A DNA stretch of 42,236 bases from Cyanobacteria bacterium SIG27 (GTDB taxonomy: Bacteria > Cyanobacteriota > Vampirovibrionia > Gastranaerophilales > Gastranaerophilaceae), in the NCBI GenBank assembly GCA_015152565.1, contig SUTT01000017.1, forward strand, positions 1 through 42,236, in the 5' to 3' direction. Below are positions 1 to 42,236 of this stretch, in pieces. Position numbers and translations under genes: made by a program. How positions within the stretch are numbered: the stretch's first letter is position 1; every line of letters starts with the position of its first letter. The notes below the pieces were generated by a model. The model searched no databases and was not told the origin of the DNA. It worked only from the letters and a program-made list of their open reading frames with translations.

Positions 1-10
1 ATAAAATATA

Positions 11-31
11 AGCGCCATAAGGCGCTTTTTT
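11..31. terminator. Intrinsic terminator at window edge
   Basis: A 6-bp perfect stem (AGCGCC / GGCGCT, loop ATAA) is followed by a T-run. It probably ends a gene lying left of the window on the plus strand. Confidence 0.75.
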
Positions 32-170
32 AATGCTTTATTTAATTTGTTTTATAAATACAACTGTTTTTTGTAACAAAAAATTCACAATATTTATTAA
101 ATTAGCAAATCGTTTTTTTTTTTTTTGATTTATAGATATTGTGTAACGTGTTGAAAGGATAAGTTAGATA

Positions 171-1649
171 ATGAATATTTCCCCTATTTCTTTTATGCAA
201 AATGTGCAAAAAGTTGCCAATGTGCAAACTAATCCAATTAAATATAAAAAAGAATTACAAAAAGATACTATTTCTTTTTGTGGAAATTCAAACAGAGCAA
301 CCTTGTTTGAAGCTAGTCAAAGTGCAATGGAATTGCATAAATTAACTAAAGATTTTCCTCAAGTAGCAGCTAACTATTTAGCCAATTTACCAAAAGAAGA
401 ACTTTTAGATGCATTATTAGGCAGAAAAGATGAATGCCATGGAACTGCTTTAAGAATAGCTGATGATAAACAATTTTCGCTTTATATAGAAGCTGCAAAA
501 AACGCAGGTTGCTTAGAAGATATAGCATTTTTTGAAACAGATAAGGTGTTATACTTGTATTTTGGTAGAAACCATGAAGTAGAAGGCGCAGAAAGAAAAG
601 ACTTTGATAAACAATATTTTCTTCCACTTTGTTTAAAAGATGAAGGTATTCAAAAAATATTCGATATTGCAGATAGACCTTTAAGAGAAAAAATGTTGCA
701 AACAGCTGAATTTACGTCAGTTTCTCCTTGTGGTTATACTGAAGGCGAAAATAGATATTATGGCGTTCCTGGTATAACTTGTATTACTCAAGCTAAATAT
801 AAAGATAGTCAGCCATTAGTTGAACGACATCCTGGTTTTGTTTGTAGAGTTTTGGCTAAAAAACAAGCGCAAGCACAACAAACACTATCAAGAAGCAAAA
901 AATCGCAAGAAATAGCTCAAGCAAAAGAAACATTGGACGAAATTAGCGCCTATATAAAAGAAGTACTTTTTGAAAATAAAGCAGCGTTAAATGCAATTTT
1001 TGAACAAAATAAAGAAGCGGAATTTGCTGGTTTAATTCAACCAAGCGATATGAAAGAAATTGTTGAACAAGGAGATTTAAAAAATATTTCTTCTTCAAAA
1101 TTATGTTATTTGTTATTTGAAAAAATAGAAGATGATGAAATCAGGGAACAATTTTTGAGCAAAGAAACAAAATTTGGTGTTCCTGTTAGTCAAAGAGTTT
1201 GGCAAGAAAAATTTAAAAATGAAGTAAATAGACTTTTTACGCCAGAAAATAAAAAGGGTGCTAATTCTTTAATTTATAATCAAAATTTTGAAAAAACCAT
1301 GCAAGATTTAAATAGTTTATTTGATGATGAGCATATATCAGAATTAAAAAAAGTTTTGATTGAGAAAAATGCTCAAATAAATACAAAAGAACATAGAAGA
1401 TATGATTCATGGGGAGATCCTTGTGGTTGGGAGTATACGGGCGAGCAATATTCTTTAGCTGATTTATTTAAAGGAAAAATTGGAAATGACGCTAAAAAGC
1501 AAAAAGAATTCGAGTCTTTAATTGGAAAAATAATATGCGATAGTAAAACAACAATTCTTGAAGCGGATGCTCTATTATCAAAATTTGAAAGTTGCTTAAG
1601 CTCTTCCGCTTTAGAAGAATATAGAAGTATAATAAATTCTAAAGCATAA
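171..1649 (+). CDS. Hypothetical protein with N-terminal ISF motif
   Basis: 492-residue protein of unknown function. The start is supported by AAAGGA at 154-159. No signal peptide or membrane segment is visible; the protein is hydrophilic and Lys/Glu-rich. The N-terminus carries Ile-Ser-Phe twice (residues 6-8 and 34-36, the second as DTISFCG), a motif shared with other hypothetical proteins in this window. Residues about 230-275 are Ala/Gln/Glu/Lys-rich and probably coiled coil. A Trp/Gly-rich patch (SWGDPCGWEYTGEQ) lies near residue 420. A homopolymer of 14 T lies upstream at 113-126. The gene stands alone and is followed by a terminator. Probably a lineage-specific protein; no catalytic motif was recognised. 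Confidence 0.8.
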   Translation: MNISPISFMQNVQKVANVQTNPIKYKKELQKDTISFCGNSNRATLFEASQSAMELHKLTKDFPQVAANYLANLPKEELLDALLGRKDECHGTALRIADDKQFSLYIEAAKNAGCLEDIAFFETDKVLYLYFGRNHEVEGAERKDFDKQYFLPLCLKDEGIQKIFDIADRPLREKMLQTAEFTSVSPCGYTEGENRYYGVPGITCITQAKYKDSQPLVERHPGFVCRVLAKKQAQAQQTLSRSKKSQEIAQAKETLDEISAYIKEVLFENKAALNAIFEQNKEAEFAGLIQPSDMKEIVEQGDLKNISSSKLCYLLFEKIEDDEIREQFLSKETKFGVPVSQRVWQEKFKNEVNRLFTPENKKGANSLIYNQNFEKTMQDLNSLFDDEHISELKKVLIEKNAQINTKEHRRYDSWGDPCGWEYTGEQYSLADLFKGKIGNDAKKQKEFESLIGKIICDSKTTILEADALLSKFESCLSSSALEEYRSIINSKA

Positions 1650-1702
1650 ATAAAGGCGGCTGTTATATATATTGAATAATTGAATATAGATAAACTCAGA
1701 TG

Positions 1703-1740
1703 GCACACGGTTTTACAATCGTGTGCTTCTATATTTTTTG
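1703..1740 (+). terminator. Intrinsic terminator
   Basis: Perfect 7-bp stem GCACACG (1703-1709) / CGTGTGC (1720-1726), followed by a T-rich tract at 1727-1739. It ends the gene at 171-1649. Confidence 0.75.
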
Positions 1741-1787
1741 TATATTGTAACAAAAGCTTAACAAAATCAAAAGCAAAAAAGCAATTT

Positions 1788-1843
1788 TTACTTATATATA
1801 TCCTTTATATATATAAGTAATAAATTTTATAGGAGTCCCCCCC
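1788..1843 (+). promoter_or_regulatory. 13-bp palindrome, SD and C7 tract before an ATG
   Basis: A perfect 13-bp inverted repeat (1788-1800 and 1808-1820, 7-nt spacer) lies directly upstream of the Shine-Dalgarno AGGAG (1831-1835). Seven consecutive C (1837-1843) fill most of the gap between SD and ATG at 1844. A run of C is unexpected in this AT-rich DNA. Length changes in it would alter SD-start spacing, so it could tune translation. The palindrome could be an operator or an mRNA hairpin. Confidence 0.5.
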
Positions 1844-3475
1844 ATGGCACCAGAAATTAAGATTGAATTATTAAAACCTGCGCAATCTGCCCCACAGCCA
1901 CAGCCTAAGCCCTCTGTGCAAGCACCTGCGCAAGCACAAAATGCAACTGCAACTAACCCTGTTTCTTCGGGTTCTAGTTCTGCAAGTGCAAACTATTCAG
2001 CAAGTACAGATATTTCAATGAGCGCAAGCGCTACACCTACCGCAGCGCAAATTGCTTCAGATTTTAGTAATGATACTGATTTATTTACACAAACCGCAGA
2101 AGAAGAAAAAGAAACAAAGAAAGCTTATGATCCAAATACTCCAATTTGGCTTCAAGCTAGCGCTTATGAACAAGATGATGAAAAAAGCGCAGAAAATATT
2201 ACAGAAGAAGATATTAGTAACGCATTAAATAAAATTGTTCAACATGAACTTAGCGAAAAGGGCAAAGCCAATACACTTTATTATTCAGATAAATATGGTC
2301 AAGGTTTTACACATAACGGAAAAGTTGTAAATGGTTCTTGTACCGAAGGCGGTATGAAAAAAGCTATCTTAGGTGGTTCAAAATATATTACCGTTACCGA
2401 TTCGCAAGGTGTAACAAAAAGCGGTGTTGAAGCAATGGCAGATTCTTACGATTCTGTTTTAGACCTTTACACACAAGAACAATTTAAAAAAGTTTTAGAA
2501 GAATATGGCTCAGGTACATTCGTAAATAACTGTAATTTCTTAAAACATACAAAAGAAATCAGAGAAAAATATGGTATTGACATTAAATTAGTTGAAACAA
2601 AAAATGCTGACGGCTCAAAAGCTGTGCAAGGCATTCAAAATAGAACATTTGAAATCTCTTTAGTAGATGATAATGGAAATATTATTGAAGACGCTGAGGG
2701 CAATAAATCAACAATTTTATTTGGAGATTGGGTAATTCCAGATGGATGTGCTCAAGGTGCTGAATTTGACTTTATTTCAGTAATCGATGAAGCTGGTTAC
2801 GATTGTATTTCTAAAGCTGACTTTATCAACAACGAAGCGTTTGCGTCTAACCCAGAATTCCAAGATGAAAATGGTAATTACGACGCAGGTAAAGCTTTTG
2901 CAAATGTACTTGGACAACTTGAAAATGAATATAATAACTTAAAGGCTGGTAAAACAAGCAGCATAATGCAAGCAAGCGATCAAACAATTAATGAAGCAAC
3001 ATATACAGGTTGTACATTTACTTGGTGGTCTGCAGGTGGCAGTGGTCAATACTACGGTAAATCAGGACTTGATCCATCATTACTTGGCGGCGTAAGTTCA
3101 TATCTAGAAAAAGCGTTTGATGCAAACAATGACGGTGTATTAAGCGAAGAAGAACAGGCTAATATGGCAAATTCTTTAGCAAATGAAAAAGAGCCAACAG
3201 AAGAAGAAGCTAAAGCAAGAGCAAAAATAGCGTCAGATGATCAAGATAATTTTGACAATACTTCTTCAGGAGTTGCACAAACGGCATCAGTAGAATTTAC
3301 AAATAGAGAATTTTATCAACTACAAGGAGTTGTAGAAGATGGTTTAGCACAAAATGCTAATGCTGATGTAGAAGATATCATTAGAGATTACGCAAAATCT
3401 AACGGTTTAGATGAAGAACAATATGTTGACATCTATCTTGGAAGATTAAAAGATACAAAAGCTACTGCAGCTTAA
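1844..3475 (+). CDS. Hypothetical protein with one EF-hand
   Basis: 543 residues, function unknown. Residues 1-70 are low-complexity Pro/Ala/Gln/Ser, like a flexible linker. There is no classical signal peptide. Residues 426-437 form a canonical EF-hand loop (D-A-N-N-D-G-V-L-S-E-E-E, acidic or amide ligands at 1, 3, 5 and 12), so calcium binding is likely. Another acidic patch with DENGN lies near 341-345. The start at 1844 follows an AGGAG at suitable distance. The gene is monocistronic, with a palindrome before it and a terminator after it. A second EF-hand protein occurs near 35 kb. Structural, surface and signalling roles are all possible. Confidence 0.8.
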   Translation: MAPEIKIELLKPAQSAPQPQPKPSVQAPAQAQNATATNPVSSGSSSASANYSASTDISMSASATPTAAQIASDFSNDTDLFTQTAEEEKETKKAYDPNTPIWLQASAYEQDDEKSAENITEEDISNALNKIVQHELSEKGKANTLYYSDKYGQGFTHNGKVVNGSCTEGGMKKAILGGSKYITVTDSQGVTKSGVEAMADSYDSVLDLYTQEQFKKVLEEYGSGTFVNNCNFLKHTKEIREKYGIDIKLVETKNADGSKAVQGIQNRTFEISLVDDNGNIIEDAEGNKSTILFGDWVIPDGCAQGAEFDFISVIDEAGYDCISKADFINNEAFASNPEFQDENGNYDAGKAFANVLGQLENEYNNLKAGKTSSIMQASDQTINEATYTGCTFTWWSAGGSGQYYGKSGLDPSLLGGVSSYLEKAFDANNDGVLSEEEQANMANSLANEKEPTEEEAKARAKIASDDQDNFDNTSSGVAQTASVEFTNREFYQLQGVVEDGLAQNANADVEDIIRDYAKSNGLDEEQYVDIYLGRLKDTKATAA

Positions 3476-3495
3476 AAAAGATTAATGGGGGTAAA

Positions 3496-3533
3496 TAAGC
3501 CGAGTGCAATTCAAGCATTCGGCTTATTTTTAT
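3496..3533 (+). terminator. Intrinsic terminator
   Basis: Perfect 8-bp stem TAAGCCGA (3496-3503) / TCGGCTTA (3519-3526), then TTTTTATT. Confidence 0.75.
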
Positions 3534-3545
3534 TGAATGAAAATA

Positions 3546-3554
3546 TGTTAAAAT
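3546..3554 (+). promoter_or_regulatory. Extended -10 promoter of the radical SAM gene
   Basis: TGTTAAAAT: a TG-N extension and a TAAAAT hexamer, 19 nt before ATG 3574. No good -35 is seen. The predicted transcript would start near 3561 and still contain the SD AGAGGA. Confidence 0.5.
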
Positions 3555-3573
3555 TAACCAAAAGAGGATTGAT

Positions 3574-5385
3574 ATGAAAGTATTATTTTTATTTCCGCCA
3601 CAATGGATGCCAATAGCGCCGCATTTTGCAATTGCAACTTTAATGGGGCAGTTTGAAAATACTTCTTATGAAGCTAGTATGATGGATTTAAACATAGATT
3701 TTTATAATAAGATTTTAACCAGAAACTATGTTTCAAATGCGCTAAAAAGGGCTAAAACAAAGCTTGAAGAAACAAAGGCGGAAATTAAAACAATCTATCA
3801 AAAAGGCAAAAAATTTGAAGAATATACTTTTGAGCAAAAAAATAAAATTGCAAAGTCTTCAATGCTTTTAAATATGTTTCAAAAATATGGAAAACAGTTA
3901 GATAAAACCCCAATTTTAGTGGAACAATCGGTAGAAATTCTAAAATCTAACCAACATTTTTATTTGCCAAAACTTTTTGTTAATGCAATCAATACAATCA
4001 ATACTGCGCTTGAAATATGCTCTGCTCCATATTTCCCAACTAAATTGGGCTATGTTAGCTTTTCAAATGAACTAATGAAATTGGATTATGAAACTATTAA
4101 ATATTATGTTTTTGATAAAGAAACAAATATTTTTAGAGATTATTTTGAAACTGTAATTGGAGATATTCTAAAACAAAACGCTGATTATATTGGTATTTCA
4201 ATTAATTCTTCAAATCAAATTATAGCTGGACTTACTCTAGCTAATATGCTTAAAAAAAGAACAAAAGCTCATGTTAATATTGGCGGAAACCATTTTGGCA
4301 GAGTTGCTGATGCGCTAGAAAAATATCCAGAATTTTTTGAATTATTCTGCGATTCGCTAAGCCTTGAAGAGGGTGAAATTCCTGTTTATAAATTAGCTCA
4401 ACATATCAACGGTGAAATTAATGTCGAAGAAGTGCCAAATTTAATGTATGTTAAAGATGGTAAAGTATGTAAAAATCCAATAATTGAACCATTGAAATTA
4501 AATGATATGAAAATGGCAAGTTTAAAAGGGTATGACCTAAAAGCATATTTTACACCTGAAATTGTAATGCCATTTCAAACTTCTCGTGGGTGCTATTGGA
4601 GAAAATGCAGTTTTTGTGATCATGATTTTGGAATGTGCTATAACATTAAAAATCTTGATAAGTTAATTGAAGAAATAAAATATTTTAAAGAAAACTATGG
4701 TATAACAAAGTTTGAATTTATTGATGAAGCAATAAGCCCAGCTTATATGGAAACAATGTGCAAAAGGTTTATTGAAGAAAAGTTGGATATTGAATTTTTC
4801 TGCGATGCACGCTTGGAAACTGGTTTTTCTAAAGAAATTCTTGAACTTGCTGCCCGTGCAGGTTTAAAAATGGTTCTTTGGGGTTATGAATCAGGCTCTA
4901 GAAAAATCATGGATTTAATCAACAAAGGAATTGATGTTGATAATCGTTTGAATATTTTAAGAGATTCAAGAAATGCTGGAATTTTTAATTTTGCATTTAT
5001 TTTCTTTGGATTTCCTGCTGAAACCAAGGAAGATGCAATGATGACAATTAATGAAATTTGCGCAAATACAGATATCATAAATACTTACGGGAAAAGTATG
5101 TTTACTATGGGAAAACATACAAAATTAAGAGAAGCTCCTGAAAAATATGGCGTAGTTGGTGAAACGTATCAAGAAGCTGAATTTTCGCCTACTTATGTTT
5201 ATGAAGCTATTGGAATGAGCAAAAAAGAGCTTAATGAAATGATGGATTTGTGTACTAAAAGAGCAAATGAAGCTTATGGTAATGCTTTAGTATTTCATCT
5301 TTTAAGCAGAGAAATAATTTTGTTATATTTGTGTAAATATGGGGTAGATACTCTTTGTAACTATAAATTTGAGGATGTGAAATAA
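3574..5385 (+). CDS. B12-binding-type radical SAM protein
   Basis: 603 residues. The iron-sulfur motif is GCYWRKCSFCDH with Cys340, Cys345 and Cys348, a Cys-x4-Cys-x2-Cys spacing rather than the common Cys-x3-Cys-x2-Cys. It is followed by a radical SAM barrel to about residue 500 (GYESGS region, FGFPAET). The N-terminal half has a Rossmann-like segment around residues 205-250 (IGISINSSN, NIGGNHFG) typical of cobalamin-binding radical SAM proteins, but no DxHxxG cobalamin ligand was found. Members of this superfamily carry out methylations or rearrangements on varied substrates, and the substrate here cannot be read. The stop overlaps the next start by 1 nt, implying translational coupling. 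The SD AGAGGA supports the start. Confidence 0.85.
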   Translation: MKVLFLFPPQWMPIAPHFAIATLMGQFENTSYEASMMDLNIDFYNKILTRNYVSNALKRAKTKLEETKAEIKTIYQKGKKFEEYTFEQKNKIAKSSMLLNMFQKYGKQLDKTPILVEQSVEILKSNQHFYLPKLFVNAINTINTALEICSAPYFPTKLGYVSFSNELMKLDYETIKYYVFDKETNIFRDYFETVIGDILKQNADYIGISINSSNQIIAGLTLANMLKKRTKAHVNIGGNHFGRVADALEKYPEFFELFCDSLSLEEGEIPVYKLAQHINGEINVEEVPNLMYVKDGKVCKNPIIEPLKLNDMKMASLKGYDLKAYFTPEIVMPFQTSRGCYWRKCSFCDHDFGMCYNIKNLDKLIEEIKYFKENYGITKFEFIDEAISPAYMETMCKRFIEEKLDIEFFCDARLETGFSKEILELAARAGLKMVLWGYESGSRKIMDLINKGIDVDNRLNILRDSRNAGIFNFAFIFFGFPAETKEDAMMTINEICANTDIINTYGKSMFTMGKHTKLREAPEKYGVVGETYQEAEFSPTYVYEAIGMSKKELNEMMDLCTKRANEAYGNALVFHLLSREIILLYLCKYGVDTLCNYKFEDVK

Positions 5386-5771
5386 TGAGCTTTGAAGATT
5401 TTCAAGAAATTCAAGAACAATTAGAGCGTGCTCAAAAGGAGCAGGAACAAAAAGAAAAGCTTCAAAAAGAAGAACAAATTGACGATTTTGGTTTTTCTGA
5501 GGTGCTTGAAGAAAGACAAAAACACAAAGATGCACTAAGGGAACGCCTTGAAAAACAGAATTTTAGTAAAAAAGAGATTGAAAAACTTTTTGATATAATT
5601 TCAAAAGCTGAAATTGAAATGGAAGAAGTTAAGGCAAAATTTGACTATAAGGCAAAAGTCCCCGGTTCCGGAGTTAAGCTTCAGCAAGATTTAATTGATA
5701 TTCAAAAGAAAATGAAACTTGAATTTGATATTGAATTTTATAAGATTTTACTTAAAAAGTATAAAAAATAA
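5385..5771 (+). CDS. Small charged coiled-coil protein
   Basis: 128 residues, extremely rich in Glu, Lys and Gln. Heptad-like charge patterning through residues 5-110 indicates a long coiled coil. No membrane segment or catalytic motif is seen. Its ATG shares one base with the stop of the radical SAM gene (TAATG), so the two genes are almost certainly cotranscribed and translationally coupled. It may be a partner or scaffold for that enzyme, but this is inference from position only. Two hairpins follow it. Confidence 0.75.
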   Translation: MSFEDFQEIQEQLERAQKEQEQKEKLQKEEQIDDFGFSEVLEERQKHKDALRERLEKQNFSKKEIEKLFDIISKAEIEMEEVKAKFDYKAKVPGSGVKLQQDLIDIQKKMKLEFDIEFYKILLKKYKK

Positions 5772-5798
5772 TTTATTAAAAGGTACGGTTTTAAATGC

Positions 5799-5832
5799 AG
5801 CCAAATGCTATCTCGCATTTGGCTCTATTTTC
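5799..5832 (+). terminator. Intrinsic terminator
   Basis: Perfect 10-bp stem AGCCAAATGC (5799-5808) / GCATTTGGCT (5815-5824), 6-nt loop, then CTATTTTC. It ends the radical SAM operon. Confidence 0.7.
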
Positions 5833-5846
5833 ACACACCATGGCTC

Positions 5847-5896
5847 AGATGGCGGAAATTCTCAAAAAATTGTCATTTTTTGTCTTTCCGCCATCT
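5847..5896. repeat. 12-bp perfect inverted repeat
   Basis: AGATGGCGGAAA (5847-5858) and its exact complement (5885-5896) enclose 26 AT-rich nt. T-rich sequence follows. It may be a second terminator or a REP-like palindrome. Confidence 0.6.
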
Positions 5897-5902
5897 TTCA
5901 TC

Positions 5903-5931
5903 TTAACTTTTTTTAATAAATATGCTAAAAT
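5903..5931 (+). promoter_or_regulatory. Promoter of fliD
   Basis: TTAACT (5903-5908), 17-bp spacer, TAAAAT (5926-5931) with an upstream TG at 5923-5924 (extended -10). The leader to ATG 6007 is about 70 nt. It looks like a housekeeping sigma site; a sigma-28 motif was not convincing. Confidence 0.6.
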
Positions 5932-6006
5932 AATATTATATCGTGGAATAAAATAGCATATAGTGCGTTTATACGGATATAAGAGCAAGTAAAAGGATTT
6001 ATTACT

Positions 6007-7794
6007 ATGTCAATGAACATAACTGGTTTAGGCTCAGGCTTTGATATAAATACGATTGTTTCGCAACTTGTTGCGCTTAAAGAATCAACAACCATTTCTC
6101 CTTTGGAAAGTAAGTTGTCTGCTCTTCAAGACAAAAATACTGCGCTTTCAAGCTTAAAAACCAAATTTTCAACTCTTCAAAGCACTCTTCAATCTTTTAC
6201 AAGAACAATATACGACTCTTCATCCGATATGTGGGCACAAACAAGCGTAAAATCTTCTAATGATGCTTATGCAACGGCAAGTGCAGCGGGTAATGTTGCA
6301 GCTTCTCAAATTGAACTTTTTGTTGAACAAATTGCCACTTCGACAACCGCAAAAAGCACAAAAAGTCTTGGTGTTGCTGATTTAAATACAAAATATTCAA
6401 ACCTTGCAAACGGTCAAACTAAAGCCGGAAGTTTTTCCATGTTTTTAGATGGAAAAGAATACAGTATTGATATCAAAGAAGATAATACTTTGGATGATAT
6501 TATTAAAGCTATTGATGAAGCAACGCAAGGTAAAATCAAAGCTGATGTTGATTCTAACGGCGTTTTTTCTATTAAAGCTCAGGATGAAAATTCAACTTTA
6601 ATATTAGGCTCTGCCGGTGATACTTCAAATTTTGCTTCTGCTTTAAGACTTCACGATAAAATAGGCACAAGAGGTTATTCAAGTTCATATTCATTAAGCG
6701 CAGTTAACACAACAACTGCTATGAATGATCCTGAGTCTGGTTTAGTTGGTTTAAAATTTTACGACGAAGAGGGTAATATTGCCCAAAGTGGCAAAATTAT
6801 AATTAATGGCGTTGAAATTGAAGTTGATGGTGAAATGTCTATCAATAAATTGATTTCAAAAATTAATTCTAATTCTGATACTAAAGTTAAAGCTTCTTTT
6901 GATTCATTGAAAAACGAAGTTGTTTTAACCTCAACTCAAACCGGACAAAATAATATCAGTCTTAAAAGCGAGGGTACAAATTTATTAAATGTTCTTGGTT
7001 TAACTCAAGGTGAAGGTGAAAATGAAGTTATTGCCCTGGGTTCACAAGAGCTTGGACAAAATGCAATTGTACATATTAACGGCAATAAAGTAATTTCAAA
7101 TTCTAATACGATAACCGGTGAATCTTCTGGTGTTGCTAATTTATCAATTACTGTTAAAAAGCCAACAGGTGATTATTCGCAGGATGAAAATGCAGATAAA
7201 TCTGTTGTCTTGGATGTTACACCTGACCATTCTAAAATTAAAACAGCGTTAGAAAAATTTGTTAATGCTTATAATGATGTTGTTGCAACAGCGCAAGAAA
7301 TGAGCGCTGCTGACGGCAAAATTGGTCGTGATGCGTCTTTAAATTCTATCATTTCGCAATTAAGAAGTATTACTTCAAAAGTAAGCGAAAATGATGGAAT
7401 GTATTCAATGCTTGCTCAAATCGGCATTGAATCAAATACAGCTGACTTATCAAAATTAAAAATCGATACATCAAAACTCGATAAAGCATTAAATGAAAAT
7501 TTAGATTCTGTTAAAAATCTGCTTTCGGATGGTTATGTAGAAAAAGCTGATACTGGTATTTTTGATGGTGTTTTAACTGCGATTAATTCTGTTTTAGATA
7601 CTGAGCGTGGATATTTTAAAACGCAAAATGATAGCGTTCAATCTCAAATAAAAAACATGAACAATAGAATTGAGCGTGCAACGACAAGATTGAATGCGTA
7701 TGAAATTCAAATTACTAACCAATTTAACAAAATGGATACTACAATTTCAAACTTAAATTCACAATTAAGTACGTTTATGTCCTATATTGGTTAA
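6007..7794 (+). CDS. fliD: Flagellar hook-associated protein 2 (filament cap) FliD
   Basis: 595 residues. The N-terminus, with ITGLGSGFDINTIVSQLV at residues 5-22, is diagnostic of FliD. FliD_N spans about 1-105. The C-terminal FliD_C region (about 240-580) ends in a long helical segment (IKNMNNRIERATTRLNAYE, then QFNKMDTTISNLNSQL), as expected for the cap protein that promotes flagellin assembly at the filament tip after export by the flagellar type III apparatus. AAAGGA at 5992-5997 supports ATG 6007; an in-frame ATG at 6013 is possible. No other flagellar gene is adjacent. With fliN at 23.4 kb, it indicates a flagellated cell with dispersed flagellar genes. Confidence 0.95.
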   Translation: MSMNITGLGSGFDINTIVSQLVALKESTTISPLESKLSALQDKNTALSSLKTKFSTLQSTLQSFTRTIYDSSSDMWAQTSVKSSNDAYATASAAGNVAASQIELFVEQIATSTTAKSTKSLGVADLNTKYSNLANGQTKAGSFSMFLDGKEYSIDIKEDNTLDDIIKAIDEATQGKIKADVDSNGVFSIKAQDENSTLILGSAGDTSNFASALRLHDKIGTRGYSSSYSLSAVNTTTAMNDPESGLVGLKFYDEEGNIAQSGKIIINGVEIEVDGEMSINKLISKINSNSDTKVKASFDSLKNEVVLTSTQTGQNNISLKSEGTNLLNVLGLTQGEGENEVIALGSQELGQNAIVHINGNKVISNSNTITGESSGVANLSITVKKPTGDYSQDENADKSVVLDVTPDHSKIKTALEKFVNAYNDVVATAQEMSAADGKIGRDASLNSIISQLRSITSKVSENDGMYSMLAQIGIESNTADLSKLKIDTSKLDKALNENLDSVKNLLSDGYVEKADTGIFDGVLTAINSVLDTERGYFKTQNDSVQSQIKNMNNRIERATTRLNAYEIQITNQFNKMDTTISNLNSQLSTFMSYIG

Positions 7795-7818
7795 TTTTAT
7801 CAGCTTTGTAAAAAAATT

Positions 7819-7847
7819 TTGCAAAAAAAATTATTTTCACGTATTAT
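7819..7847 (+). promoter_or_regulatory. Promoter of rpsT
   Basis: TTGCAA (7819-7824), 17-bp spacer, TATTAT (7842-7847). The transcript would start near 7854, with a leader of about 55 nt. Confidence 0.6.
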
Positions 7848-7908
7848 ATAAGTACTCACTCAAACCTCGCAGATAACGTTAAGTTAATTTGTGAAAGGAA
7901 AGAAAACA

Positions 7909-8178
7909 ATGGCAAATATTAAATCTGCAAAAAAAAGAGTACTTATCGCTCAAAGAAACACTGAAAAAAACGTAGCTTTCAAAACATCTATTAAAACTGC
8001 TGTTAAAAAAGTTTTAGTATGTGCTCAAAGCGATGATAGAGCTGAATTAAATGCTTTATTATCTAAAGTGTACCAATTATGCGATAAAGCAGTTTCTAAA
8101 GGTATTCTTCACAGAAATACTGCCGCAAGAAAAAAATCAAGATTAACAAAAGCTGTTAACAAATTAATTGCTCAATAG
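7909..8178 (+). CDS. rpsT: 30S ribosomal protein S20
   Basis: 89 residues starting MANIKSAKKRV, the standard bS20 N-terminus. It is basic and helical, and binds 16S rRNA early in small-subunit assembly. An upstream in-frame GTG at 7891 would place the SD GAAAGGA (7893-7899) inside the gene, so ATG 7909 is preferred. It has its own promoter and is followed by a strong bidirectional terminator shared with the convergent gyrA. Confidence 0.95.
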   Translation: MANIKSAKKRVLIAQRNTEKNVAFKTSIKTAVKKVLVCAQSDDRAELNALLSKVYQLCDKAVSKGILHRNTAARKKSRLTKAVNKLIAQ

Positions 8179-8202
8179 TTAATTTTATTTTTTTAAAAAA
8201 TT

Positions 8203-8240
8203 AAAACCCTTTTGGAATTCATTACTCCAAAAGGGTTTTT
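8203..8240. terminator. Bidirectional terminator between rpsT and gyrA
   Basis: 14-bp perfect stem (8203-8216 / 8226-8239) with a 9-nt loop and A/T tracts on both sides. It serves the two convergent genes. Confidence 0.85.
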
Positions 8241-8263
8241 AAATTATTTTATTTTTTTTGTTT

Positions 8264-10852
8264 TTATTCTTCTGCTTCTTCTGTTGTTTCAACTGCCTCT
8301 ACAGTAGGTTCAGCAAAGATATTGCCTTGTTCAACGCCGGCTAATTCTTCTTTAGCTGCGCTAACTAAAGCAGCTTTGTCTTCTTCATCATCTTTATCGG
8401 TGTTGATGATTTTATTTACAGATACAACAGTGTCATCGCCAACTAGTGTTTGAACTCGAACACCTGTTGCAGGTCTACCTTGGCGAGAAATATCAGCTGC
8501 TGAAACTCTTGTTACAACACCAGAAGCTGTTACAACCATAATTTCATCATCTTCTTGAACAATTGAAAGGTCAACTAGTCTTGAAGCACTTGATTTAAAT
8601 TTGGTTGCAATTAAGCCCATTCCGCCTCTGTTTTGGGTTCTAAATTCTGAAATTTTAGAGCGTTTTCCAAACCCATCAGAGGTGATAACTAATAAATCAG
8701 CATCGTAATCTTTTGGAACAACGTCACAACCAATGATTTCATCAGAAGAACGAAGTTTCATAGAATTAACGCCACGTGCAGAGCGTCCCAATGGTCTTAA
8801 ATCTTCAATTGGGAAACGAATTGCCATACCGCAAGATGTGCCGATTAGAATTTCATCATTGCCGTGTGCTAGTTTAACCCAATTCAATGTATCATTTTCT
8901 TCTAAACCAATTGCAATTAGACCGTTACGACGAATTGAAGTGAAGTTATCCAAAGATATACGTTTAATATAGCCTTTTTTAGTTAGCATGATTAAATTTA
9001 AATCTTCTTTAAATTCAGATACAGGAACAATCGCTGTGATTTGTTCATCTTGTTCTAAAGGAAGAACGTTTATGATTGGTAAACCTTTAGATTGTCTTGA
9101 ACCTTCAGGGAAATCATAAACTGATAAACTATAAACAAGACCTTTAGATGAGAAGAATAATACTTTATCATGCATCATAGCTGTAAAGAAATGTGCTACA
9201 TCATCATCTTCTTTAGTCTTCATTCCGCCTTTGCCACGAGTAGCACGGTTTTGGCGAACAAATGTATCAAGCGAAATTCTCTTAATATAGCCTTGACGAG
9301 TGATAAACACAGCCATTTGAGTGTTTGGAGTTAAATCTTCGATTGTAACTTCACCCTCTTCTGGAACAATTTGTGTTTTTCTTTCATCGCCATATTTTTC
9401 TTTATCTTCGTTTAATTCAACCTTGATAAGTTTTAAGATATTATCTCTTGAAGATAAAAGTTCTTCATATTCTGCAATTTTCTTCATTAATTCAGCATGT
9501 TCCGCTCTGATTTTGTCTTGTTCTAAACCGGTCAAACGTCTTAATTGCATTTCTAAGATTGCGTTTGCTTGTTCAGTATCAAGACCAAACCTATTAATTA
9601 AGCCGGCACGAGCAGTTTCTGTGTTAGGAGATTTTTTGATTAGTTCAATTACTTCATCAAGTGAATTTAGAGCAATCATCAAACCTTCTAAGATATGAGC
9701 TCTATATTTTGCTTTCTTTAAGAAGAACATTGTTCTTCTTGTGATAACATCAACTCTGTGTTCAACAAATTCTGATAATACTTCATATAGGTTTAATAGT
9801 CTTGGTTGTTGACCAACAAGTGCTACCATATTAAAACCAAAGCTCGTTGATAGAGCGGTTTGTTTATATAAATTATTTCTAACAACATCAGGTTTTGCGT
9901 CACGTTTTAATTCAATAACGATACGCATACCTTCTCTATCTGATTCGTCACGTAAGTCTGAAATACCTTTAATTTTGTCGTCTTTTACAAGTTCAGCAAT
10001 TTTTCTGATTAACTCGGCTTTGTTAACTTGATAAGGGATTTCCGTTACGATAATTGCGCTTCTAGATTGTCTTCCGCCACTTGCAGGAAGTTCTTCAATT
10101 GATGAAACTGCACGCATTTTGATTGAGCCACGACCAGTTTCATAAGCTTTTTTAATTTCAGATGTTCCAACGATTGTTGCAGCTGTTGGGAAGTCTGGAC
10201 CTTTAATGTATTGCATTAAGCCGTCTGTAGTGATATTTGGATTATCAATTAAAGCAATAACACCGTCTACAACTTCGTTTAGGTTGTGTGGTGGGATATT
10301 TGTTGCCATACCAACGGCGATACCAGAAGTTCCGTTTAATAGTAACATTGGAAGTCTTGTTGGTAATACTGAAGGTTCTTCTAAGGAACCATCAAAGTTT
10401 GGAACAAATTTAACGGTTTCGCAATCAATATCGGCCAACATTGCAGTTGTGATTTTATGCATTCTAGCTTCAGTATAACGCATCGCAGCAGCGCCATCGC
10501 CATCGACTGAACCAAAGTTGCCATGACCATCTACTGTTAAATATCTTGTTGAAAAGTCTTGCGCCATACGAACCAACGCTTCATATACGGATGAATCGCC
10601 GTGTGGGTGATATTTACCGAGAACTTCCCCAACGATACGGGCGCACTTTTTAAATGGTTTATCAGGCGCCATGCCAAGTTCGTTCATTGCAAAAAGAATT
10701 CTTCTGTGTACCGGTTTTAAACCGTCACGAACATCGGGCAGTGCACGACCAACGATTACGCTCATTGCGTAATCTATATAACAACGTTTCATTTCCTCTC
10801 TAATATTAACGGGAATAATTTTGCCGTCATCAAATAAGCTTGTTTGAGCCAA
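8264..10852 (-). CDS. gyrA: DNA gyrase subunit A
   Basis: 862 residues, the ATP-independent breakage-reunion subunit that introduces negative supercoils with GyrB. The winged-helix region holds the catalytic Tyr126 ([10 protein letters not shown]). The quinolone-determining region reads [10 protein letters not shown] at 82-91, with Ser87 and Glu91 at the positions equivalent to E. coli 83 and 87, so no classical resistance change is seen. The C-terminal beta-pinwheel (about 500-820) has a degenerate GyrA box around [10 protein letters not shown], which favours GyrA over ParC. The tail is Glu/Asp-rich. An AGAGGAG SD precedes ATG 10852, and a TATAAT (minus strand, 10882-10877) lies upstream. 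The gene is divergent from the glycosyltransferase gene. Confidence 0.95.
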
Positions 10853-10956
10853 GATAACACTCCTCTTTAGTCTATAATTATATATTTTACTATAAAAGAA
10901 AAACTAAAGCAAAAGGATTAATTTGGTTTTGTATCATTTTTAATATTTATATACTA

Positions 10957-10971
10957 TGCTAAAATTTTTTT
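10957..10971 (+). promoter_or_regulatory. Leaderless-type extended -10 promoter
   Basis: TGC plus TAAAAT (10960-10965) followed by exactly 6 nt and then ATG at 10972. The expected start site coincides with the ATG. No SD is present. Confidence 0.6.
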
Positions 10972-12210
10972 ATGAATAAGGGTAGATGGCCAGTTGAATA
11001 TTTTCAAAATCCAAATATTGATAAACCAATAGAACAAATTTGGGAAGATATTGACAACTTCACTTTTGAAGAGCAATTTGCAAAAGAAGCAAAACTTGAA
11101 AAAATCGACTTTGTTATTCCTCTTCCGCCCCTAAAATATGATGGGATTGTCACAAAAGGCGTTTTTTATTCTCAAGCAGTTGATGTTATTATTGAAAAAT
11201 TTCCACGCTTAAAAGAAATTTTTATTCCTATAGCAAATTCGATGTTTTCTAGCTATCCTTGGTCAAAACATGCGGACGCTTACTTTGTTTGTTATGATAA
11301 TCCAAAAAGAGAAGAATGCTACAAAACAAAATATCCATCAAAAAAAGATATAGTAATGCTACCTTTGCAAGATGCCGATTTTCTAAATGAGTATAAAATA
11401 GCGCCTGCTTTTAATGTTTTTAAAACTGTTGATGTTTTTTGCGTTTCAACTGCTTATCCTGTTAAAAATATTCCGATTATAGCTAAAGCGCTAAAAGTTT
11501 ACGAACAAAAGTATAAAAGAAGATTAAAGGTGCAATATGCTATTGGGTCTAATGATTTAATTGTAAATCCTGATAAGACGATTGATGTATCTAAATTAAG
11601 ATATGATGCTAAAGAACAACTAGAGCAGGTTATGGAAATTCTTGGGGAATATAACCAATATATTGAATTTTTCCCATTTATTAAATATTCTGAACTTCCA
11701 AAATACTACACAAGCGCTAAATGTTGCGTTTTAGCTTCATTGTTAGAAGGAAAAAATCGTTTTATATCTGAAGCAATGAGCTGCGATACGCCTATTATTG
11801 TTTTTAAAGATTTTAATAAATATTCTCGTGGTGATTATCCAATTTTCTTTAATAATAGTGGAGAATATGTCCCTGAATTTAGCGCTGAATCATTAGCAGA
11901 TACAATTTATAAAGTTATAAATAATCAAGAAAAATATCATCCAAGAAAAAATTATTTAATTTATGGTGGAAGAACAAATTTTGTAAATTTGATAGTGGAT
12001 AAAATTCCATATTATAAGAATAATCTTCCGTCGTATCAAAAAAATGGCATTGTGACTAATCTTTGGGTTGATTTAGCAATGCAAGCTAATTATCAATTAA
12101 GCACTTATGATTTTATATATGGCAAAAACACAGCTATTCAACACGTTAGAGGAATGAAAAATATTGAATCATTGGTTAAGTTTTTTTATTCTCGTTTTAA
12201 AATTAATTAA
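10972..12210 (+). CDS. GT-B glycosyltransferase (GT4-like)
   Basis: 412 residues. The C-terminal half carries the donor-binding signature of GT4-type enzymes: ASLLEGKNRFISEAMSCDTP around residues 252-275, with the Glu-x(7)-Glu pattern. It is preceded by a stretch in which sugar-nucleotide enzymes read a strand and loop (FFPFIKYSELPKYYTSAKC). The N-terminal half is divergent. It probably transfers a sugar to a surface polysaccharide or protein; donor and acceptor are unknown. There is no transmembrane segment, so it is likely cytosolic or peripheral. It has no SD, and the -10 box suggests a leaderless mRNA. The stop overlaps that of the convergent cyclic-di-GMP gene by 4 nt. Confidence 0.8.
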   Translation: MNKGRWPVEYFQNPNIDKPIEQIWEDIDNFTFEEQFAKEAKLEKIDFVIPLPPLKYDGIVTKGVFYSQAVDVIIEKFPRLKEIFIPIANSMFSSYPWSKHADAYFVCYDNPKREECYKTKYPSKKDIVMLPLQDADFLNEYKIAPAFNVFKTVDVFCVSTAYPVKNIPIIAKALKVYEQKYKRRLKVQYAIGSNDLIVNPDKTIDVSKLRYDAKEQLEQVMEILGEYNQYIEFFPFIKYSELPKYYTSAKCCVLASLLEGKNRFISEAMSCDTPIIVFKDFNKYSRGDYPIFFNNSGEYVPEFSAESLADTIYKVINNQEKYHPRKNYLIYGGRTNFVNLIVDKIPYYKNNLPSYQKNGIVTNLWVDLAMQANYQLSTYDFIYGKNTAIQHVRGMKNIESLVKFFYSRFKIN

Positions 12211-14123
12211 AGCTTTTTAAATTCGTCGATTGAATAAATAAATGCTTCAACAAGCTCTGGAGAATATTTTTTGTTTGAATTTGTTTTGATTTCTTCAATT
12301 GCTTCGTCAATTGTATATGCTTTTCGATATGGGCGGTAAGAAATCATTGCAAAATAGCTATCGACAATTAAAATGATTTGAGAAGTTACAGGAATTTCAT
12401 TACCTTTTTTGTTGTTCGGATATCCGCTTCCATCCCAGTTTTCGTGGTGGTGTTCAATGATTGGGATAATATTTGAAACAGAATCTATTGGTTGAAGAAT
12501 TTCTCTTGCGCCAACAACAGGGTGTTTTTGGATTGCTTCTTTTTCAAGAGTGTTTAATGGAGCTGCTTTTTTCATGATTTCTTTTGGCATCATGGTGTTA
12601 CCAATATCATATAAAAGCATTGCGATTTTTAGTTTATCAACCTCTGTTTTGGATAACCCCATTCTTTTAGCAATAATTGTTGCTAGAGAAACTTTATTTT
12701 TAGTGCTTCCATCGGGGTGCAATGGGAAATATGATTTTGAAATTGAATCAACAATACTAAAGAGCATTTCTTGAGTTGAAGCGCCAGATGAGTCTTGCTG
12801 TTTAATTTGAAGCTTTTCAATTAAATCTGTCGCAAGACTTCTGTTAAATGGTATTCGATGTTGAGTTAAAATATCAACAAAAGCGTCAATTGCAACATCT
12901 TGCCAAGAGGTCATATTGTCCGTATCAGCAAGTGTGACTTGGTTTCTGCCTTTTTGTTTTGAGCAATACATTGCTTTATCGCACATTTCAAAAAGTTCAT
13001 CGATATTTGTTGTTTGTTCAATAAAGCTTGCAACGCCTAATGAAGCAGTAATGCCCTCTTCTAGTCCATCTACAATGCTTTGTTCGATTGTTGTTCTAAG
13101 ACGCTCAGCAGCAATCAATCCGCCTTTAGCGTCAATTCCAGGAAGAATTACAAAAAATTCTTCGCCACCGTAACGAGCTGGAATATCAACACTTCGAGAT
13201 GTTTTTGTTATAACGCTTGCAATTGTAGCAATTGCCTTATCACCCATAGAGTGACCATAGGTATCGTTAATTCTTTTTAGGTGATCTAAATCAAGACCAA
13301 TTAAGCAGAAGGGCTGTTTTGTACGAAGCGAGCGAGTTGCTTCTCGATGAAGCGCATCTTCAAAAAATCTTCGATTGAACAAGTTTGTTAAATGGTCTGT
13401 AACAGCTTGTTTTTTAACGGTTTCAAACAAGTTTGCAATTGTAATTGCCAGCTCAATTTGTCTTGTGAATAGGTTTAAAAAGCTTAATTCATCGTCTTTA
13501 AGTTCTTTTCTTGGTGAAAATACTGATAAGAAGCCTTGGAATTGATTTTGAACTGTTATTGGCAGAATAATAATTGTTTTAACATTGTAATTATCACTAA
13601 ATTCTTGCGCTTTTTGTTCGTCAATATTTGGAATATTGTCTTCCAATAGGTCTTTAATGCTTATATAATATCCAACTTCTTTATTTAAAATAGCATTTTC
13701 AATTACACCATCTTTCCTTGGAAAAAGCTTAAAATCATATATTGTGCTTCCGACAATATCGGCAAGTTTAATTGAAAAGTCGTTTTCAAGGTATGTTTGA
13801 AGGGCATAACAAGTGCCTGCTTCGTCATATTGTTTTTGGGCGATAAAGCTATAAATATAGCCAAATTCGCCATATAAGCTTGATACGATTGTTTCTAAAA
13901 CGCTTGATAGCGGGCGAGAAGAATTCATCATATCCCAAACTTGTTCAAGTGTTAAAAGGGTTTGATTGGCAAGGCGAAGCTCTTCGGTTCTTTGTGCGAT
14001 TTCACGCTCCAAAACGACGTTTCTTTGATACACTTCGTAAACGTCACCTGCTTCTGTACTGATTTGGCTTTCAACGTCTTTTAATTTTTTAGCTGATTGT
14101 GATATCCAATCTAATATTCCCAT
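12207..14123 (-). CDS. GAF-GGDEF-HD-GYP-like cyclic-di-GMP protein
   Basis: 638 residues from ATG 14123; a TTG at 14159 would add 12 residues but lies at the -35. Order: short coiled coil, GAF (about 65-230), GGDEF (about 240-400), HD-GYP-like (about 460-635). The cyclase site GGEEF is intact (319-323), and an RSVD inhibitory site sits exactly 5 residues before it, so it should make cyclic-di-GMP under product control. The phosphodiesterase domain keeps HHENWDGSGYP (558-568) but has Tyr505-Asp506 where the metal-binding His-Asp belongs. It also has Phe591 at a usual Asp. Hydrolysis may be lost. It could govern pilus/flagellum behaviour, given pilT next door. Confidence 0.9.
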   Translation of the reverse strand: MGILDWISQSAKKLKDVESQISTEAGDVYEVYQRNVVLEREIAQRTEELRLANQTLLTLEQVWDMMNSSRPLSSVLETIVSSLYGEFGYIYSFIAQKQYDEAGTCYALQTYLENDFSIKLADIVGSTIYDFKLFPRKDGVIENAILNKEVGYYISIKDLLEDNIPNIDEQKAQEFSDNYNVKTIIILPITVQNQFQGFLSVFSPRKELKDDELSFLNLFTRQIELAITIANLFETVKKQAVTDHLTNLFNRRFFEDALHREATRSLRTKQPFCLIGLDLDHLKRINDTYGHSMGDKAIATIASVITKTSRSVDIPARYGGEEFFVILPGIDAKGGLIAAERLRTTIEQSIVDGLEEGITASLGVASFIEQTTNIDELFEMCDKAMYCSKQKGRNQVTLADTDNMTSWQDVAIDAFVDILTQHRIPFNRSLATDLIEKLQIKQQDSSGASTQEMLFSIVDSISKSYFPLHPDGSTKNKVSLATIIAKRMGLSKTEVDKLKIAMLLYDIGNTMMPKEIMKKAAPLNTLEKEAIQKHPVVGAREILQPIDSVSNIIPIIEHHHENWDGSGYPNNKKGNEIPVTSQIILIVDSYFAMISYRPYRKAYTIDEAIEEIKTNSNKKYSPELVEAFIYSIDEFKKL

Positions 14124-14129
14124 ATAGTA

Positions 14130-14159
14130 ATTATACCCTAATTTATAATATATATACAA
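14130..14159 (-). promoter_or_regulatory. Leaderless-type promoter of the GGDEF gene
   Basis: On the minus strand: TTGTAT (14159-14154), 18-bp spacer, TATAAT (14135-14130), then 6 nt to ATG 14123. This is the best consensus match in the window, and its predicted start is the ATG itself. No SD. Confidence 0.7.
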
Positions 14160-14265
14160 GCAAATATTTTTCTTTGTCTTTAAAATAGTTTAAATTATTG
14201 ATTAACATAAGATAACTGTATGGTATATTGTTTGCGTGATATAGTGTCTTTTGATGGAGAAAAAG

Positions 14266-15360
14266 ATGATAATTGAAGAAATTTTAGAATTAGCGGTACA
14301 GAAAAAAGCAAGTGATATTCATATTTCAGCTAATTTACCTCCGGTTTTACGTATAGATGGTAAATTATTTAGAACAAATTTGCCTGTTTTATCGCCTGAC
14401 GATGTTGAAACAATAATTTTCCCTATTTTATCGAATGACCAAAGAAGAGAGCTAGAACAGAATTGGGAATTAGACTTTGGTTACGGGCTTCATGGAGTTG
14501 GTCGTTTCAGGGTTAATGTTTATCGTGATAAGGGTTCTTATGCCGCTGCATTTCGTACAATTAACTCAACTCCACCAAAATTTGAAGATTTAGGGTTGCC
14601 TGATGTTGTTAAAACTATTGCAGATAGACCTCGTGGTTTGATTTTAGTAACAGGTCCAACTGGTTCCGGTAAATCTACAACATTGGCTGCAATGATTGAT
14701 TACATTAACTCTACTCGTGTTGAACACATTTTAACAATCGAAGATCCGATTGAGTTTATTCACCAAAGTAAAAAATGTGTTATTCACCAACGTGAAATTG
14801 GGCAAGATACGAAATCTGTTGCAAATGCGTTGAAATCTGCTCTTCGTGAAGACCCTGATGTTATTCTTGTTGGTGAGATGCGTGACTTAGAAACTACTCG
14901 TCTTGCTCTTACTGCAGCTGAAACAGGTCACTTAGTATTAGGAACATTGCATACATCTTCTGCTTCTCAAACGATTGATCGTATTGTTGATATTTTCCCT
15001 GAAGCTCAACAACAACAAATTCGTTTGCAATTGTCTATTTCACTTGTTGCAGTATTTACCCAATGTTTATTGCCTAAGCTTCAACCAAACGGAACTAAAA
15101 AAGGCCGTGTAATGGCGCAAGAGATTATGATTGTAAATTCTGCGATTGCAAACTTAATCCGTGAGCAAAAAACAGCTCAAATTTATTCTGCAATTCAAAC
15201 AGGTATTGGTATGGGTATGCAGACATTAGACATGAGCTTACAAAACCTTGTTCGTCAAAAGGTTGTTGATCCTATGGATGCTATAACAAAATCACAAAGA
15301 CCAGAAGAATTTAAACGCGCTATTGGTTTAATGGATGGCGTTTCTCATAATTTAGGTTAA
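14266..15360 (+). CDS. pilT: Type IV pilus twitching motility ATPase PilT
   Basis: 364 residues. Hexameric retraction ATPase at the cytoplasmic base of type IV pili. The N-terminal PAS-like domain has KKASDIHIS; Walker A is GPTGSGKST; the Asp-box region is TIEDPIEF; Walker B is DPDVILVGEMRD; a His box (GHLVLGTLHT) follows. ANLIREQK corresponds to the AIRNLIRE motif of retraction ATPases, which separates PilT from PilB. GGAGA (14256-14260) is ideally placed for ATG 14266, so the in-frame TTG/ATG at 14251/14254 are unlikely. The gene stands alone here; pilin-like sequence occurs at 27.9 kb. Confidence 0.95.
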   Translation: MIIEEILELAVQKKASDIHISANLPPVLRIDGKLFRTNLPVLSPDDVETIIFPILSNDQRRELEQNWELDFGYGLHGVGRFRVNVYRDKGSYAAAFRTINSTPPKFEDLGLPDVVKTIADRPRGLILVTGPTGSGKSTTLAAMIDYINSTRVEHILTIEDPIEFIHQSKKCVIHQREIGQDTKSVANALKSALREDPDVILVGEMRDLETTRLALTAAETGHLVLGTLHTSSASQTIDRIVDIFPEAQQQQIRLQLSISLVAVFTQCLLPKLQPNGTKKGRVMAQEIMIVNSAIANLIREQKTAQIYSAIQTGIGMGMQTLDMSLQNLVRQKVVDPMDAITKSQRPEEFKRAIGLMDGVSHNLG

Positions 15361-15414
15361 ATATTGTAAAGAAAATATAAAATAAAAAATAAATATTTGT
15401 AAAAATTTTTATTC

Positions 15415-15470
15415 TTGTTACAATAAATACATAAGATAAAATAAGAAGAATGTCCGCTTTTGGACATTCT
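15415..15470 (+). promoter_or_regulatory. Promoter and 5' hairpin of the rpmG-secE-nusG block
   Basis: TTGTTA (15415-15420), 16-bp spacer, TAAAAT (15437-15442). The predicted start is near 15449, so the 9-bp hairpin AGAATGTCC / GGACATTCT (15447-15455 / 15462-15470) would form the extreme 5' end of the transcript. It may stabilise the RNA; no T-run follows. Confidence 0.6.
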
Positions 15471-15520
15471 CTTAATAAGAAGCTATTACTGAAGTCTAGA
15501 CCCCAAGAAAGGTAAGAAAA

Positions 15521-15688
15521 ATGGGAATTAAAGGTAAAAATGACAAAATGGTAGTTCTTGCTTGTGAAGATTGCAAAGAAAGAAACTATACAACAACTAA
15601 AAATAAAAAAACTAATAAAGAAAGAATGGAACTAAAAAAATATTGTCCAACTTGTAAACATCACACTAATCACAAAGAAACAAAATAG
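15521..15688 (+). CDS. rpmG: 50S ribosomal protein L33
   Basis: 55 residues beginning [18 protein letters not shown]. Two zinc-ribbon pairs (Cys15/Cys18 and Cys42/Cys45) are present, as in the zinc-binding form of bL33, a small protein near the ribosomal E site. The length is normal. AAGAAAGG precedes the ATG. It lies upstream of tRNA-Trp, secE and nusG, the order found in many bacteria. Confidence 0.93.
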
Positions 15689-15746
15689 TAGGGTGATAAC
15701 GAGTTTTTGTTGAAAAACAAGTAATTGAAAATTTAATATTAAGTTT

Positions 15747-15819
15747 GCGTCCTTAGTTCAGTTGGTAGAACGTCGGTCTCCAAAACCGGATGTCGAGGGT
15801 TCGAGTCCTTCAGGGCGCG
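15747..15819 (+). tRNA. tRNA-Trp (CCA anticodon)
   Basis: 73 nt. The acceptor GCGTCCT pairs with AGGGCGC (one G-U). The anticodon stem TCGGT/ACCGG encloses loop CTCCAAA, giving anticodon CCA. The T-loop has GGTTCGAGTCC-type sequence. The discriminator is G, as expected for Trp. No CCA is encoded. It lies in the classic position between rpmG and secE. Confidence 0.95.
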
Positions 15820-15843
15820 AATTTAAAAATAAGAAAGTATAAA

Positions 15844-16056
15844 ATGAGTAACGAAAATTCACAAAAAAAAGACAACAAACAAGAAATAGCTACCTATTTA
15901 AAAGGTGTTAGAACCGAATGGGGTAAAGTTTCTTGGCCTACCAAAAAACAAGTTTTGGTAGAAACCGTTGTTGTTTTAGTGGTAGTTATCTTTTTTACTT
16001 TAGTTGTTTATTGTATGGATATAATTTTTAAAGCTCTTTTGGGTCTAATTAAGTAA
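15844..16056 (+). CDS. secE: Preprotein translocase subunit SecE
   Basis: 70 residues, the short single-span form of SecE that clamps SecY in the plasma membrane. The conserved amphipathic segment (YLKGVRTEWGKVSWPTKK, residues 18-35) is followed by one transmembrane helix (about 38-58). ATG 15844 gives MSNENSQ; farther upstream in-frame codons run into tRNA-Trp. The SD is weak (AAGAAAG). 10 nt separate it from nusG. Confidence 0.93.
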   Translation: MSNENSQKKDNKQEIATYLKGVRTEWGKVSWPTKKQVLVETVVVLVVVIFFTLVVYCMDIIFKALLGLIK

Positions 16057-16066
16057 AGGTTAAAAA

Positions 16067-16693
16067 ATGTCAGAAAAAGAAAATGAAATTCTAGAAAATT
16101 TAGAAGAACAAACTGAACAAGAAAATATATATATTAGCAAAGAGCCAACTCATAATGTTGAGAAAGCTCCTAAAAAAAGATGGTACGTTGTTCATACTTA
16201 TTCAGGTTATGAAAACAAAGTTAAAGTTAACCTTGAAAAACGTATTGAATACATGAACATGGGTGAGAAAATCTTCAGAATTGAAGTTCCTCAAAAAACT
16301 GTTACACAAGTACGTTCTGGCAAAAAGACTAAAAAAGAAGAAAAAATCTTCCCAGGATATGTTCTAGTTGAAATGATTATGGATGATGATTCTTGGTATG
16401 TTGTAAGACATACAGCAGGGGTTACTAAATTTGTTGGTACAGCTAAAAAGCCAATTCCTGCAAAAGATTCAGAAGTTAAAAAGATTATTCATAGAGGTCA
16501 ACAAACTACTGCTAAGATTGAACTTGACGTTAAAGTTGGTGATAAAGTTCGTATTATTTCTGGTCCATTTGCTGAATTTATCGGAGATATTACTGAAGTT
16601 TACCCAGATAAATCAAAATTAAGAGCAATGGTGTCTATATTTGGTCGTGAGACACCTGTTGAACTTGAATATAAACAAATACAAAAAGTATAA
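16067..16693 (+). CDS. nusG: Transcription termination/antitermination factor NusG
   Basis: 208 residues. An acidic leader of about 35 residues precedes the NGN domain (KRWYVVHTYSGYENKVKVNL, then FPGYVLVEM and VRHTAGVTKFVG). A KOW domain follows (VGDKVRIISGPFAEFIGDI, about 157-208). It binds RNA polymerase and couples elongation to Rho or ribosomes. It directly follows secE. An unusually long 231-nt spacer separates it from rplK. Confidence 0.95.
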   Translation: MSEKENEILENLEEQTEQENIYISKEPTHNVEKAPKKRWYVVHTYSGYENKVKVNLEKRIEYMNMGEKIFRIEVPQKTVTQVRSGKKTKKEEKIFPGYVLVEMIMDDDSWYVVRHTAGVTKFVGTAKKPIPAKDSEVKKIIHRGQQTTAKIELDVKVGDKVRIISGPFAEFIGDITEVYPDKSKLRAMVSIFGRETPVELEYKQIQKV

Positions 16694-16924
16694 GGGTGTG
16701 TGGAGCCGTAAATAAAACGGCGAATCGGTGAGATTTGGCGTTTTTAGGCGAAACCGTTCCAAGGCGACGTAGGACAATTGAGTCAATGAGCGACAACGAA
16801 GTGATAGCGAATTTGACGAAATGCCCACAGGAGCCAAAAAAGGCGCAAAGCCAAAATAGTACAAACAAATTGTGTGCAATGTGGAAGGATTTTAAATCCG
16901 CAATTACCACGAAAGGAGAATAAA
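16694..16924 (+). other. Structured 231-nt nusG-rplK spacer
   Basis: No gene is supported here. The spacer is GC-richer than its neighbours. It begins with hairpin GCCGT (16705-16709) / ACGGC (16717-16721). It then has GGCGAA (16719), TGAG (16729), ATTTGG (16733) and GGCGAA (16747), followed by more GCGA-type words and a GTCAA/TTGAC pairing. The same ordered words occur in repeats at 32.2-32.7 kb. It ends with the rplK SD AAAGGAG (16912-16918). It could be a leader for ribosomal-protein control or an inserted repeat. Confidence 0.6.
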
Positions 16925-17362
16925 ATGGCACCAAAATCAAACAAAAAAGTTACCGGTAAAATTAAACTTCAAATCGAAGCTGGTAAAGCTAATCCATCTC
17001 CACCAGTTGGTCCAGCATTGGGTCAAAAAGGTGTTAACATCATGGATTTTTGCAAACAGTTTAATGAAAGAACTGCTTCTCAAGCAGGCTACATTATTCC
17101 TGTTGTAATTGACGTTTACGAAGACAGAAGCTTTGACTTCGTTGTTAAATCACCTCCAGCTGCTGTTTTAATCAAAAAAGAACTTAACCTTCCAAAAGGT
17201 TCAGCAGTTCCAAACAAAAACAAAGTTGGACAAATTACAAGAGAACAACTTGAAAAAATTGCAAAAATTAAAATGGACGACTTAAACGCTACATCTTTAG
17301 AAGCTGCTGTTGAAATGATTAAAGGTTCAGCAAGAGCTATGGGCGTTACAGTAGTAGAATAA
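16925..17362 (+). CDS. rplK: 50S ribosomal protein L11
   Basis: 145 residues from ATG 16925 ([16 protein letters not shown]), chosen because AAAGGAG lies 6 nt before it. The N-terminal domain has the uL11 signature ([23 protein letters not shown]). The C-terminal rRNA-binding domain carries the PPAAVLIKK and KGSARAMGV segments. It forms the GTPase-associated centre with 23S rRNA. Cotranscribed with rplA, 50 nt downstream. Confidence 0.95.
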
Positions 17363-17412
17363 TGATGGGAGATAGTTAAAGCTATCGCTATACACCACAA
17401 AGGAGAAAAGAA

Positions 17413-18138
17413 ATGGCTAAATTAACCAAAAGACAAAAGAAAATAAACGAAATGTTGGCTGATTTTACACAACCAACAAATGCTATGACAGCTATTCAAA
17501 AACTACAAGAAATTGCTGCTGCAACTTCTAAATTTGATGAAACTTTAGAATGCCATATGCGTTTAGGTATCGATGTAAAACATGCTGACCAACAAATCAG
17601 ATCAACAACAGTTCTTCCAGCTGGTTTAGGTAAAGAAGTTAGAGTTTGTGTTATCGCAAAAGCTGACTTAGTTGCTGCAGCAAAAGAAGCTGGCGCTGAA
17701 ACTGCCGGTAGTGAAGATATTATCGACAAAATTTCAGACGGTTGGTTTGAATTTGATACTTTAATTGCAACACCTGATATGATGCCTAAATTAGGTAAAT
17801 TAGGTAGAGTGCTTGGTCCAAAAGGCTTAATGCCAAACCCAAAAACAGGTACAGTAACAGTTGATGTTGCTCGTGCAGTTAAAGATGCAAAAGCTGGTAA
17901 AGTTGAATTCCGTGCTGACAAACAAGGTATGATTCACGTACCTCTTGGAAAAATGAAATTCAGCGCTGAAGATTTAATGAAAAACTTTGCTACTTTAGCA
18001 GATGCTGTTTTAAAAGCAAAACCATCTGCTGCTAAAGGAACATATTTAAAATCAATCTATTTAACAACTACAATGGGTCCTGGTATCAAATTAGATGCTA
18101 AAAATACACCTGCTGAAGTTAAAGAATATGTTGGTTAA
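17413..18138 (+). CDS. rplA: 50S ribosomal protein L1
   Basis: 241 residues, full length for uL1. The signature [18 protein letters not shown] is present around residue 133. It binds the L1 stalk of 23S rRNA and in many bacteria represses its own mRNA. A small stem GATAG/CTATC (17371-17375 / 17382-17386) just before the SD AAAGGAG is a candidate autoregulatory site; this is inference. rplJ and rplL, which often come next, are absent. A GtrA-family gene overlaps the end instead. Confidence 0.95.
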
Positions 18139-18616
18139 TTTTATTGAAAAAATTATGAATAGCACAGCCTTTAAAAAATTAAGGGCTGTGTTTTCGTTTT
18201 GTTTTCAATATTTGCATAAGAAATTTTTGTGGGGAATTTTTTCTAAAATTGATGAAAAATTTTTCAAATTTCTTTTTGTTGGTTTTTTAAATACTGCTTT
18301 TAGCTATTTTCTATATGCATTATTTGTAACCTTGGGGTTAGTTGCTAACTTGGCGTTATTGTTTCAATATATTCTTGGGGTTTTATGGAATTTTAAAACA
18401 ACAGGGAGTATTGTTTTTCAAAATAAAAATAACAAGCTGGTTTTCAAGTTTATTTTAAGTTATGTTTTTACTTTTGCAATAAACAGTGTTTTATTAAAAT
18501 TTTTAGTTAATTATATTAATGACTATTTGGCGCAGGCTATTTTAATTTTGCCTATTGCGCTTTTATCATTTATCATTTTAAAACATTGGGTTTTTAAAGT
18601 TAAGCAAGAAGATTAA
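18128..18616 (+). CDS. GtrA-family membrane protein
   Basis: 162 residues from ATG 18128, which overlaps the rplA stop by 11 nt. ATG 18155 (MNSTAFKK) is an alternative. No SD is clear, so translational coupling to rplA is plausible. Four hydrophobic segments lie in the last 120 residues. The family features [16 protein letters not shown] and the closing KHWVFK are typical of GtrA, small four-helix proteins thought to help move lipid-linked sugars across the inner membrane. It is convergent with, and overlaps by 17 nt, the next minus-strand gene. Confidence 0.8.
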
Positions 18617-18869
18617 GCACTTTTTTAGTTGTTGTGTTGTGAGTTTGTAATTCGGTGTCTATTTGACTTTCATCTTCATTTTGAATTAGGTCAATTCCAA
18701 TATCAATGATGTCATCGTCGCTATCCATTTTGGTTGGATTAAATTCATCAAAACCTGAAAACATTTGCTTTCTGGTTATATAATGCGCTTCTGTTGCCTC
18801 AAGGTGTTGAGGTTTAATTTTTGTTCTTATATCATTTATGACGTTTGTTATTTTTGTTATTAATGCCAT
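18600..18869 (-). CDS. Small acidic hypothetical protein
   Basis: 89 residues, function unknown. The acidic middle (MDSDDDIIDIGIDLIQNEDES, about residues 48-68) lacks hydrophobic segments. ATG 18869 follows AGAGG. An extended -10 (TGATATAAT on the minus strand, hexamer 18890-18885) gives a short SD-bearing leader. The good promoter and SD argue that this is a real gene. The 3' end overlaps gtrA. Confidence 0.65.
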   Translation of the reverse strand: MALITKITNVINDIRTKIKPQHLEATEAHYITRKQMFSGFDEFNPTKMDSDDDIIDIGIDLIQNEDESQIDTELQTHNTTTKKVLNLLA

Positions 18870-18884
18870 AGTGCCTCTAGAAAA

Positions 18885-18893
18885 ATTATATCA
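18885..18893 (-). promoter_or_regulatory. Extended -10 promoter
   Basis: TG-A-TATAAT on the minus strand, ending 15 nt before ATG 18869; it drives the 89-residue gene. Confidence 0.55.
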
Positions 18894-18999
18894 TAAACAT
18901 ATTTTAATGTTATGTAAAGTAAAGATTAAGCCTGCGAGGTCTTTACGTACAATAATCAGTCAGTACAATAGTAATAGTCGGAGTTATTAAGGTGCGCAT

Positions 19000-20406
19000 A
19001 TGATTAAATTAGATTATTTAAACGTTTCCAACCAAATTATTGGTGAAGAAGGGCTTGATTTAGCGTCAAGTTTTAATGAGTATGCGCCTAAAATTCAAGA
19101 AATAATCACAAATTTAAACATGAGAAAAGACAAACCTGGTTCCTGGCTTCAATGGATGAATTTAGGATACAATGAAGAAACGGTTTGGTATGTTAAAGAA
19201 TTTGCTGCAATGGTTGATGGCAGGTTTGATAACGTTTTAGTTCTTGGAATTGGTGGCTCTGCATTGGGCGCTCAGGCTCTATCTGAGGCGCTTTTAAAAC
19301 CATATTGGAATTTATTGGATAAAGAAAAACGTGATAATCTTCCTAAAATCTTTTTCTTAGATAATATTGACCCTGACCAAATTAGCGCACTTTTAGAAAT
19401 TTTAGATTTAAGAAAAACTTTAGTTAATGTTATTACTAAATCTGGCTCAACTGCTGAAACTATGAGTCAATTTATGATAATTAAAGATAAGATGCAAGAG
19501 CTTTTAGGGGATGATTATAGAAAAAATATTGTTGCAACAACAGATAAACAAGTTGGCATTTTAAGACAATTAGCAAATGAAGAGGGCTATAAAACTTTTG
19601 TTGTTCCGGATGATGTCGGTGGACGTTTTAGTGTGTTTTCGGCTGTTGGACTTGTACCTTTGGCTTTAGTTGGAATTGATATTGATGAAATCATCAGAGG
19701 TATTAAAATAATGGATTTAACCCTAAAAAATACCGATATCAATAAAAATATTGCAGCTCAAAATGCACTAATTCATTTCTTGATGGATAAACAAAAAGGC
19801 AAATATCTTAGTGTTATGATGCCTTATTCATCACGTTTAAAATATGTTTCTGATTGGTATGTTCAACTTTGGGCAGAATCATTAGGAAAAGAATTTGATA
19901 GAGATGGAAATAAAATCAACAATGGTCCAACGCCAATTAAGGCTCTTGGCGCAACCGATCAACATAGCCAAATTCAGCTTTATAATGAGGGCAAAAACGA
20001 CAAAGTAATCACATTTGTTCGTGTTGATGAATTTGATAATGAGCTAAATATTCCAAATATTTTTGAATATACTGGCTTAAATTATCTTGGTGGAAAAACA
20101 ATCAATCGCTTAATTAATGCAGAAGCAGACGCAACTGCTGTTGCTCTATCTGATTATAAACGCCCTAATATTACAATTAGATTGCCTAAAATCAATGAAT
20201 ATTATTTAGCGCAATTGTTCTATATGCTTGAAATGCAAACTGCAATTATTGGTGAATTATATAACATTAATGCTTTTAATCAGCCTGGAGTTGAACAAGC
20301 TAAAAATTATACTTACGCATTAATGGGCAGATTAGGCTATGAAGAATCAGCGGCAGAATTGAATGAAAAAATAAACAGGGGTAACATTGGGGGGTTAAAT
20401 GCTTAA
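19000..20406 (+). CDS. pgi: Glucose-6-phosphate isomerase
   Basis: 468 residues, the shorter bacterial form. It interconverts glucose-6-P and fructose-6-P. Phosphate-binding motifs are LGIGGSALGAQ (82-92) and TKSGSTAETM. Family signatures GGRFSVFSAVGLVPLA and AESLGKEFDRDGN are present, with the catalytic His region at DQHSQIQL. AAGGTG serves as SD for ATG 19000. The upstream DNA has two GTACAATA copies. It overlaps speB by 8 nt. Together with glgC at 33.7 kb, it suggests glycogen and hexose metabolism. Confidence 0.95.
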   Translation: MIKLDYLNVSNQIIGEEGLDLASSFNEYAPKIQEIITNLNMRKDKPGSWLQWMNLGYNEETVWYVKEFAAMVDGRFDNVLVLGIGGSALGAQALSEALLKPYWNLLDKEKRDNLPKIFFLDNIDPDQISALLEILDLRKTLVNVITKSGSTAETMSQFMIIKDKMQELLGDDYRKNIVATTDKQVGILRQLANEEGYKTFVVPDDVGGRFSVFSAVGLVPLALVGIDIDEIIRGIKIMDLTLKNTDINKNIAAQNALIHFLMDKQKGKYLSVMMPYSSRLKYVSDWYVQLWAESLGKEFDRDGNKINNGPTPIKALGATDQHSQIQLYNEGKNDKVITFVRVDEFDNELNIPNIFEYTGLNYLGGKTINRLINAEADATAVALSDYKRPNITIRLPKINEYYLAQLFYMLEMQTAIIGELYNINAFNQPGVEQAKNYTYALMGRLGYEESAAELNEKINRGNIGGLNA

Positions 20407-21235
20407 AGGACCATTTTTATCTAAAGATTTTATTGGCGCTAATCCTGATTATAATTCATCTAAAATTGTAATGCTTGGAATGCCTTATGATTGCACTTGT
20501 TCAAATCGTGCCGGTACTCGCTTTGGTCCGCAAGCAGCTCGATTAGAAAGCATTGGAATTGAAACATATTCTGTTTATTTTAATTCTGAAATGGAAGATT
20601 TAGCTTTTTATGATGCAGGCGATCTTGAATATCCTTTTGGAAATGCACAGCGTGCACTTGATATAACAGAGCAAAACGTTGATTGCATTTATAACGATAA
20701 TAAAAAACTTCTTGGAATTGGCGGAGAACATTTAATTACTTTAGCTTCCGTTAAATCTGTTTTAAAAAAATATGATAATGTTGCTGTTATTCAATTTGAC
20801 GCTCATACGGATTTAAGAAAGCAATATTTAGGAGAAGAGCTGACTCATAGTGGAGTTATGTATAGAATTGCTGAGCTAATTGGTTATGAAAATATTGCTC
20901 AAATTGGGCTTAGAAGTGGCGAAAAAGAAGAATTTGAGCTTGTTAAAAAATACGACACGCTAAAAACTAAAAAAGAAGAATTAGATAAATTTAAAGATAA
21001 AAACATCTTTTTAACAATCGACCTTGATGTTTTAGACCCAAGCTTAATGAGTGGAGTGGGAACTCCTGAAGCAGGCGGATTAACTTATCTGGAGCTTATG
21101 GATTGGTTGATGTATCTTAAAAATTTCAATATTGTTGGGGCTGATATAATGGAGCTTGCTCCAGATGTTGATATCACAAAAACATCAACTGCAACAACTT
21201 GCAAGTTAATTCGAGAAGTTTTAAATCTTTTATAA
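20399..21235 (+). CDS. speB: Agmatinase-like ureohydrolase
   Basis: 278 residues of the arginase/agmatinase family. The dimanganese ligands are in place: GGEH (His111), DAHTD (Asp134, His136, Asp138), DLD (Asp208, Asp210). The family stretch VLDPSLMSGVGTPEAGG follows. It probably hydrolyses agmatine to putrescine and urea. Guanidino-acid or formimidoyl substrates cannot be excluded, since no arginine decarboxylase is nearby. It overlaps pgi by 8 nt, with a G-run just before the ATG acting as a poor SD. Confidence 0.85.
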   Translation: MLKGPFLSKDFIGANPDYNSSKIVMLGMPYDCTCSNRAGTRFGPQAARLESIGIETYSVYFNSEMEDLAFYDAGDLEYPFGNAQRALDITEQNVDCIYNDNKKLLGIGGEHLITLASVKSVLKKYDNVAVIQFDAHTDLRKQYLGEELTHSGVMYRIAELIGYENIAQIGLRSGEKEEFELVKKYDTLKTKKEELDKFKDKNIFLTIDLDVLDPSLMSGVGTPEAGGLTYLELMDWLMYLKNFNIVGADIMELAPDVDITKTSTATTCKLIREVLNLL

Positions 21236-21243
21236 TTTTTGGA

Positions 21244-21357
21244 TTATAAACAAAACATTACGCCATACAACGATAAAACACCAACACTTGAGATAATAAT
21301 CCAAAAGTGGGTCATTGGGTGTAAGTTATTCCAAATTTCTGCGATTGTTGATTTCAT
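21244..21357 (-). CDS. 37-residue single-span membrane microprotein
   Basis: Not previously obvious because of its size. The reading frame starts MKSTIAEIWNNLHP and ends in a hydrophobic stretch (residues about 18-37, FWIIISSVGVLSLYGVMFCL) that would span a membrane once. Support comes from a minus-strand promoter TTAACT-16 bp-TATAAT placed exactly 6 nt before the ATG, matching other leaderless-type starts in the window. There is no SD. It lies between speB and wecB in an otherwise empty 234-bp gap. Function unknown. Confidence 0.55.
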   Translation of the reverse strand: MKSTIAEIWNNLHPMTHFWIIISSVGVLSLYGVMFCL

Positions 21358-21363
21358 AGTTGA

Positions 21364-21391
21364 ATTATATAATTTTTAAATTTAAAGTTAA
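21364..21391 (-). promoter_or_regulatory. Leaderless-type promoter of the microprotein
   Basis: Minus strand: TTAACT (21391-21386), 16-bp spacer, TATAAT (21369-21364), then 6 nt to ATG 21357. Confidence 0.55.
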
Positions 21392-21432
21392 TCATCCAAC
21401 AGGACTAGTTTGTTTTATTTAATGATTTTTTC

Positions 21433-21460
21433 TTGTATAACAACTTTTATAATGTAAAAT
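21433..21460 (+). promoter_or_regulatory. Near-leaderless promoter of wecB
   Basis: TTGTAT (21433-21438), 16-bp spacer, TAAAAT (21455-21460), then 9 nt to ATG 21470. The predicted leader is about 3 nt, with no room for an SD. Confidence 0.6.
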
Positions 21461-21469
21461 AAACGTATT

Positions 21470-22582
21470 ATGGATAAAAAAATTAAAATAGCGCTCGTTT
21501 TTGGAACACGCCCTGAGGCAATAAAAATGTGCCCTTTGGTTAAAAAACTAAAGGAAAATGATAAATTTGAAGTCTTAACAATAGTAACAGCGCAACACCG
21601 TCAAATGCTTGATAGTGTCTTAGAGCTTTTTGAAGTTGTGCCTGATTATGATTTAAATTTAATGAAGCCAAATCAAAATCTTTGGAATTTATCAAGCGAT
21701 ATTTTGCTTGAAACAAAGAAAGTTTTTGACGAAGTTAAGCCTGATTTAGTTTTGGTCCACGGTGATACTACAACAGCGGGAATTAGTGCGCTAAGCGCTT
21801 TTTATTCAAGAATTAAAATAGGACATGTTGAAGCAGGGCTTCGTACTTTTGATAAAGATTATCCATTTCCTGAAGAAATTAATCGTGTAATTGTTGATTC
21901 TGTTTCTGATTTAATGTTTTGTCCAACAGATAAAGCGTGCGAAAATATTAAAAATTCAGGAATTAAAAAAGGTATTTATAAAACAGGAAATACTGTAATT
22001 GACGCTCTTTTATATGTTGTTGAAAACAAAAAAGATGACCTTAGTTTTATTGATTTAAATCCAAATTTAAAAACAATTCTTTTAACTTCCCACAGAAGGG
22101 AAAATTTTGGAAAACCATTAGAAAATATTTGTTATGCAATAAAAGAACTTGTTGAAAAAAACAAAGATATTCAAGTTGTTTATCCACTTCATTTAAATCC
22201 AAATGTGAGAAATACTGTTAAACCGATATTAGATAATATTGATAGAGTTAAATTAATCGAGCCATTGGATTATGTTCCATTTTGTAATTTGATGAAAAAA
22301 TCTCATATCATTTTAACCGATTCAGGCGGTGTTCAAGAAGAAGCTCCAACATTAGGAGTTCCAGTTTTGGTTTTAAGAGATGAAACAGAACGCCCTGAAG
22401 CAATTCAATATGGCGGAGTTAAGCTTGTTGGAGCTCATAAAGAAAAAATTATAACAACTGTTCAAGAGTTGCTTGATCATAAAAATGAATACGAAAAAAT
22501 GTCTACTGCTGTAAATCCTTATGGAGATGGCAGAGCGTGTGAATATATTGAAAAAGCAATTTCAGATTACTTTAATATTTAA
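21470..22582 (+). CDS. wecB: UDP-N-acetylglucosamine 2-epimerase (non-hydrolysing)
   Basis: 370 residues. It interconverts UDP-GlcNAc and UDP-ManNAc for surface polysaccharide. Family motifs: FGTRPEAIKMCPLVK near the start, VHGDTTTAG, HVEAGLRTFD with PFPEEINR, LLTSHRRENFGKP, and LTDSGGVQEEAP. These cover both Rossmann domains of the GT-B-like fold. Length is normal. There is no SD; it is probably translated from a nearly leaderless mRNA. The stop overlaps that of the convergent thiF/moeB-like gene by 4 nt. Confidence 0.95.
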   Translation: MDKKIKIALVFGTRPEAIKMCPLVKKLKENDKFEVLTIVTAQHRQMLDSVLELFEVVPDYDLNLMKPNQNLWNLSSDILLETKKVFDEVKPDLVLVHGDTTTAGISALSAFYSRIKIGHVEAGLRTFDKDYPFPEEINRVIVDSVSDLMFCPTDKACENIKNSGIKKGIYKTGNTVIDALLYVVENKKDDLSFIDLNPNLKTILLTSHRRENFGKPLENICYAIKELVEKNKDIQVVYPLHLNPNVRNTVKPILDNIDRVKLIEPLDYVPFCNLMKKSHIILTDSGGVQEEAPTLGVPVLVLRDETERPEAIQYGGVKLVGAHKEKIITTVQELLDHKNEYEKMSTAVNPYGDGRACEYIEKAISDYFNI

Positions 22583-23319
22583 AAGGCAAACTCTTGCTTA
22601 TTGCAAACATCGCAAGCAATATTTTTTTCATAAGGAAGAATTTTAAATTCACCTTTATAGCCATCATACATTAAAAATTTGTTTAATAATGGTTGAGCGC
22701 AACCTGTGATAACTTTTAAAACCTCTTGTGCTTGCAAGCCTGATATAACGCTAACTACAGGAGATAGGGAGCAAGTTGGTTCGCTATCAAATTTATCAGG
22801 TTTTTGAACGACGCAAGAAAGACAACCTGTTTGTTTTGGAATGATTGTTGTAACCTGCCCACAAAAGCCTTGTGCGCTTCCGTGGACTAAAATCATATTA
22901 TGATTTTGTGCAATATCATTTAAAATGTATTTTGATTCGTAAGAATCAAAGCAATCAACGATGATATCATAGCCTTCGATAATGCTAAAATAGTTGAGTT
23001 CGTTGATTTTAATTTTGTCGATTTCAACTTTAATATCTGGGTTGAAGTCTTGCACCCATTCTTTTGCAGACATTACTTTCGCTCTGCCGATGTTTTTATA
23101 TTTATGAATTAATTGACGATTGAAGTTTGTTTCTTCAATTACTTCGCTATCTACAACTTTAATTTGACCAACTCCAAGTGCTGCAAGGTTCATAACAACG
23201 CCACTACCAAGTCCGCCAACACCCATTACAAGAACTTTTGATGTAATTAACTTTTCTTGTTGTTCTTGTGTAATGCCGCCAATTTCGAGGTTTCTTTGGT
23301 ATCTGTCAAATTTAATCAT
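22579..23319 (-). CDS. E1-like adenylyltransferase (ThiF/MoeB/HesA family)
   Basis: 246 residues. The N-terminus (RYQRNLEIGGITQEQQEKL) and the ATP-binding GVGGLGSG (33-40) are those of ThiF/MoeB enzymes, which adenylylate the C-terminal Gly of a sulfur-carrier protein. Arg68 follows in NFNRQ, Asp122 lies in IIVDCFDS, and the zinc pairs are CLSC (166/169) and CDVC (236/239). Cys183 lies where a catalytic Cys can occur. It cannot be assigned to thiamine or molybdopterin synthesis because no ThiS/MoaD is near. Its start overlaps the end of fliN by 8 nt. Confidence 0.85.
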   Translation of the reverse strand: MIKFDRYQRNLEIGGITQEQQEKLITSKVLVMGVGGLGSGVVMNLAALGVGQIKVVDSEVIEETNFNRQLIHKYKNIGRAKVMSAKEWVQDFNPDIKVEIDKIKINELNYFSIIEGYDIIVDCFDSYESKYILNDIAQNHNMILVHGSAQGFCGQVTTIIPKQTGCLSCVVQKPDKFDSEPTCSLSPVVSVISGLQAQEVLKVITGCAQPLLNKFLMYDGYKGEFKILPYEKNIACDVCNKQEFAF

Positions 23320-23611
23320 TGTTGCGTTTTTCTAGTTGCTTATTTTCAATTATTTCTACTATTTTAATTCCGTACGTATCTTCAATTGCAACGATTTTGC
23401 CCTTTGCAATTAAAATATCATCGACATAAATATTAATTGGGTCATTGCTTGTTTTATCAAGTGTGATAATTGAACCAGTATCGTATTCAATTACATCTTG
23501 AAGTTGTAATTTAGCTTTTCCTAATTCAGCAGACAAGGTTACTTCAACGTTTGCAACTTTTGCAATGTTTCTTGAATCAAGCGTGTTATTTTGTGCTAAA
23601 TCTTGCGTCAT
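23312..23611 (-). CDS. fliN: Flagellar motor switch protein FliN
   Basis: 99 residues. The SpoA/FliMN_C domain fills residues about 20-88 (VEVTLSAELGKAKLQLQDV, then GSIITLDKTSNDPINIYVDD and IAKGKIVAIEDTYGIKI). FliN forms the C-ring under the motor and interacts with CheY-linked switching. A short FliN without a CheC-type domain is normal. GGAGG precedes the ATG at 23611. It is separated from other flagellar genes and overlaps the thiF/moeB-like gene. A type III secretion SpoA homologue is the alternative, less likely with fliD in the same window. Confidence 0.88.
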   Translation of the reverse strand: MTQDLAQNNTLDSRNIAKVANVEVTLSAELGKAKLQLQDVIEYDTGSIITLDKTSNDPINIYVDDILIAKGKIVAIEDTYGIKIVEIIENKQLEKRNND

Positions 23612-23672
23612 TACTCCTCCTTATACTTTATTTATAACATATAATTAGAAGTTGACCTAATTATTACATTTT

Positions 23673-26030
23673 TTAACATATTTCAGAAACTATTTTTTCA
23701 ATATCTTTAATATCACAATTTAAAAGAGATTTTTTATAATTAACAATCAAATCAAATTCTTCTTTTAAAATTTCAAACATAGAGTCATTTTTAAATTCAT
23801 CATAGTTAAATGATTGAATGTATTGCATTTTATCGATATCTAAAATTTGAATTGAACCTATATTTTCTAAAATTTCTAAAGTAATTTGAATGAAATTTTC
23901 GCTCACTCCTAATGCGGATGAAAATCTTGCCAAATCAATATTTCCATCTAATTTATTTGCGCAATATTTTATCATTCCATTAATTTGTTTGATATAATTT
24001 TCAAGATTTTCATCAATTTGGTAATTCATAAAATGAATTTTTTTGGGCTTAATTGAAGATAAAATATTAACAAACTCTTCGTCATTTGATGGATAATCAA
24101 AAAACATTAATCCATTATGAACTGATGTTTTTTCGATAAAGTTTTCTTTTATTTTTAAATATTTTGATAATTTTTCTTTTGTTGCTGGGGTTTTTGCCCA
24201 TACGCCAATATCAAGGTTATCTTTTTGAAAATATGTTGCAATTTGGTCTAAAATTCCAACTTTTTTCCTGTGGTCGTATATTTTAAATTCATTTTTAAAT
24301 TGCTTAGATATTTCTTCGCTATATACGTCAATGATTTCTAATTGAACGCTCTGAACTCCGTTAAATTCATTTAGACGAGGGTAAAAAGCTATGTCGCATT
24401 TGGAATTTAGTGGAATTTGAAATTCATTTTCGCCCCATTTGACACATTGAAATTTTTTATCGTCTTTTGAAAAAATTAAGCGCAGGTGGTTTTGCTCTTT
24501 TCCAATAAATTTAAATTCATCCAATTTAACATCAAACATTGCTAAAATTGGTGGCTCATTGCATTGTCCAAAAGGCTCTAGTTTATCTAGTGTTTCTAAA
24601 ATATTAAGTTCAATATCCTCGGGATTTAGCTCAATATCCGCATATAAAATATTTTCTTGTTTTGCGTCAGTTGAAAAATCCTTAATGGTTTTTAAAAGAG
24701 ATGATTTAACTTCATCAAATTTTGCTGCTTCAAAAGAGCATCCGCCAGCAAGCTTGTGCCCTCCAAAACCAAGGAATAAATCTTCGTTTTCTTTTAAAAC
24801 GTTATAAACATTAATTACATCATTGCTTCTTATTGAACATCTTGCATTGTTATTTTCATCTTCTGTCATTAAAAAACAAGGCTTATTAAATTCTTCAACA
24901 ATTTTAGAAGCAACAATTCCAATAATTCCAATATGCCAAGAAGGGTTTTTTAAAATTATTGCAGGATTATTTTTTTCTTCTTTATGCTTTTTAAGATAGT
25001 CAACAACTTCTTCAAAAGTTTCTTGGCATTTTGCTTGGCGAATTTTGTTGTAATTTTCTAATTGTTCAATTATCATTTGATATTTTATTTGTTCTTTTGT
25101 TGTTAAAAATTCAAATGACAATTTAGCATTAGCTAATCTTCCAACCGCATTTATTCTTGGTGCTAAAACAAAAGCTATATCTGTGCTTGTGATTGGTCTA
25201 TCTTGAACATTATTTTTCAAAAGTTCATAAATTGCCTCACACGATTTTTCTTTTTTGTTGTTTAAAAGTTCAAGCGTCATTGCAACCATTGCACGGTTTT
25301 CGCCAATTAAAGGTACAACATCTGCTACTGCTCCGCAACTTGCGATAATTAAAAGTTCATCTTTTAAATCTTGGTTAGATGAATTTTCTAATAATGCCAT
25401 AGCAAGTTTGTATGCTACAACTGAACCAGAGTTATAAGTTAAAGATGTAATATCTTCAACGCTTGTTTTTTCGTCAATTGCACTATTAACTTGCGGGTTG
25501 ATTATTGCGTAAGCTTGCGGAAGTTCGGTGTCTGTTGAGTGGTGGTCTGTTATAATTGTATCTACACCTAAACCTTTTAAGAGGTTGACCTCTGCAACAT
25601 TAGATATAGCACAATCAACAGTTATAACAAGTTTTACTTTTTCTTTTGAAATTAATTTAATTAATTCTTTGGAATTTAATCCGTGACCATGTAAAAGTCT
25701 ATCGGGAATAAAAGAAATTACTTTAGCGTTTAATTCTTGCAAAGTTTTATATAAAACAGTGCTTGAAGTTACGCCATCACAGTCAAAATCACCCCAAATT
25801 AAGATAACTTGTCCTTTTTCAATTGCAAGATTAATCCTCTCAACTGCTTTTTTCATATCTGAAAAAGCGTAAGGTGAGATTAAATCATTTTTTGATGGAT
25901 TTAAAAATTTATTAACGCTTTTTTCATCTTTTAAATTTCTTAAAGCTAAAAGTTCATTTAAAAAAGAATCTTTGCTAAAAGATTGAACATTGTTTATTTT
26001 TTCCCTGATGGCTATTTTTCTATATTTCAT
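23673..26030 (-). CDS. recJ: Single-stranded-DNA exonuclease RecJ
   Basis: 785 residues, longer than the usual 550-580. The DHH phosphoesterase core has DFDCDG (81-86), TVDC (Asp139) and TDHHSTD (161-167); APRINAVGRLANA follows. The DHHA1 domain has GFGGHKLAGGC near residue 420, and an OB-like region lies about 470-570. It degrades 5' single-stranded DNA in recombination and mismatch repair. The extra 200 residues at the C-terminus (about 580-785) resemble no domain I recognise. The SD is AAGGA. It precedes fliN on the same strand by 61 nt. Confidence 0.93.
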   Translation of the reverse strand: MKYRKIAIREKINNVQSFSKDSFLNELLALRNLKDEKSVNKFLNPSKNDLISPYAFSDMKKAVERINLAIEKGQVILIWGDFDCDGVTSSTVLYKTLQELNAKVISFIPDRLLHGHGLNSKELIKLISKEKVKLVITVDCAISNVAEVNLLKGLGVDTIITDHHSTDTELPQAYAIINPQVNSAIDEKTSVEDITSLTYNSGSVVAYKLAMALLENSSNQDLKDELLIIASCGAVADVVPLIGENRAMVAMTLELLNNKKEKSCEAIYELLKNNVQDRPITSTDIAFVLAPRINAVGRLANAKLSFEFLTTKEQIKYQMIIEQLENYNKIRQAKCQETFEEVVDYLKKHKEEKNNPAIILKNPSWHIGIIGIVASKIVEEFNKPCFLMTEDENNNARCSIRSNDVINVYNVLKENEDLFLGFGGHKLAGGCSFEAAKFDEVKSSLLKTIKDFSTDAKQENILYADIELNPEDIELNILETLDKLEPFGQCNEPPILAMFDVKLDEFKFIGKEQNHLRLIFSKDDKKFQCVKWGENEFQIPLNSKCDIAFYPRLNEFNGVQSVQLEIIDVYSEEISKQFKNEFKIYDHRKKVGILDQIATYFQKDNLDIGVWAKTPATKEKLSKYLKIKENFIEKTSVHNGLMFFDYPSNDEEFVNILSSIKPKKIHFMNYQIDENLENYIKQINGMIKYCANKLDGNIDLARFSSALGVSENFIQITLEILENIGSIQILDIDKMQYIQSFNYDEFKNDSMFEILKEEFDLIVNYKKSLLNCDIKDIEKIVSEIC

Positions 26031-26041
26031 ACTATCCTTAA

Positions 26042-26065
26042 AAAAGGGCTTTAATAAGCCCTTTT
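26042..26065 (-). terminator. Intrinsic terminator of the BI-1 gene
   Basis: 10-bp perfect stem AAAAGGGCTT / AAGCCCTTTT (26042-26051 / 26056-26065). It lies just beyond the stop of the minus-strand BI-1 gene and before recJ. Confidence 0.8.
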
Positions 26066-26067
26066 AA

Positions 26068-26796
26068 CTAATCTCTGCTATTTAACTGAGCTAATAATCT
26101 TAAAGCTTCAAGATATAACCAAATTAAAGTAACTAACAACCCAAAACCGCCATACCATTCAAAGTATTGTGGCAATTGGTTTTGCGCTCCACGCTCAATA
26201 AAATCAAAATCCATTATAAAATTAAACGCTGCAATTCCGCAAATTAAAAGACTAACGCCAATTCCAAGAATGCTGCCATTAAATATTGTCATAGGATGAC
26301 CCATTAAAGAGCCGATAAAACCTGCAAGATAAAATATTGCAACAGCAACAGTTGCAGTAAAAACAATTTGTCTTAATCTATCTGTTGCTTTAATTATGCC
26401 AGTTTTATACAAAAATAACATTGAAAATAGGGTTAAAATAGTTATTCCAATAGCATTAAAAACAATGCCGTCAAAAGCTTGTCCGTATGCATAGCTAACT
26501 GCGCCTACAACTAATCCCTCACAAATCGCATAAGCAGGAGCTGTGATTGGAGATGATTTAGGATTAAATGAAGCAACAATTGCTAAAATTAAACCTGCAA
26601 TAGCTCCACCTATCATTAGCATATAAGCTTTGTCCATAAAACCTTGAGCACATATTGTCCAAGTATAATATGCTACAAAAATAACTATAGCTAATAAAAT
26701 ACCAGTTTTATTAATCGCACCAGAAATGCTCATTGCTTTACCTTCTGATAAAGCCTCTTCTCTAACATCAATTTTTAATAAAGGATTACTAGACAT
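26068..26796 (-). CDS. Bax inhibitor-1 / YccA-family membrane protein
   Basis: 242 residues from ATG 26796. It has seven hydrophobic segments and closing features typical of this family (DFDFIERGAQNQLPQYFEW, then WLYLEALRLL). Bacterial members are inner-membrane proteins; some behave as pH-sensitive calcium leak channels or protect FtsH-dependent processes. Start choice: AGGAGGAG lies 5-6 nt before ATG 26796, whereas a longer in-frame start lies on the -10 box. TGTATAAT on the minus strand (26831-26824) is the promoter. Divergent from coaE. Confidence 0.88.
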   Translation of the reverse strand: MSSNPLLKIDVREEALSEGKAMSISGAINKTGILLAIVIFVAYYTWTICAQGFMDKAYMLMIGGAIAGLILAIVASFNPKSSPITAPAYAICEGLVVGAVSYAYGQAFDGIVFNAIGITILTLFSMLFLYKTGIIKATDRLRQIVFTATVAVAIFYLAGFIGSLMGHPMTIFNGSILGIGVSLLICGIAAFNFIMDFDFIERGAQNQLPQYFEWYGGFGLLVTLIWLYLEALRLLAQLNSRD

Positions 26797-26819
26797 TTTT
26801 TCTCCTCCTAAACTAACAA

Positions 26820-26849
26820 TTGAATTATACAATAATTTTAAGTTAAAAT
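26820..26849 (+). promoter_or_regulatory. Leaderless-type promoter of coaE
   Basis: TTGAAT (26820-26825), 18-bp spacer, TAAAAT (26844-26849), then 6 nt to ATG 26856. No SD. It overlaps the divergent BI-1 promoter. Confidence 0.6.
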
Positions 26850-26855
26850 AAAGTT

Positions 26856-27458
26856 ATGATTAAAGTAGGAATATCAGGTAAAATTGCAGCTGGAAAATCT
26901 GAAGTTGAAAAAATACTTCTTGAAATGAATTATCCTGTTTATGATTTGGATAAGCTTTCTCATAGCTTGTTAGAAGATAATGAAGTAGTTAGAAAAAATG
27001 TTTTAGAAGAGTTTAAAACGCTTGATAGAAAAGAATTAGCTAAAATTGTTTTTAGTGATTTAGCTAAAAAAGAAAAGCTTGAAAAAATAATCTATCCAAA
27101 ATTAATGCAAGTAATATCTATTATTTTTGAAGAGCATAAAAAAGATAAAATTGTTTTTATTTCAGGTGCTATGCTTTTTAAATCAGGCTTTTATAAAGTG
27201 TTTGATAAGATGATTTTTGTTGAAGCAAATGATGATATTAGACTTGAAAGATTAATGAAGCGAAATAACCTTTCAAGGCAAGATGCGCTAAATCGCCTTA
27301 ATTTGCAAGATGATTGTAGAGGGCTTCCAATTATAATTAAAAATAATTCTGATATGTTTTATTTGAGGGAAAATACAAAAGAAGCTTTAGAAGAGATTTT
27401 TTCTTCTCAAAGTTTTTTAAAAAAAGTTTTTTCATTTTTATTTGATTGGTTTAGTTAA
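26856..27458 (+). CDS. coaE: Dephospho-CoA kinase
   Basis: 200 residues. It catalyses the last step of coenzyme A synthesis. The P-loop GISGKIAAGKS lies at residues 5-15; DLDKLSH provides the substrate-binding Asp. RLERLMKRNNLSRQDA is the lid/Arg segment. The C-terminal tail is hydrophobic (SFLFDWFS). The glycine-rich start begins at residue 5, which supports ATG 26856 despite the lack of an SD. The 3' end overlaps the convergent HTH gene by 8 nt. Confidence 0.9.
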   Translation: MIKVGISGKIAAGKSEVEKILLEMNYPVYDLDKLSHSLLEDNEVVRKNVLEEFKTLDRKELAKIVFSDLAKKEKLEKIIYPKLMQVISIIFEEHKKDKIVFISGAMLFKSGFYKVFDKMIFVEANDDIRLERLMKRNNLSRQDALNRLNLQDDCRGLPIIIKNNSDMFYLRENTKEALEEIFSSQSFLKKVFSFLFDWFS

Positions 27459-27768
27459 GATAACTATTTATAATTTTAAAAATAACATTTAAATCATTAT
27501 CTGAAATTTCTTTTAAAATTTTATTAATTTTTTCTATTTTATTTTGACGATTTTGTAAATGATTTGTTTTAAAAAGTTCCGTATATTCCAGATTGAAAGC
27601 AAGTGCAAGTTTTTCAATTAAATCTGCCTTGGGAAAACTTCTTCCTGTTTCGATATGACTCATGTGTTTTGGGTCAATATTTATCAATTCTGCAAGTTGA
27701 TATTGAGTAATTCCTTTTTTAATTCTGAGTTCTTTTATTCTTGCGCCAAAATCTTTTTTGATATTCAT
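27451..27768 (-). CDS. XRE-type helix-turn-helix regulator
   Basis: 105 residues. An HTH_3/Cro-CI domain spans about 8-65 (IKELRIKKGITQYQLAELI, then HMSHIETGRSFPKADLIEKLA). A helical Lys/Asn-rich tail follows, possibly for dimerisation. GGAG lies before ATG 27768. Target unknown; no toxin partner is adjacent. It overlaps coaE tail-to-tail. Confidence 0.85.
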   Translation of the reverse strand: MNIKKDFGARIKELRIKKGITQYQLAELINIDPKHMSHIETGRSFPKADLIEKLALAFNLEYTELFKTNHLQNRQNKIEKINKILKEISDNDLNVIFKIINSYLN

Positions 27769-27922
27769 TTTATCTCCTTAAAATGAGATTAAATGGTTTT
27801 TAAAATAATATAAACCGTATTGTGGACATAAAATTTAAATAATTTCTGTATTAGATATTGAAATTCTATATTTAATATGGTAAATTCATGAAAAAGTATG
27901 TAATAAATAAAGAATTAATGAA

Positions 27923-29326
27923 ATGAAAAAAGCATTTTCTTTGGTTGAAATCCTAGTGGCATTAATTATTGTAAGCTTAATCACAGCCGCAATTGCACCT
28001 GTTATAACCAAAAAACTATCTAGTGCAGGTATCACAATCGCCGGAGGTGGTTCTGGTGGTGGCGCTGGAAGTGCATACAAAAACGATTGCGCAGATATTA
28101 ATTGCGCATTATGCACATCTGATAAATGCGTGGTTTGTAAAAACACATATAATCTTCAAGATGATGGAACATGCAAAAAAGAGGATGCACTTGATGTTAA
28201 TTCTTTAGTTAATCACCCTTATACAACTTCTTGTTCATCATTTACGGACTGTGCATTATGTTCATCAAGTGCTTGTGTTGTGTGTGATGATGGGCATATT
28301 TTGTCTAGTGGAAATTGCATTGATGATCCAAACCTCCCAATTTGGAATTCGACAACTTGTACCGATATGCATTCAAAATGCGTAGCTTGTACGAGCGAAA
28401 AATGTTTAGCATGTTCTAAGGGATATCACGTTAATAAAAATGGAACATGCACTGCTGATACCCATACGGTAGTAACAACATGTACTAATGTTGATGCTAA
28501 TTGTATATTGTGCAATAAAAACACTGCAGGTGAAACTTGCTATCAGTGCAGTGATGGTTATATTCTAAATAATGGCGCATGTGTTGAAAAATTTAGAACG
28601 GGTTATCCTGAAAAAGATGAAGATTGTTATCCCTATGGTGCTATATATTTTCCAAAAAAATATAATGGCGATTATGGAAATAGTGTTTGCATTTCAAAAA
28701 CAAATATAGCTCAAATTGATAATTTTTCTGTTGGAGTTCCTCTGAGTTATATAGTTAATGGCGATGTAGTCAAAAGCGGCAATACCGTTGCAAGCGGACA
28801 AGCGCCTTATAGTTTAATAGTTGGTCAAACCGCAACAACTGCCGATTCGTCTGGGTCAGGAGACAATCCTGTATCCCATGAATACGCTGGAGGCATATAT
28901 AGACCCGTAGGGGGGTATGAAATATCATACAATAGTTGCTCTCAAGCAAAAGTTGACAATGCCCATGATTGGTCATTAATGAGAAATTCTATTCTTGATG
29001 GTTGGACAAATTATTTAAAAAGTTCCTCAAATACAGCAGCCGAAAAAACAAGTTTATTAAATAGAATTCGTCGACTATATCTTTGCACGGAAACAAAAAA
29101 GGGCGATTATGCTAACTGTAACGATACTAAATTAATTTACTGCAAAGGCATGAAAAATAATAAATGTTATCCATATCGTTATTGGGCAATTACGGGAGGT
29201 GATGATATGACACCTTATTTATACACGTTTAATGGAGATTCCGGTTTTACTTTGACTTATTCAAATGCAGATCAAACTTATGCTGCAAGCGCAAGGTGCA
29301 TTTTAAAAACTGTACCTATAAGATAG
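27923..29326 (+). CDS. Pseudopilin-like protein with four Cys-rich modules
   Basis: 467 residues. The N-terminus is a type IV pilin signal: KKA|FSLVEIL, with prepilin-peptidase cleavage expected after Ala4 and Glu at mature position 5, followed by a hydrophobic helix to about residue 27. A Gly/Ser linker (40-50) leads to four modules of six Cys each: 56-84, 104-132, 146-176, 187-220. Each has Cys-x2-Cys, about 4-8 residues, and Cys-x2-Cys, and ends in a Gly-x-Cys-like turn. The remaining 245 residues form a globular Cys-containing domain. This suggests a disulfide-stabilised minor pilin or adhesin outside the cell. It is monocistronic with a strong terminator. The modules resemble eukaryotic Cys-rich surface repeats, but homology is not claimed. 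Confidence 0.85.
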   Translation: MKKAFSLVEILVALIIVSLITAAIAPVITKKLSSAGITIAGGGSGGGAGSAYKNDCADINCALCTSDKCVVCKNTYNLQDDGTCKKEDALDVNSLVNHPYTTSCSSFTDCALCSSSACVVCDDGHILSSGNCIDDPNLPIWNSTTCTDMHSKCVACTSEKCLACSKGYHVNKNGTCTADTHTVVTTCTNVDANCILCNKNTAGETCYQCSDGYILNNGACVEKFRTGYPEKDEDCYPYGAIYFPKKYNGDYGNSVCISKTNIAQIDNFSVGVPLSYIVNGDVVKSGNTVASGQAPYSLIVGQTATTADSSGSGDNPVSHEYAGGIYRPVGGYEISYNSCSQAKVDNAHDWSLMRNSILDGWTNYLKSSSNTAAEKTSLLNRIRRLYLCTETKKGDYANCNDTKLIYCKGMKNNKCYPYRYWAITGGDDMTPYLYTFNGDSGFTLTYSNADQTYAASARCILKTVPIR

Positions 29327-29354
29327 ATTTTCATGTTATTTTTTAAATCGTGTT

Positions 29355-29379
29355 GGAGAGGGCAACCTCTCCTTTTTTT
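29355..29379 (+). terminator. Intrinsic terminator
   Basis: 7-bp stem GGAGAGG/CCTCTCC with tetraloop GCAA, followed by T7. It ends the pseudopilin gene. Confidence 0.9.
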
Positions 29380-29443
29380 AAAAAAACATTATTGAAATAA
29401 TCTGGAATTAAATTTTTCACTTATTGTAAAAAATTCTCAATTT

Positions 29444-29469
29444 GTCATACTGAACTTGTTTCAGTATCT
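29444..29469. repeat. REP-like palindrome
   Basis: ATACTGAA (29447-29454) pairs perfectly with TTCAGTAT (29460-29467) around CTTGT. Flanking GTC and CTT resemble a palindromic word seen between genes in many bacterial genomes. Only one copy is seen in this window. Confidence 0.45.
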
Positions 29470-29503
29470 TATAGGGTTGAAAAACTAAAAATGAGCCACA
29501 ACA

Positions 29504-29540
29504 CCATTAACACCCTGAAATAAATTCAAGGTGTTAATGG
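29504..29540 (-). terminator. Intrinsic terminator of typA
   Basis: 11-bp perfect outer stem (29504-29514 / 29530-29540) with inner TGAA/TTCA pairing. T-rich sequence follows on the minus strand. The stem is downstream of the typA stop. Confidence 0.7.
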
Positions 29541-29567
29541 CAAATCTAAAACTTTATATCGTAATTC

Positions 29568-31355
29568 TTACCTTAGTTTCACTAAATCAGCTTTTCTAAT
29601 TCTGACGTTTTGTGGTGTGATTTCAACTAATTCATCATCTTGAATGTATTCAAGCGCATCTTCTAAGCTCATAATTTTAGGAGCTTGCAATGTTACCATA
29701 ACGTCTGCTGTAGCTGAGCGCATATTTGTCATTTTTTTAGTTTTGCAAACATTAACTGCGATATCTTGAGGGCGGTTATGTTCACCTACTATCATTCCTC
29801 TATATACTTTTGTTTTTGGAACAATAAAGAACACGCCCCTATCTTCAAATTGATGAAGTGCGTATGGAACTGCTTCGCCGTCTTCATGAGCGATTAATGA
29901 ACCTGTTCTTTGACGTGCGATGTCGCCTGCGTATTCATCATAATGAGCAAAAGTATGATACATTATACCCTCGCCTTTTGTCATTCTGACAAATTCAGAG
30001 CGAAAACCAATTAAACCTCTTGCAGGGATTAAAAAGTCAATATTTGTTCTTTTTGGACCAGCTTCCATATTTAACATTTGACCTTTTCTTGAAGAAAGTT
30101 TTTCAATAACAGCGCCTGCAAAATCTTGAGGAACATCAACAATTAAGTTTTCATAAGGTTCCATCATTACACCATCAACTTCTTTCATAATTACTTCAGG
30201 TTTTGAAACTTGAAATTCATAGCCTTCTCTTCTCATTGTTTCAATTAAAATGCCTAAATGTAATTCACCACGACCTGAAACTTTAAACATATCAGTAGAA
30301 TCAGTGTCTTCAACCCTCAAAGATACATTTTTTTCAAGCTCTAAATATAATCTTTTTCTTAGTTGTCTTGAAGTAACAAATTTGCCCTCAGTTCCAGCAA
30401 ATGGGCTATCGTTGATTGAAAAATTCATTTGCAGTGTTGGTTCATCGATTTTAATTAAAGGTAAAGCTACAGGATTAACCAAACAAGAAATGGTTTCACC
30501 AATTTGAATGTCTGAAAAACCTGCAATACCAACGATATCACCAGCATGTGCTTCTTGAATTTCAACTCTGCCTAAGTCTTTAAAACCAAAAAGTTTAATA
30601 ACTTTTCCTTTTTGGGCTGTACCATCTGCTTTTAATAAAGTAACTTGTTCTTGTGAAGAAATTGAACCGTTTTTAATTCTTCCAATTGCAATTCTGCCAA
30701 CATATTCATTATAATCAAGAGTTGTAATTTGAAGTTGCAAAGGTAAATCTACATCTGCTTCTGGACCTTCAATGTTTTCTAAAATGCAATCTAGGAGAGG
30801 AAGCATATTAACATTTTCATCTTCTAAATTAACTTTTGCATAGCGATTTAGAGAGCTTGAATAGATAATTGGAAAATCGATTAAATCTTCTCTGTCTGTC
30901 AATTCTGTGAATAAATCAAATACTTTATCAAGTGTTCCATCAGGGTCTGCGCCTGGTTTATCGATTTTATTAATTACAACAATGATTCTAATTCCAAGTT
31001 CTAGCGCTTTTTGTAAAACAAAGCGAGTTTGAGGCATTGGACCTTCTTGAGCGTCAACAATTAACAAAGCGCCATCAACCATACCTAACACACGCTCAAC
31101 CTCTCCGCCAAAATCTGCGTGACCTGGAGTATCTACGATATTGATTTTTACGCCTTTATATTCAACAGCTACGTTTTTAGAAAGAATTGTAATACCTCTT
31201 TCACGTTCAATATCGTTATTATCAAGAACACAGGTTCCCATTTCTTGGTGTTCTTTAAATACGCCAGTTTGATCTAAAATGCAGTCAACCATTGTTGTTT
31301 TGCCGTGGTCAACGTGGGCGATTATAGCGACATTTCTTAATTTTTTATTTTTCAT
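29568..31355 (-). CDS. typA: Ribosome-associated GTPase TypA/BipA
   Basis: 595 residues, a translational GTPase of the EF-G family acting in 50S assembly and stress. G1 is AHVDHGKTT (13-21), G2 RERGITI, G3 DTPGH, G4 NKID. Domain II and the EF-G III/V-like domains follow (RGELHLGILIETMRREGYE, SRKGQMLNMEAGP, ARGLIGFRSEF). The C-terminal TypA-specific domain includes IAVNVCKTKKMTNMRSA. Start at 31355 with a weak SD. Monocistronic, with a terminator. Confidence 0.95.
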   Translation of the reverse strand: MKNKKLRNVAIIAHVDHGKTTMVDCILDQTGVFKEHQEMGTCVLDNNDIERERGITILSKNVAVEYKGVKINIVDTPGHADFGGEVERVLGMVDGALLIVDAQEGPMPQTRFVLQKALELGIRIIVVINKIDKPGADPDGTLDKVFDLFTELTDREDLIDFPIIYSSSLNRYAKVNLEDENVNMLPLLDCILENIEGPEADVDLPLQLQITTLDYNEYVGRIAIGRIKNGSISSQEQVTLLKADGTAQKGKVIKLFGFKDLGRVEIQEAHAGDIVGIAGFSDIQIGETISCLVNPVALPLIKIDEPTLQMNFSINDSPFAGTEGKFVTSRQLRKRLYLELEKNVSLRVEDTDSTDMFKVSGRGELHLGILIETMRREGYEFQVSKPEVIMKEVDGVMMEPYENLIVDVPQDFAGAVIEKLSSRKGQMLNMEAGPKRTNIDFLIPARGLIGFRSEFVRMTKGEGIMYHTFAHYDEYAGDIARQRTGSLIAHEDGEAVPYALHQFEDRGVFFIVPKTKVYRGMIVGEHNRPQDIAVNVCKTKKMTNMRSATADVMVTLQAPKIMSLEDALEYIQDDELVEITPQNVRIRKADLVKLR

Positions 31356-31461
31356 TGTTGTTTATGCTTTCCATATCTACATTTATATAACGTTTGTAAC
31401 AAAAATAATTTTACAACAAAAAATATTTTTTAGCTGTTTTGTATGTTCAAAAGGAGAAAAA

Positions 31462-31812
31462 ATGAATATATCTTTTACATCAACATATAGAATCCCATTA
31501 GTTGAACAACACATGACACAATCAAAAAGAGAAGCCCTTAAAAAGATGGCTTCAAAATATCAAAATGTTTTATTTCCGCAAGGTAATCAAGGTTATGTTA
31601 GAGTTTCAATTAGAAAAAAATTAGATGAGGGTTTTGAAAAGAAATTAAGAGAAATTGGCGTTAGGATCTATCAAAAATTTGATAGACACAATTGTCCTAA
31701 AACTGAATTTGAAAATTCAGGTGTATCAAAGCTGGATTTATATATTAAAGAGCAACTTGAACTTGGAAATTATTTACAAATTGGTAAACAAAAAGCACCA
31801 GCGAGAAAATAG
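31462..31812 (+). CDS. Small basic ISF-motif protein
   Basis: 116 residues, function unknown. ATG 31462 is set by AAGGAG (31451-31456); the longer in-frame opening reaches back into the typA promoter. It begins MNISFTSTYRIPL, carrying the Ile-Ser-Phe motif at residues 3-5. The body is basic and helical with an IYQKFDRHN stretch. No membrane segment. The stop TAG at 31810-31812 directly abuts the next ATG, so the two form an operon. Confidence 0.75.
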   Translation: MNISFTSTYRIPLVEQHMTQSKREALKKMASKYQNVLFPQGNQGYVRVSIRKKLDEGFEKKLREIGVRIYQKFDRHNCPKTEFENSGVSKLDLYIKEQLELGNYLQIGKQKAPARK

Positions 31813-32238
31813 ATGAAAATACAAATTATTAATTCTGCATATTTTACAAATAAACCAAAATTAATTTTGGAGAAAAAAGAAAATCTGTCTTGTTTGCAAG
31901 TTTTTGAAGATGGTTCTAAAAAAGAGTTTTTCAATGGCAAATTAGAAAAAGAAACAATGCCAGATGGTAGTTATAAAATTTATGATGGTTCCGGACGTTT
32001 GATTTGCGAAAGATTTTCTAATGGGTTTGAAAGGGGGTATGACGGAACAGGCAGATTATCTTATGAAACATATCCTGATGGAAGCAGTGTTTCTTGGCAT
32101 AGAACTAGTGGAAAAATTTGTTTGAAGAAAAATTCAGATGGGTCAAGCGAATTTTATAATGGCGATGGAACATTATTTATTAAAAGAGACGAAAGTGGAA
32201 AAATAATTTATCAATCTGAAAATGGTTTTTATGAATAA
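31813..32238 (+). CDS. Repeat protein with NGKL/DGxGRL (MORN-like) units
   Basis: 141 residues. The body consists of short repeats of about 17-20 residues built around Tyr-Asp-Gly-x-Gly-Arg-Leu (IYDGSGRLICERF, GYDGTGRLSYETY, EFYNGDGTLFIKR), suggesting a beta-hairpin ladder like MORN or antitoxin-type repeats. The N-terminus (NSAYFTNKPKLIL) resembles the ISFAKKPILV of the protein at 33.0 kb. It starts immediately after the preceding stop. The gene ends 2 nt before the first tRNA-Gly-linked repeat. A similar NGKL...DSNGRLAEY unit occurs in the protein at 36.9-38.0 kb. Confidence 0.75.
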   Translation: MKIQIINSAYFTNKPKLILEKKENLSCLQVFEDGSKKEFFNGKLEKETMPDGSYKIYDGSGRLICERFSNGFERGYDGTGRLSYETYPDGSSVSWHRTSGKICLKKNSDGSSEFYNGDGTLFIKRDESGKIIYQSENGFYE

Positions 32239-32240
32239 AA

Positions 32241-32340
32241 TAAAACCCCCCGTTAGGGAGGCTTTATGGAGCGGAAAGGCCTAAAATTCTAGGCGAAGAA
32301 TGAGCCATAGAATTTGGTCATATGGCGAAGCCATAAGGGG
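32241..32340 (-). repeat. tRNA-Gly-linked repeat, copy A
   Basis: 100 bp, nearly identical to copies B and C (differences in the hairpin and CCATAG versus CCGTAG), lacking the last 19 bp. Read on the minus strand it contains the tRNA-Gly acceptor end with CCA, then a GC stem and TTTTATT, like a terminator. Confidence 0.85.
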
Positions 32341-32484
32341 CTAGCCTTCTTGGATTTTAACAACTCAAAAACCAAGTATTTCGCTTTCAAAGCTTCGCTT
32401 TGTCGCTTCATTGGTTTTTTCAAACAGACGGGCTGGGTTCGCTTTTGCTCACACGGCGCCCTAGTTAAAATCCGCCGTCTGAAG
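32341..32484. repeat. 144-bp structured insertion between repeat copies
   Basis: No gene. It holds nested perfect pairings: GGATTTTAAC/GTTAAAATCC (32352-32361/32464-32473), AAAAACCAA/TTGGTTTTT (32367-32375/32411-32419), CAAAGC-TTC-GCTTTG (32388-32402) and CAGACGG/CCGTCTG (32425-32431/32475-32481). The last crosses the first. On the minus strand it has AGCGAA words like the nusG-rplK spacer. Confidence 0.7.
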
Positions 32485-32603
32485 CATAATAAAACCTCCC
32501 GCTAGGGAGGCTTTATGGAGCGGAAAGGCCTAAAATTCTAGGCGAAGAATGAGCCGTAGAATTTGGTCATATGGCGAAGCCATAAGGGGTCTACCCGTCG
32601 ACG
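32485..32603 (-). repeat. tRNA-Gly-linked 119-bp repeat, copy B
   Basis: Differs from copy C by one base (loop GCTA versus GTTA). On the minus strand the order is GCGAA-rich element, TTCCGCTCCA (tRNA-Gly acceptor end with CCA), CCTCCC hairpin, TTTTATTATG. The period to copy C and to the matching point at the tRNA-Gly terminator is 119 bp. Confidence 0.9.
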
Positions 32604-32722
32604 CATAATAAAACCTCCCGTTAGGGAGGCTTTATGGAGCGGAAAGGCCTAAAATTCTAGGCGAAGAATGAGCCGTAGAATTTGGTCATATGGCGAAGCC
32701 ATAAGGGGTCTACCCGTCGACG
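32604..32722 (-). repeat. tRNA-Gly-linked 119-bp repeat, copy C
   Basis: 118/119 identical to copy B. It directly adjoins the terminator of tRNA-Gly. Contains GGCGAA (32660), TGAG, ATTTGG and a second GGCGAA in the same order as the nusG-rplK spacer. Confidence 0.9.
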
Positions 32723-32729
32723 CATAATA

Positions 32730-32751
32730 AAAGACACCCTCAGGTGTCTTT
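32730..32751 (-). terminator. Terminator of tRNA-Gly
   Basis: 9-bp stem AAAGACACC (32730-32738) / GGTGTCTTT (32743-32751), then TTATTATG on the minus strand. It directly follows the encoded CCA. Confidence 0.75.
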
Positions 32752-32753
32752 TA

Positions 32754-32829
32754 TGGAGCGGAAGACGGGGCTCGAACCCGCAGCAGCCTGCTTGGAAGGC
32801 AGGTACTCTACCAATTGAGTTACTTCCGC
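32754..32829 (-). tRNA. tRNA-Gly (TCC anticodon) with encoded CCA
   Basis: Minus strand, 73 nt plus genomic CCA. The acceptor GCGGAAG pairs with CTTCCGC; the discriminator is T. The anticodon stem CCTGC/GCAGG encloses CTTCCAA, giving TCC. The T-arm has GGGTTCGAGCCC. It is flanked by repeats made from its own 3' end (downstream) and 5' end (upstream). Confidence 0.95.
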
Positions 32830-32937
32830 AATTATTATATTCAATTTTCACTTTTGCTATTGTAACTCAATTGGTAGAATGTGGTCAAGCCACGTTACTA
32901 CGTTTGCACTTCGCAAGGTTGAGTTACTTCCGCAATT
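32830..32937 (-). repeat. Direct and inverted tRNA-Gly 5' fragments
   Basis: Upstream of tRNA-Gly there is a 19-bp exact copy of its 5' end with flanking bases (32919-32937 matching 32815-32833, offset 104 bp). Between them lies a GCGAA-containing insert and an inverted copy of the D-arm (GTAACTCAATTGGTAG on the plus strand at 32862-32877). The copy lacks an anticodon and T-arm and cannot be a working tRNA. Confidence 0.85.
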
Positions 32938-33045
32938 TCGTTAATAATCTCAATAAGTTAATTTAACACCAAACATTCATTTTTTGCAATAGCAAAATTA
33001 TTTTTTGAGTTGTTTTATAATTTTACATGTAAAATGAGGATAATT

Positions 33046-33636
33046 ATGCAAATATCAAAAATTAACAATATTAGTTTCGCTAAAAAACCAATTCTTGTGT
33101 GTGCCGTGAAAGACGCTGAATTTGGAGTTGAAAAATATGCAGCTGTATACGAGCTGGATACTCAAAACAAGCGTGATGAAAGATACGCACGTTTCTTTCC
33201 TTTTTATAGAGATTATATAAACGAATCCCAATCAAGAGTTGCTGATAGAGAATATAGCGGACAAAACAAAAGATTTTATGTTTTAGAAAATCCGCATACG
33301 TATGAAACATTCGGATGGGCTCAAACTTCCCATCATTATAAATCAACAGACCCTGATTTTGTTGGTAATTCTACTGTGATTGACGAAGTTCAATGTGACG
33401 ATAATTATGAAAATGTATTTGAACCACTATTAGCTGCGATTGCCAATCAAGCAAAAGCTAATCTAGATTCTTCAATTAGTCTTGCAGTTAGAAAAGAAGA
33501 AATTCCTGATGCTAAAAACGTTTATTTTAGTGAAAATTATCTTCAAGAACAATATATTGATAAATATCGATTTGATGAAATAATTGAGCAAGCTCATGAA
33601 TCATCGGGCGTAGCTTTTTTTGATTATAAAATATAA
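33046..33636 (+). CDS. Hypothetical protein with ISF motif
   Basis: 196 residues. Start ATG 33046 is set by TGAGGA at 33035-33040. The N-terminus MQISKINNISFAKKPIL carries Ile-Ser-Phe at 9-11. The later part (FYVLENPHTYETFGWAQ, then VFEPLLAAIANQAKANLDSS) has a strand-strand-helix rhythm reminiscent of GNAT acyltransferases, but no acetyl-CoA loop is convincing. No signal peptide. Monocistronic upstream of glgC. Confidence 0.75.
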   Translation: MQISKINNISFAKKPILVCAVKDAEFGVEKYAAVYELDTQNKRDERYARFFPFYRDYINESQSRVADREYSGQNKRFYVLENPHTYETFGWAQTSHHYKSTDPDFVGNSTVIDEVQCDDNYENVFEPLLAAIANQAKANLDSSISLAVRKEEIPDAKNVYFSENYLQEQYIDKYRFDEIIEQAHESSGVAFFDYKI

Positions 33637-33702
33637 CCAATTTGAACCATTGTTTAAAATCTGAATAAAAAGTAAAATATTGTTATAGATAGTAGGTGAA
33701 TT

Positions 33703-34941
33703 ATGTATCATAACAAAGTTTTAACAATGATTTTAGCAGGTGGTCAAGGAAAAAGACTTCTTCCTTTGACAAAAGATAGAGCAAAACCTGCCGTTCCTTT
33801 TGGGGGAAGATATCGTATTATCGATTTTGTTTTAAACAATTTTGTTAATTCAGGTTTTCATAAAATCAAGGTTTTAACTCAATATAAATCAGATTCACTT
33901 AATAAACATATTTCTCGAGGATGGAACTTGTGTTCATCGATTGATCAATATGTTGATTTAGTTCCTGCACAAATGAGAACCGATGGGAATTGGTATAAGG
34001 GTACAGCTGATGCTATCTATCAAAACATGAATCAAATTACGGATGAAAGTTTTTCCCATGTTTGCGTTTTTGGTGGCGATCATATTTATAAAATGGATGT
34101 TCGTCAAATGCTTAATTATCACATTGAAAAGCAAGCTGATTTAACAATTTCTGCTATTCCTATTCCGATTGAAATCGCTGGTGAATATGGAATTATTGAA
34201 GTAGATAGCGATTGGAGATTAACTGGGTTTATTGAAAAACCGCAAAATACACCCAAACATATCCCTGGAAACCCTAATTATTGCCTTGCTTCAATGGGTA
34301 ATTATATATTTGAACCTGATAAATTAGTTGAAGAATTAAAAAAAGACGCACTTGATGAAAATTCAAGTCATGATTTTGGAAAAAATATTATTCCAAATAT
34401 GTTAAATAACGGTTCAAGGGTATATATTTATAATTTCTGTAATAATGAATTTTCAGGGATAACTGACGCCGAAAGAGGCTATTGGAAAGATGTTGGAAAT
34501 GTTGATTCTTATTGGCAAGCAAATATGGATTTATTAGCTTATTCTCCTGAATTGAATCTATATTCTCCAGAATGGCCTTTAAGAACATATAATTACAATT
34601 TCCCTCCTGCAAAATTTATCTGGGATGAAGATGAGCGTGTTGGGGTAGCTAAAAATTCATTAGTTTCAGAGGGTTGTATAATTTCAGGTGGTATGATTTC
34701 AGGATGTGTATTATCTCCTAAAGTTAGAATTAATAGCTATTCTAGTGTTTGCGATTCGATTTTAATGGAAAATGTAACTATTGGAAGGCATTCTCAAATT
34801 AATCGAGCAATTATTGATAAAAATGTTGAAATTCCGCCGTATACCGAAATTGGCTTTAATAAAGAAGAGGATTTAAAGCGTGGTTTTTATGTTTCATCTG
34901 GTGGGATTACGGTTGTTCCAAAAGGCGCAATACTGGATTAA
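33703..34941 (+). CDS. glgC: Glucose-1-phosphate adenylyltransferase
   Basis: 412 residues. It makes ADP-glucose for glycogen. The N-terminal nucleotidyltransferase domain has LAGGQGKRLLPLTKDRAKPAVPFGG (residues 11-35), FGGDHIYKMD and GFIEKP; the C-terminal left-handed beta-helix covers about 300-412 (GCIISGGMISGCVLSPKVRI). The size matches the bacterial homotetrameric form. AGGTGA precedes ATG 33703. A terminator palindrome follows. Confidence 0.94.
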   Translation: MYHNKVLTMILAGGQGKRLLPLTKDRAKPAVPFGGRYRIIDFVLNNFVNSGFHKIKVLTQYKSDSLNKHISRGWNLCSSIDQYVDLVPAQMRTDGNWYKGTADAIYQNMNQITDESFSHVCVFGGDHIYKMDVRQMLNYHIEKQADLTISAIPIPIEIAGEYGIIEVDSDWRLTGFIEKPQNTPKHIPGNPNYCLASMGNYIFEPDKLVEELKKDALDENSSHDFGKNIIPNMLNNGSRVYIYNFCNNEFSGITDAERGYWKDVGNVDSYWQANMDLLAYSPELNLYSPEWPLRTYNYNFPPAKFIWDEDERVGVAKNSLVSEGCIISGGMISGCVLSPKVRINSYSSVCDSILMENVTIGRHSQINRAIIDKNVEIPPYTEIGFNKEEDLKRGFYVSSGGITVVPKGAILD

Positions 34942-34942
34942 T

Positions 34943-34968
34943 AAAAAAGAGCCAATTGGCTCTTTTTT
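34943..34968. terminator. Bidirectional terminator palindrome
   Basis: Perfect 26-bp palindrome: 6 A, GAGCC, AATT, GGCTC, 6 T. It serves glgC (plus) and the EF-hand gene (minus), whose stop codon begins inside its T-run. Confidence 0.9.
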
Positions 34969-35765
34969 TAATTTTGTTTATTTAAATCATCTTCGTAGAT
35001 AAACGAAATAGTACGATTGTGATTGATTAATCTTGAAAGCGCATCAGCATCTTCGCTGTATAAATTCGATTCGCCCTCTCTATATTTTGCACCAGCTTGA
35101 GTTCTGATATCTCCTTTTCCTATAAATATTGATTTAAGCTGTTTGTCAAAAGTACCATTTCTGAGCGCATCTTCAAGTTGTGTTTCGTATGCTTCTTTGT
35201 CATATTTTATAAATTCGGTGCTTCCTGTGGTTAAAATGTTGAATAGGTGTTCTAATTCTTCACTTGATAAATCGCCACTTGTTGATTCAGGGTCAAGAGT
35301 TATTCCTTCTCTTCCGGTGTTGTGTGAATATTCTAATATGCCAATTTGCGAATCAATATATTTTTCATCTACATCATCAGCAAATGATAGTGCTGTCATT
35401 AAGTCTTCTTTTGAAATATCGTTTGAATTATCTGTATCTAAAGAAAGGGTGATTAATTCTCCTGTGTTTAAAATTGACGCAATATATTTTTCTTGACTAT
35501 CAAATTCAACGCCGTTATCTAAGTAATATTGCGAGATTTCACTTGAGTAGGTGTTAGCTATATAAAATTTAAAAGTTTCTTTATCAATTGCGCCATTTTT
35601 GCAATCTACTCCATTTTGTTGTGCGAAAATCGTTGCATCTTCAATTATAGTTGAAGCTACGGTTGCGCTATCGTTAAATTTGATACCTTGTTGTGGGTTT
35701 TGTATAAAGGCTTTAGTTGCTTGAACGTCAGTATTTGTTGCTACTTTTGGTATGTCAGCAGGCAT
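34968..35765 (-). CDS. EF-hand-containing hypothetical protein
   Basis: 265 residues from ATG 35765 (MPADIPKVATN), chosen because AAAGGA lies at proper spacing; a longer opening would include that SD. One clear EF-hand loop is D-T-D-N-S-N-D-I-S-K-E-D. A second acidic stretch, DPESTSGDLSSEE, may be a degenerate loop, so paired calcium sites are plausible. No signal peptide. Function unknown; convergent with glgC. Confidence 0.75.
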   Translation of the reverse strand: MPADIPKVATNTDVQATKAFIQNPQQGIKFNDSATVASTIIEDATIFAQQNGVDCKNGAIDKETFKFYIANTYSSEISQYYLDNGVEFDSQEKYIASILNTGELITLSLDTDNSNDISKEDLMTALSFADDVDEKYIDSQIGILEYSHNTGREGITLDPESTSGDLSSEELEHLFNILTTGSTEFIKYDKEAYETQLEDALRNGTFDKQLKSIFIGKGDIRTQAGAKYREGESNLYSEDADALSRLINHNRTISFIYEDDLNKQN

Positions 35766-35871
35766 ATAATTATCCTTTCTTGAATGGGGGTAATTATATA
35801 AAAAAATCTGCATATAAAAAAGTGATAAAAAATATATACTATTTTAATAAAACTTAATATTATGGTTATAA

Positions 35872-35896
35872 AAAAGAGGTCTTTAAGACCTCTTTT
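35872..35896 (-). terminator. Terminator of the YtxH operon
   Basis: 10-bp stem AAAAGAGGTC/GACCTCTTTT with 5-nt loop, just past the last stop of the three-gene minus-strand operon. Confidence 0.85.
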
Positions 35897-35901
35897 AGTT
35901 A

Positions 35902-36174
35902 TTATTGTTGAGCTTCTTGCCCTTTTTGCTTGTCAATCATACCTTGAATTTTGTTGATTAATTCTTCACCTTTTTTGGCCATATCGTTAGAAATTGTTTC
36001 TGCTTTTTCTTGTATTTCTTTTACGGCGCTGTGTGCTTTGTCGTATGCTTTTTGAGAAGATTCTTTGATTTTTTCTCTTGTTTCTTCTCCGGATTGTGGA
36101 GCTAAAAGAATACCAGTTACGGCTCCCACTATACCACCTACTATGAAACCTGCTATAAATTTACCTGCTGACAT
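35902..36174 (-). CDS. YtxH-domain protein
   Basis: 90 residues. An N-terminal Gly-rich membrane segment (FIAGFIVGGIVGAVTGILLA) is followed by PQSGEETREKI, the YtxH signature, then a long amphipathic helix to the C-terminus. YtxH proteins are small stress-associated membrane proteins of unclear mechanism. Third gene of a minus-strand operon, 15 nt after the DUF948-like gene. A paralogue is the first gene. Confidence 0.85.
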   Translation of the reverse strand: MSAGKFIAGFIVGGIVGAVTGILLAPQSGEETREKIKESSQKAYDKAHSAVKEIQEKAETISNDMAKKGEELINKIQGMIDKQKGQEAQQ

Positions 36175-36189
36175 AATGTTATTCCTTTC

Positions 36190-36543
36190 TTATTTTTTAA
36201 ACATCTTTATTCCAAAAGAAATGCCTTTTGAAATTCCTTGAATAAAGTCTTTCATTTTTCCGCCTAAACAAGCGCTCAGACCAATAGCCGAAGCAATTCC
36301 TGCTTTAGCGTTTTGAAATTTTGTATCTGCACTATTTGCAATTGAATTAATTGATTTTGCAGCTTCTTTTAATTCTTTTAAAGTTGGTTCTATTTCTTTT
36401 GAAACGCTTGTTGCGATTGTGTTAGCGTTATCTGAAAGTTTGGTTATGCTTATTATTAGTTTAACTGCAAAAAAACCTACTACTAAAATAAAAAGTATAG
36501 TAGTAAAGTGTAATATTGATAAGCTGATTTGTGGATTTAGCAT
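36190..36543 (-). CDS. DUF948-like membrane protein
   Basis: 117 residues. One N-terminal transmembrane helix (about 12-33) is followed by a long helical segment (KLSDNANTIATSVSKEIEPT, then LKELKEAAKSINSIANSA), the arrangement of DUF948 proteins that accompany YtxH genes. It is flanked on both sides by YtxH genes with 6- and 15-nt gaps, so one transcript is likely. Perhaps a membrane-anchored rod; no enzymatic motif. Confidence 0.75.
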   Translation of the reverse strand: MLNPQISLSILHFTTILFILVVGFFAVKLIISITKLSDNANTIATSVSKEIEPTLKELKEAAKSINSIANSADTKFQNAKAGIASAIGLSACLGGKMKDFIQGISKGISFGIKMFKK

Positions 36544-36549
36544 AATGAC

Positions 36550-36861
36550 CTACATTTCATCAACATTAGTTTCGTTATTTTTAGCTTTTGCAAGTTGACG
36601 AGCTTTAAGATAATCGTTAAACTTTTTGTAAGCTTCTTCAACTTTTTCTTTTGAGCCTTTAATTGCATTCATTGCTTGTTCTTTTGCTTGAACGATTTCA
36701 GGAGAATATTTTTCTTTTAGTTCATCAAAAGTTTCTTTTAATTCTTTTCTTGATTCTTCTCCTGATTTTGGTGCAAAAAGAATGCCTGCAGTAATCCCGC
36801 CAAGAATTCCTGCTAAAATTCCCATTGCAAAACCAAATGAGCTATCTTCTTTTCTTGTCAT
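36550..36861 (-). CDS. YtxH-domain protein, first gene of operon
   Basis: 103 residues. The membrane segment (FAMGILAGILGGITAGILFA) leads into PKSGEESRKELKE, again the YtxH signature, then a charged helical tail. It shares the GIL-x-APxSGEExR core with the downstream paralogue. AAGGAG lies before ATG 36861. Confidence 0.85.
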   Translation of the reverse strand: MTRKEDSSFGFAMGILAGILGGITAGILFAPKSGEESRKELKETFDELKEKYSPEIVQAKEQAMNAIKGSKEKVEEAYKKFNDYLKARQLAKAKNNETNVDEM

Positions 36862-36946
36862 ATTTTCTCCTTTTAAACTTGTGTTAATTATAGCATTTTT
36901 TGAACAAGTTTTAAAGTAGAGGAAAGTATAAGAAGTTTATTGTTAT

Positions 36947-38044
36947 TTATCCAAGATAAACTAATTTGTCGTAATCAGTTGTGCTATCGTCGCTAAAATC
37001 GAAAGTTGAGCAAATTTTTTGATGATTTAAATAGCAAAGTTGTGGTCTTTCGTTTCGATTGTAGGTGAAATATTTTGATATTGTTCTTATTTGATTGCTG
37101 CTATTTAGGTCAATAAGCGCTTTTTGAAGCTTAGAATTTTTATATAAGAATATTTTTCCAACGTTTGTGCTTTCTTCGCTAGTGTTGTCGTAGTCTTTAG
37201 CGTATATGTTGCTAGTTTCTAAAAATCCAAACATTTCTTTAAAAGCCTTGTTCGTTGTGCCATCTTTTTGAACACCTTTGTAGTACGCAGTTAGTTTATC
37301 ATCGTTAAAGGCGTATTCTTCGCCTACATAATTCATTCCATTTTTAGTGTTTTTTGCGTTTATTAAAACTTTGAAAAGTGTTTCACCCAAGAAAAATTCG
37401 TATGATTTTTTGATATTTGTTGAATTAGGGCTTTGAGCAACTCCATAATCGCATGAAATTAAGCAATCGTCTTCAAAAACAAGCCTCAAATCGCTTGTTG
37501 AAGTTGTTTTAGTGGGAGCTTTATAATTTTCATTATATTCAGCTAATCTTCCGTTTGAGTCAAAAACTTTTCTTGTTAGCGTTTTTTTATATTCAAATAA
37601 AATTATTTTGCCGTCTGTTTTTGTGGCTCTTCTTAAAAGTTTGCCGTTTTTATATTCTTCTATTGAGTTTTTATTATAAATTGTTTGAGTGTTTTTAAAA
37701 GGGTCAGCGCTTGCTTTTAGGTGATTTTCTTGTGCATATTTAAAAGCGGATGAAAACTCTCTAAAATCTTTTCTTGAGCTATTTAATACTTTTTGTGCTT
37801 TTTCTAAAATTTGACTGGAAGCTTCAAGGTGTTTTTGTCCTTGTTTTTGAATTTGTTTTCCTTTTGCAAAAGTTGAATATGCTTCTTTTGATAAATCTTT
37901 TGCTTCTTTATTTAATGAAATTTGTTCTGGTGTTTTTGAGCTAAAGCTTATAGTATCAAAATAGGGTTTAAAAGCCACCGCTTGCTTGGTTGTTGTGGCT
38001 AAATTTTGATTAATTGTGCTTGTATTTATATTTAAAATTTTCAT
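36947..38044 (-). CDS. ISF-motif protein with coiled coil and NGKL/NGRL repeats
   Basis: 365 residues, function unknown. The N-terminus has FKPYFDTISFSS (Ile-Ser-Phe at 32-34). Residues about 45-95 are a Lys/Gln/Ala/Glu-rich coiled coil. From about 130 onward it has strand-rich units with EEYKNGKLLRR, DSNGRLAEY and similar sequences, like those in the protein at 31.8 kb. No signal peptide. AAAGGGG precedes ATG 38044. Monocistronic, divergent from tRNA-Asn. Confidence 0.75.
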   Translation of the reverse strand: MKILNINTSTINQNLATTTKQAVAFKPYFDTISFSSKTPEQISLNKEAKDLSKEAYSTFAKGKQIQKQGQKHLEASSQILEKAQKVLNSSRKDFREFSSAFKYAQENHLKASADPFKNTQTIYNKNSIEEYKNGKLLRRATKTDGKIILFEYKKTLTRKVFDSNGRLAEYNENYKAPTKTTSTSDLRLVFEDDCLISCDYGVAQSPNSTNIKKSYEFFLGETLFKVLINAKNTKNGMNYVGEEYAFNDDKLTAYYKGVQKDGTTNKAFKEMFGFLETSNIYAKDYDNTSEESTNVGKIFLYKNSKLQKALIDLNSSNQIRTISKYFTYNRNERPQLCYLNHQKICSTFDFSDDSTTDYDKLVYLG

Positions 38045-38130
38045 TAAAAACCCCTTTAAAATCCTATTTTAATTTTATCTAAAAAAAATACTTGCGCAAA
38101 AATTATTTTTTGGTATTATAATCTAGTAAC

Positions 38131-38254
38131 AATTAAATAATAAAAACGATAATCCTCAGTAGCTCCCAAGTGAGCGAAAGCGAAACGATAAGAAATCGGA
38201 GCACTTGCGAAGCCATTGAGCGATAAACAAAAAATTAAATAGCAAAAACGATAA
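38131..38254 (+). repeat. Truncated and inverted tRNA-Asn 5' fragments
   Basis: A 35-bp stretch covering the tRNA-Asn upstream region and its first 13 nt occurs at 38131-38165 and again, 33/35 identical, at the real gene (38233-38267), offset 102 bp. Between them a GCGAA-rich insert (38166-38211) and an inverted D-arm copy GCCATTGAGC (38212-38221) are found. This mirrors the layout before tRNA-Gly. Confidence 0.85.
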
Positions 38255-38326
38255 TCCTCAGTAGCTCAATGGCGGAGCAACCGGCTGTTAACCGGTAGGT
38301 TGTTGGTTCGAGTCCAACCTGGGGAG
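38255..38326 (+). tRNA. tRNA-Asn (GTT anticodon)
   Basis: 72 nt. The acceptor TCCTCAG pairs with CTGGGGA (one G-U). The anticodon stem ACCGG/CCGGT encloses CTGTTAA, giving GTT. The T-loop is GGTTCGAGTCC. The discriminator is G, as for Asn. CCA is not encoded. Its 3' end is one boundary of a candidate island. Confidence 0.95.
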
Positions 38327-38330
38327 TTTT
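38305..38330 (+). repeat. Candidate attL: tRNA-Asn 3' end
   Basis: 26 bp from the T-arm through the discriminator and four T. Matches 41636-41661 at 24/26 positions, in the same orientation. The complete tRNA is kept on this side, as expected after integration into a tRNA 3' end. Confidence 0.75.
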
Positions 38331-38347
38331 TTATTGGAAAAAATATG

Positions 38348-38374
38348 ACAGACCTTGTGTCTGTTATTTTTTTG
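38348..38374 (+). terminator. Terminator downstream of tRNA-Asn
   Basis: ACAGAC/GTCTGT stem (38348-38353 / 38359-38364), then TATTTTTTT. Confidence 0.65.
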
Positions 38375-38391
38375 CAAAATTACACAAATTC

Positions 38392-38404
38392 GGACTCGAA
38401 CCAA
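38392..38404 (-). repeat. Inverted T-arm fragment
   Basis: 13 bp, exact reverse complement of tRNA-Asn 38303-38315, lying 77 bp inside the island. Possibly a remnant of another tRNA-targeted integration. Confidence 0.6.
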
Positions 38405-38428
38405 GGTTTGAGTCTACGACAAATGGGG

Positions 38429-38461
38429 TTTAATGGGACATTTGAAAAAATATTTTTCTGC
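38429..38461 (+). repeat. 33-bp direct repeat, left copy
   Basis: Exactly identical to 41867-41899; contains GGGACATTTGAAAA. It lies 99 nt inside the left att repeat. Confidence 0.9.
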
Positions 38462-38687
38462 TGTAGATTATCAGAGAGATTGAGAAAAGTACCCCCGGAA
38501 GTTTGAGAATATTCTTAAACTTTTTACATTCTGGGGGAAATCTTTCAAAACTCAGTGTTAAAAACTCTTAAACTTGCTGATAATTCATTCTCAAAGTTAC
38601 TGATAATAATTATTCTGATTTGTATTTTCAAATATATTAGCCATTTGTCTTATTGTGATAATATTTTTTTTATTATAAAGTTTTAAT

Positions 38688-41492
38688 ATGGATAATAAGA
38701 ATATAGTTGAGTATCGAAAATTAGTAGAAATTAAAAGATTAGAATTCGAAAAATTATATAATATTTTTATTAATTCTACGAATTATATAAATAGTAAAAG
38801 AAACATATTAATTGCAGCAATTGATTTAATGATTACAACATCAAAAAAGATGTCTTTGTATTCTGCAAACTCAAATGATATAGATAATATCTTATTTGAA
38901 GAAATAAAAAGTCTTTCCTTGGATGAGCTTATTAATATTGCTAATGAATCTTACACTATTGGAGCAATTAGCATAATACGCTATGTTATAGCTCAAAAAT
39001 TTATAAAAAATGAAATTAATTCTGCTATTGAATTAAAAGACAGTATTGAACAAATTAAAGAATCTTTTATTAACAAAGAACTTAAACTTTTTTATCCATA
39101 TTTTGATGATACTCATAAGGAAATATTAGATTTTATAAAAAATTATAGCAAAGGCAATCCTTTTCAATCTTGGGGACCATTATACAGATATTTATTGCCT
39201 TTTGTTTATGATTTAAAACTTCGTGATACAATATGGCATGCAATTGAAATTATAAAAAATGAACTTTTAAAGAGATTAGATATTGAAAAAACTTGGGAAA
39301 GTAAAAACTCTCAAGGTTGGTATAATAAAGTTCGCAGTTATTTCGGATTTGAAGGGCCCAGTAATTATGGTTCTCAAAGGGCTGTAATTATGCTTCATCC
39401 GAAAAGTATTCCTGACCATAAAAATGCAGTTCAAATGGTATGTTATTTTGATAAAGATAAAGTTTGGGCTGGTTGTGATATTGGGGTTAATTTAAGAAAT
39501 AAAAATTACAACATTAAAATTGACGATTGGGAAAAAATTACAGACATAGATTTTAATAATTGCTATGGTTTTGAAAGTAATGAAATTCTACTTGAAGAAA
39601 AATTTGAAGTGATAGTTAAAACATTAAAAGAAAATTTAACGTTTGCTCAAAACACAAACGAACAATTGCTGCAAAAATTTTCCTATATTGGCACACAAGA
39701 AATAGCTGAAGGAAATGCGGAAAAAAGCAGCAATGATGATGACGCAAACTTATATGATCCTTTTATAAATAATAATAATAAAGATGAAGATACAAATCAA
39801 AAACCTTTGCCGATTAGTGCAGCACATAATATAAAAACAAAAAAAATCTATCCCAATATTAAACCCGAAGAAGACTTCTTAGAACGAATGAAAATTGGTA
39901 AATACCTTGCTGATGAAATTATAATGGATAAAAAAGTAGAAGCTTTAAATGTAGGTATTTATGCTGATTGGGGTAGTGGAAAAACACAGGTTTTTAATTT
40001 CATAAAACAAAATTTAAAGACAAAAAAATCATTGAAAGATTATTTTGATTTTAGACCAGATATAGATAAGCAATATATTTGCGAAGTAGTAGATTTTAAT
40101 GCATGGCAGTATAATGATTTAGAACATATTTGGGCTTCATTAATGATGGCATTAATGAAAAAATGTACAGAAAAACATTGTTTTTATATTAAATATATAT
40201 TTTATAAGTTATTTGTATTTATAAGAACAAAATGGCAAGAGGTATTATTTAAATGTTTTATAATTGTCTTTTTGTTTATATTCTTACAACATATAAATTT
40301 TGTATTAAACAATACTTTATTAACTAATCTTTTTAGTTTGCCTCTATATATAAAAATTATTGGAATTATTCTGATTGCGTTATTTCCAGATTTATTTAAG
40401 TTTGGTTTATTAAATATAGATAAAGAATTTTTAAAATGTTTTAAAACTCCTGATTATAATGAACAATTAGGATTCAGAAATGAAATTAAAGATTTGATAT
40501 GCTATACATTAGACTATTTAAGTAATAAAGGGAAAAAGCGAATAGTTTTATTTATAGATAATTTAGATCGGTGTTCTTTTTCAAATATAAAACAAATAAT
40601 AGATGCCATAAGTCAATTTCTTGAAATTTGTAATCAAGAGAAAAACAATTTGGTTACAATTTTCGCAATGGATAAAAGTATAATACAGAATGCTTTAAAA
40701 GAAGAAAACATTCCTGAAGACAAAATTAATGAGTATTTAGATAAAATAATAAATCTTCCTATATATTTAAAAATGCCCAAAGAAATAAATAAATTAATTA
40801 ATAGATTATTTGGGGAAGAACCAAATGATACAAAAGAATATCTAAAAGAACAGTATTCTAAAAATCATTATTGTCCGAGAACACTTTCCAATATTCGTTA
40901 TTTAGATCATATGCGATATACTGTTTTTGATCAATTATTAAAAGACTATGAATATTATGCCGATTTATTTAAATTAAAAATAGGAGATGATAAAAGTTGG
41001 GAATTTTTAACAAATAGTGAAATTGAATCTAGTATTGAAAAAGATACAGAAGAAGTCAATAGATATGTTAATGCTAGCCTAACAACTATTTCTGAATATA
41101 AAAATATTGAAGAAAAAACTTTTAATTATTTAGAACGTGAATATAGTTGGACTATTAATAGACATATTAAATATCATGACAAAATTAATAATTACTATTA
41201 TGTCTTTGATGGAATAGTTTCTTTTCCGCAGAAAGAAATATTAATTGAAATTAAATATGTAAGAAATAAGGAAATTCTGGAATCGATTTATAAAAATGTT
41301 TTACAGCAATTGTTTAAATATTCTTCTGCTATTGATATAAATAAAAATCTTGAATTAATAATGGTTTTTGTTATTGATTCTATTGATAATAGAGAAGTTG
41401 TACAAATTGGCTTAAACAAAAAATTACAAAAAGATTTGTTAAATACAAAATATTTTGGTCAAGTTTTAATTATAAGTAAAAATGATTTGTAA
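38688..41492 (+). CDS. KAP-family P-loop NTPase with PD-(D/E)xK-like C-terminus
   Basis: 934 residues. The N-terminal region (1-380) is mostly helical, with a mixed domain at about 205-330. The KAP NTPase has Walker A ADWGSGKT (Lys432), the family stretch VVDFNAWQYND (468-477) and Walker B IVLFIDNLDRC (619-629). Two membrane helices (about 520-540 and 552-572) interrupt it, as is usual for KAP. The last 120 residues contain Asp841 and Glu854-Ile-Lys856 after a possible Glu816/Glu818, the spacing of a PD-(D/E)xK nuclease. KAP proteins often occur in anti-phage and mobile contexts, so a membrane-linked defence effector is inferred. No SD; ATG 38688 is preceded by a TATAAA-like box. Confidence 0.85.
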   Translation: MDNKNIVEYRKLVEIKRLEFEKLYNIFINSTNYINSKRNILIAAIDLMITTSKKMSLYSANSNDIDNILFEEIKSLSLDELINIANESYTIGAISIIRYVIAQKFIKNEINSAIELKDSIEQIKESFINKELKLFYPYFDDTHKEILDFIKNYSKGNPFQSWGPLYRYLLPFVYDLKLRDTIWHAIEIIKNELLKRLDIEKTWESKNSQGWYNKVRSYFGFEGPSNYGSQRAVIMLHPKSIPDHKNAVQMVCYFDKDKVWAGCDIGVNLRNKNYNIKIDDWEKITDIDFNNCYGFESNEILLEEKFEVIVKTLKENLTFAQNTNEQLLQKFSYIGTQEIAEGNAEKSSNDDDANLYDPFINNNNKDEDTNQKPLPISAAHNIKTKKIYPNIKPEEDFLERMKIGKYLADEIIMDKKVEALNVGIYADWGSGKTQVFNFIKQNLKTKKSLKDYFDFRPDIDKQYICEVVDFNAWQYNDLEHIWASLMMALMKKCTEKHCFYIKYIFYKLFVFIRTKWQEVLFKCFIIVFLFIFLQHINFVLNNTLLTNLFSLPLYIKIIGIILIALFPDLFKFGLLNIDKEFLKCFKTPDYNEQLGFRNEIKDLICYTLDYLSNKGKKRIVLFIDNLDRCSFSNIKQIIDAISQFLEICNQEKNNLVTIFAMDKSIIQNALKEENIPEDKINEYLDKIINLPIYLKMPKEINKLINRLFGEEPNDTKEYLKEQYSKNHYCPRTLSNIRYLDHMRYTVFDQLLKDYEYYADLFKLKIGDDKSWEFLTNSEIESSIEKDTEEVNRYVNASLTTISEYKNIEEKTFNYLEREYSWTINRHIKYHDKINNYYYVFDGIVSFPQKEILIEIKYVRNKEILESIYKNVLQQLFKYSSAIDINKNLELIMVFVIDSIDNREVVQIGLNKKLQKDLLNTKYFGQVLIISKNDL

Positions 41493-41635
41493 CTACCCTG
41501 ATAAAGATTTGGTTCGTTTTCATCCCATGTTAAAATATGTGTCTGAAACACACAGTATTATTGCTCGATAGACTTGACTTGTTATAAAAAGAGTTACTAT
41601 GAATAGTGACATAGCAAGCGTTTTAAGACTCAACA

Positions 41636-41661
41636 GGTTCGAGTCCAACCTAGGCAGTTTT
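41636..41661 (+). repeat. Candidate attR: duplicate of tRNA-Asn 3' end
   Basis: 24/26 identical to 38305-38330. Differences fall in the acceptor strand. No tRNA body precedes it. Confidence 0.75.
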
Positions 41662-41696
41662 GGGAGTTTTCCTAATATATTTGAGTTTTAGGCATA

Positions 41697-41881
41697 GGAC
41701 ATTTAAATTACTATAGTTTTTCGGACACTTTTGAAATCGGTTTTTGCCATTCTTAATCGCTATGATTGGCTTTGTGTTTGAGTTGTACCTGCTTCCCCAA
41801 GTCTGAGAGTCGGGGTTTTGAAAAGTCCGAAATGTCCGGTTATTAGGACGAAAATGTCCGGTGGGTTTTAATGGGACATTT
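41697..41881. repeat. Cluster of GGACATTT / AAATGTCC motifs
   Basis: Copies at 41697-41704, 41874-41881 (plus) and 41830-41837, 41852-41859 (inverted), a GGACACTTTTGAAA variant at 41723, and one more at 38436-38443 near the left end. The arrangement resembles protein-binding arm sites. Confidence 0.6.
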
Positions 41882-41899
41882 GAAAAAATATTTTTCTGC
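41867..41899 (+). repeat. 33-bp direct repeat, right copy
   Basis: Exact copy of 38429-38461, 3438 bp away. It lies outside the right att-like repeat, so it may mark a second, overlapping insertion unit. Confidence 0.9.
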
Positions 41900-42128
41900 C
41901 GAAATTCGGCTTTATGTTTGAATTACACCCCCTTCCGAGTGGTTGACTGAAACTACTCAGAAAGTCACTTTATTGCCCACAAATTGGCGTCAACTTTCCA
42001 CTATAAATCCGCCCAAATCGCTAAAAGCTAAATATATCGCCACATTCCCCCGATGACACTTTTCGGACAAAAAGTCCGTTTTGAAACTACCCTTGCACAA
42101 ACTCGGAAGCTAGTCGGAAGGAAGCGAT

Positions 42129-42236
42129 TCAGTTTCTTTGTAATTTGTTGTGAGCTCTTATCCATTGATCAATTTTATCTTTTTCCTTGATTTCAACTGA
42201 TTCTACGTCATGTCTTACATAAAAAATTCCACCATG
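42129..42236 (-). CDS. Partial gene, C-terminal 35 residues only
   Basis: A minus-strand reading frame enters from beyond the window and stops with TGA at 42131-42129. The visible end is charged (VRHDVESVEIKEKDKIDQWI, then RAHNKLQRN). Too short to identify. If it belongs to the island, it may be the missing integrase or another cargo gene; nothing visible proves this. Confidence 0.45.
   Translation of the reverse strand, partial: HGGIFYVRHDVESVEIKEKDKIDQWIRAHNKLQRN

Follow-up and report, generated by a model that had tools for sequence, protein, structure and literature searches.

Two questions are raised by the tRNA-Gly gene described here: why should an intact tRNA gene be preceded by a second copy of its own 5' end, with a reversed copy of its D-arm in between, and does this arrangement reflect a process that acts on the ends of tRNA genes? 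The window analysed is the whole of a 42,236-nucleotide contig from the 1.84-Mb genome of an uncultured Gastranaerophilales bacterium (G000), in which 36 tRNAs were found. Among the named relatives of a neighbouring gene, most are Candidatus Gastranaerophilales, as is every close one that bears an order name. Statements about the genome as a whole are based on searches and fetched stretches.

The tRNA-Gly and tRNA-Asn loci

The tRNA-Gly gene (anticodon UCC) lies on the minus strand at 32754–32829 and is intact according to ARAGORN and to an Rfam tRNA score of 69.4 bits. As originally predicted, the 19-bp sequence TTGAGTTACTTCCGCAATT at 32815–32833 is repeated exactly, and in direct orientation, at 32919–32937, a spacing of 104; the outer copy, also on the minus strand, comprises the leader AATT and tRNA nucleotides 1–15. 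Between these copies, all on the minus strand and read from the outside inward, lie a core made up of the hairpins TTGCgaagtGCAA and GTGGcttgaCCAC (32879–32918, from sequence and fold), an inverted copy of the D-arm (32862–32878) and a leader segment of the GAAAATTGAATA type that adjoins the tRNA (32830–32861) and resembles the leader in other units. The insert contains the expected GCGAA (TTGCGAAGTGCAA), and the inverted copy is present as described, although its length is 17 nucleotides and not 16: it is the reverse complement of tRNA nucleotides 7–23, with 100% complementarity between arms at 32807–32823 and 32862–32878. Part of the core, GTGGCTTGACCAC, is also found in the Gly units of G005, G012, G013 and G015, with a near-match in that of G028.

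Upstream of the 5' unit, a probable native promoter, TTGCAA-17-TTAAAT, was located by eye on the minus strand (32961–32989). This candidate is too weak for the consensus scan, and similar boxes precede the unit-free tRNA-Gly genes of congeners, e.g. G003. The scan reported instead a second candidate inside the unit (TTGACC-18-TACAAT), which was discarded as being at chance level: the region has two promoter-like sites, where 1.8 would be expected.

Mirrored units that the original prediction had missed occur downstream of the same gene, again on the minus strand. Directly 3' of the tRNA is a terminator hairpin (32727–32754; 12-nt inverted repeat, 4-nt loop). It is accompanied by a first 119-bp unit of tandem repeat family D1 at 32619–32737, with the core motif TAGGCGAAGAATGAGCCGTA and a copy of the tRNA 3' end, TTTATGGAGCGGAA, at 32631–32644, and by a second 119-bp tandem unit at 32500–32618, 96% identical to the first, with its 3'-end copy at 32512–32525. 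A partial further copy of 111 bp (96%) lies at 32239–32349. The far end of the array holds a different repeat (GGCGGATTTTNACTAGGGCG ... GAAGCGACAA; 32400–32480), which is seen again downstream of tRNA-Asp(gtc) (L014).

The second case put forward at the outset, in which the 5' end of tRNA-Asn is repeated at an offset of 102, also proved to be real. On the plus strand, a 5' fragment (TCCTCAGTAGCTC, 38153–38165, within a 23-bp repeat) is followed by a core (38166–38211), an inverted copy of D-arm nucleotides 10–19 (GCCATTGAGC, 38212–38221) and the intact tRNA-Asn (GUU; 38255–38326; ARAGORN and Rfam). The orthologous site is empty in G012. The order of fragment, core, inverted arm, leader and tRNA therefore recurs at both genes, as had been claimed, but the sequences of the two inserts differ. 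The tRNA-Trp in the same window has no end copies. Adjoining tRNA-Asn, 38688–41492 encodes a 934-aa protein with a KAP P-loop NTPase domain.

Distribution and anatomy of the units

Rather than the two independent cases first counted, far more were found. Several of the 36 tRNAs of G000 have 5' units (~87–104 bp) and about ten have mirrored 3' units; of the 35 whose flanks are long enough for the comparison, 5 are preceded within 250 nt by at least 12 nt of their own 5' end, and 7 are followed by a copy of their own 3' end. Across G000, G012, G013 and G028, exact copies of at least 12 nt from the tRNA's own first 30 nt were present within 250 nt upstream of 22 of 107 tRNAs, compared with 3 of 770 swapped comparisons (Fisher p = 2e-18), the swapped control being composition matched because it uses the flanks of other tRNAs in the same genome. 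Inverted arm copies were found at 15 of these 107 tRNAs and 3'-end copies downstream of 22, each against 0 of 770. The proposed mechanism acting specifically on tRNA 5' ends is thus borne out in being recurrent and specific to tRNA ends, but not in its restriction to the 5' side, since 3' ends are hit about equally often and in mirror image.

Units built as fragment, core, inverted arm, leader and tRNA were found at more than 12 isoacceptors and are not confined to a single family of the order. The trait is patchy, because G018 and G029 show little or nothing above control for 5' copies. In a class-wide sample, end copies were also seen at a few tRNAs in other families of the class (Lys in G063, Met in G053, Phe in G041 and Thr in G047), so that behaviour of this kind may predate the order. 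Upstream of the tRNA-Thr of G047 (L294), a tandem arrangement contains D-arm copies in both orientations.

To define the anatomy of the units, 40 upstream and 29 downstream cases were read with their matches marked. From the outside inward, a unit consists of a tRNA terminus, a core, an inverted arm (not in all cases), a leader or terminator and the tRNA itself; 3' units in G000 have a 3'-end copy, sometimes an inverted T-arm, and a copy of the terminator. Units on the 5' side span about 100 bases and those on the 3' side are often longer. The 5' offset is as consistent as the Gly and Asn pair had suggested (median 102 over 34 loci, 28 of which fall between 85 and 115), with 3' offsets more scattered (median 149, range 95–254). 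Averaged over 39 5' units, agreement between the outer copy and the tRNA is 0.92–1.00 over nucleotides 1–11 and falls below 0.5 by nucleotide 18, this inner part of the profile being inflated by the choice of units for a match there. Past the tRNA end, agreement declines within a few bases to about 0.6–0.75, a drop that the choice does not affect. In most cases the inverted arm extends 6–10 nt further than the outer copy and was therefore probably templated by an intact arm. Tandem arrays of nearly identical members occur in G028, which belongs to another family: the array at tRNA-Ala reaches six or seven 91-bp units and that at tRNA-Phe five. Many contigs of G013 start or stop at a tRNA gene, as expected if arrays break short-read assembly.

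Sister species differ in which sites are occupied. Between G000 and G012, presence differs at 10 of 31 5' sites and 5 of 31 3' sites, a few of these pairs having weak flank scores and being perhaps not true orthologues. Among the alignments listed, those for Ala, Val, Asn, Ile and Arg-acg show the native upstream flank continuing into the outer copy, extra DNA of about 100 bp within the D-arm region, and a new copy of the 5' part of the tRNA at the end of this extra DNA. The inserted leader often differs from the native one (Ile, Arg-acg). From these alignments, filled sites are read as insertions of about 100 bp into the D-loop that would restore the tRNA, and precise loss between direct repeats would also be compatible.

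Shared cores and cassette A

The search for a conserved core gave a divided answer: some cores are common to different tRNAs, but most inserts differ in sequence. With tRNA-derived words excluded, 26 pairs of units from different tRNAs, not independent of one another, share at least 12 nt of core, and in 26 of 26 the core has the same orientation from fragment to inverted arm. Such sharing involves a minority of units, many cores being unique. The 3'-core motif GGCGAA-N3-6-TGAGCC occurs seven times in G000, always beside a tRNA.

Units of G012, G000 and G028 served to define the core family termed cassette A (ACTCTGCCGA-stem-GAGAGGG), which then became the query of a wider search. Matches were found in 25 of 38 relatives, compared with 0 for a reversed-pattern control, and in 142 of 386 genomes of the phylum, all of them from family f1 apart from G028. 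No match was found in families outside the order, where few genomes of those with end copies were sampled. In the tRNA-associated examples that were read, cassette A lies in sense orientation when 5' of the tRNA and in antisense orientation when 3' of it. Among fetched loci, some of them seen twice, 28 of 42 instances lie no more than 400 bp from a predicted tRNA; most of the remainder carry tRNA-end fragments and many are near contig ends. The stem takes 51 distinct forms with compensatory pair changes (position 1 is GC in 25, AT in 15, CG in 9 and TA in 2), and nearly all can fold between the fixed strands. For the closing stem, 12 of 33 instances have at least 7 bp compared with 11% after flanks are swapped, a test weakened by the 3'-side copies, most of which show no clear closing stem.

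G119, G191 and G220 carry multiple copies of cassette A that lie more than about 600 bp from any tRNA, so that siting at tRNAs is the rule near the genome of the window and not everywhere. The copies in these three genomes (L315–L324, L326–L334) are dispersed, intergenic and part of longer repeats; forms in G191 close with GAATTTGC/GCAAATTC or with GGATTTGC/GCAAATCC, a compensated pair. At L312 (G223), cassette A occurs twice and adjoins what by eye appears to be a 5S rRNA fragment, from which other structured RNA genes may also be targets. At L308 and L264, in two genomes, it shares a common non-tRNA context (GATGGCGAC ... ACCCACAGGAGC), possibly another RNA gene.

Possible origins and relation to known systems

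Filled and empty sites, mirror polarity, shared cores, arrays and stem covariation within the cassette family are all observed, and on this basis the units are, in our judgement and with modest conviction, probably small non-coding palindromic insertions that enter the loops of the outer tRNA arms and carry a replacement tRNA end. Entry would be through the D-loop from the 5' side and through the T-loop from the 3' side. Each unit would then comprise the original terminus up to the arm, a hairpin core, often an inverted copy of the gene's own arm, a leader or terminator, and a second copy of the terminus that would restore the tRNA. The two ends would be mirrored, plausibly because the acceptor-stem strands make a tRNA gene an inverted repeat, and the repeated termini could then permit both tandem growth and precise loss. 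Cores would pass between tRNAs in one orientation. The conserved core is sense upstream of tRNAs and antisense downstream, which argues for a cause at the level of DNA. The process would most likely be template switching guided by structure, or recombination at the hairpins, perhaps aided by a host recombinase. Fold-back template switching, as in quasi-palindrome mutation, would naturally give inverted copies of this kind. No evidence was seen that the units serve tRNA function.

Several points count against insertion. No mobility enzyme was found (see below), and core sharing is limited to a minority of units. Each host tRNA has its own version of the inverted arm, which a plain transposon would not carry; selection for RNA pairing could also account for copies matched to the host. 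Such selection leads to the most serious rival, which is live though we consider it unlikely, namely that the pre-tRNA leader is a cis-acting RNA folding switch. In one predicted fold the inverted arm would pair with the tRNA D-arm and the outer 5' fragment with the 3' strand of the acceptor stem, excluding the cloverleaf, and read-through from the native promoter would be needed; in the alternative the inverted arm would pair with the outer fragment and free the tRNA. When 30 5' units were folded from fragment to tRNA end, the pairing of inverted arm and tRNA had a median probability of 0.99 and the acceptor stem was lost, and for tRNA-Gly the joint fold is calculated at -68.3 kcal/mol, compared with -52.4 for the parts folded apart. 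The extension of the inverted arm beyond the outer copy and the promoter-like boxes outside the unit would also suit such a switch. However, these folds follow partly by construction, as any inverted copy pairs with its source in a thermodynamic model. Moreover, the 3' units are mirrored, lie after the terminator and have their conserved core in antisense orientation relative to the tRNA, a position in which a leader switch would be meaningless, and sister species differ in presence at a third of the 5' sites.

Less likely again is site-specific recombination, in which units would circulate as circles with the tRNA end as attachment core, integrated and excised by a tyrosine recombinase in the manner of tRNA-targeting phages, or as folded single strands in that of integron cassettes. 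Terminal duplications of 12–21 bp that restore the gene, tandem arrays, insertion points in the D- and T-arms, a variable stem kept around fixed strands and the presence of tyrosine recombinases in every genome are all as this would have them. The units are, however, mostly about 90–150 bp and gene-free, each tRNA has a homology core of its own, no integrase was found to accompany the units, and integron integrase (TIGR02249) scored above cut-off in 0 of 38 genomes, which yielded only sub-threshold tyrosine recombinases. Ordinary tandem duplication of a tRNA, with one copy decayed to a pseudogene half, seems improbable: His units preserve a larger share of the tRNA 5' half, though degraded, some Leu units retain the native 3' strand of the D-stem, and the leader or terminator is often duplicated too, but decay leaves neither inverted arms nor compensated stems nor fixed-orientation cores common to different tRNAs, nor outer copies that still match the tRNA exactly next to a leader that has diverged. 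Artefactual assembly of metagenome bins can be dismissed almost entirely, since, although some contigs, above all in G013, end at tRNA genes, the same architecture and orthologous units recur in independently assembled genomes and cassette A is present in 142 genomes of the phylum sample and in no family outside the order.

Of the three enzymes searched for, namely Y1 transposase, reverse transcriptase and integron integrase, none tracks with the distribution of the units. A RAYT/IS200-type origin was set aside because Y1 transposase (PF01797), present in G005 and a few others, is absent from G000, G012, G013, G018 and G028. Reverse transcription by a resident RVT_1 enzyme was likewise rejected, RVT_1 being found in G000, G005 and G012 and not in G028, G013 or G015, an absence that rules out no more than a resident enzyme of this family common to the unit-bearing genomes. 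In Rfam searches of the window and unit loci for a known RNA or ribozyme, only tRNA reached the gathering score. Viral carriage found no support, as 22 IMG/VR motif matches lack the closing stem and look like chance, and among the matches listed for phage records only the tRNA-Gly part is covered.

Several known systems share single features with the insertions favoured here. The E. coli tyrT distal repeats (rtT RNA) are tandem repeats of ~178 bp with the 3' end of tRNA-Tyr, and the 119-bp Gly repeats and other arrays are likewise tandem, beside a tRNA gene and furnished with copies of its terminal bases, those of the 3' end in the Gly repeats. To our knowledge the tyrT system is confined to one locus and to the 3' side, with no inverted arm, mirrored 5' form or genome-wide occurrence; no Rfam rtT match was found in the window or in a permissive scan of eight unit loci. 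REP/BIME elements, which are dispersed between genes in many copies, resemble the units in being short, in forming hairpins and in combining a conserved base with a variable stem. Unlike them, the units are sited at tRNA ends with copied tRNA termini, and there is no Y1 transposase in G000, G012, G013 or G028 to take the part of RAYT; as to dispersal, cassette A is scattered in G119, G191 and G220, whereas the 3'-core motif lies only beside tRNAs in G000. Rickettsia palindromic elements are small and tolerated inside genes, RNA genes included, but they sit within a gene that is retained, whereas the units duplicate the gene end and restore the gene. Divergent repetitive hairpin elements in sponge mitochondria lie in many cases 5' of tRNA genes and are labile between related species (PMC2800124); these are organellar, and the relevant passages of that account report neither tRNA-end copies nor inverted arms. 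As with tRNA-targeting phages and genomic islands, insertion leaves the tRNA intact and a partial copy at the far side, but the units are ~100 bp, contain no genes or integrase, affect both ends and have a core that differs per tRNA.

A search of the open-access literature returned no account of such units in Gastranaerophilales, nor of mirrored tRNA-end units in general. We know of no precedent for the combination of features, single ones being precedented in tyrT repeats, REP/BIME and mitochondrial hairpin elements, and the units are therefore placed among small palindromic repeats as a new form, and there is a real chance that they are a class of their own. More tentatively, they may represent an undescribed class of mobile element that would target the folded arm of structured RNA genes, writing an inverted host arm and a replacement end; such a class would spread through essential tRNA genes from both sides without killing them.

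Mobile DNA classically lands in tRNA genes, and the elements concerned normally bring an integrase with them. In the present case, gene-free units of ~100 bp occupy many tRNA ends across a large group of uncultured gut bacteria, follow a mirror rule and carry arms matched to the host tRNA. If the units move, some mechanism would have to copy the host's own arm; if they act in RNA, they would constitute a widespread tRNA folding switch. On either reading these loci vary greatly from one close species to the next and so lend themselves to strain comparison.

Follow-up and report, generated by a model that had tools for sequence, protein, structure and literature searches.

The window, that is, the whole 42,236-nucleotide stretch of DNA analysed here (contig SUTT01000017.1 of Cyanobacteria bacterium SIG27), comes from a relative of Candidatus Gastranaerophilales whose 1.84 Mb assembly (G000) is 95% complete. 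Near one end it carries an intact tRNA-Asn gene, identified by both ARAGORN and Rfam, which is preceded by a partial copy of itself and by an inverse of its own D-arm. The features of this region are as follows.

38092-38119, + strand: likely sigma-70 promoter (TTGCGC, 16 bp, TATTAT), assigned by eye and from relatives, 5' of both copies
38128-38152, + strand: pre-tRNA leader, first copy (AACAATTAAATAATAAAAACGATAA), from repeat search
38153-38165, + strand: copied first 13 nt of tRNA-Asn (TCCTCAGTAGCTC), from sequence and repeat search
38166-38211, + strand: core X, hairpin-rich (CCAAGTGAGCGAAAGCGAAACGATAAGAAATCGGAGCACTTGCGAA), at the would-be D-loop position, from sequence and relatives
38198-38202, + strand: GGAGC of the D-stem 3' strand, within core X, from sequence
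38212-38221, - strand: inverse of the tRNA-Asn D-arm, exact over 10 nt (14/17 across 38205-38221), from repeat search
38230-38254, + strand: leader belonging to the intact gene's pre-tRNA, containing AATTAAATA, a motif that precedes many tRNAs, from repeat search
38255-38326, + strand: tRNA-Asn (GTT), intact (ARAGORN, Rfam)
38345-38373, + strand: intrinsic terminator-like hairpin and T run, computed

The direct repeat (38128-38165 and 38230-38267), found by sequence reading and local repeat search, matches at 35 of 38 positions with a start-to-start distance of 102 bp, and the 13 tRNA nucleotides of the upstream copy are all identical to the start of the gene; the duplication reported by the first-pass annotation is thus borne out. 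The inverted D-arm copy described there was also recovered: 38205-38221 pairs with 38264-38280 at 14 of 17 positions in the local repeat search, and includes an exact 10-nt core, GCCATTGAGC, complementary to GCTCAATGGC (38264-38273) in the tRNA. Scores of 13 (copy) and 10 (inverse) compare with about 9 at the 99th percentile of dinucleotide shuffles, and none of 1208 wrong-tRNA pairings in this genome had a copy and an inverse at one gene; the two elements are not due to chance. Given the order copy, insert, inverse, copy, we agree with the earlier argument that ordinary tandem duplication is insufficient to explain the inverted piece. Template switching, one of the two mechanisms then proposed, fits this order in its fold-back version, while nothing specific to the other, RNA priming, was found. 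Repeat search also detected the tRNA-Asn T-arm in inverse form, exact over 13 nt, just 3' of the gene (38392-38404).

The suggestion that the duplicate contains the promoter did not hold. The likely -35 hexamer TTGCGC (38092-38097) and the likely -10 hexamer TATTAT (38114-38119), with a spacer of 16, occur once and precede both leader copies, and relatives have TTGCTA or TTGCAA and TATACT-like hexamers at the equivalent position; a consensus promoter scan did not list 38092-38119, and the assignment was made by eye and by comparison with relatives. The duplicated flank is therefore likely to be the pre-tRNA leader, and, judging from the promoter position, the unit is probably transcribed within it. 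A short RNA, as proposed earlier, could arise from this putative leader only through leader processing. A motif, (GA)AAATTRAATA, is found 10-25 nt 5' of many tRNAs (e.g., 38233-38241 on the + strand and 32838-32849 on the - strand) and is reminiscent of the region that follows boxA in rRNA leaders.

Downstream of the tRNA-Asn gene, its 3' end is found again at 41636-41661 (24/26), 3.3 kb away. A gene for a 934-aa KAP P-loop NTPase (38688-41492), with PADLOC matches to QatA/PifA, lies between the tRNA and this 3' copy, and a direct repeat of approximately 35 bp (TTAATGGGACATTTGAAAAAATATTTTTCTGC) flanks the KAP gene near 38430 and 41870. The segment 38303-41661 looks like a small integrated islet without an integrase, possibly with a role in defence. 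Since the 3' ends of tRNA genes are classic integration sites, and since the 3' copy brackets the KAP gene, the repeats described here could be footprints of site-specific integration by integrases. The tRNA-Asn unit itself lies at the 5' end, is approximately 100 bp long, is geneless and includes an inverse arm, and a period near 100 bp recurs at many tRNAs, all of which makes integration a very improbable source of the units.

A second unit in the window accompanies tRNA-Gly(TCC) and is followed by units of a 3' type.

32919-32933, - strand: copy of the tRNA-Gly(TCC) 5' end (GCGGAAGTAACTCAA), from the flank survey
32862-32880, - strand: inverse of the tRNA-Gly D-arm region (ATTCTACCAATTGAGTTAC), 18/19, from the flank survey
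32754-32829, - strand: tRNA-Gly (TCC), intact (ARAGORN, Rfam)
32487-32731, - strand: 3'-type tandem units, 119-bp period, with the tRNA-Gly 3' end and terminator
32254-32340, - strand: another, displaced copy of the Gly 3' unit

Reading of all 36 tRNA loci in a 432-kb sample of the own genome, which includes the window, revealed the same design at Gly(TCC), Ala, Phe, Val (2 units) and His, each unit derived from its own tRNA, and relatives add units at Lys, Arg, Ile, Asp and Leu. Mirror units at 3' ends, in which the tRNA end and the terminator are repeated, occur in the own genome at Arg, Pro, Met, Val, Leu, Gly and others. The 3' units of Gly, Lys, Arg and Pro (L120, L091, L106 and window 32254-32731) have in common GGCTCATTCTTCGCC, or a close form of it, inside a longer hairpin.

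A survey of tRNA flanks used four ungapped scores and two controls, with the threshold fixed on the first run, and covered approximately 30 tRNAs per relative. Matches were found at 16/36 tRNAs in G000, and at 10/28 in G003 and 20/32 in G032 (another genus), both of which were picked after matches had been seen there; among the genomes picked blind, G028, a third genus in which matches are mostly 3', had 17/29, and matches were scarce in G033 (3/31; a fourth genus of the family) and in two genomes of other families, G045 (2/32) and G035 (1/29). The corresponding control rate was 6-13% of wrong-tRNA pairings. A copy and an inverse at one gene were found in 3 (G000), 3 (G003), 4 (G032) and 1 (G028) cases, and the wrong-tRNA control, beyond the G000 figure given above, yielded 0/720 for G003 and 1/956 for G032. 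Moreover, exact direct repeats of at least 14 bp, 30-260 bp apart, were counted 11 times in the 13.1 kb that lie no more than 300 bp from a tRNA and 10 times in the remaining 419 kb of the 432 kb scanned, and are thus 35-fold denser beside tRNA genes. Between one and two thirds of the tRNA genes in each affected genome have self-derived flank repeats.

Of the 28 genomes of the genus, at least 15, own genome included, have a unit 5' of the tRNA-Asn gene, often in tandem. The first-pass annotation had proposed looking for the pattern at other tRNA loci and in relatives, and for conservation of the insert; the pattern recurs at many tRNAs as well as in these genomes. Arrays of 2-3 or more units are present in G017, G021, G023 and G025, with counts that are lower bounds where arrays meet contig ends, as several do. 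Six genomes (G006, G010, G012, G016, G024 and G027) have a tRNA-Asn gene without a unit, and in G012, G006 and G024 the unit-less leader is short and bears a GTACC hairpin. Decayed remnants are found in G018 and G022, and the inverse alone in G013. The arrays are polar, with degenerate outer units and a perfect inner or gene-side unit (G011, G014, G017, G023 and G026). The two leaders of the window carry ACGATAA, whereas most relatives have ACGCTAA, which shows that the copies evolve together. A search of 84,980 species genomes with a 19-letter pattern derived from the unit returned 11 stretches, 10 from Candidatus Gastranaerophilales assemblies and 1 from an archaeon, the latter probably a chance match.

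In a comparison of 10 species, identity is 100% for the copy and 97.8% for the 9-nt core of the inverse, against 68% for core X and the linker and 48% for the preceding 60 bp, a contrast suggestive of selection on the inverse and not of neutral decay. Copy and inverse columns hardly vary in the alignments and offer little material for covariation, a single hairpin alternates between CGAT/ATCG and CGGT/ACCG, and most species retain GCTATTGAG in the inverse instead of the exact GCCATTGAG.

The core between copy and inverse is not derived from the tRNA. Cores of the CCAAGTGAGCGAA type are found in Asn, Phe, Lys and Asp units of different species. A second core, ACTCTGCCGA...GAGAGG, is present at several tRNAs, with 44 matches in G032, 6 in G003 and 1 in G000 (a reversed control pattern had 0), and many of the G032 copies lie away from tRNAs. 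G032 has mosaic intergenic elements with nested hairpins of this core type (L237-L266), and two copies of the core lie inside a repeat of the TGTCATTCTGA type. Cores that are common to different tRNAs, dispersed in G032 and in two instances placed within another repeat could indicate that small mobile hairpin elements enter the D- and T-loops of tRNA genes, the survivors being insertions in a spare partial copy. REPIN, REP-RAYT and other small palindromic repeats are likewise short GC-rich hairpins (PMC3116915), as are the units, some of them dispersed in G032. Unlike these, the tRNA-Asn unit is built from the neighbouring tRNA and is undispersed in the window's genome, in which no RAYT was found. 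The Asn insert has no second copy in the own genome and its core motif occurs once in 432 kb, so a dispersed repeat in that genome was rejected for the Asn core. The PF01797 profile (Y1_Tnp, RAYT) has one match in G005 and three in G032 and none in G000 (95% complete) or G003; mobilisation by a RAYT was rejected for want of a transposase in these two genomes. Moreover, each inverse derives from the unit's own tRNA and would not be carried by a fixed element. Mobile hairpins are, on balance, an unlikely source of the units.

The position of the unit between promoter and gene raises the question of how leader and tRNA fold together. The leader by itself is predicted to fold on itself, copy with inverse, in a manner that permits the cloverleaf, which would leave the tRNA able to form during transcription. 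For leader plus tRNA, folding to the energy minimum is predicted to yield a trap, with the real tRNA paired to the copy or to the inverse, at 10/10 Asn loci and for 13/14 units of ten amino-acid types (the exception is Val-GAC of G032). Native acceptor pairing is predicted at 0.00-0.10 with the unit and at 0.10-0.84 with the leader shuffled, where one shuffle set preserves base composition only and energies are rough at such RNA lengths. The unit is therefore a potential trap for its tRNA; a role as a brake is conjectural. The copy and inverse could belong to a functional leader RNA in which they compete with the real 5' half, so that the precursor would become either a tRNA and be processed, or a trap and stay unprocessed. 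The folding predictions, the near-invariance of copy and inverse across 10 species and the location of the unit would agree with such a switch. However, the trap follows from the geometry of any upstream copy plus inverse, and its prediction is therefore not independent evidence of function. In addition, tRNA-Asn lacks a unit in at least 6 species of the genus, the corresponding 3' units are often located beyond the terminator, where transcription is not expected, and a search with Rfam covariance models (structured leader RNAs, T-box and others) gave only the tRNA above threshold. A functional leader is an unlikely reading, and the broader proposal, that leaders with a copy and inverse of the 5' half of their own tRNA form a lineage-wide, self-specific folding switch that decides the fate of each precursor, is less likely still.

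With the anatomy of the unit, its recurrence beside tRNA genes, its concerted evolution and decay and its tyrT-like design established, the explanation that we prefer, at about an even chance of being correct, is that the tRNA-Asn element belongs to a class of palindromic repeats that is specific to this lineage and derives from tRNA ends, with an origin in fold-back copying, multiplication by tandem exchange, decay of outer units and tolerance by the host. The common plan begins with a duplicate of the 5' end of the tRNA in question, followed by a hairpin-rich core at the D-loop site and then by an inverted D-arm (or anticodon-stem strand); the leader and the complete gene come last, and 3' ends have a mirror version. 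We infer that a replication polymerase may fold back at tRNA stem sequences, copy a short stretch in reverse and resume upstream, which would yield copy, inverse and gene in one step as a miniature tandem inversion duplication. Subsequent unequal exchange, or gene conversion, between a unit and its neighbouring gene is supported by the alignments and would produce tandem units and keep the gene-side unit equal to the tRNA while outer units decay. In the RNA, copy and inverse of the leader would pair first and leave the tRNA free, and at equilibrium both are predicted to pair with the real tRNA; by default, the units would be tolerated rather than required.

This explanation as a whole is favoured by the recurrence of the units, the tRNA-linked repeat density, tandem growth, concerted evolution, polarity, the leaders that are empty (as in G012, G006, G024 and G016), the E. 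coli case discussed below and the junctions, which have turns of 2-4 nt at Asn, Phe, Lys, Val, His, Ala and Ile units, interrupted by core X. A simple fold-back does not account for core X, which lies at approximately the same place, the D-loop, in units of different tRNAs, with partly common sequence; this poor fit of the cores keeps the mobile-element alternative alive. The high conservation of the inverse, with its hint of selection, also speaks against the preferred explanation. No unit-forming event was caught in progress among the genomes compared. Tandem inversion duplication by fold-back template switching is known from Salmonella and, as ODIRA, from yeast, in cases that are usually far larger, and we know of none at tRNA arms. 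It has the order direct copy, inverted segment, direct copy in common with the tRNA-Asn unit and leaves core X unexplained.

The closest known system is the set of tyrT/tyrV repeats of E. coli (rttR or rtT RNA, tpr), from which rtT RNA is a stable product. There, too, a short tandem unit adjoins a tRNA gene, repeats the end of that tRNA exactly (19/19 in E. coli; 13/13 at tRNA-Asn) and has an inverse of one of the tRNA's arms around a GC-rich core, the T-arm in E. coli and the D-arm here. The program used in this study found, at tyrV-rttR of E. coli K-12, the 19/19 tRNA-end copy and an inverse T-arm, GGGGAAGGATGAGAAGCTTCGA, with a score of 14.5, 100 bp before the copy; with both elements at the 3' end, this locus is the mirror image of the Gastranaerophilales design. 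Tandem arrays are common to both systems, the window having one unit plus the gene and relatives 2-3 or more units, and a 175-bp rtT VNTR varies in copy number among Salmonella isolates (PMC2658671). The E. coli repeats differ in being at the 3' end of one tRNA with a unit of approximately 178 bp, whereas the Gastranaerophilales units are found 5' (and 3') of many tRNAs, measure approximately 90-105 bp at the 5' end and carry a D-arm inverse. Because the tRNA-Asn unit is at the 5' end, unlike tyrT/rtT repeats, it has tyrT-like workings, yet is not classed as a tyrT repeat; 3' units are present at Gly, Val, Arg, Pro and Met in the own genome.

No published tRNA repeats in the order Gastranaerophilales were found in the literature searched. 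What is new here is a tyrT-like design at many tRNAs, on both sides and in several genera, previously known from a single tRNA of E. coli, where the repeats have so far looked like a one-gene curiosity. Taking into consideration that several genera have these repeats and neighbouring genera do not, their origin and possible function can be tested comparatively. A leader trap in actual use would represent a new means of controlling single tRNAs; otherwise, the units would mark tRNA genes as hotspots of fold-back copying.
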